A stretch of 47,806 nucleotides of DNA from the NCBI GenBank assembly GCA_029242765.1, contig JAQWTJ010000095.1, forward strand, positions 1 through 47,806. Reading direction: 5' to 3'. Made by a program: the position numbers and the translations under genes. The notes under the pieces are model-generated. The model ran no database searches and was not told the DNA's origin. It saw only the letters and a list, made by a program, of their open reading frames with translations. Shown here piece after piece: positions 1-47,806 of the stretch. Every line of letters starts with the position of its first letter. The stretch's first letter is position 1. Origin of the DNA: Flavobacteriales bacterium (lineage in GTDB: Bacteria > Bacteroidota > Bacteroidia > Flavobacteriales_D > Sanyastnellaceae).

Positions 1-724
1 GCTGTTTGAAATGGTCGCCCGCCGAACGAGATGTCACCACCAGGGCATCGGCCTGGCGGGCTACGCTACGCTCGAGCCGGCGATGGATGCGGCTAGCAAT
101 CCGCCCGATATACAGGTCCTCCCAGTAAAAAACTTGGGTCCACGGGTCCCGGAAGTCAGCCATCCAGGGGACGCCAGCTTTGCGTGCGATTTTCCGGCCA
201 ATCAGGTGAAGGCTGTGGGGAGGTCCGGAGGTGATGACAGCGTCGAACTGCTGCTCAGCGTGCAGGGCGAGTGCACGCTTGGCGGCTGGCCGAATCCAGA
301 ACAAGCGTGCGTCGGGGATAAAGAAATTGCCACGGAGCCATCGCGTAAAGCGCTCTCGAAGTCCTGGTGCCTTGTCAGAAGTGAAGTAGGCAAATTTCCC
401 CGACTTATTTTTCACTTTACGGCCGAGCAAGCGGCGGTACAGGTTGTAGGGCTCCCAGATGGGCACGTGCTCAACAATCATATAGGGGTCGACCTCCTTG
501 AGCAGGCCCTCGTCCATAGCGGGCACGTCGGGATTCTCGGGCGTTAGAATCACCGGCTCCCACCCGTAGACAGGCAGGTAGCGCGACATCTTCAGCCAGC
601 GCTGCACCCCCGGCCCCCCAGCAGGCGGCCAATAAAAGGCCACGATTAAGACGCGAGGCTTGCGAGGATTCGTTTGGGGAGAAACGGTGCGTCTGCCTTG
701 ATTTGTTGGGCTGCGGTCCTGCAT
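1..724 (-). CDS. Glycosyltransferase, N-terminal GT4-like half (3' end cut by window edge)
   Basis: The first 241 residues are visible and the gene runs off the left edge. Near residue 30 the protein reads VLIVAFYWPPAGGPGVQRW, the typical opening of the Bacteroidota family of GT4-like glycosyltransferases (glycine-rich loop after the first beta strand). Further on are DAVITSGPPHSLHLIG and WMADFRDPW, also typical of the N-terminal acceptor-binding Rossmann domain. The C-terminal nucleotide-sugar domain lies outside the window. The ATG at 724 is 11 bases after the stop of the AddB-type gene, so the two are probably co-transcribed. The family usually transfers sugars in polysaccharide or lipopolysaccharide synthesis on the cytoplasmic face; the donor and acceptor cannot be told from this half. 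Confidence 0.85.
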   Translation of the reverse strand, partial: MQDRSPTNQGRRTVSPQTNPRKPRVLIVAFYWPPAGGPGVQRWLKMSRYLPVYGWEPVILTPENPDVPAMDEGLLKEVDPYMIVEHVPIWEPYNLYRRLLGRKVKNKSGKFAYFTSDKAPGLRERFTRWLRGNFFIPDARLFWIRPAAKRALALHAEQQFDAVITSGPPHSLHLIGRKIARKAGVPWMADFRDPWTQVFYWEDLYIGRIASRIHRRLERSVARQADALVVTSRSAGDHFKQ

Positions 725-735
725 AGGCTTGCAAA

Positions 736-2181
736 TTACTCGACGCCCAAGCAGAAGTCGCAGTACTTGGCATCGGGATTATGCACAACCCATTGGGAGG
801 ATTCCGTCTCGTGGAGCAGTGCTTCAAGCCAATCTACAAAGGGTTCGAATGAGTCGCGAGCGCCCCAATTTTCCCAGTTCTTCCCCACCTTTTTTTCCAA
901 GTGCAGGATCCCTTTTGACTTGGATTTTCCAGGCCGAATTCCAGTGAGAATTTCACTTGCCTCAGGGTGGGCTTGCGCAGCCATGACGGCGTAAATGAGC
1001 AGTTGAACGGCCTTGTCCTTCTTGCCTTCACGGAGTTTTTCTTCCCAATCTTGATCTTTCAAACGCACGTCACCCTTTTCCACGGTGCCTGATTTGTAGT
1101 CGATGATGCGGAGGTCCTTGGGGCGACCTGCCGGGTGTTCAACACGGTCCGCATTGCCGAGAATCTTGAGCTTGGACCCGCCTTTGAGGGGCTTGTTCAA
1201 CTCGATTTCCGCTTCCAGGGGCTGCTCTACAGCAATGACAGTGGGTCCCTTGCCTTTGGCTTTGATTTCTTCAATTTCATCCTGGAGCCATTTGCGAACA
1301 ACGGCTGTCAATTGGCCCAATAGAAGATGATTCTCACCGCTATCAGTTGCAGATTTTGGATAGCGCATCCTTTCTCTTTGCTTGTCAAAAAAGGCCTCGC
1401 TCACGAGCTTAGACAGCGCCTTGGCTTCAAATTTCAAGTCTTCCTTGCGCAGGTCTCGCCCCAGGGCCTCCTTCAGGACCTTCTCCATTACGGCGTGGGC
1501 GATGCTCCCTTGGGTGGAGGCCTTCATCGTCTCTTCAATTTCGGGCGGTTCACCCAATCTGAGCAGATAGCGGTAGCGAAATTGACGGGGGCAGGATAAC
1601 AATTTATTTACCGCTGAGGGGCTGATTCCTCGCTCGTGAATCAGGGTGTGCCAGGCTTTGTGCATGTCCTCATTCCACTCCAATCCCGGTGTTTCGGGCG
1701 CACTTCCAGGCGAACGCGTAGAAATCATTTGGTGCAACACATGGATATTGGGCACGTCGCGTTGGGCCCACGCATCGACAATTCGGATGAACCGGCTGGG
1801 TTCAGCATCGTTCAATTGATCATCTAAATGCACCCAATGCGAAGTGCGAGCGGTGTGGAGCAGTCGAATGAGATGCGAGCCATACAATTTGTCGCGGTCC
1901 GAGCGACCGGGCAAGTCCCATCGACGCCGCAAATCCAGGGGCAAAAAGGTCGGCGGTGCATCCCCGCTGGGCAGCGTCCCTTCATTCACGTCGAGCACGA
2001 AGACTTCGTCAAAATCCAACCCTCGACTTTCGAGCAGCCCCATGATTTGTAGGCCTTCGATCGGCTCGCCGGCCAGGTCGATGGATGCTGAGCTGAGCAT
2101 CCGGGTGAGACGCGAGCGTAAACCCAGCCAATTGAGTGATTCCGGAGCGCGCTCTTGCTGCCGAAGATACAGGCACAGCAC
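736..2181 (-). pseudogene. AddB-type exonuclease subunit, C-terminal part with nuclease domain (downstream of in-frame TAG)
   Basis: This is the second half of an AddB/RexB-like subunit of a helicase-nuclease. It is in exactly the same frame as 2206-3567 and is cut off from it only by one TAG at 2206-2208. Joined, the two make about 943 residues, close to the size of Bacteroidota homologues. Seen here: a helicase-like segment (LESRGLDFDEVFVLDVNEG), a C-terminal RecB-family nuclease domain with GSIAHAVMEKV and the catalytic-type IIDYKSG, and cysteines in LLSCPRQF and in YCDFC near the end that recall the AddB iron-sulfur site. The fourth cysteine of that site is not seen. A GTG at 2181 could in principle restart translation, but I see no good ribosome binding site. 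It is either a true nonsense mutation, a split gene or a sequence error. Confidence 0.75.
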
Positions 2182-2205
2182 ATCTTGTAGCCCTGACCAT
2201 GCCGC

Positions 2206-3567
2206 CTATAGCCACGGGTCTTTTAAGGCTTGAAGCGCATTCCCATCAGCCCAATTGCACAGAGCACCAACGAAGTGTTCCGTGGCCCGGTCCGAACTTT
2301 TAATGTCCAGCCAAGGCCCCAGTGCGCGGCAGATATGCGGCATGCCCTCAAGGTCAGTTTGGCCGACAGAGAAAATGAATTTGCGCGTCATTTTCTCCAG
2401 CAACTGCCGCTCCTCGCGTGGCACTTCAGGGTGAAGTTTTCGGGTGATGGGGTGGCTGAGTAAGGCGCGCAAGGTGTCGTGCCGGAAGCGCGGTGCATCG
2501 CCGGCCAATGAAAGCGCCAAGAACAGAAAGTCGGCCACCGGTGTCATATTCAGCGGCACGCCCATTGTTACATTCACCGCCCCCAAGCCTTCGGGCAAGG
2601 CGAGAAGGAGCTGCGGAACTAGATCGGCCTTGGGCAACACCACAGCGGTTCTTCGGAAATCAGTCTGCCCCTCAGCCAACCTTTCGCGCAAGACCTTTTG
2701 GACGTACTGGGTTTGCATTGAACGCGCACTGCACCGTACGGCCTTCAGTGTTCGTTCGCCGTGTTGAAGCTGGTCGGGGATGGCGGAATTTTCGGTTGCC
2801 GTTGCATGCTGGCGGACGAAGGCAGCTCCCACGGCGGGGTTGTCGACAATGGAGCGGTCGCTGTCCCACAGCACGGTGGCGCCACTGCTTCGCAGGGCAT
2901 CCAGTACGTTTTTTTCGGCCGGAGTCATCGCATTGAAGCCGCCAATCAGTACGTTTTTTCCGCTGATGTCCGTAGCCAAACAGTCCCTCAGAATCCGGCC
3001 TGGCAGCGCATGACCATGTTCAGCGAGCCGCTCGGTGAAACGTTCCATCAAAGGGCAAAGCATGTCCCATTGGGCTAGAAATCGCTGCTGATCCACGGTC
3101 AATTCGGCACTGTCAAAGCTCCACGATTCAATGTCCTTGATTTTCTGCAGGTTCGTGAAGACCAATGAGGGTGTCAAGCCGCCAGCTCCCCAGTGGTTTT
3201 CCATCGCGGCGAAATCGCCCAAGGCACATCGGCCCCACATATTGAACGCATCGAAACTGCTCCATTCGGGCAGGCCGCAATCCGCTGGGAAACTTTGAGC
3301 AACCTCATAAAGCGTTAGGAGCAGCTCGAGTTGCGGCGGCGACTTAAGCCCGGTGCGTCCTTGAGCCCATTGGCCTAAAGTGGACAGCTCAGGCAGCCAA
3401 GTTCCGGGCCTTGCACCAACCTCCAATTCAGTTTTCAAAAAGGTGATGGCGCGACTGTTGGGCAGCAACACGGTCAAATCGCCCCAGGTCTCTTGCGGAT
3501 GAGACTTGACCCACGCCGTCATACGCCCTACAAAGGTTGTGGCGTGGGAAAGGGGTGGAATTGGCAT
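2206..3567 (-). CDS. AddB-type exonuclease subunit, N-terminal part (ends at premature TAG)
   Basis: This is the N-terminal 453 residues of the AddB-like protein. The family pairs with the AddA helicase-nuclease in double-strand-break processing. The N-terminal region lacks a working Walker A motif (DLTVLLPNSRAITFLKTEL stands in its place), as usual for the inactive helicase-like domain of AddB. The frame stops at TAG 2206-2208 after ...DPWL and continues without any shift for another 489 codons, so one base change would restore the full gene. The ATG at 3567 faces the small gene at 3614 across 46 bases, which must hold both promoters. Without the C-terminal nuclease domain this fragment is unlikely to work alone. 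The matching AddA gene is at 13128-16379 on the other strand. Confidence 0.75.
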   Translation of the reverse strand: MPIPPLSHATTFVGRMTAWVKSHPQETWGDLTVLLPNSRAITFLKTELEVGARPGTWLPELSTLGQWAQGRTGLKSPPQLELLLTLYEVAQSFPADCGLPEWSSFDAFNMWGRCALGDFAAMENHWGAGGLTPSLVFTNLQKIKDIESWSFDSAELTVDQQRFLAQWDMLCPLMERFTERLAEHGHALPGRILRDCLATDISGKNVLIGGFNAMTPAEKNVLDALRSSGATVLWDSDRSIVDNPAVGAAFVRQHATATENSAIPDQLQHGERTLKAVRCSARSMQTQYVQKVLRERLAEGQTDFRRTAVVLPKADLVPQLLLALPEGLGAVNVTMGVPLNMTPVADFLFLALSLAGDAPRFRHDTLRALLSHPITRKLHPEVPREERQLLEKMTRKFIFSVGQTDLEGMPHICRALGPWLDIKSSDRATEHFVGALCNWADGNALQALKDPWL

Positions 3568-3613
3568 GGACAGAGGCCGTGAATTGTGAGGAAGAACCCC
3601 GAACTTGCCACCG

Positions 3614-3871
3614 ATGGAAAAGAAGTTTCCTCAGTGGTTTGCAGGCCCGGGTCGGCAGTCAATATACGCCGTGCTATCGCCGGGGGAGTGGGTCGAACAT
3701 CAAAAATTTGGGTCGAAGTACCGCGTTTTTAATTTGGTGGCTGAAATCTACCCGCAGCGCCTGCGCATTGCGGATTTGCTCGCCGATACTTCGGGTGCGT
3801 TTATTCCGTTATGCCGGGAGGAGTATGATCAGATGCGAAGAGATTTTGAAGCTTTGGAGTTGCTGAAATGA
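3614..3871 (+). CDS. Small conserved-looking protein of unknown function, overlaps murB
   Basis: This 85-residue protein has no motif I recognise. It begins MEKKFPQWFAGPGRQSIYAV and contains FGSKYRVFNLVAEIYP and a C-terminal charged helix (REEYDQMRRDFEAL). There is no signal peptide or membrane segment, so it should be cytoplasmic. I chose the ATG at 3614; a TTG three codons upstream (3605) is also in frame. Its stop overlaps the murB start by 4 bases (ATGA at 3868-3871), so the two are almost certainly translated from one mRNA. The composition looks like real coding sequence rather than a chance frame. A role linked to cell-wall synthesis is only suggested by position. Confidence 0.7.
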   Translation: MEKKFPQWFAGPGRQSIYAVLSPGEWVEHQKFGSKYRVFNLVAEIYPQRLRIADLLADTSGAFIPLCREEYDQMRRDFEALELLK

Positions 3872-4899
3872 AAGGGCTTGAGTCAGAAAATGACCGTGGA
3901 ACGTGTTTGTCCGACTGGACGACATTCGGGGTGCCTGCATCGCTGGAGCGCTTGGTGCACTGCCGTTCAGTTGATGAGGTTCGAGGGGCAATCGTAGGGG
4001 CGTCTGAGCGTGGCGATGCCTTGCATGTGTTGGGCGGCGGGAGTAATATTTTGGCCACGAACGATGTTGAGGGAACGGTTTTGCGAATGGCCATTGAAGG
4101 GGTTGAGTCCATCGACGGGGCGCCGTCTGGCCAGGTGCGCATCAAGGTGGGAGCGGGGTGTGTTTGGCACGGGCTGGTGATGTATTCGTTGGAGCAAGGG
4201 TGGAGTGGATTGGAAAATTTGGCTTTGATTCCGGGCTCAGTGGGAGCCTCTCCGATGCAGAATATTGGGGCGTATGGGGTGGAAATTGAGCAGCGTTTTG
4301 CCTGGCTTGAGGCCGTGGAGGTGTCGACGGGATCCTTGCGTCGATTTGATTATGCCGATTGCGGTTTTGCTTACCGTGAGAGTGTTTTTAAGCGCGATTT
4401 ATTGGGTCAATTTGTAATAACGCACGTGGCCTTCGACCTGTTGCTAGAGCCGGAGTTGTGTCTGGACTACGGGGCGATCGCCGCAGGCTTGAAGGCGGCC
4501 GGTGTGGATGCGCCCACGCCAAGGGATGTGGCTGAAGTGGTGATGGCGATTCGGCGTGAGAAGTTGCCTGACCCTGCCGTATTGGGCAATGCGGGCAGTT
4601 TTTTCAAGAATCCCGTATTGAGCCAATCGGCTTTTGACCGCTTGAAAAAGGAGCACCCCACTGTGCCAAGCTATGATGCCCCGTCGGGCGTGAAAGTGGC
4701 GGCGGGCTGGTTGATAGAGCAGACGGGGTGGAAAGGGCACGACCGTGGCACTTACGGGGTGCACGATAAGCAGGCTTTGGTGCTGGTGAACCGGGGCGGT
4801 GCCAGCGGCCGTGATATTCTGCAGCTCTCTGAAGAAGTGCAGCAGGGCGTCTTTGCTAAGTTCGGCGTGCAACTCGAACGCGAGGTGAATATTTGGTGA
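3868..4899 (+). CDS. murB: UDP-N-acetylenolpyruvoylglucosamine reductase MurB
   Basis: MurB is the FAD- and NADPH-dependent enzyme that reduces UDP-GlcNAc-enolpyruvate to UDP-MurNAc in cytoplasmic peptidoglycan synthesis. The 343-residue length fits type I (E. coli-like) MurB. Visible motifs are the FAD-binding LGGGSNIL (around residue 50), PGSVGASPMQNIGAYGVEI, the Tyr loop YRESVFK, NAGSFFKNP with the catalytic-type serine, and the C-terminal GWKG and LEREVNIW. The start overlaps the stop of the small gene at 3614 by 4 bases. Downstream, the gene meets the PorP/SprF-like gene tail to tail with 31 bases between stops. Another peptidoglycan gene, ddl, lies at the far right end of the window, unlinked to it. 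Confidence 0.97.
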   Translation: MKGLESENDRGTCLSDWTTFGVPASLERLVHCRSVDEVRGAIVGASERGDALHVLGGGSNILATNDVEGTVLRMAIEGVESIDGAPSGQVRIKVGAGCVWHGLVMYSLEQGWSGLENLALIPGSVGASPMQNIGAYGVEIEQRFAWLEAVEVSTGSLRRFDYADCGFAYRESVFKRDLLGQFVITHVAFDLLLEPELCLDYGAIAAGLKAAGVDAPTPRDVAEVVMAIRREKLPDPAVLGNAGSFFKNPVLSQSAFDRLKKEHPTVPSYDAPSGVKVAAGWLIEQTGWKGHDRGTYGVHDKQALVLVNRGGASGRDILQLSEEVQQGVFAKFGVQLEREVNIW

Positions 4900-4930
4900 G
4901 CCGGTGCTGCTGCAAAAGCTGCAGCTGGTT

Positions 4931-5953
4931 TTAAAACTTGGCGCAAGGCAAGACCCGCGGTCGGGATTTGCGCAGATGCGAAGGGGTGAACCAGGTGTAG
5001 GTCAGAGTCACCTCATGGGCGCCGTCGCTGACCCCCCAACTCAGGTCGCTTACGGTGAAATCGTAGCTGTATCCCAGACGCCAATTGGCATCGGAGTAGC
5101 CCAGCAGTAGCGCGATGGCGTCGTGGTTGGCACTTTGAGCGGGGTTTTCCTTCAGCAGCAGCTGGCGGTACCACACGCCGTAGGTGATGGGGTGGTTGTC
5201 GAAGTGAAAGCCGATGTCGAGTTGGTCGAATTCTCCTTGGTGGCGGTAGTTGAAGGCGAGCAATAGGTCGCGCTCCAGTCCACCAGCCCGGGGTTCCATG
5301 GCGAAACGGTATCCGCCGTGAGCGCTGCTCCACATTGGCATTGGTGAGCTGGCACCAAGCACGAAGCCCTCGTTGGGCCGGTTGATGTGCCGCGAGGAGA
5401 ATCCAATCCAATAATTTTCTGAGTAGGCCAGGAGTCCAGCGCCAAAGTCAAAGAAGTTCTGAACGAGTTCATAGCGTGATAGCGACTCCAGTGACGCGGA
5501 GCCGTTGTCGCGATGCAGCGCATCGCCGAATGTAAGCGCGCTCCAATTCAGCAAGCCTCGGCTCGACCAGCCAAATTGCAACGCGGGTCGCACGTGCAAC
5601 TTCCGAGTGACTTTAAATTCATAAGCGTATTGCAACCCGAAATTATTGGATCCCAATTGGCCTGTACCCGCCTCATCTGCAGAGAAAACCACCCCAAACC
5701 CGCTGCTGATTTTAGGGATGTACACGTCATAGGAAAATCCATAAGTGACGTAGCGCCCGGGGATGCCGGGCCATTGGTTGCGATAGAATGTCGTGATTCG
5801 GTTCTCTTCGGTGGATCCGGCAAAGGCGGGGTTCAGCTGGGGTGCTGTTGCATAAAACTGGGTGGTGTGCGGGTCCTGTGCCCGCCCTTCTGAACATAGA
5901 AGCAGCAGGGCCGTGCATACGATTAGAGTCGATGTGAGTGAGCGAAAGATCAT
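4931..5953 (-). CDS. PorP/SprF family type IX secretion system outer-membrane protein
   Basis: The protein has 340 residues. An N-terminal signal peptide (MIFRSLTSTLIVCTALLL, cleavage near EGRAQ) is followed by the family hallmark DPHTTQFYATAPQLNPAFAGS, then alternating aromatic beta-strand segments typical of an outer-membrane barrel. PorP/SprF proteins work with type IX secretion substrates that carry the gliding-motility-associated C-terminal domain, and such a substrate is encoded immediately upstream (6069-11051). I placed the start at ATG 5953, right before the signal peptide; the open frame extends further upstream but that part does not look coding. The 115 bases between the two genes show no clear terminator, so they are probably one operon. 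Confidence 0.9.
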   Translation of the reverse strand: MIFRSLTSTLIVCTALLLLCSEGRAQDPHTTQFYATAPQLNPAFAGSTEENRITTFYRNQWPGIPGRYVTYGFSYDVYIPKISSGFGVVFSADEAGTGQLGSNNFGLQYAYEFKVTRKLHVRPALQFGWSSRGLLNWSALTFGDALHRDNGSASLESLSRYELVQNFFDFGAGLLAYSENYWIGFSSRHINRPNEGFVLGASSPMPMWSSAHGGYRFAMEPRAGGLERDLLLAFNYRHQGEFDQLDIGFHFDNHPITYGVWYRQLLLKENPAQSANHDAIALLLGYSDANWRLGYSYDFTVSDLSWGVSDGAHEVTLTYTWFTPSHLRKSRPRVLPCAKF

Positions 5954-6068
5954 AGCCGACCAGATTTTATTGTGGCGGTTCTCGGCTTGAGCGCGATGTG
6001 CCCAAGGCGTTGCGGTCTGCGCGTGTGGACGGTCTGCCCGGGCCTTCAAGTGCTTCAAATTCCACATC

Positions 6069-9000
6069 TCATCTTCGAATTAAAGTCACATCTCCGGCGT
6101 ACTCAACCGATGATGCATCGAAAAAGACGGCGGCCACTTTCCATACGTACACGTCTTGTTTACAAAGCCGCCCCTGGTATTGCCCGTTCCAACCTATTTC
6201 GGGATCAGAGGTGTGAAAAATCATCTCTCCCCAACGGTTGTACACACTGAAGTCATAGGCCAATACATCTCCACGAATCACCGGTGCGAATAGGTCGTTG
6301 TCCCGCACATCGTATTGGCCGATGTGCCCCCCAGAAGTGCTGCCACCTCCGGCCAGTGGTGTGAAAGCTGTGGGCATACTTACCGAGCCGCCAATTAAGT
6401 CCTCGACGCACAATGACAGCCAGGTTGAATCCGTGCAAAGCCCTTGGTCGACGCGCAATTGTACAATGGGTGATCCGGCCGTTTCAAAGCTGTGAGTCAC
6501 CGGTGCACCGCCGGTGGTTTCCATCGTAGAGCCGTCTCCGAAATCCCAGGAGTACTGGGCATTGGGATAGGCGATGTAAGGTGTGAAATGTGCCGATTCA
6601 CCGGCCTCCAAGCACACCAACGGGAAGACAGAAAATCCGGCGTTCACCTGTTCCAAGGCCTCGATGTGCAAGGGCCCATTCACACTCACGCCGCCCGGCC
6701 CGTACGCCGTCGCCCATACTTGGTATGAACCGGGCGCAAAGTAGCCCTGAAGAAGCGCCGCTCCGAAATTGTTGTACACGACGTGTTCGGCGCCCGCGCT
6801 GGATCCACCAGCCCCTTGACCAAAGGTCCACACCACACTATCGGCCACCCCGCCCACTTCCGAATAGAAAATGCCCTGAAGCGGTGTGCACCCCGTGGTG
6901 TCGCCAAAAATTTCGATCGACGGCGGTAGTGGAATAATCAAGACGGTTTCTGTAACGGAATTAGCGCACCCCGCGTTGCTCAGCTCGAGCGTCACGCTCT
7001 GCTCGCCCCAGACCTCCACATCCCAATTCACCGCAACGCCTGCGCCATCGCTTGAAACAACACCCGAAGCGCTGGCGCTCCACACCGCCTCGGACCCTGC
7101 AGCCGCCACGCTCAAGTCCACCAAGTCGGCCCCTGTAACGGGCGCCACAATGACGCTGGGATTGATCAGAAAAGAAGGCTCGGGTGTGCCCAGCACCACC
7201 ACTTGCCCCACCGCGGTGTCCGAACAACCTGTTTCAGGATGCACGGCAATCAATTGAAATTCCGCCACCTCGTCGGATGTGCCCTCAGCTTCCAGGCTCA
7301 CCCCCGAAGGTTCAAACGCCACCATCTCAGTTCCATCTACCGTCCAGGTCCAGGTGCCCAGGGGTGCAGCGCCCCCGTTGCTAACCCCCAAAGACAGGTT
7401 GTCCAAATTGATCTCGTCCCCGGAGCATACCGAGGCCGGCAGCCCCATTTCTGCAATCACCCAAGCGGGCACTTCGAAGGACAATTCGTCGTAGTCCATA
7501 CACCCCCCTGTGGAGGCGGTCAAGGTGGCTGTGGCCCAGTAGCCCGTTCCCAAGGCGTTGCCATAGATGTGTGTGAGGCTGGGCCCTGGCGTCTGGGTGC
7601 TGCCTGGTTGGAAGGGGTCACCAGTGATCCACATATAGTTTTCAGCCGTTCCAGAGTAGGTCAATTCAGCCACCACATCACAACCCGACAAGCCCCCAAC
7701 GCTCAATGCACCTTGGGGTTGGTCGATGACCACCAGACTGTCGCTGAAAAATGCGTTGCAACCTGTTGTAGCGTCTTCAACCCAATGCTCGACCAACCAT
7801 GTGGCCGAGTCGGCTCCTCCGCTGGTCCACCAGGCCGGTCCGCCGGGCATCAGACCGGTCGTAGTGTCCGCACCCAGTTGAGAATGAAGCACCCAGGTGG
7901 AAATGGCATCGTCTGACCCGCTTGACTCCGCATTCACATCAACATTTACGGGTGCACATCCGCTTTCGGGTAGCGCAAAGGCGGCATAGACCTCGGCGTG
8001 CACCAGCACGTCGGCCGATGCGCTCGCTTCACAACCGAAGCCGTTCACCCCGGTCACCGTAGCGAGGTGCAATCCGGCTTCCAACACCAACGCCGTGTCG
8101 GCTGCCCCGTTCCATGGTGTCGTTCCGCCCAGGTCCACGCTTAAATTCCAGTCCTCCACGGACCAGTCGCTGGGCCCCTGCGTTCGCGTCAACACAGAAG
8201 TTCCCGGTGCACACACGGCGCCCGCTGAAACGAGCCCGACCTCAGGAGAACCGTGCACCACCACATCAAGGGAGTCGCTGCCCCAGCAGCCAAAGAAGGA
8301 TTGGCCTTCGAGCACCACCGTGAAGGTGTCGGGTGAAAAATACGTGTGCGCTGTAGCCCCGGGTAAATCTTCGTTGTTGCTGTCTCCGAAATCCCACACC
8401 GGGTTTAATACGGGCAAAGCTGCGGTTTCGAGCGTGTAGGGCGTGCAGTGGGAGCCGTCGAGCTGCAACACGTCGTCCAGGTCTACGCTCATGGCCGGTT
8501 GTACGAACAGGGTGGCCGACTCAGTGGCCGTGCACCCGCCTGGATGGCTCACTTCCAAGGTGAAATTCACCGTGTCCACGGTCGTGCCGGGGTTGATGAA
8601 AACGTAGTTCCAGTTCGGGAATTGGCTCTCAGCCGTGCCGTACGTTCCAAGTAAATTGCTGTAGACAGGGTCCACGATCCAAGCCCAATCCGTCCCAGGC
8701 ACCACCCCGAAAGCGTCGGCCTCAAACCAAAAGGTCTCACCGGAGCAAATTTGCCCGCCGTTGATCCACACCGCCGGCGAGGGCAAGATGTCGACGGTGA
8801 TGCTCTCCGCGGTGCCACAACCGGCGAGTCCAGCGGCTACGCTCACAGTGTAAGTCACCGTGTCGTCGGTGAAGTTGTGGGGAAAGGTGTGCGTGCCATC
8901 GGCGTCCAGGCTTTGTTCGATCCCGTGCCCGAAGTTCCACACTAGAGCACCGCTGCCCAAGGTGCCGGTGGTGTCGCTCGCGTTCAGGGCCAGCGTCAAA

Positions 9001-11051
9001 GGAGCACAGGCGGTGGTGTCGGTCGAGCTGAGCTCCACGACGGGGCTGTCCAGCACTTCGACTTCGCCCGTGATACTGTCCGTGCAGCCGCCCGCCGTGG
9101 TGACGGTCAGCCCGACGGCATACGTGCCGGGGCTGGTGAAGACCGGATCAGGGTACTCAGCACTCGAGGCGTCTGAGCCTTGGGTGCTGCCCGTTGGGAA
9201 AGTCCAATCATAGCCTACAATTCCACCGCCAAAATCAACGTCCGTTGTTGAGCTCGAGGGGTCCAGCGGTGTGGTTTGGCCGAAGCATGCTGCAAGCGAG
9301 GAAAAATTGGCCGAAGGGAAGGCGTTGAGCGAAATGCTCTGGCTGGCCGTGTGGTTGCAACCCGCGGCCGATGTTGTGGTGAGCTCGAACCAATACGTCC
9401 CAACCCCATTGAGTTGGACAGAAACAGGCTGACTTTCCGAGCCCAAGTCAGTGGGCGGATTCACCAGGGACCAGTCCCACGTGATCGCGTCTGTGGAAGC
9501 GTCTATGGCTTGCACGTCTAAACTTGAAGTGCAACTGTCAGTTGGCAAGGTGAAGTCGGAAGTGGGAGCGGCCAATACATCGACGCTTACCGCGTCGGTG
9601 GCCGTGCACGCAATGGCATCGATGGCGTACACCGTGACGCTGGGCGAGAAATTACCTTCCGCAGCGTAGGGGTGGCTTTGCCCGACGAGCTGCTCGAAAG
9701 GGATCATCCCTCCGACCATGGGAATATTCGGTGAGGAGGCGCCGTCGCCCCAGTTGAAGTGAAACGCGAAGTCGGCCGGCGCGGCGGGCGGGCTATAGCC
9801 CCAGGCAACGGTTTCAAATTGGAATGGTGTTCCGGGGCAGAGCGGCTCGGATGCGGCCGTGATGTTCACCGTCGGGGGCTCCACCACGCGCACTTGCACT
9901 TCAGCGGAGTCTACGCCACACAGGTTTTCAGTTAGCAGAGTAAGGGTGTATTCGCCCGTTCCAGGGAAGCTGATGTTATGGGCCAATTGACTTTCGCACG
10001 ATGCTTCCCATCCGGTCCAAAGCGTTGGGTCGGATCCACCTCCGCCCCACGACCCTCCACCCAAGTCCCATCGCTCGCGCCGTTGAAATCCGTTGGTGGC
10101 GGTGTTGTTTCCTTGCCCCCCCGAGCAGCAATTGGCACACGAGGCATTGGCCACTTGCACCTGGTCCTCGGGCCAACACAGGACCGCATCTGATAAGTTA
10201 ATTGCCGCCACATCAAGGTTCCACGTCAAAAAAGCATCGCTTAGCCCGTCTTCCAGTGTGGAGGGGCCTGCGATTTCTCCGTTGAAGTCCTCTTGAGCAG
10301 CATATCGAAGGCAGTAATTGGAATACGTCAGCAGCAGGGTGTGCCCGCAGTCGCCGCTTCCACAGGTCGGGTTGTCATAGATGTGAGAGAAGCCCGAGAG
10401 CCGGTGGATGGTCTCCCCGTCGGCCGAAGTGAAGGGGTCAATGCCAAAGGGAGCTCCGGCTTGAATTTGCGACATCGCATAGGCGGTGTTGCCCGACCCG
10501 TCGCCCCATGCGATGTCAAAGTTCCAAGTGGATGAGTAACCTCGGTCGATGTCAATTTTTGGCAGCCCTTCAAAGGGGGTGCATCCCCCGTTGATGTCAC
10601 CGTACTTCAGCGAAGCACTCGGGTTGTCAAGTTCATGCACCAAGAACCCGCTCGTTCCACCTGTGCAGAAACTCGTGGTGACCATGATTTCATAGGTCGC
10701 CCAAATGCTCGGTGTATAGGTGTGCGGTAGTGCGCTGCCATCCCAATTGCCGATGATTTCACTCTGTCCATCACCCCAGTCTACGACTACACCGGTGTGG
10801 GCGGCGGGCAAGGCCGTGAGTTCGAAAGTGAAAGGCTGGGGGTTGTCATTGACCCCGTCAATGCATTGAAACCAATGCGGCTGTGCCGCCGTTACAGCCA
10901 CCCCATCCAGTACGGTTGTGCCGGTGAACTGTGGGCATTGGGCTTGAAGATTTGAATGCGCTCCACTCAGCGCAAGCAAGCCCCACCCCAGTGTTACAGC
11001 CCGCCCCCGGATGGCTTGAAATATTTGGGCGAGAGGAGCGAAAGGGGCCAT
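6069..11051 (-). CDS. Giant secreted PKD-repeat protein with gliding-motility/T9SS C-terminal domain
   Basis: This 1660-residue protein starts with a signal peptide (cleavage near SNLQAQ, about residue 37). Many PKD-like Ig folds follow, seen as WDFGDGS-type motifs near residues 88, 181, 433, 703, 884 and 1500, among others whose motif has drifted. The stretch around residue 300 has a cysteine cluster (CANCC) and a Gly/Trp-rich insert. The last 100 residues (from about 1563) carry the gliding-motility-associated C-terminal domain: NDLFAPVI, YNRWGEMIFHTSDPEIGWNG, DVYVWKV. This domain directs export by the type IX secretion system (type B sorting). The protein is probably a surface adhesin or matrix component. 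The neighbouring PorP/SprF-like gene is its likely export partner. The exact ligand is unknown. Confidence 0.93.
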   Translation of the reverse strand: MAPFAPLAQIFQAIRGRAVTLGWGLLALSGAHSNLQAQCPQFTGTTVLDGVAVTAAQPHWFQCIDGVNDNPQPFTFELTALPAAHTGVVVDWGDGQSEIIGNWDGSALPHTYTPSIWATYEIMVTTSFCTGGTSGFLVHELDNPSASLKYGDINGGCTPFEGLPKIDIDRGYSSTWNFDIAWGDGSGNTAYAMSQIQAGAPFGIDPFTSADGETIHRLSGFSHIYDNPTCGSGDCGHTLLLTYSNYCLRYAAQEDFNGEIAGPSTLEDGLSDAFLTWNLDVAAINLSDAVLCWPEDQVQVANASCANCCSGGQGNNTATNGFQRRERWDLGGGSWGGGGSDPTLWTGWEASCESQLAHNISFPGTGEYTLTLLTENLCGVDSAEVQVRVVEPPTVNITAASEPLCPGTPFQFETVAWGYSPPAAPADFAFHFNWGDGASSPNIPMVGGMIPFEQLVGQSHPYAAEGNFSPSVTVYAIDAIACTATDAVSVDVLAAPTSDFTLPTDSCTSSLDVQAIDASTDAITWDWSLVNPPTDLGSESQPVSVQLNGVGTYWFELTTTSAAGCNHTASQSISLNAFPSANFSSLAACFGQTTPLDPSSSTTDVDFGGGIVGYDWTFPTGSTQGSDASSAEYPDPVFTSPGTYAVGLTVTTAGGCTDSITGEVEVLDSPVVELSSTDTTACAPLTLALNASDTTGTLGSGALVWNFGHGIEQSLDADGTHTFPHNFTDDTVTYTVSVAAGLAGCGTAESITVDILPSPAVWINGGQICSGETFWFEADAFGVVPGTDWAWIVDPVYSNLLGTYGTAESQFPNWNYVFINPGTTVDTVNFTLEVSHPGGCTATESATLFVQPAMSVDLDDVLQLDGSHCTPYTLETAALPVLNPVWDFGDSNNEDLPGATAHTYFSPDTFTVVLEGQSFFGCWGSDSLDVVVHGSPEVGLVSAGAVCAPGTSVLTRTQGPSDWSVEDWNLSVDLGGTTPWNGAADTALVLEAGLHLATVTGVNGFGCEASASADVLVHAEVYAAFALPESGCAPVNVDVNAESSGSDDAISTWVLHSQLGADTTTGLMPGGPAWWTSGGADSATWLVEHWVEDATTGCNAFFSDSLVVIDQPQGALSVGGLSGCDVVAELTYSGTAENYMWITGDPFQPGSTQTPGPSLTHIYGNALGTGYWATATLTASTGGCMDYDELSFEVPAWVIAEMGLPASVCSGDEINLDNLSLGVSNGGAAPLGTWTWTVDGTEMVAFEPSGVSLEAEGTSDEVAEFQLIAVHPETGCSDTAVGQVVVLGTPEPSFLINPSVIVAPVTGADLVDLSVAAAGSEAVWSASASGVVSSDGAGVAVNWDVEVWGEQSVTLELSNAGCANSVTETVLIIPLPPSIEIFGDTTGCTPLQGIFYSEVGGVADSVVWTFGQGAGGSSAGAEHVVYNNFGAALLQGYFAPGSYQVWATAYGPGGVSVNGPLHIEALEQVNAGFSVFPLVCLEAGESAHFTPYIAYPNAQYSWDFGDGSTMETTGGAPVTHSFETAGSPIVQLRVDQGLCTDSTWLSLCVEDLIGGSVSMPTAFTPLAGGGSTSGGHIGQYDVRDNDLFAPVIRGDVLAYDFSVYNRWGEMIFHTSDPEIGWNGQYQGRLCKQDVYVWKVAAVFFDASSVEYAGDVTLIRR

Positions 11052-11168
11052 ATGCAGTATACGTGGCCTCCCGCTTCAGGGTTTCAATAAAAGCGGGCGG
11101 CACTTGCCCCAAGTTACCGGTGAACTCGGGCGGGCAAATCGGCGTCTTTTCGAGTTGTTCACAGACGA

Positions 11169-12272
11169 TTATTCGTGCGGGTCTGAGAATTCTGCAGTTG
11201 ATCCAAATGCGGTGTCAGTCAGTGTTTTAAGGAAGGAGATGAGCGCTGCTTTGTGGACGTCAGGCAACATCAAGCCGCCGGTGGTGTACTTCATGAACGG
11301 GTCGATTGTTTCCGAGGGCAGACCGCCGCTATTGTAGTGGTCCACCACCTCTTCAAGTGTTGTGAAGCGCCCGTCGTGCATGTACGGCGCCGTCAATTCT
11401 ACGTTCCTCAAGGTCGGGGTCTTGAATTTCCCATGGTCCAGAGGGTTCAAAGTGACGGCTCCCACTCCGAAGTCGCTGAACACGGAGTCCAATCCATTGT
11501 TGTGTGGCAAGTAATCTGAGAATTGCAGTCCGGCTTCGCTGTGGCAGTGGAAGCAATCCGCCCCAAATTCGCCGCCGGTCACTTGCTCAGGATCGCCGCC
11601 TTCGCGGTTGAACAATTCGTAGCCCAAAAACTCCTCGGCGGTCAATTCCAACTCGCCCCGACGCCACTGATCAAAGCGACTGTTTGACGAAACCATGGTC
11701 CGCATAAACTGAGCAATCGCCATCACGATGCGGTCCTGGCTCACTTCTTCACTCCCGAAGGCGGCCAGCATCAACGGCGGGTATAGTGGGTTGGCGGCAA
11801 TGCGCTGCTCAGCCACTTCCCAGGCCAAGTTCATCTCGTCAGGGTGGGGGACTGGGTCGCGCGCCTGATCTTCCAGTGTCGGCGCACGTCCGTCCCAGAA
11901 ATAGTCGCGCGCCCAGCCCGTATTGACAATTGCCATGGCATTTCGTCCGCCAAGTGCACCGGTCACGCCGGTTGAAAATTGGTTGGGGTCAGCAAAACTA
12001 TTCTCGGGCAAATGGCACGACCCGCAACTCATGGAGCTGTCAAGTGACAGTGTCTTTTCCCAAAACAGCAGGCGCCCCAAGGCCACGCCCTCTTCGGTTA
12101 GCGGATTGTGTGCCGGGATGTCCATGGGCGGGAAGAACGGAGGGATCAACAGCTCCAAAGGCGTGGGGCCCGCCGGGAGGTCAAATTTTGGGCACTTGGT
12201 GCAGCTGCTCAGTGACACGAGCGCCGCCAGCACTCCCGTCAAGCTTACAATCCTAAGTTCGCCGTTCGTCAT
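11169..12272 (-). CDS. MbnH-like di-heme c-type protein (MauG/cytochrome c peroxidase family)
   Basis: This 367-residue lipoprotein (lipobox ending LSSC, about residue 23) has two heme c sites, CGSCH near residue 83 and CFHCH near residue 232, plus the family motif TPTLRNVELTAPYMHDGRF. This is the MauG/bacterial di-heme peroxidase fold. The gene before it encodes an MbnP-like protein and overlaps it by 4 bases (ATGA), the arrangement of MbnP/MbnH pairs. In the studied methanotroph pair, MbnH oxidises a tryptophan of MbnP to kynurenine, which creates a copper site in the periplasm. A plain di-heme peroxidase is the alternative, but the neighbour makes the MbnH reading more likely. It lies outside the inner membrane, anchored by its lipid. 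Confidence 0.87.
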   Translation of the reverse strand: MTNGELRIVSLTGVLAALVSLSSCTKCPKFDLPAGPTPLELLIPPFFPPMDIPAHNPLTEEGVALGRLLFWEKTLSLDSSMSCGSCHLPENSFADPNQFSTGVTGALGGRNAMAIVNTGWARDYFWDGRAPTLEDQARDPVPHPDEMNLAWEVAEQRIAANPLYPPLMLAAFGSEEVSQDRIVMAIAQFMRTMVSSNSRFDQWRRGELELTAEEFLGYELFNREGGDPEQVTGGEFGADCFHCHSEAGLQFSDYLPHNNGLDSVFSDFGVGAVTLNPLDHGKFKTPTLRNVELTAPYMHDGRFTTLEEVVDHYNSGGLPSETIDPFMKYTTGGLMLPDVHKAALISFLKTLTDTAFGSTAEFSDPHE

Positions 12273-13021
12273 TTCCGCTCCAAAGTCAAAGAGGCTAGGT
12301 ACAGTGCGTTGTAACGATTGGCTAGGGGGAGGTTGTCCATCGTGTGGGTGACGGCGTCAATGGACAAGTCAATCGTATCGTCGGCATTGCTCAATCCGTC
12401 GAGAATCTCACCGCGAAGGCTGAAGCCCACAGAGCTGCACTGTTCGACTGTGAAAGACTCGTCCAATTCCAACACGTTGAAGTACGCATCGCCGCCCACG
12501 TGCATTGCAAAGGGCGTATCAAAGTTCTCACCCCCGTTTAAATCAGCTTTCCCTTCAAATTTGGTGAAAATGTACCCCGTATTCCACGTCCAAAACATGC
12601 CGCCTGATCCGCCCACACCCAAAGGGTGGTCGTTGGGGTATGTTGAGGGGTCGATGTCGACGTTCAAATCCGCCGGCACGCCAATTCCAAGGCGTAAACC
12701 GGTGTACTCACCAGCGGGCAATTCCCACGCCCACCACGCGCTGTCTCCGGTGTTGTACAATTCGATGTCCGACAGTTCGACGTGCCCGTCGGCGGTCAAG
12801 GCCTCGACGCTGCCGAAGTAACACCGAAAGCCTTCTAGACGAAGGTTGTATCCCAAAGCGTCTTCGGCCGTTGCCCCGAGCTCTACGGCTTCACCTCCAA
12901 AAGTAAAGTCGGCCGTGAGTGCCACCTTGCCAGGTAGAGGCTCAACATCAGGTTCAGAGCAGCTTGGGAACAGGGCCACCACGGAAACGAGGACTACAGC
13001 TTTTTCAAAAAACAATCGCAT
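12269..13021 (-). CDS. MbnP family copper-binding lipoprotein
   Basis: This 250-residue lipoprotein has its lipobox at LFPSC, about residue 21. It has the features of the MbnP family: a beta-rich body with an N-terminal VALTADFTFGGE strand, LELSDIELYNT-like and GEYTGLRLGIGVP segments, the aromatic MFWTWNTGYIF motif, and MHVGGD. The family binds copper at the cell envelope after its partner MbnH modifies a tryptophan; several candidate tryptophans are present here (WWAWEL and FWTWN). The gene comes first in a two-gene operon with the MbnH-like gene (ATGA overlap). A -7-like box, TTCCTTTG, sits exactly 4 bases before the ATG. No methanobactin genes are visible, so the pair probably serves general copper handling. 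Confidence 0.85.
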   Translation of the reverse strand: MRLFFEKAVVLVSVVALFPSCSEPDVEPLPGKVALTADFTFGGEAVELGATAEDALGYNLRLEGFRCYFGSVEALTADGHVELSDIELYNTGDSAWWAWELPAGEYTGLRLGIGVPADLNVDIDPSTYPNDHPLGVGGSGGMFWTWNTGYIFTKFEGKADLNGGENFDTPFAMHVGGDAYFNVLELDESFTVEQCSSVGFSLRGEILDGLSNADDTIDLSIDAVTHTMDNLPLANRYNALYLASLTLERK

Positions 13022-13025
13022 TGCA

Positions 13026-13033
13026 CAAAGGAA
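13026..13033 (-). promoter_or_regulatory. Possible -7 box of the mbnP-mbnH operon
   Basis: On the minus strand this reads TTCCTTTG, one base off the Bacteroidota TAnnTTTG consensus. It lies exactly 4 bases before the ATG at 13021, so the mRNA would have almost no leader. No clear -33 TTG is seen. Confidence 0.35.
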
Positions 13034-13127
13034 TCAAATCCAGAACGTGAATTGCGTGATTAGGGTTGCTTTTTTTGAATTAGATGTCCGACCTTACAAC
13101 CTCCTCATTTTGCGATCTGATTTTCAG

Positions 13128-16100
13128 TTGAATTCGTTTATCATCCTAAGAGCTTCAGCGGGCTCAGGCAAGACCTTCAAGCTTGTCGAGCAGTATTTGA
13201 GCATCTGCCTCAGGACGGCTGCCGGGGAGAAGTTTGAGCCGTTGTACTTCACGAGAATTTTGGCGCTCACTTTCACTGTGAAGGCCGCCCAAGAAATGCG
13301 GGACCGCGTGCTGGACGAGTTGGATGTGCTTGCAAAATCGACGGAGCAGAGCGACTACTTTGATTGTTTGGCCGGCGATAGCCCGACGCCGGATCAGATT
13401 GATACGCTGAAGCAACGGGCCCAAACCGTCCACTTGGCCATGCTTGACCGCTTTGCGGACCTGTCCATTATGACAATTGATGCCTTCGTCAATCGCTTGG
13501 TCAGGGGTTTTGCCACCGAATTGAGCTTGGAGCATGATTTTCGGATGGAGTTTGATACGGACCGGCTCCTCGGCGATGCTGTGGGGCGCGTGTTGAAGCG
13601 TGTTTCAGCGACCGCAAAGGGCGACGACGCGGCCTTGACCACTTTGCTCCGAGACTTCATCGACCAGGCGGTCGAGGACGGCGGTAGCGCCAACGTCAGG
13701 AGCCATCTTTTGAAATTGAGTAAGTCTTTGGAGCAGGAGCAGATGAAGGTGCAGCTCTCCGACTTGAGTGCTTGGACGCCGGGCCAATTGCTCGCCCTGC
13801 GGAGCAAGCTTCGCCCGAAGTTGTACGCCATGAAGAGGCGAGCCATGGGGGCGGCCGAAGAGCTTGAAAAAAAGTTGAAGGACGTGCGCATCGACGACGG
13901 ATGCTTGCTCGATAAGTTTTCGGGTTCTTCGCTGAAGACTTTTTTAGCCAAAACCTCTTCGGGCTCTATTGCCCCACCTGTCCCCACTTTGATTAACCAA
14001 AGGGCGGCGGATTGTTACACTGCCAAGAGCGCTTCTCCGCGTACGGCGGAACTGGCAGCAGGCTTCAACGAGGACATCGGCCGTGTCATCCAAGAGGTCT
14101 TGAATTTGACAGACAGTCCGGAAGGTGTGGTGTTTCAAACTGAGCAGCTGATCGTTCAGCAGATTCCGTTGATTGCCTCTTTAAACGCCATTTCCCAAGC
14201 AGCAGTTGAAATTCAAGACGAGGAAAATATTCGCACATTCTCAGGATTGAATGAGATGGTATCGACAACTATCCGGGAGAACCCGGCGTCGTATTTGTTT
14301 GAAAGAACCGGCGAGCGATACCGGCATATTTTCATTGATGAGTTTCAGGACACTTCGATTACGCAGTGGCAGAACCTCTCTGTGCTGGTGGCGGAGACCT
14401 TGGCTACGAATCATCTCAGCTTGGTGGTGGGCGATCCAAAGCAGGCTATTTATCGCTGGCGTAACGGAGACTTTGAGCAGCTTATGCGCCTGCCAGAAAT
14501 TGAAAATCCGTGGGACTCTGTGGCGATTGCAGATGCCCAAAGCGCTATGATTCGCAGTGAGAACACCCCGCCTATGGGGGATAATTGGCGCTCCTCCCCG
14601 GACATTGTGAACTTCAATAGTGTGCTGTTTGAGGCCATGGCCGAGGAGTTGCCAGATGCATACCGCAAGCCGTATGATAAGGCGCGTCAGTTGCCCAGGA
14701 AGGAGTTTCCAGGTTTTGTTGAAGTAGGGGCCGTGATTGAGAGTGTGAATGAGGATCGAAAACGGAAAACGTGGGCTTGGATGGAGCAGCGGATCCGTCG
14801 AGCTTTGAGTGATGGTTTTGACGGTAGGGACGTGGCCGTGCTGGTCCGAAAAAATTCTGAGGCGACGGACTTTGCTGAATATTTAGCGGGATTGGACCAG
14901 CCGATTCCGGCGTTCACAAAGCAGAGTTTGGAGTTGGGTAAGCACCCGGCCCCGCTGGCTGTAGTGAATTTGCTTACAGCTTTGAACGACCCGCTGGATA
15001 CGGGGGCTGTAGCTCGATTTATTCAAGCCTGTGGAGCGCTGATTGTTGCGCGCGATGAGCATTGGAATGAGGCCGCCCTGTGGCTTGAACTCCAGGGCCA
15101 GGCCGACATTCATCACGTCTTGCAGAAGCTCTTGCCCTCGTTTGACCCCGCACAATTGGCCAGTGCTCCGCTGGTAGAAATTGTGGCTGCAGCCCTTCAC
15201 GCGCTTCGAGCAGATGAAGAATATCCGAGCCATGCTGAGAGCATGTTGGAGTTGGCCACCACGCGAGAGGCCATAGATCATGGCGTGTCAGGATTTTTGG
15301 AGTATTGGCATCGAAAGGGCAAAGAGGAGGGCATCCACGTGATGCCGGATCGTGCAGCGGTGCAAATTATGACGGCCCATAAGAGCAAAGGCTTGGAGTT
15401 TCCTGTGGTGATCGTTCAAGCGCTCAATTCGCCTCCCGGACCCAGCTCCTTGCTGGGCATATCCTTGGACTCGGAGCGGTTTGAGCTGCCCTGTTTGATC
15501 GCCGAGATTTCAAAGTTCAAAGGGACCGAGGGGCAGGGTGCCTACGACAAGGAAGTGGCACTCAAGACATTTGACGACTTGAACAATTTGTATGTGGCCA
15601 TGACCCGCGCCGTGGTGCGATTGCATTGTGTAATCGATTTCACACAGGATGAGACTTTAAAGAAAGCTGTACGCAAGGACGGAACAAGAATGCCGTCGCG
15701 CTTGGCTTTTGTGTTGCAGGAGAAGTTCAATTGTGACTTGACCGAGGCCCCCTTCACCACTGGAAAATTGGCAGCTGCTCTTCCCCGTGAGGAGGGCGAA
15801 AAGCCTCCGATGGGCTCGTTGAAGAACCCGGAAGCCATTCAATATGCGGCTCTTGATTTTGCTGGTCGACCGGCCGAGGTGAAATCGGTTCGCCCCGATT
15901 ACAAGGCCCCTTCCCCTGGGGAGTTGTCCGCAAGTGCTTTGGGTACAGCCGTTCATGCTGTTCTGGCGCGTGCGGTGACGGCCTCAGATCTTCAGCGCGA
16001 GCTTGATCGTCCTTGGCCGTGGTCCGAGATGTCAGCAGAAAGCTGGGCTCAGCTGCAATCCTGTGTGCGGGCTGTGGCTGATTTGCAAGGGGCCAGCCAA

Positions 16101-16379
16101 TGGTTTGACGGGTCCGGTCGGGTGATGAACGAGCGCTCTCTTTTGCTTGCAGATGGCACCGTGGGTCGTCCGGACCGCGTGGTGATCTTCGACAATCGAA
16201 TTGAAGTGGTGGACTACAAAACGGGGACCCCTTCCGAGGCGAAGCTGAAAAAGGACAAAAGCCAAGTGGCCGGCTACATGCGGGCTCTTCAAGCCTCATC
16301 GCCCGAAAAATCAGTGCATGGCGCCTTGCTTTACGGTGCGACGGCGACCGTTGAAAAGGTCACTCTACCGGTCGATTGA
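13128..16379 (+). CDS. AddA-type UvrD-family helicase with C-terminal nuclease domain
   Basis: This is the helicase-nuclease subunit of an AddAB/RexAB-like double-strand-break repair complex, about 1083 residues. Motifs in order: Walker A ASAGSGKT (residue ~10), [10 protein letters not shown], Walker B DEFQDTS (~404), [25 protein letters not shown] (~747), NLYVAMTRA (~820), then a RecB-type nuclease domain with [10 protein letters not shown] (~938), RPDRVVIFD and VVDYKTG (~1027) followed by QVAGYM. All look intact. No ATG fits: the open frame begins far upstream over the divergent mbnP gene, and conserved sequence begins at [13 protein letters not shown], so I chose TTG 13128; TTG 13110 is the alternative. 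The 3' end overlaps gmd by 20 bases tail to tail. The AddB partner gene lies at 736-3567 and is interrupted. Confidence 0.9.
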
Positions 16380-17475
16380 CCGTGTGTCCTGAGTCGAGAA
16401 GGCATTGCTCGCGGCGCGCTTCTTCGAGATCGTAGGCCACCATTTCGCTGCACATCTCCTCCAAGGTGCAGCTGGCTTTCCAGCCCAATTGGCGTTCCGC
16501 TTTGGAAGGGTCGCCCACAAGCAAATCCACTTCGGCCGGTCGGAAATAATTCGGGTCGACCGCCACGCGCAATGCGCCAGAGTCCGCACAGTAGCCGCGC
16601 TCGTCTGAGCCTTTGCCTTCCCATCGTAGCGTGATGTCCACACACGAGAAGGCCATCTCGATGAAGGCGCGCACCGATGTGGTCCGTCCAGTGGCTAGCA
16701 CGTAATCATCCGGCTCATCTTGTTGCAGCATGCGCCACATGCCTTCGACGTAATCGCGGGCGTGGCCCCAATCCCGTTCGGCATTCAAGTTTCCGATGTG
16801 CAACACCTCCTGTTGTTCGATCGAAATGGAGGCTGCAGCTCGCGTGATCTTACGCGTGACAAACGTTTCTCCTCTCAGCGGGCTTTCGTGGTTGAACAAT
16901 ATCCCATTGGACGCATGCAAACCATACGCCTCACGGTAGTTCCGCACAATCCAATACGCGTACAACTTGGCCACCCCATAGGGGCTCCGTGGATGAAAGG
17001 GCGTGTCCTCCCGCTGCGGCACTTCGTGCACCTTGCCAAAAAGCTCGGATGTGGAGGCCTGGTAGAACCGCACCGACTTTTCCATGCCCAGAATGCGAAT
17101 TGCTTCGAGTAGACGCAAGACGCCCATTCCATCAGCGTTGGCTGTGTATTCAGGCGTGTCAAAGCTGACCTTCACATGGCTCATTGCGCCGAGGTTGTAG
17201 ATCTCGTCGGGCTGCACTTCCTGCACGATGCGGATCAAATTTGTGGCGTCGGTCAAATCACCGTAATGCAGCCGCAGCCGGATGTCGTCTTCGTGTGGGT
17301 CTTGGTACAGATGATCGATGCGCTGGGTGTTGAACAGGGAGCTGCGCCGCTTGATGCCGTGCACTTCGTAGCCCTTTTCAAGCAGAAGTTCAGCGAGATA
17401 AGCGCCGTCTTGACCAGTGATTCCAGTGATCAGTGCGCGCTTGCGTCGAGTTGGCTTTGTATCGTGTGTGGCCAT
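16360..17475 (-). CDS. gmd: GDP-mannose 4,6-dehydratase
   Basis: This enzyme converts GDP-D-mannose to GDP-4-keto-6-deoxy-D-mannose, the first step to GDP-L-fucose and related sugars, in the cytoplasm. The 371 residues match the family length. Seen: the NADP-binding [19 protein letters not shown] (residue ~17), the catalytic TSELFG and YGVAKLYAY (Tyr-x3-Lys), [17 protein letters not shown] and the [14 protein letters not shown] motif. The partner enzyme fcl is about 18 kb away at 35096-36076 on the same strand. The gene starts 24 bases after the ABC exporter stop, and its own possible promoter box (TATCTTCG) lies just upstream. Its last 20 bases overlap the end of the AddA gene on the other strand. 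Confidence 0.97.
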
Positions 17476-17486
17476 GGGCTGTGCTT

Positions 17487-17494
17487 CGAAGATA
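17487..17494 (-). promoter_or_regulatory. Possible -7 box of gmd
   Basis: The minus strand reads TATCTTCG, one base off TAnnTTTG, 11 bases before the gmd ATG. It sits in the short gap after the ABC exporter gene, so gmd may have its own promoter. Confidence 0.3.
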
Positions 17495-17499
17495 GGGGC

Positions 17500-19422
17500 T
17501 TAGGCCAATTTTTCATCGTTCGGCTCATCGCCCTTGTTGGGCTCGGCACGCTCGCTGGGCTCGTCGTTTTGCAATTGATGTTCAACAAGTTCAGCATAGC
17601 GCCCACTTCGGGCCATCAAATCTTCGTGTCGGCCTTGCTCAACAATCCGTCCATTTTCTAGCACCACAATCTCATCGGCGCCGCGAACGGTGCTCAACCG
17701 GTGCGCAATAATCAAGGAGGTTCGGCCTTGCATCAGGCGTGTCAAGCTCTCTTGAACTTCGTGTTCTGAAACGGCATCGAGCGCACTGGTCGCTTCGTCC
17801 AAAATCAAGATGTCAGGCCGGGCAAGAAAGGCGCGAGCGATGGCAATGCGCTGGCGTTGTCCTCCGGAGAGCTGCACACCTCGTTCGCCCACCAAGGTGT
17901 CGAATCCCTTCGGAAAGTCGCAAATAAATTCGTAGGCCGCCGCATCTCGCGCGGCTTGTTCAACTTCGGCATCGCTGGCCCCGAGTCGGCCGTAGCTTAT
18001 GTTCTCCTTGATGCTCCCTCCAAACAGAATCACCTCCTGGGGCACCATGGCGATTCGGCTGCGCAGAGCCGTCAGGTCGTGGTTTTGAACGCTGATTCCG
18101 TCAACTTTCACGGCGCCTGAACTGGCAGGATACAAGGCGGGAATGAGCGAGGCCAAGGTCGATTTTCCTGCTCCCGAGCCCCCGACCAATGCGACCGTAC
18201 GGCCCGCTTCAATGCGCAGGTTGATTTCGTGCAAAACCTGGACGTCGTCTTTGTGGGGGTAGTGAAAGTTGACGTTCTCCCATTGGATTTCGCCTCGAAA
18301 TGTATCGTCTCGTAGCGCTGATGAACCGGCCTCAAGGCGCAAATGCTCGCCGGGGCGCTCCAACAAATCCATGACCTCTTCGATGGCCCCCAAACCGCTC
18401 TGTAAATTGCTAATAACGTTTGCAATACCCCCAAGACTGCCCGCCACCAGACCGGTCATTAGCAGGAAGCTGAAGAAATGTTCGGCGTCAAGATCTCCGC
18501 TTTGCAGCATTCGCGCACCCTCGAGGAGCACCACGGTGATTGCCCCGAAAATGACGACAATGATGAACGACACAAACCCCCCTTTCCACAGCGCGGTTTT
18601 CAATGCAATTCTTCGAATTTCCTCGATGCGTATTTGGTAACGACCGATTTCGAAGGCCTCCCTAGCAAATCCCTTTACACTTTCAATGCCGGTGAGCGTT
18701 TCGCTAACGATGACGTTGCTTAAGGACACTTCCTCTTGTGTTTGCTTGGCCAATTTCCGGATGAATCGACCGAAAGCCATGGTGGCGAGCATGCCCAGCG
18801 GCAGGGTGACAAGCATCAACAGGGTGAGGCGCGGTGAGAAGAACACGAGCGCCGTCAGGCCGCCGACTATGATGATGGTCTGCCGGATGAGTTCGGCCAT
18901 CACCACTGTGAAGGTTTCTCGGATGGTCGTGATGTCAGCGGCGATGCGGCTGTTGAGTTCGCCCACGCGGCGCGTGTCGAAGAAGGTCATCGGCTGCTTC
19001 AAGATGGCCGCAAAAGTGTCGCCCCTTAAATTTTTGAGCAACCGTGTGGTCATGTCGCCGAAGAGCCAGATCCGAAAGAACCCCAATGCAGCCTGCACCA
19101 CCAAAATTGTGCCGATGCCCAATCCAATCGCCATGGGCGTGTCCAGGCCCAGCCGGTCGATGTATGAATCGCCCGAGGACGCCTCGCCCATGCCGGGCAC
19201 CAGCCCCACACCTCCAAGTCGTCCCCACAGCCGAGTGACCAGCAATGTCAGCACGCTTCCGACGGTAATCAAGAAGATGCCCAGCGACATACCCCACTTG
19301 AACGGCGCGAGGTAAGGGGTGATGCGCCGCAGTTGTCTCAATCCTTCGCGGTTGAGCTTCTTTTTTTTGCGTTCCCCTGGCTCTGCGCCGTTTGGGGTTC
19401 CGTTTCTGCTCGATCGTGCCAT
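17500..19422 (-). CDS. ABC exporter, fused permease and ATPase (MsbA-like)
   Basis: This 640-residue half-transporter has a basic N-terminal tail (GERKKKKLNREGLRQLRRI), six membrane helices between about residues 40 and 330, and a C-terminal ATPase domain. The ATPase carries Walker A GGSGAGKSTL, the signature LSGGQRQRIAIARA, Walker B ILILDEATSALD and the switch histidine IIAHRLST. The family works as a homodimer in the inner membrane. MsbA-type lipid A flipping or export of other hydrophobic compounds are both possible; the sequence does not decide. I chose ATG 19422 over a TTG five codons upstream. A good TAAATTTG box lies 12 bases before it. The gene is followed by gmd on the same strand. 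Confidence 0.92.
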   Translation of the reverse strand: MARSSRNGTPNGAEPGERKKKKLNREGLRQLRRITPYLAPFKWGMSLGIFLITVGSVLTLLVTRLWGRLGGVGLVPGMGEASSGDSYIDRLGLDTPMAIGLGIGTILVVQAALGFFRIWLFGDMTTRLLKNLRGDTFAAILKQPMTFFDTRRVGELNSRIAADITTIRETFTVVMAELIRQTIIIVGGLTALVFFSPRLTLLMLVTLPLGMLATMAFGRFIRKLAKQTQEEVSLSNVIVSETLTGIESVKGFAREAFEIGRYQIRIEEIRRIALKTALWKGGFVSFIIVVIFGAITVVLLEGARMLQSGDLDAEHFFSFLLMTGLVAGSLGGIANVISNLQSGLGAIEEVMDLLERPGEHLRLEAGSSALRDDTFRGEIQWENVNFHYPHKDDVQVLHEINLRIEAGRTVALVGGSGAGKSTLASLIPALYPASSGAVKVDGISVQNHDLTALRSRIAMVPQEVILFGGSIKENISYGRLGASDAEVEQAARDAAAYEFICDFPKGFDTLVGERGVQLSGGQRQRIAIARAFLARPDILILDEATSALDAVSEHEVQESLTRLMQGRTSLIIAHRLSTVRGADEIVVLENGRIVEQGRHEDLMARSGRYAELVEHQLQNDEPSERAEPNKGDEPNDEKLA

Positions 19423-19434
19423 GGAATCAGACCG

Positions 19435-19442
19435 CAAATTTA
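19435..19442 (-). promoter_or_regulatory. -7 promoter box of the ABC exporter gene
   Basis: The minus strand reads TAAATTTG, an exact match to the Bacteroidota TAnnTTTG box, 12 bases before the ATG at 19422. Confidence 0.5.
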
Positions 19443-19516
19443 GGTCGATATTCGCGCCTTCTTAAGCTCAATCTCGATTCCCTTGAATTGCGCGGTGGGT
19501 ATTGCATGGGATTGCA

Positions 19517-19524
19517 TATCTTTG
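19517..19524 (+). promoter_or_regulatory. -7 promoter box of rpmH
   Basis: TATCTTTG exactly matches the Bacteroidota TAnnTTTG consensus and lies 28 bases before the rpmH ATG, leaving room for a short leader. Confidence 0.55.
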
Positions 19525-19552
19525 CGCTCCCGATTCTGAAAACCTCCAGGTC

Positions 19553-19720
19553 ATGAAGCGTACTTTTCAACCCTCCAACCGTAAGCGTCGTAATAAGCAC
19601 GGATTCCGTTTGCGTATGGCTTCGGCTGCTGGCCGGTCTGTTTTGGCAGCGCGCCGTCGCAAGGGCCGCAAGAAGTTGTCTGTGAGCAGCGATCGCCGCC
19701 ACAAGGGCATTGAACGCTAG
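19553..19720 (+). CDS. rpmH: 50S ribosomal protein L34
   Basis: The protein has 55 residues. [19 protein letters not shown] followed by [22 protein letters not shown] is the unmistakable bL34 sequence, a highly basic protein of the large ribosomal subunit. The ATG at 19553 gives the standard N-terminus. The gene is monocistronic: it has its own -7 box (19517-19524) and a strong intrinsic terminator (19765-19797). The usual companions in other phyla (rnpA, yidD, yidC) are not next to it; a yidD module appears 24 kb away, fused to the dihydrofolate reductase gene. It ends with TAG, which shows that TAG is a normal stop here. Confidence 0.98.
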
Positions 19721-19764
19721 AATCGAAAACGATTTGTACGTGGCTTTCGAGCCTGTACATTTAA

Positions 19765-19797
19765 GACGAGGTCCCCGCCAGGGCCTCGTTTTTTTTT
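19765..19797 (+). terminator. Intrinsic terminator after rpmH
   Basis: A GC-rich hairpin (ACGAGG-t-CCC, loop CGCCA, GGG-CCTCGT) is followed at once by a run of T residues on the plus strand. The stem is 9 pairs with a single bulged T. It stands 45 bases after the rpmH stop and just before the tail of the convergent phosphopantetheinyl transferase gene. Confidence 0.85.
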
Positions 19798-19808
19798 CAC
19801 GCAACTTT

Positions 19809-20474
19809 TCACTCCAAGTCCCAGGCGAGAGCAATCCACATCGGTGCGCCGCTGGGGTCCAGCAGGGCCGACCATGCCACGCCCAAGTGATGCGCACCTT
19901 CAGGCCGCATCACCCGGGCGACAGCGGCAGCGCTTTGGTCCTTGGCGAGAGCGACCACTTCGGGCTTGAGCGCCCTTGATAGCTTCATTATTGAGATGTC
20001 GTTTGCGCCGACCCCCGAGCCGAAGCGCTTGTAGACGGCTTCTTTTGCCCCCCATATTTGGGTGAGACCGGCCAGATCCTGCGGGTCAGCCAGCCAATCC
20101 AACGCTTCGTCGGGCTGGACGATTCGCGGTGCGATGCGCAGCAGTTGATTTCGCGGCCGCTCGATGTCGACTCCCAGTGGCCGTTCGCCGTGGGCCACCA
20201 CGGCCCAACCTTCGGTGTGCGATATCGAGGTGTGCGCCCAGCCCTCCACAACGGGGCGGCGCTTTTCGTCGCGTTGAGGCGGTCCGTCGGCCCGAAGTTC
20301 TTGCAAGAGTTGTGCGACGCATGCGCGTTCGGCCTGGCGCTTGGCCGTGGGGCTTTGGGCATTGGCATAATCGGCCCACCCCCCGGATAAACGCTGTAAA
20401 TCATCCACAGCAAAAGCGCGCACCGCCACCTGCACCGGTGTGGACAAAAGCGTTTGGATGTGAGTTGAGGCCAT
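19809..20474 (-). CDS. 4'-phosphopantetheinyl transferase superfamily protein
   Basis: This 221-residue protein of the Sfp/AcpT type moves the phosphopantetheine arm of coenzyme A to a serine on a carrier protein. It carries the magnesium-binding GVDIE (about residue 100), the WGAKEAVYK motif (about residue 140) and the preceding HTSISHTEGWAV segment. The size fits the Sfp-like rather than the small AcpS class. No fatty-acid, polyketide or peptide synthase genes are nearby, so the carrier protein is unknown; the housekeeping acyl carrier protein is a fair guess. It stands alone, convergent with rpmH and divergent from ahcY (35 bases between starts). Confidence 0.92.
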   Translation of the reverse strand: MASTHIQTLLSTPVQVAVRAFAVDDLQRLSGGWADYANAQSPTAKRQAERACVAQLLQELRADGPPQRDEKRRPVVEGWAHTSISHTEGWAVVAHGERPLGVDIERPRNQLLRIAPRIVQPDEALDWLADPQDLAGLTQIWGAKEAVYKRFGSGVGANDISIMKLSRALKPEVVALAKDQSAAAVARVMRPEGAHHLGVAWSALLDPSGAPMWIALAWDLE

Positions 20475-20482
20475 GGGAATCG

Positions 20483-20490
20483 TATCTTCG
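20483..20490 (+). promoter_or_regulatory. Possible -7 box of ahcY
   Basis: TATCTTCG is one base off TAnnTTTG and lies 19 bases before the ahcY ATG, in the 35-base gap between divergent genes. Confidence 0.35.
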
Positions 20491-20509
20491 CCCCCGCAAT
20501 TAACACCTC

Positions 20510-21829
20510 ATGTCTGTTACAAATACCGATACATCCCTTCCTTATAAGGTGAAGGATATTACGCTGGCTGATTGGGGCCGGAAGGAAATCCGCCTCGCTG
20601 AAGCTGAGATGCCCGGATTGATGGCCTTGCGTGCACGCTATGGTGCGGAAAAGCCACTCCGTGGAGCCCGCATCGCAGGCTGCTTGCACATGACCATTCA
20701 AACGGCAGTGCTCATTGAAACTTTGGTGGAATTGGGGGCTGAGGTGCGTTGGTCCTCTTGCAATATTTTTTCGACCCAGGATCACGCCGCTGCAGCGGTT
20801 GCCGCTTCGGGTGTTCCGGTTTTTGCATGGAAGGGCTTGACAGAGGAGGAGTACGATTGGTGCGTGGAGCAGACCTTGTTCTTTGGTGAGTCGCGTGAGC
20901 CTTTGAATTTGATCTTGGACGACGGCGGCGATCTGACCAATATTGTCTTGGACAAGCACCCCGAAATTGCTGCGGGCGTCAAGGGTATTTCCGAGGAAAC
21001 CACCACGGGCGTATTGCGCTTGTATGACCGCCAACGCAACGGCACGCTGACTATGCCGGCCATCAATGTGAACGACTCGGTGACCAAGAGCAAGTTCGAC
21101 AACAAGTACGGTTGCCGCGAGTCTTTGGTCGATGCGATTCGCCGCGCAACGGACATCATGATGGCTGGAAAAATTGCTGCGGTGGCAGGATTTGGCGACG
21201 TGGGCAAGGGCTCGGCGGAGTCGCTCCGCAATGCGGGCTGTCGCGTGATTGTTTCAGAAATTGACCCGATTTGCGCGTTGCAAGCGGCCATGGAGGGCTT
21301 CGAGGTGAAGAAAATGATTGATGCGGTGGCTGAGGCTGACATCGTGGTGACGGCCACAGGGAATAAGGACATCATCACCGGTGCACACTTTGAAGCCATG
21401 AAGGACAAGGCCATCGTGTGCAACATCGGCCACTTTGATAACGAGATCGATGTGGCGTGGTTGGAAGCAAATCACGGCGCCTCCAAGGACGAGATCAAGC
21501 CCCAAGTGGACCAATACACGATCAACGGCAAGGACCTCATTTTGCTGGCTGAAGGCCGCCTTGTGAACCTGGGGTGCGCCACGGGCCATCCCTCGTTTGT
21601 GATGAGCAACAGCTTCACCAATCAAACCCTGGCCCAACTCGAGCTCTGGAACAATGCTGCCAATTACGACAACCAAGTGTACACTTTGCCCAAGCACCTC
21701 GACGAGGAGGTGGCGCGTTTGCACCTGAAGAAAATTGGCGTGGTGCTCGATGTGTTGTCCAAGGAGCAGGCCGACTACATCGGCGTTCCAGTGGCTGGAC
21801 CGTACAAGGGGGATGCCTACCGCTATTGA
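20510..21829 (+). CDS. ahcY: Adenosylhomocysteinase
   Basis: This cytoplasmic NAD-dependent enzyme splits S-adenosylhomocysteine into adenosine and homocysteine, clearing the by-product of methylation. At 439 residues it matches the bacterial family. Seen: [51 protein letters not shown], the NAD-binding [14 protein letters not shown] (about residue 225), GHFDNEID and the C-terminal YRY that contributes to the cofactor site of the neighbouring subunit. The final residues read KGDAYRY. The gene is monocistronic, divergent from the phosphopantetheinyl transferase gene and convergent with the lipoprotein gene at 21863. Confidence 0.98.
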
Positions 21830-21862
21830 TTTGCGGCAAGGGGCTGATTCACACTGAGGTGC

Positions 21863-22306
21863 TCAGTTGTTGATGTTCAACACGGGCGCCATCCAATTCG
21901 TATTGTAACGTTCAAGCGGTGCGGTGGTCGGTCCTGTGATAATTGACCCGTCGAAGATGTACCATTGGGATCCCGAACAGGGGTCTTCGATGGTGTAGCC
22001 GTCCTCGAGCACTACACATTGGCATGCAGCACTGACATCGTAGGGGCTGTGCCGGTCAAACACGACGAACTCGTCCAACGTATAGCGGTAGACAATCAGA
22101 CCGCGGCTCCCCCCGGAAACGTAAATCCAATTGCCTGGAAATTGCAGGCTGTTGTATGCGGGCAGCAGGAGGTTTAGATCGATGTTGACCTCGACATATG
22201 GAATGACGCCTTCGGGTTCGCGGCAACTGTTCATTCCCGTGATGAAGAGCAATGCGGCTGCAAACAGGCTTATGCGTTGGCGGAAATTTAATAGGCGGCT
22301 GTTCAT
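21863..22306 (-). CDS. Lipoprotein with degenerate Rieske-like fold
   Basis: This 147-residue protein has a signal peptide and a lipobox ending MNSC (about residue 28). The C-terminal half follows the pattern of a Rieske domain: GLIVYRYTLDEFVVFDRHSP, a cysteine-bearing loop (AACQC), then PCSGSQWYIFDGSIITGP and PLERY. The spacing of the second motif (C-x-G-S, W/F, DG, GP, L-x-x-Y) matches the Rieske end, but the histidine ligands of a [2Fe-2S] cluster are missing, so it probably binds no cluster. I infer the fold from motif spacing only. The ATG overlaps the end of tsaB by 4 bases, so they share an mRNA. The function is unknown; a periplasm-facing membrane-anchored protein is expected. Confidence 0.8.
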   Translation of the reverse strand: MNSRLLNFRQRISLFAAALLFITGMNSCREPEGVIPYVEVNIDLNLLLPAYNSLQFPGNWIYVSGGSRGLIVYRYTLDEFVVFDRHSPYDVSAACQCVVLEDGYTIEDPCSGSQWYIFDGSIITGPTTAPLERYNTNWMAPVLNINN

Positions 22307-23013
22307 GATCCCAAGTTTTGGGCGTTGCCGTTTGCGGTTTTGCGAAGCCCAAGTGGGTCTTTGGGACGCCCCGCAACAAAGGCCTTGAGGTAATCCGGCT
22401 CGAACCGTGCCACGTCCTCGAATTGCTCTTTTTCAAACTTGGCGGTGGCCAGCCCGGCCATGGCCGTAGCCGTCGGATAGGCCTCTTGAAAAGTCCAATC
22501 CACCTTTGAGTCAGCCAGCATGTCCCGGCATTTCAAGGCTCCGTCACCGATGAGCAAGGCGCGGCCTTCAAGCTCTTGGCAAAAGCCCTGCTCGACGACG
22601 ACCGCCTCCGCCTTACCTCGCGCGTTGAGCGTGTAAATTTCCATGCGTCGTGCATCGATCGCTGGAACAACGTGTTGAGCTTTTGGGGCGGATGTCCGCC
22701 CTTGAATAGCCAATAATTCTAGACTGGAAATGGCAATCAGTGGCACGTTCAATGCGGCGCACAGCCCTTTGGCCGCAGCCGCTCCTATGCGCAATCCTGT
22801 GAAAGAACCCGGGCCCGCGCCGACCGCCACAGCATCCAAGTCGCCCGGCTGCAGTCCCGCCTCACCCACGATATCATCGATCATTGCGTGGAGCCGCTCG
22901 GCGTGGCTGTACTGCTCGCTGGCCACTTCAGCCACCGCTTTCACAGCTCCATCTTCAACCAGAGCCACGCTGCAATTTCGTGTTGAGGTCTCAAGGCAAA
23001 GGATGTGCGTCAT
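22303..23013 (-). CDS. tsaB: tRNA threonylcarbamoyladenosine biosynthesis protein TsaB
   Basis: This 236-residue protein of the Kae1/YeaZ family is the partner of TsaD in making the t6A modification at position 37 of ANN-decoding tRNAs. It opens with ILCLETSTRNCSVAL (the ASKHA-type phosphate 1 motif, degenerate as usual in TsaB), then AVAVGAGPGSFTGLRIGAAAAKGL and AISSLELLA, all family hallmarks. It starts 3 bases after the natural end of the membrane-fusion protein reading frame (23017) and overlaps the next lipoprotein gene by 4 bases, so it belongs to the same operon as the TolC and adaptor genes. No tsaD, tsaC or tsaE gene is in the window. Confidence 0.95.
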   Translation of the reverse strand: MTHILCLETSTRNCSVALVEDGAVKAVAEVASEQYSHAERLHAMIDDIVGEAGLQPGDLDAVAVGAGPGSFTGLRIGAAAAKGLCAALNVPLIAISSLELLAIQGRTSAPKAQHVVPAIDARRMEIYTLNARGKAEAVVVEQGFCQELEGRALLIGDGALKCRDMLADSKVDWTFQEAYPTATAMAGLATAKFEKEQFEDVARFEPDYLKAFVAGRPKDPLGLRKTANGNAQNLGS

Positions 23014-23016
23014 GGT

Positions 23017-23202
23017 TCAGTCGTTCGTGTCGAGTTCGACCTCAACCTCAACGGCATCGCCGTCGTCGAGTTTACGGCTCAGCATTTCATACGGCCCGAC
23101 CACGAGCTCAGCCCCCACATCCGGCCCTTCTTTCAGGGCGATGTAATTGTTGTCTTGAATGCCGGTCTTCACGTTCCGCTGGTGCACCACGCCGTCGATC
23201 AG
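23017..23202 (-). pseudogene. C-terminal remnant of the membrane-fusion protein, beyond an in-frame TAA
   Basis: After the TAA at 23203-23205 the same frame continues for 61 codons: LIDGVVHQRNVKTGIQDNNY, then ALKEGPDVGAELVVGPYEM and a final EVELDTND before TGA at 23017-23019. This is the normal C-terminal membrane-proximal domain of MacA/HlyD-type adaptors (compare the usual V-K-T-G-I-Q-D and G-L-x-x-G-x-x-V-V-T-G-P patterns). The frame ends 3 bases before the tsaB start, exactly as expected for the original gene end. Confidence 0.8.
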
Positions 23203-24297
23203 TTAAAAGACGACAAGCTGCATGACGTCGCTTGAACCGCCTTGTACGGTGGTGGTGTCGTTGCGCATGGTCACAGCCTGAATGGTCACAGCAGCCATAT
23301 CAGTTATAGTGCGTGTCCTGATTTCAACAGTGGCTGACATGCCGGGGCGGAAGACCGCCACGTCCTTGATATTGTCTTTTGCCAATTGCGGCAAGACCCG
23401 CACCTTGACGCTGAAATTGGTGACATCGTTGAGCGAGAGTGTGGTTCCACCCGCCGCGTTGACCGCCGTATTTCCGATCTCAGACACCACACCGCGGAAC
23501 GTTTGATCCAAATAGGCATCCACTTCAATGGAGGCCGTGTCGCCCAAGTGGACTTTGACGATATCGCTCTCGTTCACCTCGACATCGACCTCCATGGAGG
23601 TCAGGTCCGAAACGCGCATGATGACCTCGCCTTGGAAGGAGCCGATGCCTTGAACGCCCTCACCGATTTCTTTGGTTAGGGCTGTCACCACCCCGTTCTG
23701 TGGGGCGCGTAGGACGGTGCGGTCGAGGTTGTCGTGGGCCTCTCCCACGGTGGCCCGGGCGCTGAGAATTGTAAATTCAGCGGACCGCACTGTTTGTGCA
23801 GCCGCCTCCAGGTCAGCCGTTGCGCTTTGGTGGGTCACTTCGGCTTGTTCGATGTCGGCCTTGCTGAGCACGCCCTGCTTGTAGAGGGACTCGCTCCGCG
23901 CCCAGGACAATTCGGCCGCGCCATGGGCCGCTTCAGCTTGGATGAATCGTGCTGCTGCGGTGGCGGCTGAGGCTTGGGCGTTGTTCAATGCGGCTTCAGC
24001 TTGGCTCAGCCGGGACTCATAAATGTCGGGGTTGATCTGCGCAAGCAGGTCGCCGGCCTTCACCACATCGCCCTCTCGGACGGGCAGCGCGATCAATTGG
24101 CCGCTTACTTCGGCCGATATTTTCACCTCAACTTCAGGGCCGATGCGTCCCGATGCAATCACCGTCTCGGTGATGGTGCGCCGGATCACTTTTTCGGTCT
24201 GGACTATAGCCCCCTGGGGTCCGGTGCCGAAGGCCGCCGCTGCTGCAATGAGCAGGCCGAGGCCTCCACCTATCCATATGATTTTGCGCTTGTTCAT
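23203..24297 (-). CDS. HlyD/MacA-family periplasmic adaptor, ended early by an in-frame TAA
   Basis: The adaptor has 364 residues up to the TAA, against an expected 426 with the downstream remnant. It has an N-terminal membrane anchor (IIWIGGGLGLLIAAAAAFG), a lipoyl half-motif (ISAEVSGQLIALPVREGDVVKAGDLLAQI), a long coiled-coil hairpin rich in Ala, Glu and Gln (about residues 95-185), the second lipoyl half (TVLRAPQNGVVTAL), and beta-barrel domains with FRPGMSATVEI. Such adaptors bridge an inner-membrane pump and a TolC-type channel. The TolC gene lies directly upstream, but no pump gene (MacB or RND) is adjacent. The loss of the last 62 residues removes most of the membrane-proximal domain, which usually contacts the pump, so function is doubtful if the stop is real. 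Confidence 0.85.
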   Translation of the reverse strand: MNKRKIIWIGGGLGLLIAAAAAFGTGPQGAIVQTEKVIRRTITETVIASGRIGPEVEVKISAEVSGQLIALPVREGDVVKAGDLLAQINPDIYESRLSQAEAALNNAQASAATAAARFIQAEAAHGAAELSWARSESLYKQGVLSKADIEQAEVTHQSATADLEAAAQTVRSAEFTILSARATVGEAHDNLDRTVLRAPQNGVVTALTKEIGEGVQGIGSFQGEVIMRVSDLTSMEVDVEVNESDIVKVHLGDTASIEVDAYLDQTFRGVVSEIGNTAVNAAGGTTLSLNDVTNFSVKVRVLPQLAKDNIKDVAVFRPGMSATVEIRTRTITDMAAVTIQAVTMRNDTTTVQGGSSDVMQLVVF

Positions 24298-24331
24298 GGA
24301 CTCAGATTTTTGGAGGGGAAGCAGTCAAGGG

Positions 24332-25834
24332 TCAGCGTTGGAGGCGGATGTCGCCCCCTGCATAATAGTCAAGCATGGCCATCTTGAAAATCATGTCGTA
24401 CTGGGCCCGAAGGGCTTCCATTAGCGCATTGTCGCGCCGGGTGCGAGCTTGGGTGTAGTCCACTTGGTTGGAGGCGCCCTGTTCGTAGCGCAACTCAGCG
24501 TATTCAAAAGCGCGTTGGGCCGCATTGTGGGCGTCCTCACTTGCGAGCCAGGTTTCGCGCGCATTGGTTGCGTCGCTGTGAGCCCTTTCAATGGACTGCG
24601 TCAAAACTTGTTGTGCACTCTCGAGTGCCAATGCGGACCGGTCGATTGAAATCTCAGCGCGGCGGATGTTGTTCTGCGTCCGGTGCCCGTTGAAAATGGG
24701 GATATACAAGGAGAAGAACACACTTTGGTTGAGGTTCTCTTGAAATTGGTCTGAGAAAGGGCGCACGGAGTACTCGTTGTAGGATTGGGCAGCACTCAAG
24801 ACAGGATCCAATGTCGATTCAACGTAACCAATCGGAAAGGGTTCGGACCACACAAGCTCTCCCACACCTTCCATGGCTGCGCCTGAAAACCCTGTGCCAT
24901 AGCTCCAGCTTGCAGAAAGGGAGGGTTGTGCCGAGGCTTTGGCCAAAGCCAGGTCAATTTCGCTGGTGCGCACGGCCGATTCAGCGGCTTTGATTTCCGG
25001 AAATTCGCTCAGAGCTGAGGTGAGCAGTTTCTCGCGCTGTGGCAAGGCGCGGAGTCCTCCCAAAGTACTCAGGTCAGGCCGGGCGACCGAGATGTTGTCA
25101 GAAGCTGGCCCACTCAAACGGAGCACTTGCGCTAGCCCTAAGCGAGCAAGTTCAAGCGCCCCTTGCGCTGCGATAACGCCGGACTTGTCGCCGGCGAGTT
25201 GGGCGCGTATGTCGAGCAAATCACCCTCGGCCGCAGCCCCTGCGTTGACCAGCTGCAAAACACGTTCCACTTGTTCTTCGGTGCTGGCCACATTGCCCCG
25301 GGTGATGGCAAGTTGGTCTTGGCCGAAAAGCACGCCCAGAAAGGCATTTGCTACGCTCATCGAGATTTGATTGCGGGTGGTCTCCAGGTCTTGAGCTGCC
25401 CCCCAAAGCGCTTCTTCAGAGCGATCCACATTCAGCTGTGCTGACCGGCCAGCGTACAGGTTGAGGCTTGAACCCAAACCTATACTATTGCTTCGGATGC
25501 GTTCTGAGGCAAAGGTGTTGGTGAATGGATCAACGCGTTGGCCCCAGTTGTATCCATGCGAGGCGTTTGCGTTGAAACTTGGCAGCCTCGCTCCTTTGGC
25601 GTCGGACACTTCAAGCCCCACAAGGTCAACGGTCAACTCACTTTGGGCAACACTTAAGTTTTCGCGCTGTGCGTGGTCGATGGCCTGAGCAAGGGTCCAC
25701 GGCTCACGATGTTCGGCCAGGGTGGAATGGGCATCAGGATTATTGGACTGGGCAACAGCTGGAGCAGCGTAGAAAAGACCTGAGAACACTGCGATCCAGA
25801 GGGCCATCAACTTGGGGGAAGTGCGTCGAGACAT
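24332..25834 (-). CDS. TolC family outer-membrane efflux protein
   Basis: The protein has 500 residues, a signal peptide (cleavage near AVAQS, about residue 29) and the two-fold repeated OEP architecture: WTLAQAIDHAQRENLSV at the first repeat with GLEVSDAKGARLPSF, and long alpha-helical hairpins between, with a beta-barrel segment about residues 300-370 (FFSLYIPIFNGHRTQNNIRRAEI). The last residues include LRYEQGASNQVDYTQAR, another family hallmark. It forms the outer-membrane duct for efflux or type I secretion. The adaptor gene follows 34 bases downstream. The ATG at 25834 is 51 bases after the oxidase-linked small gene, so the unit could be an extension of the oxidase operon or have its own promoter. 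Confidence 0.95.
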   Translation of the reverse strand: MSRRTSPKLMALWIAVFSGLFYAAPAVAQSNNPDAHSTLAEHREPWTLAQAIDHAQRENLSVAQSELTVDLVGLEVSDAKGARLPSFNANASHGYNWGQRVDPFTNTFASERIRSNSIGLGSSLNLYAGRSAQLNVDRSEEALWGAAQDLETTRNQISMSVANAFLGVLFGQDQLAITRGNVASTEEQVERVLQLVNAGAAAEGDLLDIRAQLAGDKSGVIAAQGALELARLGLAQVLRLSGPASDNISVARPDLSTLGGLRALPQREKLLTSALSEFPEIKAAESAVRTSEIDLALAKASAQPSLSASWSYGTGFSGAAMEGVGELVWSEPFPIGYVESTLDPVLSAAQSYNEYSVRPFSDQFQENLNQSVFFSLYIPIFNGHRTQNNIRRAEISIDRSALALESAQQVLTQSIERAHSDATNARETWLASEDAHNAAQRAFEYAELRYEQGASNQVDYTQARTRRDNALMEALRAQYDMIFKMAMLDYYAGGDIRLQR

Positions 25835-25885
25835 GCGGCGGAATTTCCCGTGAAATTAGCACAAAACCCACGGGCAATTTGCCAA

Positions 25886-26122
25886 TCATTGCAATGCTTC
25901 TCGGCGCTTCCAAATGAACCATCCGATGCTGGCCAGCAAGATGTACGGCACAACCATGATATAAACAATGCCACGGTTGAGACCTCGACCGATGCTGCCA
26001 TCGCGCGCACTGTCTTCAGCTACAGCTTTGCACATCACGCATTGGGCTGAAACATCAAGGCTGCCCCACACTACAAATGCCAGGGCCAGGAGCAAGAGCA
26101 CGGCGGTTCTTCTGTGCATCAT
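25886..26122 (-). CDS. Small membrane protein with CxxC at the end of the oxidase cluster
   Basis: This 78-residue protein begins MMHRRTAVLLLLALAFVVWG, a signal peptide or first helix, followed by AQCVMCKAVAEDS with a CxxC pair just outside the membrane, then a second helix (IVYIMVVPYILLASIGWFIW) and a basic tail. Similar small proteins sit after SCO and DUF420 genes in many Bacteroidota, but I know of no proven function. A thiol or metal role in oxidase assembly is an inference from the CxxC and the context. The start ATG at 26122 overlaps the DUF420 stop; the ATG directly after it (26119) is an alternative. Confidence 0.8.
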   Translation of the reverse strand: MMHRRTAVLLLLALAFVVWGSLDVSAQCVMCKAVAEDSARDGSIGRGLNRGIVYIMVVPYILLASIGWFIWKRREALQ

Positions 26123-26667
26123 ACCGGATAATACGGCGAGATCATCAAATAGACGATAACGCCAGTTGCCGTAACGTAGAGCCACAGCGGCCAGGTGTAA
26201 CGAGCAATTTTCTTGTGGCGTTCCACCTCGCCCTGCAATCCACGGACAGTGGTCCATAAGGCCAGGGGCACAATCACGATGGACAGCAAGATGTGCGAAA
26301 GCAAGATTGTGAAATACACCGTGCGGATGCCCCCCTCCCCTCCAAATGGTGTGGACTCGGTCAGGGTGTGGAATATTACGTAGCTCACCAAGAACAGAAC
26401 GCTCAACGAAAGCGCAGACAAGTTGAGGGTCCTATGCAGGGCGAGCTTCCCAGAGCGCACAGCCACATAGGAGCCGATTAAGCAGAAAAAGGCGGTGCCG
26501 TTGAAAAAGGCATTGAGCATGGGAAGCAAGTACACCTTGCTTGCCGTTTCAGCATCGAGCTCACCTGGCGCAGGCAATGAAAACAGCAGGGCAACAACGA
26601 CAGGAATGGCGACCGATGCAATCCAAACTAAGCGCTTGAGGGCCTTGTTGTTTTGAAGAATCGTCAT
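26119..26667 (-). CDS. DUF420 membrane protein (CtaM-like oxidase assembly factor)
   Basis: This 182-residue protein has about five membrane helices. The NAFFNGTAFFCLIGSYVAV, LHRTLNLSALSLSVLFLVSY and FHTLTESTPFGGEG segments match DUF420. Family members in Gram-positive bacteria (CtaM, YozB) are needed for assembly of heme-copper oxidase, and several conserved histidines (LHRT, IFHT, LLSHILLS) could bind heme or copper. It starts 3 bases after the SCO gene and overlaps the following small CxxC gene, so all belong to the oxidase operon. It acts in the cytoplasmic membrane. Confidence 0.93.
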   Translation of the reverse strand: MTILQNNKALKRLVWIASVAIPVVVALLFSLPAPGELDAETASKVYLLPMLNAFFNGTAFFCLIGSYVAVRSGKLALHRTLNLSALSLSVLFLVSYVIFHTLTESTPFGGEGGIRTVYFTILLSHILLSIVIVPLALWTTVRGLQGEVERHKKIARYTWPLWLYVTATGVIVYLMISPYYPV

Positions 26668-26670
26668 GGC

Positions 26671-27339
26671 TTAGGGTCTTGGATTATTTTCGATTAACCA
26701 CTGCAAATCGACGAGCAGGTCGTCCATTTCTGGGGTGTCCGTGCCGTCATAGACGCCGCGAATATGTCCGCCGCGATCGATGAGTACCACTTGGTCAGAG
26801 TGATAAAATCCGCCTTCAGCCGTGTCGCTAGGCAGGGCGGTCAGGAAGTGACCCTGTTCGATATGCTCGTACAAATCGCCGCGCTTGCCGGTGAGAAAGA
26901 CCCATTCATCTGAGGTGACGCCCAGTCTTTCGGCGTAGGCCTGCAGCCTTGCGGGCTTGTCGCGTTGGGGGTCGACCGTGTGGCTGATAATCACCACCTC
27001 GGGCGACCACCCGTTGGCTTTGATTTCTTCATTGATGCGTGAAAGCTGTGAAGCGATTGCCGGGCAGATGGTGGGGCAATGCGTAAAGAAACAATCGGCA
27101 ATGCGTATACGACCGAGCAAGTCTCGATGTGAAAATTCGCCGCCGTATTGATCGGTCAAGGCAAACATGGGTACGGTGTGGTACAGCGTGTCCACTGAAC
27201 CGTCGGGCAGCTCTACGGCATCTTTCGGCCCGAAATAAGGCAAGCTTTGTGGCGATGAAGCTCCACCCACACTACAGCTCACCATCGACAGGGCCAGCAG
27301 ACCGGCGCCGATTATGTGCAGTGCTGTTTTCTGATTCAT
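26671..27339 (-). CDS. SCO1/SenC family copper chaperone
   Basis: This 222-residue lipoprotein (lipobox ending MVSC, about residue 22) has a thioredoxin fold and the copper-binding CPTIC motif in FFTHCPTICPAIASQL (about residues 88-103). The third ligand is the histidine in FYHSDQVVLIDRGGHIRG (about residue 180). SCO proteins deliver copper to, or reduce, the CuA site of cytochrome oxidase subunit II at the outer face of the inner membrane. All three ligands are present, in contrast to the paralogue encoded just upstream (27336-27989), with which it overlaps by 4 bases. The DUF420 gene follows after 3 bases. Confidence 0.95.
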   Translation of the reverse strand: MNQKTALHIIGAGLLALSMVSCSVGGASSPQSLPYFGPKDAVELPDGSVDTLYHTVPMFALTDQYGGEFSHRDLLGRIRIADCFFTHCPTICPAIASQLSRINEEIKANGWSPEVVIISHTVDPQRDKPARLQAYAERLGVTSDEWVFLTGKRGDLYEHIEQGHFLTALPSDTAEGGFYHSDQVVLIDRGGHIRGVYDGTDTPEMDDLLVDLQWLIENNPRP

Positions 27340-27989
27340 CGGGACCGTTTTTTGTATTTCTTCAACAAGGCAATGTCCTCAACGGCTTCGCCGATTTCAT
27401 GCTCGCTGGTGGCCAAGTATTTCTGCCGCACGTATCCGTGTTCGTCCACCAAAAATAGGGTGGCCACATTGTAGGGGTCCATCGGATCGCGTTCAAGAAG
27501 AAAACTCTCGACGATGGCTTGGTCTATATCGGCATTTGAACCTGTTAGAAAAATCCACTTTCCAGGTTCGCCGTTGTATCGCGTGTTGCGGTCTATGTAC
27601 GCCTGCAGATCCGAGGGTCGATCCAATTCCGGCCGAAGTGAAAAGCACAGGGTTCCCACGTCGCCCTCGTCACGGTATCGCCAATTGGGCCACAGGAGCT
27701 GCTTGGTCATCAGCGCCAAATGCGGCGTACTCGCCGAGTCTATAGAAAAGAAGGCTGTAAGCCAAATGGTGCCTCGCAGAGAATCTGGCGTGACGCGGCG
27801 TCCGGATTGGTCTATGAGGTCGAAGTCGGAAAGCTGCAATGCGCCTTCGGAACTTTCAATGCGCGCCCCTGAATGGTCGTAATAGCCCAGCGCTCCAAAC
27901 TGGTGGGAGGCGCATTTGCCTAACATGACCAGAAGCAGCAAGGGCAAGCCCGGTACGAAAATGACCAGCAGGATGTTGCGAAGCCGCAT
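27336..27989 (-). CDS. SCO-like protein without copper ligands
   Basis: This 217-residue protein has an N-terminal membrane helix (NILLVIFVPGLPLLLLVMLG) and a thioredoxin-like body alignable by eye with its neighbour: SDFDLIDQSGRRVTPDSLRG, then WLTAFFSIDSASTPHLALM where SCO has FFTHCPTICPAI, and YNVATLFLVDEHGYVRQKY where SCO has the histidine. Both cysteines and the histidine are gone. It is the fifth gene in the oxidase operon and overlaps the true SCO gene by 4 bases. I infer a structural or partner role in oxidase assembly; it cannot bind copper the SCO way. Confidence 0.85.
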   Translation of the reverse strand: MRLRNILLVIFVPGLPLLLLVMLGKCASHQFGALGYYDHSGARIESSEGALQLSDFDLIDQSGRRVTPDSLRGTIWLTAFFSIDSASTPHLALMTKQLLWPNWRYRDEGDVGTLCFSLRPELDRPSDLQAYIDRNTRYNGEPGKWIFLTGSNADIDQAIVESFLLERDPMDPYNVATLFLVDEHGYVRQKYLATSEHEIGEAVEDIALLKKYKKRSR

Positions 27990-28001
27990 GTGATGCGGTG
28001 T

Positions 28002-28379
28002 TTAGTGCAGGAGTTCGTCAATCGCCATGTTGGCGAACCCTTCAGTGAGCGCGATGTACGTCAAGTAAATGATGAATATTATGTATGGCGCTAAGATGGC
28101 GTTGCGCAGGTTCTTTCGCTCATCACCGAGGTGCATGAACGACATGACAATGTAACCGGCTTTAACCAAGGTCAAGGCGACGAACATCCATTTGATGCTT
28201 GTCCACGTGAACGTTTCGTTGCGCTTGAACATGATGCCCATGCCCACTTCGAAAATTGTGATGATTGAGAGTAAGAAGGTGACGAAGTAAATCTTCTTGC
28301 GAATGATTTTTCCGTGGGCTTCGTCGTGATGCGCATTGAGCGCATAGTTGTCATTGACAATGAGGTCGTCTCGCTCCAT
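28002..28379 (-). CDS. Cytochrome c oxidase subunit IV family protein
   Basis: This 125-residue protein has three membrane helices. KIYFVTFLLSIITIFEVGMGI is the first, and VKAGYIVMSFMHLGDERKNLR is the family signature around the second, followed by LAPYIIFIIYLTYIALTEG. The small prokaryotic subunit IV binds next to subunits I and III in the inner membrane and helps stability. The soluble N-terminus is acidic and His-containing (NAHHDEAHGKIIRKK). The gene lies 11 bases after subunit III and 12 bases before the SCO-like gene. Confidence 0.93.
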   Translation of the reverse strand: MERDDLIVNDNYALNAHHDEAHGKIIRKKIYFVTFLLSIITIFEVGMGIMFKRNETFTWTSIKWMFVALTLVKAGYIVMSFMHLGDERKNLRNAILAPYIIFIIYLTYIALTEGFANMAIDELLH

Positions 28380-28390
28380 GATTTATCGGG

Positions 28391-29371
28391 TCAAATGAGG
28401 TAGAAGAAGGTGAATACGAAGACCCACACCAAGTCGACGAAGTGCCAATAGAGGCCGACTTTTTCAACCATTTCGTAGTGCTTTCTTTTCTCCATCACGC
28501 CTTTGTAGACCTGGATGAAGATGATCAAATTGATGATCACACCAGAAAACACGTGGAATCCGTGGAATCCCGTGATGAAGAAGAAAAAGTTGCCGAAGCT
28601 CTGTTGCTCAGCGTACTCACTTTCTTCGAGGTTTGCGCCGAAGGAATAGTTGACCGATCGCGCTTCCCAAAGCTTGAGCATTTCGGCACCCTCGATGAGT
28701 GTTTCGCCGGCAACGTACTTGTTCAACTTCAAACCGTGCAGGGCGACGGAATGCCCGTGGTCGCTGTAATCTGTTAGGGTCACGTGGCCGTGATCATCGG
28801 AAAGCACCACTTGTAGATTGCCCTCGAGGTGCTCTTCCATCAAGTGGCCGAAATGGTGGTCCATGAAGACCATGTCGCCTGCTTTGAGGTTGAAGGTTTC
28901 ACCCTCGGGCCCTTCAACTGAGATGTCGTGGGCCAATTGGAATCCACCTCCACCACCGTGGATGAAGTGGGACCACTCCCAAGCTTGCGACCCTACGAAG
29001 AAGGCGCCTCCGACGATGGTTAAGGCCATCCATTTAAGTACGCTCTTACGGTCGTTGCGGTGGCCTGCTTCAACGGCGAGCACCATGGTCACCGAGCTGA
29101 TGATGAGGATGAACGTCATCAGCGCGACGTAGATCAGCGGGTATTCACCGTCAAGTCCTGGTAGGGCTCGGAAGACTTGTTCAGCAATGGGCCATGGATC
29201 GGTGCTCGAAGCGCGGGAAAATCCATAAGCGACCAACAATCCACTAAAGGTGAGAGCGTCAGACACCAGGAAGAACCACATCATCATCTTGCCGTAAGTC
29301 ACCCCGAAAGGGGATTGACCGCCGCCCCAGAGGACGTCATTGGAGTTGTTGTTGTTCGACTCGTCAGCCAT
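28391..29371 (-). CDS. Cytochrome c oxidase subunit III with long soluble insert
   Basis: This 326-residue protein is of the CoxC/CyoC type. Helices typical of subunit III are seen: GKMMMWFFLVSDALTFSGLL (with the conserved acidic residue), VALMTFILIISSVTMVLA, then SQAWEWSHFIHG, and at the end FFITGFHGFHVFSGVIINL and GLYWHFVDLVWVFVF. Between about residues 138 and 245 is a soluble, acidic, His-rich insert (HHFGHLMEEH, DDHGHVTLTDYSDHGHS), a type of insertion common in Bacteroidota subunit III. It is the second of two tandem subunit III genes. Subunits I and II are not in this operon. Confidence 0.93.
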   Translation of the reverse strand: MADESNNNNSNDVLWGGGQSPFGVTYGKMMMWFFLVSDALTFSGLLVAYGFSRASSTDPWPIAEQVFRALPGLDGEYPLIYVALMTFILIISSVTMVLAVEAGHRNDRKSVLKWMALTIVGGAFFVGSQAWEWSHFIHGGGGGFQLAHDISVEGPEGETFNLKAGDMVFMDHHFGHLMEEHLEGNLQVVLSDDHGHVTLTDYSDHGHSVALHGLKLNKYVAGETLIEGAEMLKLWEARSVNYSFGANLEESEYAEQQSFGNFFFFITGFHGFHVFSGVIINLIIFIQVYKGVMEKRKHYEMVEKVGLYWHFVDLVWVFVFTFFYLI

Positions 29372-29419
29372 ACTGATGCAGATTTTGCAGCCGCAATATT
29401 ACGGCGACTTTTCAATGGT

Positions 29420-30226
29420 TCAGAAGATCAAAAACAGGAAGGCAAAGAGGTAGAGCCACAGAGCGCCTAAAAAGTGCCAGTAGATGCCACAAATGCGCAG
29501 CTTCAACGTGTCGTCTTGGTGCACTTTTCCACTCACAACGCGCCAAGCGTTCACCCCAACGTACCCCAGTCCCAGTACAAGGTGCAGCAGGTGCATCATC
29601 ACCATCACCAAAATGTATGCACTCGCAGAATTGGTCATGCGCGCCATGACTGTGCTTAAATCTTGCGCCCGCAGGAGATCGTCAGCGTCATAAAGTTTTT
29701 TGCTCGCGGGGTCGAATTGAAGCGCTTTTCCGTTGCGTTTGATCAAATAATCCTCACCGTACACCCCGTCCGATTCGAGAACGGAACCCAAGTCATTCCA
29801 CCGAAAAGCCCTCAGGCCGTCCTCTTGCATATCAATGCTCCAACCCATGCCGTGTTCTTGCAGCTCTCCCCAGCCTTTCAATTGAGCGCCAGCGAAGCCC
29901 AATCCCAGCACGAGCACGAGCCCTAGATATATTGACGATGCGCTGGCCATGCCGCTTTTGAGCGACTTAATGCTCATCCACATCATCACTGAGCTGGTGA
30001 CGATAAGCGCATTGGAAATCCAAAACCAAGAACCAGGGTTCACATCCACCCAGAATTGGCCAGCATTGCTGACGATGTAGGCTGAAGTGAAACCTGAGAA
30101 GAGCATGATCACTGCGAAGAGGATGAAGTACATCATCATCTTTTTTGTGCGTTCGCGAACGGCGGGGTCCAGGCCTTCAAATGTGTATTTATCTCCAGAA
30201 GTGGGGGCAGAATTGGAATCGGACAT
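29420..30226 (-). CDS. Cytochrome c oxidase subunit III-like protein (first of two)
   Basis: This 268-residue protein is homologous in pattern to the subunit III encoded next: KKMMMYFILFAVIMLFSGFTSAYIV, FWISNALIVTSSVMMWMSIKS, YLGLVLVLGLGFAGAQLKGW, and at the end LHLVLGLGYVGVNAW and ICGIYWHFLGALWLYLFAF. A soluble insert of about 60 residues follows the fourth helix. I set the start at ATG 30226 (MSDSNSAPTSGDKYTF); the open frame reaches further upstream without coding character. Tandem subunit III genes are usual in Bacteroidota oxidase clusters. It lies 22 bases after cyoE and 48 bases before the second copy. Confidence 0.92.
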   Translation of the reverse strand: MSDSNSAPTSGDKYTFEGLDPAVRERTKKMMMYFILFAVIMLFSGFTSAYIVSNAGQFWVDVNPGSWFWISNALIVTSSVMMWMSIKSLKSGMASASSIYLGLVLVLGLGFAGAQLKGWGELQEHGMGWSIDMQEDGLRAFRWNDLGSVLESDGVYGEDYLIKRNGKALQFDPASKKLYDADDLLRAQDLSTVMARMTNSASAYILVMVMMHLLHLVLGLGYVGVNAWRVVSGKVHQDDTLKLRICGIYWHFLGALWLYLFAFLFLIF

Positions 30227-30248
30227 GTGGAAATTCAGAAATGCAAAG

Positions 30249-31103
30249 TCAGTGAATCTTGTCGAGTACGTAAATGATTTGAACCAATGGCAAGTACGCA
30301 AAGCTGGCAAACATCAAGCGCCGAGCATCTGCAATGGCCATTGAGCGCCAAAGCTTGAACGCGAAATAGGTGAAGCCCAGCCCTGAAAAAACGGCCACGC
30401 CCAGTGCGATGTTTCCAACCATCGGCGCTTGCCCGGGCAAGGCCCAAGGCAACATACTGGCCGGTATGCAAAACATGGTGTAAAGCAATATTTGTCGTGC
30501 AGAACGGGCTGTGCGTCCTTCGTTGAACGGCAGCATTCTGTAGCCGACCTTGAGGTAGTCCTCATGGGCGACCCAAGCGATGGCCCAGAAATGAGGGAAT
30601 TGCCACATAAATTGCACGGCGAACAGCGTGCCGGGCTCGATTCCAAAGTCTCCCGTGGCGGCCACGTATCCCAGCATGGGCGGGATGGCTCCGGGGATTG
30701 CTCCAACGAATACACTTAGGGTCGAACGCGATTTTAGTGGTGTATAGACCAGCACATAGGTTGTCAAGGCCAGCAAGCCCAAACCTCCGGCGATTACCCC
30801 GAGGTGAAACAGCGCCGCCAATCCGATCACACCGGCTGCGCTTGACCACAGCACCGCCTCGCGCGGTTGCATGCGCCCAGTGGGCAAGGGCCGATTCTTG
30901 GTGCGGTCCATCAAACTGTCCTGCCGGCGCTCCAAGATCTGATTGAAGCCGTTGGAGGCACCCGTCAGCAGGTAACCGCCCACGGTGAGTTCTAGAAACT
31001 GGACCACTCCGATTGTGTCACTGCCCATGAACCAGCCGAGCACGGCGCTGAGCACCACAAAAGTTCCGAGCCTCAATTTGAATAGCGTGGCGATGTCTTT
31101 CAC
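30249..31103 (-). CDS. cyoE: Protoheme IX farnesyltransferase (heme O synthase)
   Basis: This 284-residue UbiA-family enzyme with eight or nine membrane helices attaches a farnesyl group to heme B to make heme O for the oxidase. Diagnostic motifs are GASNGFNQILERRQDSLMDRT followed by NRPLPTGR (the prenyl-diphosphate and magnesium site) and YTPLKSRSTLSVFVGAIPG. It is the first gene of the oxidase operon. The start codon is a GTG at 31103: no in-frame ATG precedes the conserved region, and a TACTTTTG box ends 4 bases before it, implying a leaderless message. No heme A synthase (CtaA) is nearby. Confidence 0.95.
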   Translation of the reverse strand: MKDIATLFKLRLGTFVVLSAVLGWFMGSDTIGVVQFLELTVGGYLLTGASNGFNQILERRQDSLMDRTKNRPLPTGRMQPREAVLWSSAAGVIGLAALFHLGVIAGGLGLLALTTYVLVYTPLKSRSTLSVFVGAIPGAIPPMLGYVAATGDFGIEPGTLFAVQFMWQFPHFWAIAWVAHEDYLKVGYRMLPFNEGRTARSARQILLYTMFCIPASMLPWALPGQAPMVGNIALGVAVFSGLGFTYFAFKLWRSMAIADARRLMFASFAYLPLVQIIYVLDKIH

Positions 31104-31107
31104 GCGG

Positions 31108-31115
31108 CAAAAGTA
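31108..31115 (-). promoter_or_regulatory. -7 promoter box of the cyoE-oxidase operon
   Basis: The minus strand reads TACTTTTG, a full match to TAnnTTTG, exactly 4 bases before the GTG start of cyoE. It falls in the 23-base gap after the barrel gene at 31127, so the oxidase operon has its own start although the preceding polysaccharide block runs the same way. Confidence 0.5.
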
Positions 31116-31126
31116 CGCCTTAGGAT

Positions 31127-32479
31127 TTACCAGTTGGGGGCCTGAAGTGCCCGAAGTGGTGCACCGCTTCTCAGGCCGATCTGCACGCCGTATTCGCGTG
31201 TTGTTAGTCGGCGCTCCACCGCAGCAACGTATAGCGTGAACTGCTCTGACCCGACGTTTATTTTTCTCCCCAATTCAGCGCGCCCGTATAGCAATTCTCG
31301 GCTTGCCCCGTCAAACCAAGGTGCCGTTTCACTGGGTCTATCGTTGTCACCATCTGCTGGAATGCTTCCGTTTGTGCCCCGCGTTGAAGCGGTCAGGAGC
31401 GTGTGAAAGGACCAGTTCTTGTGGAGGTGTTCAGATGCCAAGACCGCTTCGGCAAAGTGAGCGCCCAGGGGGTGGGCCAAGGGCGTGGGACCTTGCACCC
31501 AGGAAAGTTGACCGCTGGTATGGGCGTATGTAAAGGGCCTTACGGCGGAAATTTCAGCGCGCAGATGCCCCTTGTGATGTTCACTTTCATAGCCCCAATG
31601 TAGGCCGCCAAGCAGCCCCCATTGATTGCCCCACCAATGGTCGCCAGCCGTCAAATGGGCGATTAGTAGCTCGTCGAGAATGAATTGTCCGTACAGGTAG
31701 CGTTGGAGGGTTCGTTTGGGGCAAAGGTTGAGCCGGAACTCCCCGCCGACCATTGCATTGTCCGAAGACCCTTGGCTGTACTCGGTCGGTCGGAAGGCGG
31801 CTATCGGTACCAGATAATGGGGCTCGAACCAACGGCCTGATCCGCCTTCGGTCGGCCAGATGACAGCGCCCCAGAGCGCAAATTTCCAACTGTGACCCAC
31901 GGCCAATTCAAGCCGGTGGGAGACTGCAAAGCTGCTGGAAAGCGCTTGGATTCGATGGCGGTAGGTGAGGCGACCGCCGTTGATTTCAGTTTGACAGAAG
32001 GGCACAGGCGCAGCGTGTCCCCCGCGAAATAATGACCGCAGTCCGTAGCCGTCGTGGAGGGTGTCGCGCCCGGCGACCAGTCGAATTGAAGGTGAAATCT
32101 GGGCGGCCATGCGCAGCCGAACTCGTGTGCCGCTTCTTCCGTATGGGCCCGTTGCCCTATCAAAGCCCGCTTGGATGACTTGAGCTCCACCGGGGACACA
32201 CAGCCGGGCCATCTCGTACGTGAGCTTGCCTTCAAAATTTGGCTTTGAACCTGCAGATTTTGCCGCGATGAAGACGCTTGTGTGGTGATTTACGCCAGGC
32301 GACGCATCGTCAGAAGAGCCTTCCCATGAGCCGCCAGCCAAGCTCAAGTTCTGTGCTTCAAGGCCTAGTGAAATTTCTGCAGAGTCAGAGCTTGCAACTT
32401 CCTGTTGAGCGTGCAGTGTTGGAAGAAGGCCGTGGACCGTGACGACCCAAACCAGCAGACCAACACCGCTTGGCCTCAT
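31127..32479 (-). CDS. Outer-membrane beta-barrel, Wzi/RemB-like (downstream copy)
   Basis: This 450-residue protein has a signal peptide (MRPSGVGLLVWVVTVHGLLP, cleavage near LHAQ). The body has the alternating pattern of an outer-membrane barrel. The segment VAGRDTLHDGYGLRSLFRGG followed by PVPFCQTEINGGRLTYRHRI resembles the G-x-G-Y-R-S-L-L-L-S-D and P-x-P-Y core of the Wzi capsule-attachment and RemB gliding proteins. A related barrel is encoded at 33714-35099. The start ATG at 32479 overlaps the WecA-type gene by 4 bases, so both are expressed together. A role in surface glycan assembly or anchoring is inferred from fold and context. Confidence 0.8.
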   Translation of the reverse strand: MRPSGVGLLVWVVTVHGLLPTLHAQQEVASSDSAEISLGLEAQNLSLAGGSWEGSSDDASPGVNHHTSVFIAAKSAGSKPNFEGKLTYEMARLCVPGGAQVIQAGFDRATGPYGRSGTRVRLRMAAQISPSIRLVAGRDTLHDGYGLRSLFRGGHAAPVPFCQTEINGGRLTYRHRIQALSSSFAVSHRLELAVGHSWKFALWGAVIWPTEGGSGRWFEPHYLVPIAAFRPTEYSQGSSDNAMVGGEFRLNLCPKRTLQRYLYGQFILDELLIAHLTAGDHWWGNQWGLLGGLHWGYESEHHKGHLRAEISAVRPFTYAHTSGQLSWVQGPTPLAHPLGAHFAEAVLASEHLHKNWSFHTLLTASTRGTNGSIPADGDNDRPSETAPWFDGASRELLYGRAELGRKINVGSEQFTLYVAAVERRLTTREYGVQIGLRSGAPLRALQAPNW

Positions 32480-33546
32480 GAACGCGAAGAGCTTGTAGCG
32501 CGCCGGCGTGCAGAACGCGTTCGCACGGCGATATTTACCGCTGCTGGTAGCACCAGAGCGAAGCCGAGCTGAGCACTGAAGGCCATCGTTGGCATGTCTT
32601 GCGGCAGCCAAAACAACATGGCGATTACGGCTATGGTGTACAAATGCACCGTTAGTGAAGTGCCCTTGTGCCCCAGACCTAGTCCCAGCAAGCGGTGGTG
32701 CAGGTGGTTGCGGTCAGCGTTCAGAGGCGATTTTCCACGCAATACACGAATGGCAAACACCCGCAAGGTGTCGACCAGTGGGTAGGCGAGAAAGGACATG
32801 GCCATCACCGGAAGCGATAGCCCCTGCAATGCCGCAGGGATGTCTCCTTGCGGGGTGCCAATCAAGCGCATTGAAAAGGCGTACAAGCACGCGCCCAAAA
32901 CGAGTGCTCCGTTGTCACCCATAAAGATCCGGGCTGGGCTGGTGTTGAAGATGGTGAAGGCAGCCAGTGCGCCTGCCAATGCATATGCGAGCACAGAAAA
33001 TCCGGGTTGACCTGTCACAAGGAACCATGTTCCTAGACCTCCGCAGACCAAGAGTCCGTAACCGCCTGCTAGTCCGTCCACGCCGTCTATTAAATTGGTC
33101 GCATTGACGACGACGATGTAGACGAAAAGTGAGAAAATTACGCTGATCGGGTAGGCGATTGTATCAATCCCAAAGAGGCCTCCGAAGTCAGCGATACGCA
33201 AGTCGGCTCCTAGAATGAGGATGATCCCCACGCCTAGATGCACGAGCAACTTCTTGCCTGGGGACAGACCGACCAAATCGTCGTGCAGCCCTGTGAAAAG
33301 TAAAACCAATGCCACGGCGGCAAGTTTCATCAAGGGCATCATCTCGTTTGATTCCGGCGAGGCTATGAGTCCTGTAGCCACTAATGTGCCAGCAAAAATC
33401 ACCACCCCTCCAACAATGGGGACACGCCCCTCATGCAGCTTTCGGATGCCCTGAGCCTCGTCCACAAATCCATAATTGTGAGCAATTCGAATCACGGCCG
33501 GAAGAGCCACCATGGAGAAGAGAAAGGCGAGAAGAAATGCCATCAT
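32476..33546 (-). CDS. WecA/TagO-type undecaprenyl-phosphate sugar-1-phosphate transferase
   Basis: This 356-residue member of the MraY/WecA superfamily has about 11 membrane helices. It transfers a sugar phosphate (usually GlcNAc-1-P) from a UDP-sugar to undecaprenyl phosphate, the first step of O-antigen or capsule synthesis. Motifs: RKLHEGRVPIVGGVVIF, GLHDDLVGLSPGKKLLVHLG, NATNLIDGVDGLAGG, ARIFMGDNGALVLG and NADRNHLHHRLLGLGLGH; the last marks the WecA branch rather than MraY. I chose the ATG at 33546 (a second ATG follows at once). The gene overlaps the next barrel gene and lies 167 bases after the upstream barrel gene, in a gap where I see no other gene. Confidence 0.93.
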   Translation of the reverse strand: MMAFLLAFLFSMVALPAVIRIAHNYGFVDEAQGIRKLHEGRVPIVGGVVIFAGTLVATGLIASPESNEMMPLMKLAAVALVLLFTGLHDDLVGLSPGKKLLVHLGVGIILILGADLRIADFGGLFGIDTIAYPISVIFSLFVYIVVVNATNLIDGVDGLAGGYGLLVCGGLGTWFLVTGQPGFSVLAYALAGALAAFTIFNTSPARIFMGDNGALVLGACLYAFSMRLIGTPQGDIPAALQGLSLPVMAMSFLAYPLVDTLRVFAIRVLRGKSPLNADRNHLHHRLLGLGLGHKGTSLTVHLYTIAVIAMLFWLPQDMPTMAFSAQLGFALVLPAAVNIAVRTRSARRRATSSSRS

Positions 33547-33713
33547 CTGAGCGCGAATATCTGCCGTGGTATTATACCATCGACGGGTTTGTGAGTGATA
33601 ATTATCACGGCTGCAAATACGTACAACTTTCAACTGAGGATACGCTCGAACGCCTGCTTCAGAATGCTCCTACGACGCATTACCCAATTGACGATGCGGC
33701 AGGTGTGTGCGGT

Positions 33714-35099
33714 TCAATGCGTCTTGCGCCCTACACCCAGCGGCATAGTGAGGCCTGAGCTCCACCATGTTCGTTTGTCCCAGCACGCTGCGGTGATGGT
33801 GATGGCGATGGGAGAGCGCGCAGCGCGAGGAGCGATGGCATAATCGATGCGAGCTGAGCTGCCTCGTGTCACGGCATCGTCATCTTTGCTGTGGCCCATG
33901 CTCAATTCCAATGCCACCCGCAGTCGCCCTTGTTCAAAAGCTGACCCCAGCAGCGCCCTTCGTGTAAAAGCGCTGTCTAGTGGATCCCACCACGAGGTTA
34001 GGCCCCCTCCAATGGGCTGGGCCACCTGGCCTTGAAAATCACCTGCGCCTCCGTTCACTTCGCCCCAAGCGCTCCACGTATCGCGCCGGATTACGCCACC
34101 TAAGACCACCCTTGCTCCCCCGTCAGGTGAGCAGCGAACGAATTGGCTGTAAAGTTCTGATCCGGAAGGCCAACCCATTACGGCGTCCAGCGCAAACCAT
34201 TGGTCCGTTCGCTGATCGGTTCGCACCGGCCAAGGCCCCAGATCAGCTATCGCTTCTGCGGTCGATCGGCCCAGCACAGGGACCAGTCGCCCTTGCACGG
34301 CAGTGAGTGTGAACGGTGCGCCTTCTTTCCACATCGCGGCGTACGAAATGGCTCGTACGCCCAACCCCAAAGGTTCGTAACGCCCTTCCCGGACCCCGTC
34401 GGCGGCCAGGCGCTGCGGCCCCTGCATTCGCCGCTGTAAATAGTGGATCGTCAAGCGCTTTGTCACCCGCCAATTCAGACCCAAGTACGGCGCAGGTGCG
34501 ACCCCATCGCTGAGCACCGCGTTAAATAAGGCCCGCCCGATGCGGTGCGACCCCAGCCCCCATTCCACGCTGAGCCGTTCGGCAGCCGACCACTTGAACC
34601 ACGCTGAACTCAAGGAATGGTCAAGCAAGGGGTCGCCATCGGACGTCTCAGAATAACTCAATTTCCCTCGACCCATACCAGGAAATCCCCCGCGCTCAGC
34701 CGACCAATCGGCCTCGGCCCCCACCGGTGCGCGCTGCATCTCTAAGAGCATCCCGCCAAAGGCCAGCTTTTGATCGATCCGCCCGCCCCAACGCACGCCC
34801 CGCACATTTCGGTAGCCCTTCAGTTTTTCGCTTGATTCGCCGTCAACTTCGCCTTCCAATCTCAGGTCCAGCAAGGGGTCGACCACGAGTTGCACTGGGC
34901 CGTCCAGTCTCAATATGTGGGTCCAAGGCGCATCAACAGTGTCGGAGGCTAAGGTGAGCCTGTCGGCGGGACTTTCAAAAACGGCCCCGTTTCGGGGCAG
35001 CTCCACTTGTGCGCTGAGTTGTGCGCTGTATATCAGCACCGCGCACAGCATCACCCCGTGCGCCAACACGCGCTCAACTTGCCGGTCGCCTCGACTCAT
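33714..35099 (-). CDS. Outer-membrane beta-barrel, Wzi/RemB-like (upstream copy)
   Basis: This 461-residue protein has a signal peptide (hydrophobic VMLCAVLIYSAQLSAQ, about residues 16-31). The core GSHRIGRALFNAVLSDGVAP followed by APYLGLNWRVTKRLTIHYL lines up with the Wzi/RemB pattern (G-x-x-x-I-G-x-x-x-x-x-L-L-S-D, P-Y, W-K-x-x-Y). The ending is rich in beta strands. It is probably a distant paralogue of the barrel at 31127-32479; the pair brackets the WecA-type gene. It overlaps fcl by 4 bases (ATGA at 35096-35099). A surface-glycan assembly or attachment role is an inference. Confidence 0.8.
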   Translation of the reverse strand: MSRGDRQVERVLAHGVMLCAVLIYSAQLSAQVELPRNGAVFESPADRLTLASDTVDAPWTHILRLDGPVQLVVDPLLDLRLEGEVDGESSEKLKGYRNVRGVRWGGRIDQKLAFGGMLLEMQRAPVGAEADWSAERGGFPGMGRGKLSYSETSDGDPLLDHSLSSAWFKWSAAERLSVEWGLGSHRIGRALFNAVLSDGVAPAPYLGLNWRVTKRLTIHYLQRRMQGPQRLAADGVREGRYEPLGLGVRAISYAAMWKEGAPFTLTAVQGRLVPVLGRSTAEAIADLGPWPVRTDQRTDQWFALDAVMGWPSGSELYSQFVRCSPDGGARVVLGGVIRRDTWSAWGEVNGGAGDFQGQVAQPIGGGLTSWWDPLDSAFTRRALLGSAFEQGRLRVALELSMGHSKDDDAVTRGSSARIDYAIAPRAARSPIAITITAACWDKRTWWSSGLTMPLGVGRKTH

Positions 35100-36076
35100 T
35101 TGCTGCGGGCTTCATCCGGGCGCGCCGCATAGTCGTCAATGACCGCTCGCAGTCCGGCCTCCACCTCCACCTGGTGATGCCAGCCCAACGCGTGAATTCG
35201 ACTGCAGTCGAGTTGCTTGCGCATGGTCCCATCGGGCTGCGAAGAGTCCCAGCAAATCTCACCGCTGAAACCCGTCAACTTCGCAATCATTTCGGCCAAC
35301 TCAAGGATGCTCATGTCCACCCCCGTTCCCACGTTCACGTGCTCTTCACCGTTGTATACGTCCATCAGAAAGAGGCAGGCTTCGGCCAAGTCATCCACGT
35401 GCAAGAACTCGCGACGCGGTGTGCCGGATCCCCAACAATCCACAGCAGGGGCACCGCTTAAAGCGGCTTTGTGGAACTTGCGGATGAGCGCCGGGATGAC
35501 GTGGCTGCCCGTCGGGTGGTAGTTGTCTCCGGGTCCGTATAGGTTCGTAGGCATAGCCGATATGAAGTTCGAACCGTGCTGCTTTCGATGGGCTTTGCAC
35601 AGCTCAATTCCCGCAATTTTTGCCAAGGCGTACGGCGCGTTGGTCGGCTCCAAGGCCCCCGTCATCAGTTGCCCTTCGGTGATGGGTTGGGCGGTCACTT
35701 TCGGGTAGATGCAGGAGGACCCAAGGAAGAGCAATTTCGAGACGCCCGTCAAATGCGCCGCGCGGATTACACTGGTCTCAATCATCAAGTTGTCGAAGAT
35801 GAAATCGGCAGGAGCGTCTGCATTGGCCTTGATGCCCCCGACTTTTGCTGCGGCTAAGTACACATGGGTTGGCCGCTCCCGGTCCATCATGCGCTGTACG
35901 GCTGTAGGGTCTCGTAAATCGAGCTCGCTCGAAGTGAACGCAATGGGATCATCCAAGCCCCGCTGCTTGAGCGCACGGACGATGGCCGAACCGACCATGC
36001 CGCGATGCCCCGCTACATAAATACGCGCGCCATTGTCAATAGGGGATCCCTTGTCGTCGAAGTGTTCAGTGCTCAT
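35096..36076 (-). CDS. fcl: GDP-L-fucose synthase
   Basis: This 326-residue short-chain dehydrogenase (WcaG) epimerises and reduces GDP-4-keto-6-deoxymannose to GDP-L-fucose with NADPH. Seen: the nucleotide-binding GHRGMVGSAIVRAL (residue ~23), the catalytic GSSCIYP and YALAKIAG (Tyr-x3-Lys), NLYGPGDNYHPTGSHVIPALI and the RREFLHVDDLAEACL segment. It completes the pathway begun by gmd (16360-17475). I chose ATG 36076 (MSTEHFDDKG), which overlaps the end of the ABC permease gene by 11 bases. The next barrel gene overlaps its end. The chain of overlaps puts it firmly in the polysaccharide operon. Confidence 0.96.
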   Translation of the reverse strand: MSTEHFDDKGSPIDNGARIYVAGHRGMVGSAIVRALKQRGLDDPIAFTSSELDLRDPTAVQRMMDRERPTHVYLAAAKVGGIKANADAPADFIFDNLMIETSVIRAAHLTGVSKLLFLGSSCIYPKVTAQPITEGQLMTGALEPTNAPYALAKIAGIELCKAHRKQHGSNFISAMPTNLYGPGDNYHPTGSHVIPALIRKFHKAALSGAPAVDCWGSGTPRREFLHVDDLAEACLFLMDVYNGEEHVNVGTGVDMSILELAEMIAKLTGFSGEICWDSSQPDGTMRKQLDCSRIHALGWHHQVEVEAGLRAVIDDYAARPDEARSK

Positions 36077-36995
36077 GGCCTGTGTCAAATGTATGCCGCG
36101 CCATCGCACCGGACAAGGCGTTGAATGCCAGAACCAAGCACATGATGGCTGCCCCGGGGAGCAGCGCCAAATGTGGTGATCCGGTTAGGATGGCTCCGTA
36201 GTGCGCGCGGATGATGTTGCCCCAAGATGGCATAGGAATTTGTGCCCCGATGCCCAAAAAGCTCAGTCCAGCCTCGATGAGGATGGCTGCGGCGAAATTG
36301 GCTGCGGCAATCACGGCAATGGGGCCTGAAATATTGGGCAGGATATGCTTGAAAATGATGCGTGTTGAGCTGTATCCCAATGCGCGTCCGGCTTCTACCC
36401 ATTCGAGGTTTTTTACCGCTAAGACCTGGCCTCGCACAATCCGCGCTACGTCAACCCACATGGTGATGCCTACGGCAACGAAAACTTGCCAAAAGCCTTT
36501 ACCGAAGGCCAGCGTGATGGCCAGCACGAGCAGCAGGGTGGGGATGCTCCACATCACTTGCAGAAGCCAAGAAATGGCGGCATCTAGCCGGCCGCCGTGG
36601 TAGCCTGCTAAGGCGCCCAGCGGAATGCCAATGAGTAAACTAATCATCACGGCGAGGCAGCCCACCGCCAAAGACAAGCCTGCTCCGGCCATCAATCGAC
36701 TCAAGAAGTCGCGGCCGAAGCGGTCGGTGCCCAGCACGTAATTCCGCTTGAATGCAGGCTGCAATCGGCCGGCATTTTCCGAGTCGATCGAAATTTCTCG
36801 GCCTTCGACCATTGCAAATTCCGCTGTGGCGCCCGGCGGTAAATGGGCCAGCTCCAAGTGCTGGTTGTTTGCGTGGGGCGTGGGGTCGGGGCGGATGCTC
36901 GAACCGAGTAAGGCCACCAGAACCCACAGGGCAATCCACGTTGCACCCAGCATTGCTGGGGGTTCAGAGCGAAGGAATGACCAGAGGGTGCGCAT
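36066..36995 (-). CDS. ABC transporter permease, oligopeptide/dipeptide (OppC/DppC) type
   Basis: This 309-residue inner-membrane protein has an N-terminal helix (AMLGATWIALWVLVALLGS), a periplasmic loop of about 70 residues, then LGTDRFGRDFLSRLMAGAGLS and five further helices. The cytoplasmic EAA loop is clear: WVEAGRALGYSSTRIIFKHILPN. The partner permease, ATPases and binding protein are not in the window. The start is uncertain: ATG 36995 gives an N-terminus typical of the family, while a TTG at 37022 is also in frame. It is odd to find this permease between glycan genes; its end overlaps fcl by 11 bases, so it must be expressed with them. Confidence 0.92.
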   Translation of the reverse strand: MRTLWSFLRSEPPAMLGATWIALWVLVALLGSSIRPDPTPHANNQHLELAHLPPGATAEFAMVEGREISIDSENAGRLQPAFKRNYVLGTDRFGRDFLSRLMAGAGLSLAVGCLAVMISLLIGIPLGALAGYHGGRLDAAISWLLQVMWSIPTLLLVLAITLAFGKGFWQVFVAVGITMWVDVARIVRGQVLAVKNLEWVEAGRALGYSSTRIIFKHILPNISGPIAVIAAANFAAAILIEAGLSFLGIGAQIPMPSWGNIIRAHYGAILTGSPHLALLPGAAIMCLVLAFNALSGAMARHTFDTGHEH

Positions 36996-37050
36996 AAGAG
37001 CTTGGAGGGACTTGGCATGCAAGTTCGCGTGCAGTTCGCTTCATTGGGCG

Positions 37051-38142
37051 TCAAATTTTACGGCCTTTCCACGTCGGCCGTTGAAAGATGCTGCCCAGGC
37101 CCGGCAGTATGATGGCCCAAGGGTGAAGGAGGATGAGCGCGAGCCATACGCCGGGTCGGCGCGCGGCGGGCAACGTGAACCATCGGGCCACAGGCCGGGT
37201 GAACGCTAAATCAACGGTGGCCTTCAGAGCAATGGCTTGTAGCCCGGCGGCGGGCCACACCAGTAATAGCAAGAGCTGGGCGGCGGCTGCTGTCCACACG
37301 ATTAAGGCTGTAAATAGGAGGGAGCTGGACCGATAATGCCGGGCTTTTCCGCCCCAGCGGATGCGCTGCTGCCACCAAGCCTTGAAGCTCCTCGCCGCCG
37401 GTGTGCTGACCCCGGCTGCCGAGTCGTGTGCCCAGTGGATGCTGCTGGGCCCATGGCTATTGGCTACGGCTTCCAATGCAAAGGCGTCGTCTCCTGAGGC
37501 GAGTTCACAGCGAAGCCCTGCTACGGGGTAGTTCAATCGGCGGAACACGAGGTTGGCTCCTGAGGCCATTTCCGCTCGCCCTTGCCCGGCCGTTGCCGCG
37601 GCCCATCCCATCATGGCCGCGTAGTCGAGCGACTGCAACGCGTCAAAAAAGTTGGCCGTCGGGCCCAGTCGCACCGGGCCGATGAGCAGCACAGTCGACG
37701 GTTGAATCGAGGCGCACATCGCGCGGGACCACTCCGGCCCGAGGCGGACGTCGGCGTCCAAAGTGGCCACCCAGGTTGTGTCAGCTTGTCCCACGCCCGT
37801 TATTAGTGCGGCTTTCTTTCCGACCCCCTCTGAGGCGATGATTTCAAAGGTGGGTTGCCCGTTGATGGCATCTTCGACCGTCTTGCTCGTGCGGTCGCTG
37901 GATTGGTCGTCCACGACGATGACTTGGGCCACAGCTTGGCTTTGCGCAGCCAAGTCACCCAGCAGTAGGGCGATGCTTTGCGATGCGTTGCGAGCCGGAA
38001 TGACGACCGTGAGTTCGCTCGCCTTTACGGATCCACGGGTTGTTCTAAGGTTATTCCACCCTCTCCGCCAGCCCAGCACACGGACAGCGTACGGCGCCAT
38101 GGCCAATGCTGCGATGGCTGTGCTGAGCCAGCCGCAGTTCAT
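37051..38142 (-). CDS. Membrane glycosyltransferase family 2
   Basis: This 363-residue processive-type GT2 enzyme has a helix at the N-terminus and several at the C-terminus. The catalytic domain shows LTVVIPARNASQSIALLLGD, VIVVDDQSSDRTS, the metal-binding DAD in TLDADVRLGPEW, SGDDAFALEA and the QQRIRW motif that grips the growing chain. The donor is probably a UDP- or GDP-sugar; the product is likely a polysaccharide or glycolipid of the envelope. I chose ATG 38142 (MNCGWLSTA), which overlaps the flippase-like gene by 4 bases. The ABC permease gene follows 55 bases downstream. Confidence 0.93.
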   Translation of the reverse strand: MNCGWLSTAIAALAMAPYAVRVLGWRRGWNNLRTTRGSVKASELTVVIPARNASQSIALLLGDLAAQSQAVAQVIVVDDQSSDRTSKTVEDAINGQPTFEIIASEGVGKKAALITGVGQADTTWVATLDADVRLGPEWSRAMCASIQPSTVLLIGPVRLGPTANFFDALQSLDYAAMMGWAAATAGQGRAEMASGANLVFRRLNYPVAGLRCELASGDDAFALEAVANSHGPSSIHWAHDSAAGVSTPAARSFKAWWQQRIRWGGKARHYRSSSLLFTALIVWTAAAAQLLLLLVWPAAGLQAIALKATVDLAFTRPVARWFTLPAARRPGVWLALILLHPWAIILPGLGSIFQRPTWKGRKI

Positions 38143-39110
38143 GATTTGCGTTGAGTGGCCGCCACCCAGCCGGCGCCGATCAAGGCAGGTAGGAACAAGT
38201 TCAACACCCAAAGCGTGGCACCGGCCAGCACTACGATGAGCGCATCGCCCGAGTCACCTAAGGTGAAAACGTGCAGGGCGACCGCCTCACGCACACCCAA
38301 ATCGCCGAGCAGGGGTGAGGGGATGATGGTGGTGAACCCCCAAGTCAACGAGGCGCTTACCATGTTGTCGATCACGCGTTCGAAAACGTCCACGCCGGCC
38401 AACCGAGCGACCCCAGCGTGGTGGAAGGCTTCGAGAAGCAGGACGAATTGGAACAGAAAAATCAGGTAGCGCAGAAGGCTGAGGCCGAGCACGAAAAAGC
38501 GCAAATTCAGTGCGATGTAGCGTGATTCGCCCCAGGTGCTGAGACGTCCAAGGGTGGACAGGCGGGTCCAAAATTTGGGGCTCCACCCCAAAAAAAGTCC
38601 AGTGAGTCCGATGGCAACAACGGAGGTGATCATCGCGGCACCCTGACCTGCTCCGAAGGATCCCCCCCAGACGTTCCAGTCGACAAACCAAAGCGCGGCT
38701 GCAGCGCCCAACGCTGTGGCAATCCCCTGAGCTATTCCGCTGCAGGCGAAGGCGCGAATGGCTTGATTTCGCTGAGCTAAAGGGGCGGCGGCGACCCGCC
38801 CGACCACGGCACCCAAACGCAGTGGCCCGACCAAACTCCAACTCACGCCGTAAAGCACTTCTTTGAGCCGATCCTGCATATGTCCCCAACCCATCAAGCG
38901 ATGCCATTTGAGGGTTTCAAGCCCATAATTGGCCGGGACGAGTAAAGCAGCGACCAAGACCAGGGACCACTTGGGGTGGACGTTCCAGGCTTGCGTTGGC
39001 ACCTGCTCGAGCGCATGCCAAATCCACGCTACGGCCAAGGCGAAGATGACGATCGATCCACCGAGGGTACTGAAGAACTTGAGACGGCTTGAGGCAGTGG
39101 TGCGTTGCAT
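38139..39110 (-). CDS. Flippase-like membrane protein (LPG synthase TM / UPF0104 family)
   Basis: This 323-residue protein has about eight membrane helices and the pattern of the lysylphosphatidylglycerol synthase membrane domain: LLVPANYGLETLKWHRLM, VSWSLVGPLRLGAVVGRVAA, SLTWGFTTIIPSPLLGDLGVREAVAL. In this family the N-terminal membrane half moves lipids, or acts with glycosyltransferases, without the C-terminal aminoacyl-transfer domain; that domain is absent here. It is the first gene of the polysaccharide block and overlaps the GT2 gene. The start ATG is only 17 bases from the divergent ruvC start; a TAAATTAC box precedes it by 4 bases. Confidence 0.9.
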   Translation of the reverse strand: MQRTTASSRLKFFSTLGGSIVIFALAVAWIWHALEQVPTQAWNVHPKWSLVLVAALLVPANYGLETLKWHRLMGWGHMQDRLKEVLYGVSWSLVGPLRLGAVVGRVAAAPLAQRNQAIRAFACSGIAQGIATALGAAAALWFVDWNVWGGSFGAGQGAAMITSVVAIGLTGLFLGWSPKFWTRLSTLGRLSTWGESRYIALNLRFFVLGLSLLRYLIFLFQFVLLLEAFHHAGVARLAGVDVFERVIDNMVSASLTWGFTTIIPSPLLGDLGVREAVALHVFTLGDSGDALIVVLAGATLWVLNLFLPALIGAGWVAATQRKS

Positions 39111-39114
39111 GGGC

Positions 39115-39123
39115 GTAATTTAG
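39115..39123. promoter_or_regulatory. Divergent -7 boxes between the flippase-like gene and ruvC
   Basis: The 17-base gap carries TAATTTAG on the plus strand (39116-39123), 4 bases before the ruvC GTG, and TAAATTAC on the minus strand (39115-39122), 4 bases before the ATG at 39110. Both are imperfect TAnnTTTG boxes that share seven base pairs. There is no room for any other promoter inside the gap. Confidence 0.35.
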
Positions 39124-39127
39124 ACCC

Positions 39128-39700
39128 GTGTCGCAAACCTCCACGACCCCTTCAATTATTATTGGCATCGATCCTGGAACGACGATTATGGGTTTCGGCG
39201 TAATCCGTGCGGAGGGCAAAAGCCGCGTGGAATTGCTGGAAATGGGAGCATTGCGTATGGAGAAGGTGCCGGACCATGCACTGAAACTGAAGCAAATTTT
39301 TGATTGTTGTGTGGGCCTGATTGAACGCCATGCGCCAGATAGTTTTGCGGTCGAGGCGCCTTTTTTTGGAAAGAATGTGCAGTCGATGCTCAAACTCGGC
39401 CGGGCGCAGGGCGTGGCTTTGGCAGCGGCGTTGTCCCATGAAATCCCCGTGGCTGAGTACGCTCCGCGACGAATCAAGCAGTCGGTCACCGGGGTGGGTT
39501 CGGCATCAAAGCAGCAAGTGGCAGCCATGGTGCAGCGCACCTTGAAGATTGCCGATGCGGATATGCCGCGCGGATTTGATGCCACCGATGGGGTGGCCGT
39601 AGCGCTGTGCCACTATTATGAGCAGGGGCGGCCGCAATTCAGCGCCAGCAAGGGCGGCTGGGCCGCGTTTATCAGTGAGAATCCGCAGCGGGTCGGTTGA
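39128..39700 (+). CDS. ruvC: Crossover junction endodeoxyribonuclease RuvC
   Basis: RuvC is the dimeric Holliday-junction resolvase working with RuvAB. The 190 residues contain the family motifs IIIGIDPGTTIMGFGVI (first catalytic aspartate), FAVEAPFFGKNVQSMLKLGRAQGVAL (catalytic glutamate), YAPRRIKQSVTGVGSASKQQV and DATDGVAVALCHYY (last aspartates). The start is GTG 39128: a stop codon in frame lies only 12 bases upstream and no ATG precedes the conserved region. It is a single gene, convergent with the mechanosensitive channel gene (27 bases between stops). Confidence 0.97.
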   Translation: MSQTSTTPSIIIGIDPGTTIMGFGVIRAEGKSRVELLEMGALRMEKVPDHALKLKQIFDCCVGLIERHAPDSFAVEAPFFGKNVQSMLKLGRAQGVALAAALSHEIPVAEYAPRRIKQSVTGVGSASKQQVAAMVQRTLKIADADMPRGFDATDGVAVALCHYYEQGRPQFSASKGGWAAFISENPQRVG

Positions 39701-39727
39701 GCTCGCACGGGTTGGTTGAGCTTGCTT

Positions 39728-40789
39728 CTACTTCGCGATGTCGGGCGTCAGAATTGTTTGCGTTGGGAAGGCAAAGTCGAGTCCGGCAGCGTTGAACCGC
39801 TTCAAGATTTCTAAGTTGACCTCACCGGGCGTATTGGCCCAGTGTCCCGCTTTGTTCACGTAGTAAATCAACTTGACGTTGAGAGAGAAATCACCGAAAC
39901 TGTCGAACCACACAACGGGTTCAGGTTCGAGCATGGAGCCTTGGTCGGCTATGATTTTGCGCAGGATTTCGATGGCCTGCTGGACCTGTTCAGGGCTTGT
40001 GTCGTAGGTGAGGCCAAGCTGGACTGTATGCTTGCGCGCCGGCTCGATGGTGACATTCTCCAAAATACTGTCCGAGAACTTGAAATTGGGCACCACCACC
40101 AGTCGCCCGGCCAGCGTACGAATCCGTGTTGATCGAATACCCACCTCTTCAACCATGCCGTCGTAGCCCGCAATCTGGATGCGGTCTCCCACTTTGAACG
40201 GTTTGTCGATGAAGATTGTAACCCCGCCGAAAATATTGGACACGAAATCCTTCGCTGCCATGGCCAAGGCTAAACCTCCGATGCCCACACCGGCAAGCAA
40301 AGCGCCGACGTCGAAGCCCGCATTGTTCATCGCCATGATGATGCCCATGATCCAAACACCCGAGCGCAGGCCTTTGCGCAAAATGGGTGCGAATTGGTCC
40401 ATCATCGCGCTTTCCTTCTTGAGGGTGAACGGCATGAAAAAGTTGAGAATTATGGCGTCCAGCAGCCGAGCGATGCCCCAGGTGATGTTCAGGGCGTAGG
40501 CCACGTTGATGGCCGAACGCACCAATTCGTCGGCCCCTTCACCGAAGGTCAGCACGCTGTAGCCCTTCCAAATGGCGAGCAGTGCAAGGGCCATCACCAA
40601 CGGTTCTTCCACTTTGTCGACAATCAAATCGTCGAGGTTTGACTTTGTTTTTGAGGTCAAAGAGCGAAGCATTTTCCCCGCTACTTTGTAAATGAGTTTG
40701 GCCGCGATGATGCCACCAATAGCCCAGCCCAGGCCGATGAGCCAATGCTCGATGGAGTTGTTCAAGAAGGTGGTTTGTAGCATATCCAT
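39728..40789 (-). CDS. MscS-family small-conductance mechanosensitive channel
   Basis: This 353-residue inner-membrane channel opens when membrane tension rises under osmotic downshock. The N-terminal helices (WLIGLGWAIGGIIAAKLIY, PLVMALALLAIWKG and ALNITWGIARLLDAIIL) precede the pore-lining helix GALLAGVGIGGLALAMAAKDF and the beta domain FGGVTIFIDKPFKVGDRI, GMVEEVGIRSTRIRTLAG and VVPNFKFSDSILENVT. The C-terminal cage domain follows. It is longer than E. coli MscS by two extra N-terminal helices. It is followed (upstream in transcription, 27 bases) by the barrel gene at 40817, with which it may share an mRNA. Confidence 0.95.
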   Translation of the reverse strand: MDMLQTTFLNNSIEHWLIGLGWAIGGIIAAKLIYKVAGKMLRSLTSKTKSNLDDLIVDKVEEPLVMALALLAIWKGYSVLTFGEGADELVRSAINVAYALNITWGIARLLDAIILNFFMPFTLKKESAMMDQFAPILRKGLRSGVWIMGIIMAMNNAGFDVGALLAGVGIGGLALAMAAKDFVSNIFGGVTIFIDKPFKVGDRIQIAGYDGMVEEVGIRSTRIRTLAGRLVVVPNFKFSDSILENVTIEPARKHTVQLGLTYDTSPEQVQQAIEILRKIIADQGSMLEPEPVVWFDSFGDFSLNVKLIYYVNKAGHWANTPGEVNLEILKRFNAAGLDFAFPTQTILTPDIAK

Positions 40790-40816
40790 GGTTGAAGAGA
40801 TTGGGGGGAGAGGTCG

Positions 40817-41431
40817 TTAAAATCCGAAGGTTATGCCGCCGCGGATGTCGGGGTTGCTGTAGGGACTGTTGGGGTTTTCCGTGACGTCGTAGAGCAGAAC
40901 CATGCCGGCTGCAGCGCGTGGAGTGATGCTGGTGTAGTAGCCGGCGCCGATCCACAGGAGGTTGACCGGGTCGATTCGAAGTGCGCCGGGTGTAGAGTTT
41001 GCGGCGCTGACGCGTTCGGCTTCGGTGTGGAGGAAAATCCGGGGCAGGATGAGATGCCGCGCGAACAGGCTGGCGCCAAAGAGTTTAAAGCTGCTGACGG
41101 TGGTGACCTTGCTGCGGCTGGAGTAGTAAGTTCCGCCAAAGCCCGTTGTCAAGTTCTTGGTGACGCGGTAGCCGATTTTTGGCGAAGCGCCCAGCAGGGT
41201 GACGGTGCCCAATTGAATCGCCATCGACCCACCGTAGGTGATCCGCTTCATCGTTGAGAGTTCGGAGAGGGGCGGGGTGCTGTCACGGCGTGCGCCTGTG
41301 TCGTCGATATTATCCATCCACCAATCGGATTGCGCTGATGCGGGAGCCGCGATGCATGTCAACCCCAGGCTGAGTAACACCAGGCGAGTGAATTGGGCTG
41401 AACGACGGAAAAGATGGTCGAGAGAAATCAC
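40817..41431 (-). CDS. Predicted outer-membrane beta-barrel protein, unknown role
   Basis: This 204-residue protein has a signal peptide (RLVLLSLGLTCIAAPASAQ), a short linker rich in Asp and Arg, then about eight amphipathic strands ending in aromatic-terminated ITFGF, the usual C-terminal signature of an outer-membrane barrel. Strands such as SPKIGYRVTKNLTTGFGGTY resemble the porin-like small barrels common in Bacteroidota. No function can be given. The start is a GTG at 41431; a TACTTTCG box ends 4 bases before it. It is divergent from purK with 29 bases between starts and lies before the MscS gene. Confidence 0.8.
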   Translation of the reverse strand: MISLDHLFRRSAQFTRLVLLSLGLTCIAAPASAQSDWWMDNIDDTGARRDSTPPLSELSTMKRITYGGSMAIQLGTVTLLGASPKIGYRVTKNLTTGFGGTYYSSRSKVTTVSSFKLFGASLFARHLILPRIFLHTEAERVSAANSTPGALRIDPVNLLWIGAGYYTSITPRAAAGMVLLYDVTENPNSPYSNPDIRGGITFGF

Positions 41432-41435
41432 GGCC

Positions 41436-41443
41436 CGAAAGTA
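41436..41443 (-). promoter_or_regulatory. Possible -7 box of the barrel gene at 40817
   Basis: The minus strand reads TACTTTCG, one base off TAnnTTTG, exactly 4 bases before the GTG start at 41431. Confidence 0.4.
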
Positions 41444-41448
41444 GCCAA

Positions 41449-41456
41449 TATCTTTG
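41449..41456 (+). promoter_or_regulatory. -7 promoter box of purK
   Basis: TATCTTTG is a full match to TAnnTTTG and ends 4 bases before the ATG at 41461. Transcription would begin at or just after that ATG, so either the mRNA is leaderless or translation starts at ATG 41473. Confidence 0.5.
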
Positions 41457-41460
41457 CAGC

Positions 41461-42660
41461 ATGGATGAGGGCATGGGTGCTGGAATCAGCAACGAAAAAT
41501 TGAAGCGGTGCGATGTGAGTTTTGGGTCGACTGTACGCTTCGGGATGCTCGGCGGCGGCCAGCTCGGGCGCATGACGATTCAGGCGGCGCAGAATCTGGA
41601 TTTACGTGTCGAAGTGTTGGACCCCGATGCGGCCGCACCCTGCGCGCGTACAGCCTACCGCTTTACCCAAGGTGATTTGAACAATGCAAAGGAAGTCATT
41701 GATTTTGGTCGCAATCTCGACGTGTTGACGGTTGAACTTGAAAACGTGTCCATCGAAGGCTTAACGGCCTTGAAGGCGATGGGCGTACAGGTGTGGCCTG
41801 ACCCCGAGCACTTGGCATTGATTTGCGACAAGGGCGTGCAAAAGCAATTTTTCGCGGACAACGGCATCCCCACGGCAGACTTTCACTTGATTGAAGGGCG
41901 GGCCGAGACGATGACGCGGGCCTTGCCATCAGTGCAGAAGTTGCGCGTGGGCGGGTACGACGGCCGCGGCGTGCAGGTCTTCCGAACGGAGGACGACGCT
42001 CGTTACGGATTTGATGCGCCCAGCGTGCTCGAAGACGCCGTTGATATTGCGATGGAGCTTTCGGTGATTGTAGCGCGATCCACGGCGGGTGAGGTGGCGA
42101 CCTACCCGGTAGTTGAGGCGGTGTTCAACGATTTGAATCTTGTGGACTTCACGGTGGCACCGGCCCGCATCTCGGAAGAGGTGGCGGAACAGGCGCGTGC
42201 AATAGCTTTGGATATTGTCGAGAAGATGAACTTTGTGGGGCTGCTTGCCGTGGAATTGTTTCTCGATCGGGACGGAGCGATTTGGGTCAATGAGATCGCA
42301 CCAAGAACGCACAACTCGGGCCATCATACGATTGAAGGGAACGTGACTTCTCAATTCGAACAGCACCTTCGGGCGGTGCTGGGCCTGCCGCTGGGTTCTA
42401 CAGCGACGCGTAGGGCGGCGGCGATGCTCAACTTGATTGGGGGGGCTGAAGCTGAGGGGACACCGGTCTATGCTGGGCTGGCCGAGGCGATGGCTATGGA
42501 CGGGGTGTATCCCCACGTGTACGGCAAGGCGCTCGTGCGCCCGGGCCGTAAGATGGGCCATGTAACGGCCCTGGCTCCGAGCGCCACTCCGATGTGTGCA
42601 ACTTCTGCAGCCAATCGCATAATCGAACTTAAATCGCTGCTGTCCGTCCAAGGCAGCTGA
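41461..42660 (+). CDS. purK: N5-carboxyaminoimidazole ribonucleotide synthase PurK
   Basis: This 399-residue ATP-grasp enzyme of purine synthesis carboxylates aminoimidazole ribonucleotide with bicarbonate and ATP. Seen: [17 protein letters not shown] (N-terminal nucleotide-like fold), [81 protein letters not shown] (shown in part: [17 protein letters not shown] is diagnostic) and the C-terminal GRKMGHVT. The start is uncertain: ATG 41461 is directly behind the -7 box; ATG 41473 is the other candidate, and the first 25 residues are not conserved in the family. The PurE partner is not in the window. thyA follows 14 bases downstream. Confidence 0.95.
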
Positions 42661-42662
42661 AC

Positions 42663-42670
42663 TATTTTTA
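42663..42670 (+). promoter_or_regulatory. Possible -7 box of thyA
   Basis: TATTTTTA differs from TAnnTTTG only in the last base and ends 4 bases before the thyA ATG. It begins 2 bases after the purK stop, so thyA may also be expressed by read-through from purK. Confidence 0.3.
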
Positions 42671-42674
42671 TACC

Positions 42675-43469
42675 ATGCGTCAATACTTGGATTTACTGGA
42701 GAAATTGCTGGAGGAAGGCGTTGAGCGGCCCGACCGAACGGGGACGGGAACGTTGGGCCTTTTCGGCCACCAAATGCGCTTTGATTTATCCAAGGGCTTT
42801 CCGGTGCTGACCACCAAGAAGCTGCATCTGAGGTCAATTATTCACGAATTGTTGTGGTTTCTCAAGGGCGACACGAACATTGCCTACTTGAAGGAGAACG
42901 GCGTCCGCATTTGGGACGAGTGGGCGGACGAGAATGGCGACCTTGGACCGGTGTACGGGTACCAGTGGCGAAATTGGCCCAACCCCGACGGCACCCACAC
43001 GGATCAAATCGCCCAACTCGTAGACCGGATCAAAACCCAGCCGCACAGCCGCCGGCACGTGGTCAGCGCTTGGAATCCGTCGTTTATCGATGACATGGCC
43101 TTGCCGCCTTGCCATTGCCTGTTTCAGTTTCACGTTCAAAATGGGCGCTTAAACTGCCAACTCTACCAACGCTCGGCCGACACCTTCCTTGGCGTCCCCT
43201 TCAACATTGCGTCCTATGCTTTGCTCACGATGATAATGGCCCAGGCTTGTGACTTGGAGCCGGGTGATTTCGTCCACACCTTCGGAGATGTGCATCTGTA
43301 TTTGAATCACGTGGACCAGGCCCGCGAACAGATTTCTCGGGATGTGCGCAGCTTGCCCACGATGAAGATCAACCCGGAAGTGAAGGATATTTTTGCATTC
43401 AAGGGCGAGGACTTTGAGCTCTGCGATTACGATCCGCACCCCCACATCCGAGCTGCCGTTTCGGTTTAA
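42675..43469 (+). CDS. thyA: Thymidylate synthase
   Basis: ThyA methylates dUMP to dTMP with methylene-tetrahydrofolate, giving dihydrofolate. The 264 residues equal the length of E. coli ThyA and follow it closely: [49 protein letters not shown], the catalytic cysteine in [34 protein letters not shown] and [14 protein letters not shown]. The C-terminal residues include the usual closing segment (HIRAAVSV). The dihydrofolate produced is recycled by the DHFR domain encoded 24 bases downstream, a common thyA-folA pairing. Confidence 0.98.
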
Positions 43470-43493
43470 TCAGCCACCGACTTGACAGCCCAC

Positions 43494-44321
43494 ATGCACG
43501 TTTCGCTCATCGCCGCAGTGGCATCCAACAGGGCCATTGGCAAGGACAACGACCTGCTGTGGACGCTGCCCGACGACATGATGTTTTTTAAGCGCATGAC
43601 CCGGGGACGGCACGTGATTATGGGCCGCAAGAATTGGGAGAGCATTCCGCACAAATACCGTCCGCTTCCAGGGCGGCCGAATTTCGTTTTGACACGCAAC
43701 TTGGGGTATGAAGCAGTGAACGCCATGGTCGTTGGCACGCTTGCAGACGCGCTCGCTGCGGCTGAAAAGGCAGGTGAAACTGAAGCTTATGTGATAGGGG
43801 GTGCACAGGTGTATGCATTGGCCCTTGAAGCGGACTTGGTCGATACAATGTGGATTACGCACGTGCACAAGTCTTACGAAGGCGACGCGTTTTTTCCTGT
43901 TTTTGATGCGGATCGATGGGATATGGAAACCACCGAGGAGCATCCGGCCGATGACCGTCACGAGGCGGCTTTTAGTATTGTCAGGTACACGAGAAAACGC
44001 CGCGCCAGCTCCGGTGTTTCGGACCAGATCAGAACCGCGGATCAAGCGGATCAAGTGCCTCGGAGCTCAGAGCATTTGTCGCTGATGACCCGTGCGCTCC
44101 TGTTTCTGGTCAAGGGCTATCAATCGGTCATCTCGCCTTTGCTCGGATCGAATTGTCGGCACACCCCGACGTGTTCAGTCTACGGAATAGAGGCCTTGCG
44201 CGTTTGGGGAGCGGCCAAGGGGTCGTGGCTCACTGTGCGACGCATTTCTCGGTGCAATCCTTGGCACGAACCAGCATACGACCCCGTTCCTTCACGCGTT
44301 ATGGATGGGAAAAAGCAATAA
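43494..44321 (+). CDS. folA: Dihydrofolate reductase fused to YidD (membrane insertion efficiency factor)
   Basis: This is one reading frame of 275 codons (counted from ATG 43494) with two recognisable modules. Residues 1-166 are a full dihydrofolate reductase: VSLIAAVASNRAIGKDNDLL, WTLPDDMMFFKRMT, VIMGRKNWESIP, PNFVLTRN, VIGGAQVYALAL, ITHVH. A hydrophilic linker of about 30 residues (RASSGVSDQIRTADQADQVP) leads to a complete YidD domain of about 75 residues: LFLVKGYQSVISPLLGSNC, RHTPTCSVYGIEALR, KGSWLTVRRISRCNPW, AYDPVP. DHFR is cytoplasmic; YidD sits at the inner face of the membrane and helps YidC. An internal ATG at 44085 starts the YidD module, so separate translation is possible. A sequence error removing a stop is the main alternative to a true fusion. 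Confidence 0.9.
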   Translation: MHVSLIAAVASNRAIGKDNDLLWTLPDDMMFFKRMTRGRHVIMGRKNWESIPHKYRPLPGRPNFVLTRNLGYEAVNAMVVGTLADALAAAEKAGETEAYVIGGAQVYALALEADLVDTMWITHVHKSYEGDAFFPVFDADRWDMETTEEHPADDRHEAAFSIVRYTRKRRASSGVSDQIRTADQADQVPRSSEHLSLMTRALLFLVKGYQSVISPLLGSNCRHTPTCSVYGIEALRVWGAAKGSWLTVRRISRCNPWHEPAYDPVPSRVMDGKKQ

Positions 44322-44326
44322 TTTTA
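44319..44326 (+). promoter_or_regulatory. Possible -7 box of the His-rich lipoprotein gene
   Basis: TAATTTTA overlaps the TAA stop of the preceding gene and ends 4 bases before the ATG at 44331. It is one base off TAnnTTTG. Chance is possible in this AT-rich spot. Confidence 0.25.
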
Positions 44327-44330
44327 CACC

Positions 44331-44882
44331 ATGTTTAAATTCACTCTCTCTCCAGGTTTCCTGCATTTGTCTGCGCTTGCATTGCTTGTAACAACTATTT
44401 TCTCATCTTGTTCAGAGCCGGAAAAGAGTGCCATTTGGAACGAGGCGGCGACCCTGCATCAGCACATGGTGCAGATTGGTGAGCAACTCCACCACGATGT
44501 GGAAGATTTGATGGAAACGGTGAACGCTGACTTTGAGTCGGCCGTGGCTAAGGGCGACAGCGCCTTGGCCCGTCGACTGGCTTCAGCTTCTGCTCGACTT
44601 GAGCATTTCGACAGTCATTTTCATACGTGGAATGAGACGGTGGTGGCCATGCCGGGTGAGAGTTGCAGCCACGAAGACCACGACCACGACCACGATCACG
44701 GTGACCATGACCACCACCATGTGACGACCTTGCCTGACGGTTTGAGTGACGAGGATATGCTGGAGATTCAAGCGACAATCATGGAAGCGCTTGAGGCTTT
44801 GAATCGGGAGTTTGAATTGATTCAATCGGCCAGTGGGCCTGTACCGGCAACCGATGCTGAGCCGGAAGGTGCATCAGAATGA
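44331..44882 (+). CDS. Lipoprotein with His/Asp-rich metal-binding loop
   Basis: This 183-residue protein has a signal peptide with a lipobox ending FSSC (about residue 26). The body is two long alpha-helical segments (LHQHMVQIGEQLHHDVEDLM to SASARLEHFDSHFHTW, and DEDMLEIQATIMEALEALNR) joined by a loop with alternating His and Asp (SHEDHDHDHDHGDHDHHHV). Such a loop binds zinc, copper or nickel. It is not a family I can name. The next gene, 7 bases downstream, encodes a Fur-family regulator, so a role in metal storage, buffering or sensing at the envelope is a reasonable inference. It follows the DHFR-YidD gene by 9 bases. Confidence 0.85.
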   Translation: MFKFTLSPGFLHLSALALLVTTIFSSCSEPEKSAIWNEAATLHQHMVQIGEQLHHDVEDLMETVNADFESAVAKGDSALARRLASASARLEHFDSHFHTWNETVVAMPGESCSHEDHDHDHDHGDHDHHHVTTLPDGLSDEDMLEIQATIMEALEALNREFELIQSASGPVPATDAEPEGASE

Positions 44883-44889
44883 AGCGCGA

Positions 44890-45327
44890 ATGGACGAGTT
44901 GAGAAGTGAAGTTTGCAAGCGACTTGAGGACTTTCTTGAGAAGGGCGGCCACCGCCGAACTCCAGAACGCTTTGCCGTTCTCGATATGATATATGCTCAC
45001 GGCGGTCATTTCGATATTGACAGGCTTATGGCTTGGCTCGCCGAATCCGGACGAAAGGTCAGCCGAGCGACGCTGTACAACACCATTGAGCTTCTTATGG
45101 AGGCGGGATTGGTTAGAAAACATCAATTCGAGGAGGGCAATTCTCAATTTGAGCCCGGCTACCCTGCGCGCCAACACGACCATATCATTCTAGACAACGG
45201 CGAAGTGCTCGAGTTTTGCGACCCGCGCATTCATCAGATCAAACGCACGCTCGAGGAACATTTCGGCATTGAGGTATTGCATCACGCCCTGCATATTTAC
45301 GCACGGAGAAAACCCTCCAAGAAATGA
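44890..45327 (+). CDS. Fur-family metal-responsive transcriptional regulator
   Basis: This 145-residue protein has a winged helix (RTPERFAVLDMIYAHGGHFDIDRLMAWL, with the recognition region RATLYNTIELLMEAGLV) and a C-terminal dimerisation and metal-binding domain. The metal-site segment reads QFEPGYPARQHDHIIL followed by DNGEVLEFCDPRIHQIKRTL. The HDH ligands and the EFCDPRI typical of Bacteroidota Fur proteins are there, but the CxxC usually found right after HDHIIC is missing, with one residue deleted. I chose ATG 44890, 7 bases after the lipoprotein stop. The regulated metal (iron, zinc or other) is unknown; the His-rich neighbour points to zinc. Confidence 0.9.
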   Translation: MDELRSEVCKRLEDFLEKGGHRRTPERFAVLDMIYAHGGHFDIDRLMAWLAESGRKVSRATLYNTIELLMEAGLVRKHQFEEGNSQFEPGYPARQHDHIILDNGEVLEFCDPRIHQIKRTLEEHFGIEVLHHALHIYARRKPSKK

Positions 45328-45421
45328 TTCTGTAGCGGTGGAAAGAACGACTTCACCCCAGTCATTCCGCGTGCCGAGCAGAACACGACGGACTGCGGCG
45401 AACCATTTGCACTGCACCAGT

Positions 45422-45452
45422 GTTGAATTGTACAACGCTTGTTTGGTACAAC
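45422..45452. promoter_or_regulatory. Two tandem 15-bp pseudo-palindromes, candidate operator
   Basis: GTTGAATTGTACAAC (45422-45436) and CTTGTTTGGTACAAC (45438-45452) share 11 of 15 bases and the frame [GC]TTG-N7-CAAC; they start 16 bases apart. A further ACAATTCAAC at 45466-45475 is the exact inverse of the first ten bases of the first unit. They lie between the Fur-family gene and the BNR protein gene, upstream of a TATTTTTG box. The regulator that binds is unknown; the Fur-family protein next door is one candidate. Confidence 0.4.
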
Positions 45453-45488
45453 AATTGGCGCTGGAACAATTCAACGCGGGCTCGTTGC

Positions 45489-45496
45489 TATTTTTG
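45489..45496 (+). promoter_or_regulatory. -7 promoter box of the BNR/sialidase-like gene
   Basis: TATTTTTG fully matches TAnnTTTG and ends 6 bases before the ATG at 45503. Confidence 0.45.
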
Positions 45497-45502
45497 TGAG
45501 GT

Positions 45503-46840
45503 ATGCGTCATTTTTCTGTTCATCCGTCCACCCTGGTTCATCCGTTCATCCTTGCAATTTGGGCCTGTCTATTCAATCTTCACTCGGTTTCAGCGCAGTC
45601 CTTATCCTACCCCCCCTTTGCCAATGTGCGCATCGACAACCCCGTTGCAGAGGGCTACATCCCGTGCGAGCCGAGTATCGCGATTGACCCGACGAATCCG
45701 GACCGCATTGTGGCCGGCGCAATTCTTGACAAGGTGTACGTCAGTGAAGATGCGGGCGTCACGTGGACTGAGGATCAGTTGAAATCGCCCCACGGGGTCT
45801 TTGGCGACCCGTGCATTGTGGCCGGTCCGCAGGGTGACTTTTATTATTTGCATTTGAGCGACCCCAAGGGAGACGGCTGGAACGATGAGGGGCTGCTTGA
45901 CCGCATCGTGTGCCAACACTTGAAACCAGGGGGGAGTCGCTGGAGTCGCGGCTCTGGAATTGGCCTTAATGGAAGCAAAGATCAGGACAAGGAATGGGCG
46001 GCAATCAGTCCTAGTGGGGAGCGCATTGCGGTCTGTTGGACGGAGTTTGACGCTTATGGCAGTGAGACGGTGGGTGATTCGACGCGCATATTGTGTAGCA
46101 CCTCGGATCGCAAGGCGAAGCGCTGGAGTGAACCGGTTCGTGTCAGTGCGGCTTTGGGCAATTGCCTCGACAGTGACAGCACAACCGAGGGCGCCGTTCC
46201 GGTGTGGATCGATGAGCACACACTGGCCGTTTCCTGGGCTTTCGACCAAAACCTATGGTTCGATATTTCGACCGACGGTGGGTTGACTTGGGGTGAGGAC
46301 GACACAGCAATCACGGGCATCATCGGAGGCTGGGACTTGGAGGGTATTTCTGGCATCGGCCGAGCGAACGGCATGCCTGTCACGGCGATCGACCGCAGCC
46401 CGCGCTTCCCTGGAAGGATTTACGTGAATTGGGCGGATCAGCGCAACGGAGAACATGACACGGACATTTGGCTCGTGTGGTCGGATGATCGCGGTTCGTC
46501 TTGGTCGGATCCGGTGCGCGTAAACAACGACCCGCCGGGCAAGCAACAGTTTTTCACGTGGATGGCCGTAGACCCCATCACGGGCCACGTGCACATCGTT
46601 TTCTACGATCGACGGGCGTACAGCGACAGCACCACCGACGTGGTGGTCGCCACCTCCACCAACGGGGGCCGCTTCTTTGTAAATCGCATCGTTTCTGAAT
46701 CGGGATTTCTTCCCAACGGCAAGACTTTTTTCGGCGATTACAACAACATCTCAGCATACGGCGGACGCGTTCGCCCCATTTGGACGCGCAATCATAGGGG
46801 CGATCAGGGCGTTTGGACTGTGTTACTCGAAGATCTTTAA
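45503..46840 (+). CDS. Secreted BNR/Asp-box repeat protein (sialidase-like beta-propeller)
   Basis: This 445-residue protein has a signal peptide (hydrophobic FILAIWACLFNLHSVSAQ). The body is a beta-propeller with four Asp-box turns: SEDAGVTW, STDGGLTW, SDDRGSSW and STNGGRFF. PSIAIDPTNPDRIVAGA and AVDPITGHVHIVFYDRR are typical of the exo-alpha-sialidase-like family of Bacteroidota. I see no clear sialidase arginine triad or C-terminal sorting domain, so the activity may be something other than sialic-acid cleavage. It should act in the periplasm or outside the cell. It stands alone after a 175-base gap that holds the tandem operator-like repeats and a -7 box. Confidence 0.88.
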   Translation: MRHFSVHPSTLVHPFILAIWACLFNLHSVSAQSLSYPPFANVRIDNPVAEGYIPCEPSIAIDPTNPDRIVAGAILDKVYVSEDAGVTWTEDQLKSPHGVFGDPCIVAGPQGDFYYLHLSDPKGDGWNDEGLLDRIVCQHLKPGGSRWSRGSGIGLNGSKDQDKEWAAISPSGERIAVCWTEFDAYGSETVGDSTRILCSTSDRKAKRWSEPVRVSAALGNCLDSDSTTEGAVPVWIDEHTLAVSWAFDQNLWFDISTDGGLTWGEDDTAITGIIGGWDLEGISGIGRANGMPVTAIDRSPRFPGRIYVNWADQRNGEHDTDIWLVWSDDRGSSWSDPVRVNNDPPGKQQFFTWMAVDPITGHVHIVFYDRRAYSDSTTDVVVATSTNGGRFFVNRIVSESGFLPNGKTFFGDYNNISAYGGRVRPIWTRNHRGDQGVWTVLLEDL

Positions 46841-46844
46841 GCGC

Positions 46845-46852
46845 AATATTTG
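46845..46852 (+). promoter_or_regulatory. Possible -7 box of ddl
   Basis: AATATTTG is one base off TAnnTTTG and ends 6 bases before the ddl ATG, just after the stop of the BNR gene. Confidence 0.25.
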
Positions 46853-46858
46853 ATTACC

Positions 46859-47806
46859 ATGGCCCATTCAACCCGCAGGGTCGCCATCACGTGCGGCGGA
46901 TACTCAGGCGAAGCGGACATTTCTCGCGCGAGCGCTCAAAATGCACTCGCCCACATCGACCGCTCACGCTTCGAGCCGGTGCTCATTCACATCGATCGCG
47001 GGGGCTGGACAGCGGAATGGGACACCCCTAAAACGCATCGTTCGCCCGTGAACCGAGCTGATTTCACGGCCCTCGCGCCTGGCGGGTCGAAGGTGGGATT
47101 TGACTTGGTGCTGGAGATGGTGCACGGAACCCCTGGAGAAGACGGCCAACTTGGAGCCTATTTCGCTCTTTTCGGACTGCCCTACACGGGCTCGCCCACA
47201 CGCACGATGGCCGTTGGACACCACAAATCTTGGACGAAAGATCTGCTTGCCCGCTGGGGCTATCCTGTGGCTGACTCCGTGGCAATCACCTTGGAGGACC
47301 GCGAGCAGCATGAAGGTGACTTCGATGTGTGGACGGCGGGCATTGCCGAGCGCATCGGGTTTCCGTGCTTTGTGAAGGGCAACCAAAGCGGTTCGAGTAT
47401 CGGGGTGTCGCGCGTGGAATCCGCGTTGGAATTTTCCGCAGCGTTTGATGCAGCCTTTGACGCGAGCCAGACCATCATGGTTGAGGCCTTCCTTTCTGGC
47501 CGAGAATTCACCTGCGGTGTGATTCCCTCATTGCCCGGCGGTCCGCCCATGGCCTTGCCCATTACAGAAATAGTCACGGACAACCTCTTTTTTGACTACG
47601 AAGCCAAGTACTTGGGAGCAAGCAAGGAGATCACACCGGCGGATATTGATGAGCTGACCCAACGTCAAATCCAGAAAACGGCTTTAGACGTTTATTGCGC
47701 TATGGGCATGTGTGGGATGGCGCGCGTGGATTTCATCACCCACGAGGGGGTGGCTCATATCGTGGAGGTGAATACGGTTCCGGGGTTTTCTGCACCGAGT
47801 ATTATC
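46859..47806 (+). CDS. ddl: D-alanine--D-alanine ligase (3' end cut by window edge)
   Basis: The first 316 residues are visible. Ddl is a cytoplasmic ATP-grasp enzyme that joins two D-alanines for peptidoglycan. Seen: VAITCGGYSGEADIS near the N-terminus, LEMVHGTPGEDGQLGAYFAL, LPYTGS, GNQSGSSIGVS, MVEAFLSGREFTCGVI, FDYEAKYLG, MGMCGMARVDF and IVEVNTVPGFSAPSII with the metal-binding E-x-N. The lysine of the ATP-binding VKP motif is kept (FVKGN), but the usual proline is glycine here. The ATG at 46859 follows the BNR gene by 18 bases. The last 10 to 20 residues lie outside the window. Confidence 0.96.
   Translation, partial: MAHSTRRVAITCGGYSGEADISRASAQNALAHIDRSRFEPVLIHIDRGGWTAEWDTPKTHRSPVNRADFTALAPGGSKVGFDLVLEMVHGTPGEDGQLGAYFALFGLPYTGSPTRTMAVGHHKSWTKDLLARWGYPVADSVAITLEDREQHEGDFDVWTAGIAERIGFPCFVKGNQSGSSIGVSRVESALEFSAAFDAAFDASQTIMVEAFLSGREFTCGVIPSLPGGPPMALPITEIVTDNLFFDYEAKYLGASKEITPADIDELTQRQIQKTALDVYCAMGMCGMARVDFITHEGVAHIVEVNTVPGFSAPSII

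Follow-up and report, generated by a model that had tools for sequence, protein, structure and literature searches.

A dihydrofolate reductase-YidD reading frame in one Flavobacteriales draft genome, probably a recent fusion of two neighbouring genes

We analysed a stretch of 47,806 nucleotides from a draft genome of a Flavobacteriales bacterium (the window) and found a single open frame that encodes a dihydrofolate reductase (DHFR), a hydrophilic linker and a YidD domain. The explanation that we favour as a whole, with a probability of roughly two in three (0.68), is a recent, lineage-restricted fusion of two neighbours, folA and yidD, that were already translationally coupled. Both domains are ordinary, and the fusion is a fresh instance of a known event, the joining of adjacent genes. 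It is known from a single draft genome, the only one for its species, and no report of a DHFR-YidD protein was found in the literature searched on YidD.

Results

The fused frame and its two domains

The frame starts with an ATG at 43494, ends with the stop codon at 44319-44321 and translates into 275 amino acids without internal stops; its parts and neighbours are given in Table 1. The preliminary description had proposed one uninterrupted frame with a complete DHFR, a linker of 30 residues and a complete YidD, and this was borne out by the translation, by Pfam and by TIGR00278. The match to DHFR_1 (PF00186) extended over profile positions 2-159 of 159 with 165 bits, and the match to PF01809 over positions 2-67 of 67 with 92.1 bits, showing that both domains are whole; the TIGR00278 YidD profile was passed with 75.8 bits against a cut-off of 40. 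Two such domains in one frame are far beyond what chance can explain. The draft (2.22 Mb, 110 contigs, 97% complete) contained this frame as its sole YidD match and its sole DHFR match in profile searches, and the second yidD that had been suggested as something to look for was not found there.

Table 1. Features of the folA-yidD region of the window, and congener contigs that end near purK.
Feature	Position	Strand	Basis
purK-like gene, opens the conserved block	41461..42660	+	Pfam ATP-grasp and PurK_C; order kept in three congeners
thyA, thymidylate synthase	42675..43469	+	PF00303, E 1.3e-124
Fused folA-yidD ORF	43494..44321	+	ORF translation and Pfam
DHFR domain, residues 3-167	43500..43994	+	PF00186, E 1.4e-48
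30-residue hydrophilic junction, residues 168-197	43995..44084	+	Sequence, congener alignment
TGATGA in frame +1 relative to the fused frame; resembles the ATGA by which folA and yidD overlap in two congeners	44083..44088	+	Sequence
ATG at the congeners' yidD start position, possible internal start	44085..44087	+	Alignment
YidD domain, residues 200-265	44091..44288	+	PF01809, E 1.9e-26
His-rich putative lipoprotein (by eye)	44331..44882	+	No Pfam match; congener homologue in equivalent place
Fur-family regulator	44833..45327	+	PF01475, E 6.8e-24; equivalent place in congeners
Contigs breaking in or just after purK, before thyA	L079, L080, L081, L083, L085, L086, L087

Alignment with family relatives revealed that 41 of the 42 columns conserved among 19 relatives were retained in the DHFR half and 23 of the 24 conserved among 45 relatives in the YidD half, the exception being a Lys for Arg. 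A Trp and an Asp of the DHFR half, which we take to be the catalytic ones, align with those of two solved DHFRs, and the best solved relative was 8f09 chain A (E 4.3e-45). Judged by these conserved residues, both halves may be functional. The structure predicted for the fused protein, from an alignment of two rows only, had a mean pLDDT of 54, with the YidD part below 50, values too low to be informative.

The DHFR half thus has the full PF00186 domain like a stand-alone FolA, but its C-terminus continues through the linker into another protein. Similarly, the full domain, the conserved residues and the start position of YidD (PF01809, TIGR00278) are all present, whereas YidD is normally a small, free-standing protein and its N-terminus is here joined to DHFR.

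Position of yidD in the family

In the window yidD adjoins folA and not rnpA or yidC, and rpmH (L34), presumably the ORF at 19.5-19.7 kb, is about 24 kb from the fused frame, the distance noted earlier. Profile searches of 114 genomes of the family gave a YidD match in 89 and a DHFR match in 91. According to the coordinates, folA was located on the same strand and less than 3 kb upstream for 65 of the 91 strong yidD matches, a count from which six weak YidD rows and five DHFR rows (fragments, one weak match and that of G074) were left out. Because so many matches share this setting, yidD beside folA is not odd in the family and a location beside rnpA and yidC does not define YidD here; with folA a normal neighbour of yidD, little can be read from the distance to rpmH. 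The genomic setting, which the preliminary description regarded as unusual, therefore loses most of its weight. An excerpt of PMC8082313 places YidD within the SecYEG network as a putative insertion efficiency factor, and one of PMC10502375 describes the E. coli gene as part of an rpmH-rnpA-yidD-yidC cluster.

The usual gap between folA and yidD in the family was about 570-760 nt, with 0.95-1.85 kb in some genomes and 174 nt in one; between the DHFR and YidD domain matches it was 44-47 nt in the genus of the window and 96 nt in the window itself. A gene of 187-194 codons ended right before yidD in 12 of 18 loci inspected, and its copy in genome G003, the only one checked by Pfam, was HupE/UreJ-like (PF13795). 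G085 and G093 carried a yidD of another type away from folA (L033 and L036), in frames of 113 aa with E values of about 1e-24.

The locus in congeners

A profile search detected folA in three of 16 congeners (G088, G093 and G098), and the order purK-thyA-folA-yidD-lipoprotein-Fur-BNR was common to these and the window. For the Fur gene the GTG start in the ORF list overlaps the preceding gene, and the true start may lie further in. In the three congeners folA and yidD are adjacent and separate, in different frames, and overlap by ATGA, ATGA and TAATG, respectively; by sequence, this is the arrangement of translationally coupled genes. Stop-start overlaps of this kind are presented in an excerpt of PMC10666635 as a common sign of termination-reinitiation coupling, which declines when the stop is even about 20 nt away. 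With a stop-start overlap of 1 or 4 nt as the criterion, the three congener pairs qualify and the window does not, its stops being in a frame unused by folA. The congener folA and yidD genes are thus like the coupled overlapping pairs of that excerpt, whereas in the window coupling is replaced by covalent fusion. As evidence against a fusion, the preliminary description had named separate genes in close relatives together with a stop codon or frameshift error shown by reads at the junction; the part that concerns relatives is what we found, in three of the three congeners that have the locus.

The drafts of the other 13 congeners lacked folA, thyA (above the cut-off) and the Fur gene of the block. 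All seven congeners with purK and without folA had a contig that stops inside purK or at most 183 nt downstream of the match (Table 1), G090 having the first 26 codons of thyA at the contig edge, and the other six had no close purK match either. Since contigs break at purK in all seven informative drafts, we did not conclude that folA and yidD were truly lost from most congeners. No match to ThyX was found in any of the 17 genomes of the genus (g1), which leaves the congener drafts that lack thyA with neither type of thymidylate synthase, perhaps because of an assembly gap. In G098 (L037), purK and thyA each matched the window in two frames, indicating frame breaks in that draft.

The junction

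Between the last common Arg codon and the yidD ATG there are 90 nt in the window and 23 in G088, a net gain of about 67 nt (1 mod 3) in the folA tail that alters the frame: folA comes into the frame of yidD and the old stop is bypassed. The folA products of 19 relatives end 3-14 residues past the last conserved Tyr (His in three), whereas that of the window continues for 32 residues, up to the yidD Met. The junction contains a direct duplication of 9 nt (44037-44054). The internal ATG to which the preliminary description had pointed is present in the sequence.

None of the three frames contains a stop ahead of the yidD start, so that an open junction of 90 nt is in itself not beyond chance. 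Codon usage weakly favours the fused frame for the junction, placing it 4.6 bits above the next frame when 117 other genes (193 kb) of the same genome were used as reference. The true frame won in 1497 of 1524 coding windows of junction length, and the margin of 4.6 bits falls between the 5th and 25th percentiles (3.6 and 12.4 bits) of real coding windows.

A repeat or mobile piece was rejected as the source of the tail, the genome holding no second copy and just two short chance-level matches. In a comparison of the tail, in three frames, with 14 HupE-like targets (two of them trivial one-residue entries), the best score of frame +1 was equalled by 2 of 200 shuffles and those of the other frames by 198 and 68 of 200. 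This is only a hint that the tail may be a remnant of the HupE-like gene that other family members have between folA and yidD.

Search for other fusions

Frames of at least 200 aa were found for three of the 91 strong yidD matches of the 114 family genomes, whose match list shows no sign of truncation, those of the window, G003 and G081, and no DHFR-YidD frame was seen elsewhere among them. The 271-aa HupE-YidD frame of G003 (L039, 1732-2544) was rejected as a comparable fusion, since it results from a shift of 1 nt where the HupE-like gene ends. The HupE terminus known from G001 and G002 is still encoded there in the abandoned frame, and because this frame remains conserved the joining is either very recent or an error. 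The 264-aa frame of G081 was an out-of-phase shadow over the HupE-like gene.

With the fused protein as query, searches of the order (399 genomes) and of the class (395 genomes) gave a stop-free match over both domains only for the genome of the window, among the matches listed (the best rows for the order, E <= 1e-55 for the class); a diverged fusion with another linker could escape these searches. YidD was present in 79 of 80 further order and class genomes (77 genera), and DHFR was not seen joined to it among their strong matches. One strong match, in G124, was in a frame of at least 200 aa; this 387-aa frame (L131, 658-1818, minus strand) was set aside because YidD is N-terminal in it and is followed by an unknown protein, without DHFR. 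About 310 residues follow YidD in that frame, with a signal-like start (by eye). A second, diverged YidD match (E about 1e-8 to 1e-17) was present in 18 of the 80 genomes; these diverged second YidDs (L132, L136 and weak matches) were mostly in frames of about 130-190 aa, and in G031 a diverged YidD domain was found within a frame of 379 aa.

A contig scan of the named close relatives detected a single DHFR, at 54% identity, but not a fusion. Phage records matched in 548 cases, all below 60% identity, and two covered at least 80% of the query; the lone row above 80% (84%) among the matches listed spans two annotated features, a DHFR and another protein. The junction, whose conservation the preliminary description proposed to check in related genomes, was thus found in no relative, for the order, class and phage searches among the matches listed, and in none of the three congeners holding the locus. 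Given that no other DHFR-YidD frame was seen in these searches, we regard the junction as unconserved and see no support for selection of a bifunctional enzyme.

Integrity of the reading frames in the window

All 41 genes of at least 100 aa in the window, about 42.7 kb of coding sequence, had a congener match. The comparison paired 84 congener genes with the window, and for 72 of them one match covered at least 85% of the gene. No indel-type break inside a window gene was found among the 84 once the flagged cases were set aside, namely opposite-strand shadows, one G098 frame starting in the shadow of its neighbour and a SCO1 pair.

Two conserved genes of the contig have a single in-frame stop each. 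One, for a HlyD/CusB-type membrane fusion protein, has a TAA at 23205-23203 (minus strand), beyond which conservation with three congeners continues; the other, which spans about 940 codons in two congeners, has a TAG at 2208-2206 (minus strand) in the window, with both flanks conserved at about 39% identity and a first part without Pfam match. They may be young pseudogenes or base errors, and they make single bases of the contig less trustworthy.

The SCO1/SenC pair (26674-27989, minus strand) consists of two genes with an ATGA overlap in the window and of one frame in G088, G093 and G098; the second copy in the window has its own lipoprotein-type start or signal (by eye). As a fusion or fission in the converse direction, this pair indicates that such events happen between these species.

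Discussion

A true bifunctional protein, two products or a lost stop codon were the readings listed in the preliminary description, and our analysis retains them as the right set. According to the explanation that we favour, an insertion or a slippage-type expansion in the unconstrained tail of folA would have caused the fusion. Ribosomes translating folA would then run on into yidD, and the main product would be one polypeptide, DHFR-flexible linker-YidD, made 1:1, in which DHFR would be carried by YidD to the membrane surface as a passenger. The simplest view is that of a near-neutral fusion in which both domains would still work, the sequences giving no sign that tethering is useful.

The main uncertainty is whether the junction was read correctly, either because folA in fact ends in another frame at TGATGA and is coupled to a separate yidD, or because a junction stop was miscalled. 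A length difference of one base in one direction would restore an overlap like that of the congeners, and G003 offers a precedent with its 1-nt shift before yidD, which shows that yidD can look fused because of an indel or an error. The broken frames of purK and thyA in the G098 draft and the in-frame stops in two other conserved genes of the contig point the same way, as do the contigs that end near purK in all seven informative congeners, which suggest that the region assembles badly. However, the comparison with 84 congener genes revealed no indel-type break in a window gene, which makes a chance indel within 90 nt unlikely a priori, and even after a one-base shift folA would have a tail exceeding that of congeners by about 22 codons, suggesting that something real happened here. 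The codon usage of the junction also prefers the fused frame by its 4.6 bits. On balance we consider an error of the consensus unlikely.

Less probable still is that two products are made, the fused protein and a free YidD started at the ATG at 44085, with YidD function mainly in the short form. The position of this ATG matches the yidD start of relatives, and the sequence downstream is retained. Shine-Dalgarno sites precede 9 of 116 genes, fewer than the 20 obtained when the upstream regions were shuffled, and in a lineage so independent of them their absence is no obstacle to an internal start. In addition, according to work cited in an excerpt of PMC10666635, translation of downstream genes more commonly begins by de novo initiation. 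On the other hand, in congeners the stop of the upstream gene overlaps the yidD start, and the same excerpt states that such coupling requires a stop very near the start, whereas in the window ribosomes in the fused frame meet no stop at this ATG. The ATG is placed in a predicted stem: with 60 nt on each side its mean unpaired probability was 0.148, lower than at any of 138 gene starts (first ATGs, assigned mechanically) and lower than at 275 of 276 internal ATGs. This value varied with the flank, from 0.13-0.15 at 40-80 nt on each side to 0.43 at 30 nt, where the ATG was no longer below all the gene starts. The predicted mRNA fold around it was no more stable than shuffles (z -0.28), and the coupled yidD starts of congeners were also low in predicted accessibility (0.26-0.40). 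We infer that the fused protein is the main product.

An adaptive origin, in which a bifunctional enzyme was selected because DHFR tethered to the membrane or produced in 1:1 dosage is an advantage, appears very improbable to us. The intact domains and the hydrophilic linker would suit it, but the fusion was found neither in the three congeners with the locus nor among the other strong yidD matches of the family, nor, among the matches listed, in the order and class samples. We know of no biochemical link between DHFR and YidD. In the DHFR-thymidylate synthase of protists and plants both enzymes belong to folate metabolism and the fusion is widespread. The window resembles that case in having DHFR fused in frame with both domains intact, and differs from it in its unrelated partner and its occurrence in a single genome; thyA is just upstream and unfused.

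The recent fusion of coupled neighbours may be carried one step further, to a fixed DHFR-YidD protein that is the sole source of both activities and in which YidD holds DHFR at the insertion site of the inner membrane. We regard this as possible and rather doubtful. If it were true, it would mean a dual-localised folate enzyme and would prove that a 20-kDa domain at the N-terminus leaves YidD able to work.

Because no relative was found to share the fusion, it has little weight as a pointer to a new function. It would capture the step from two genes with a stop-start overlap to a single one, the former overlap still being legible in the frame that folA has left, and, if real, it tests whether YidD can bear a folded domain attached to its N-terminal helix.
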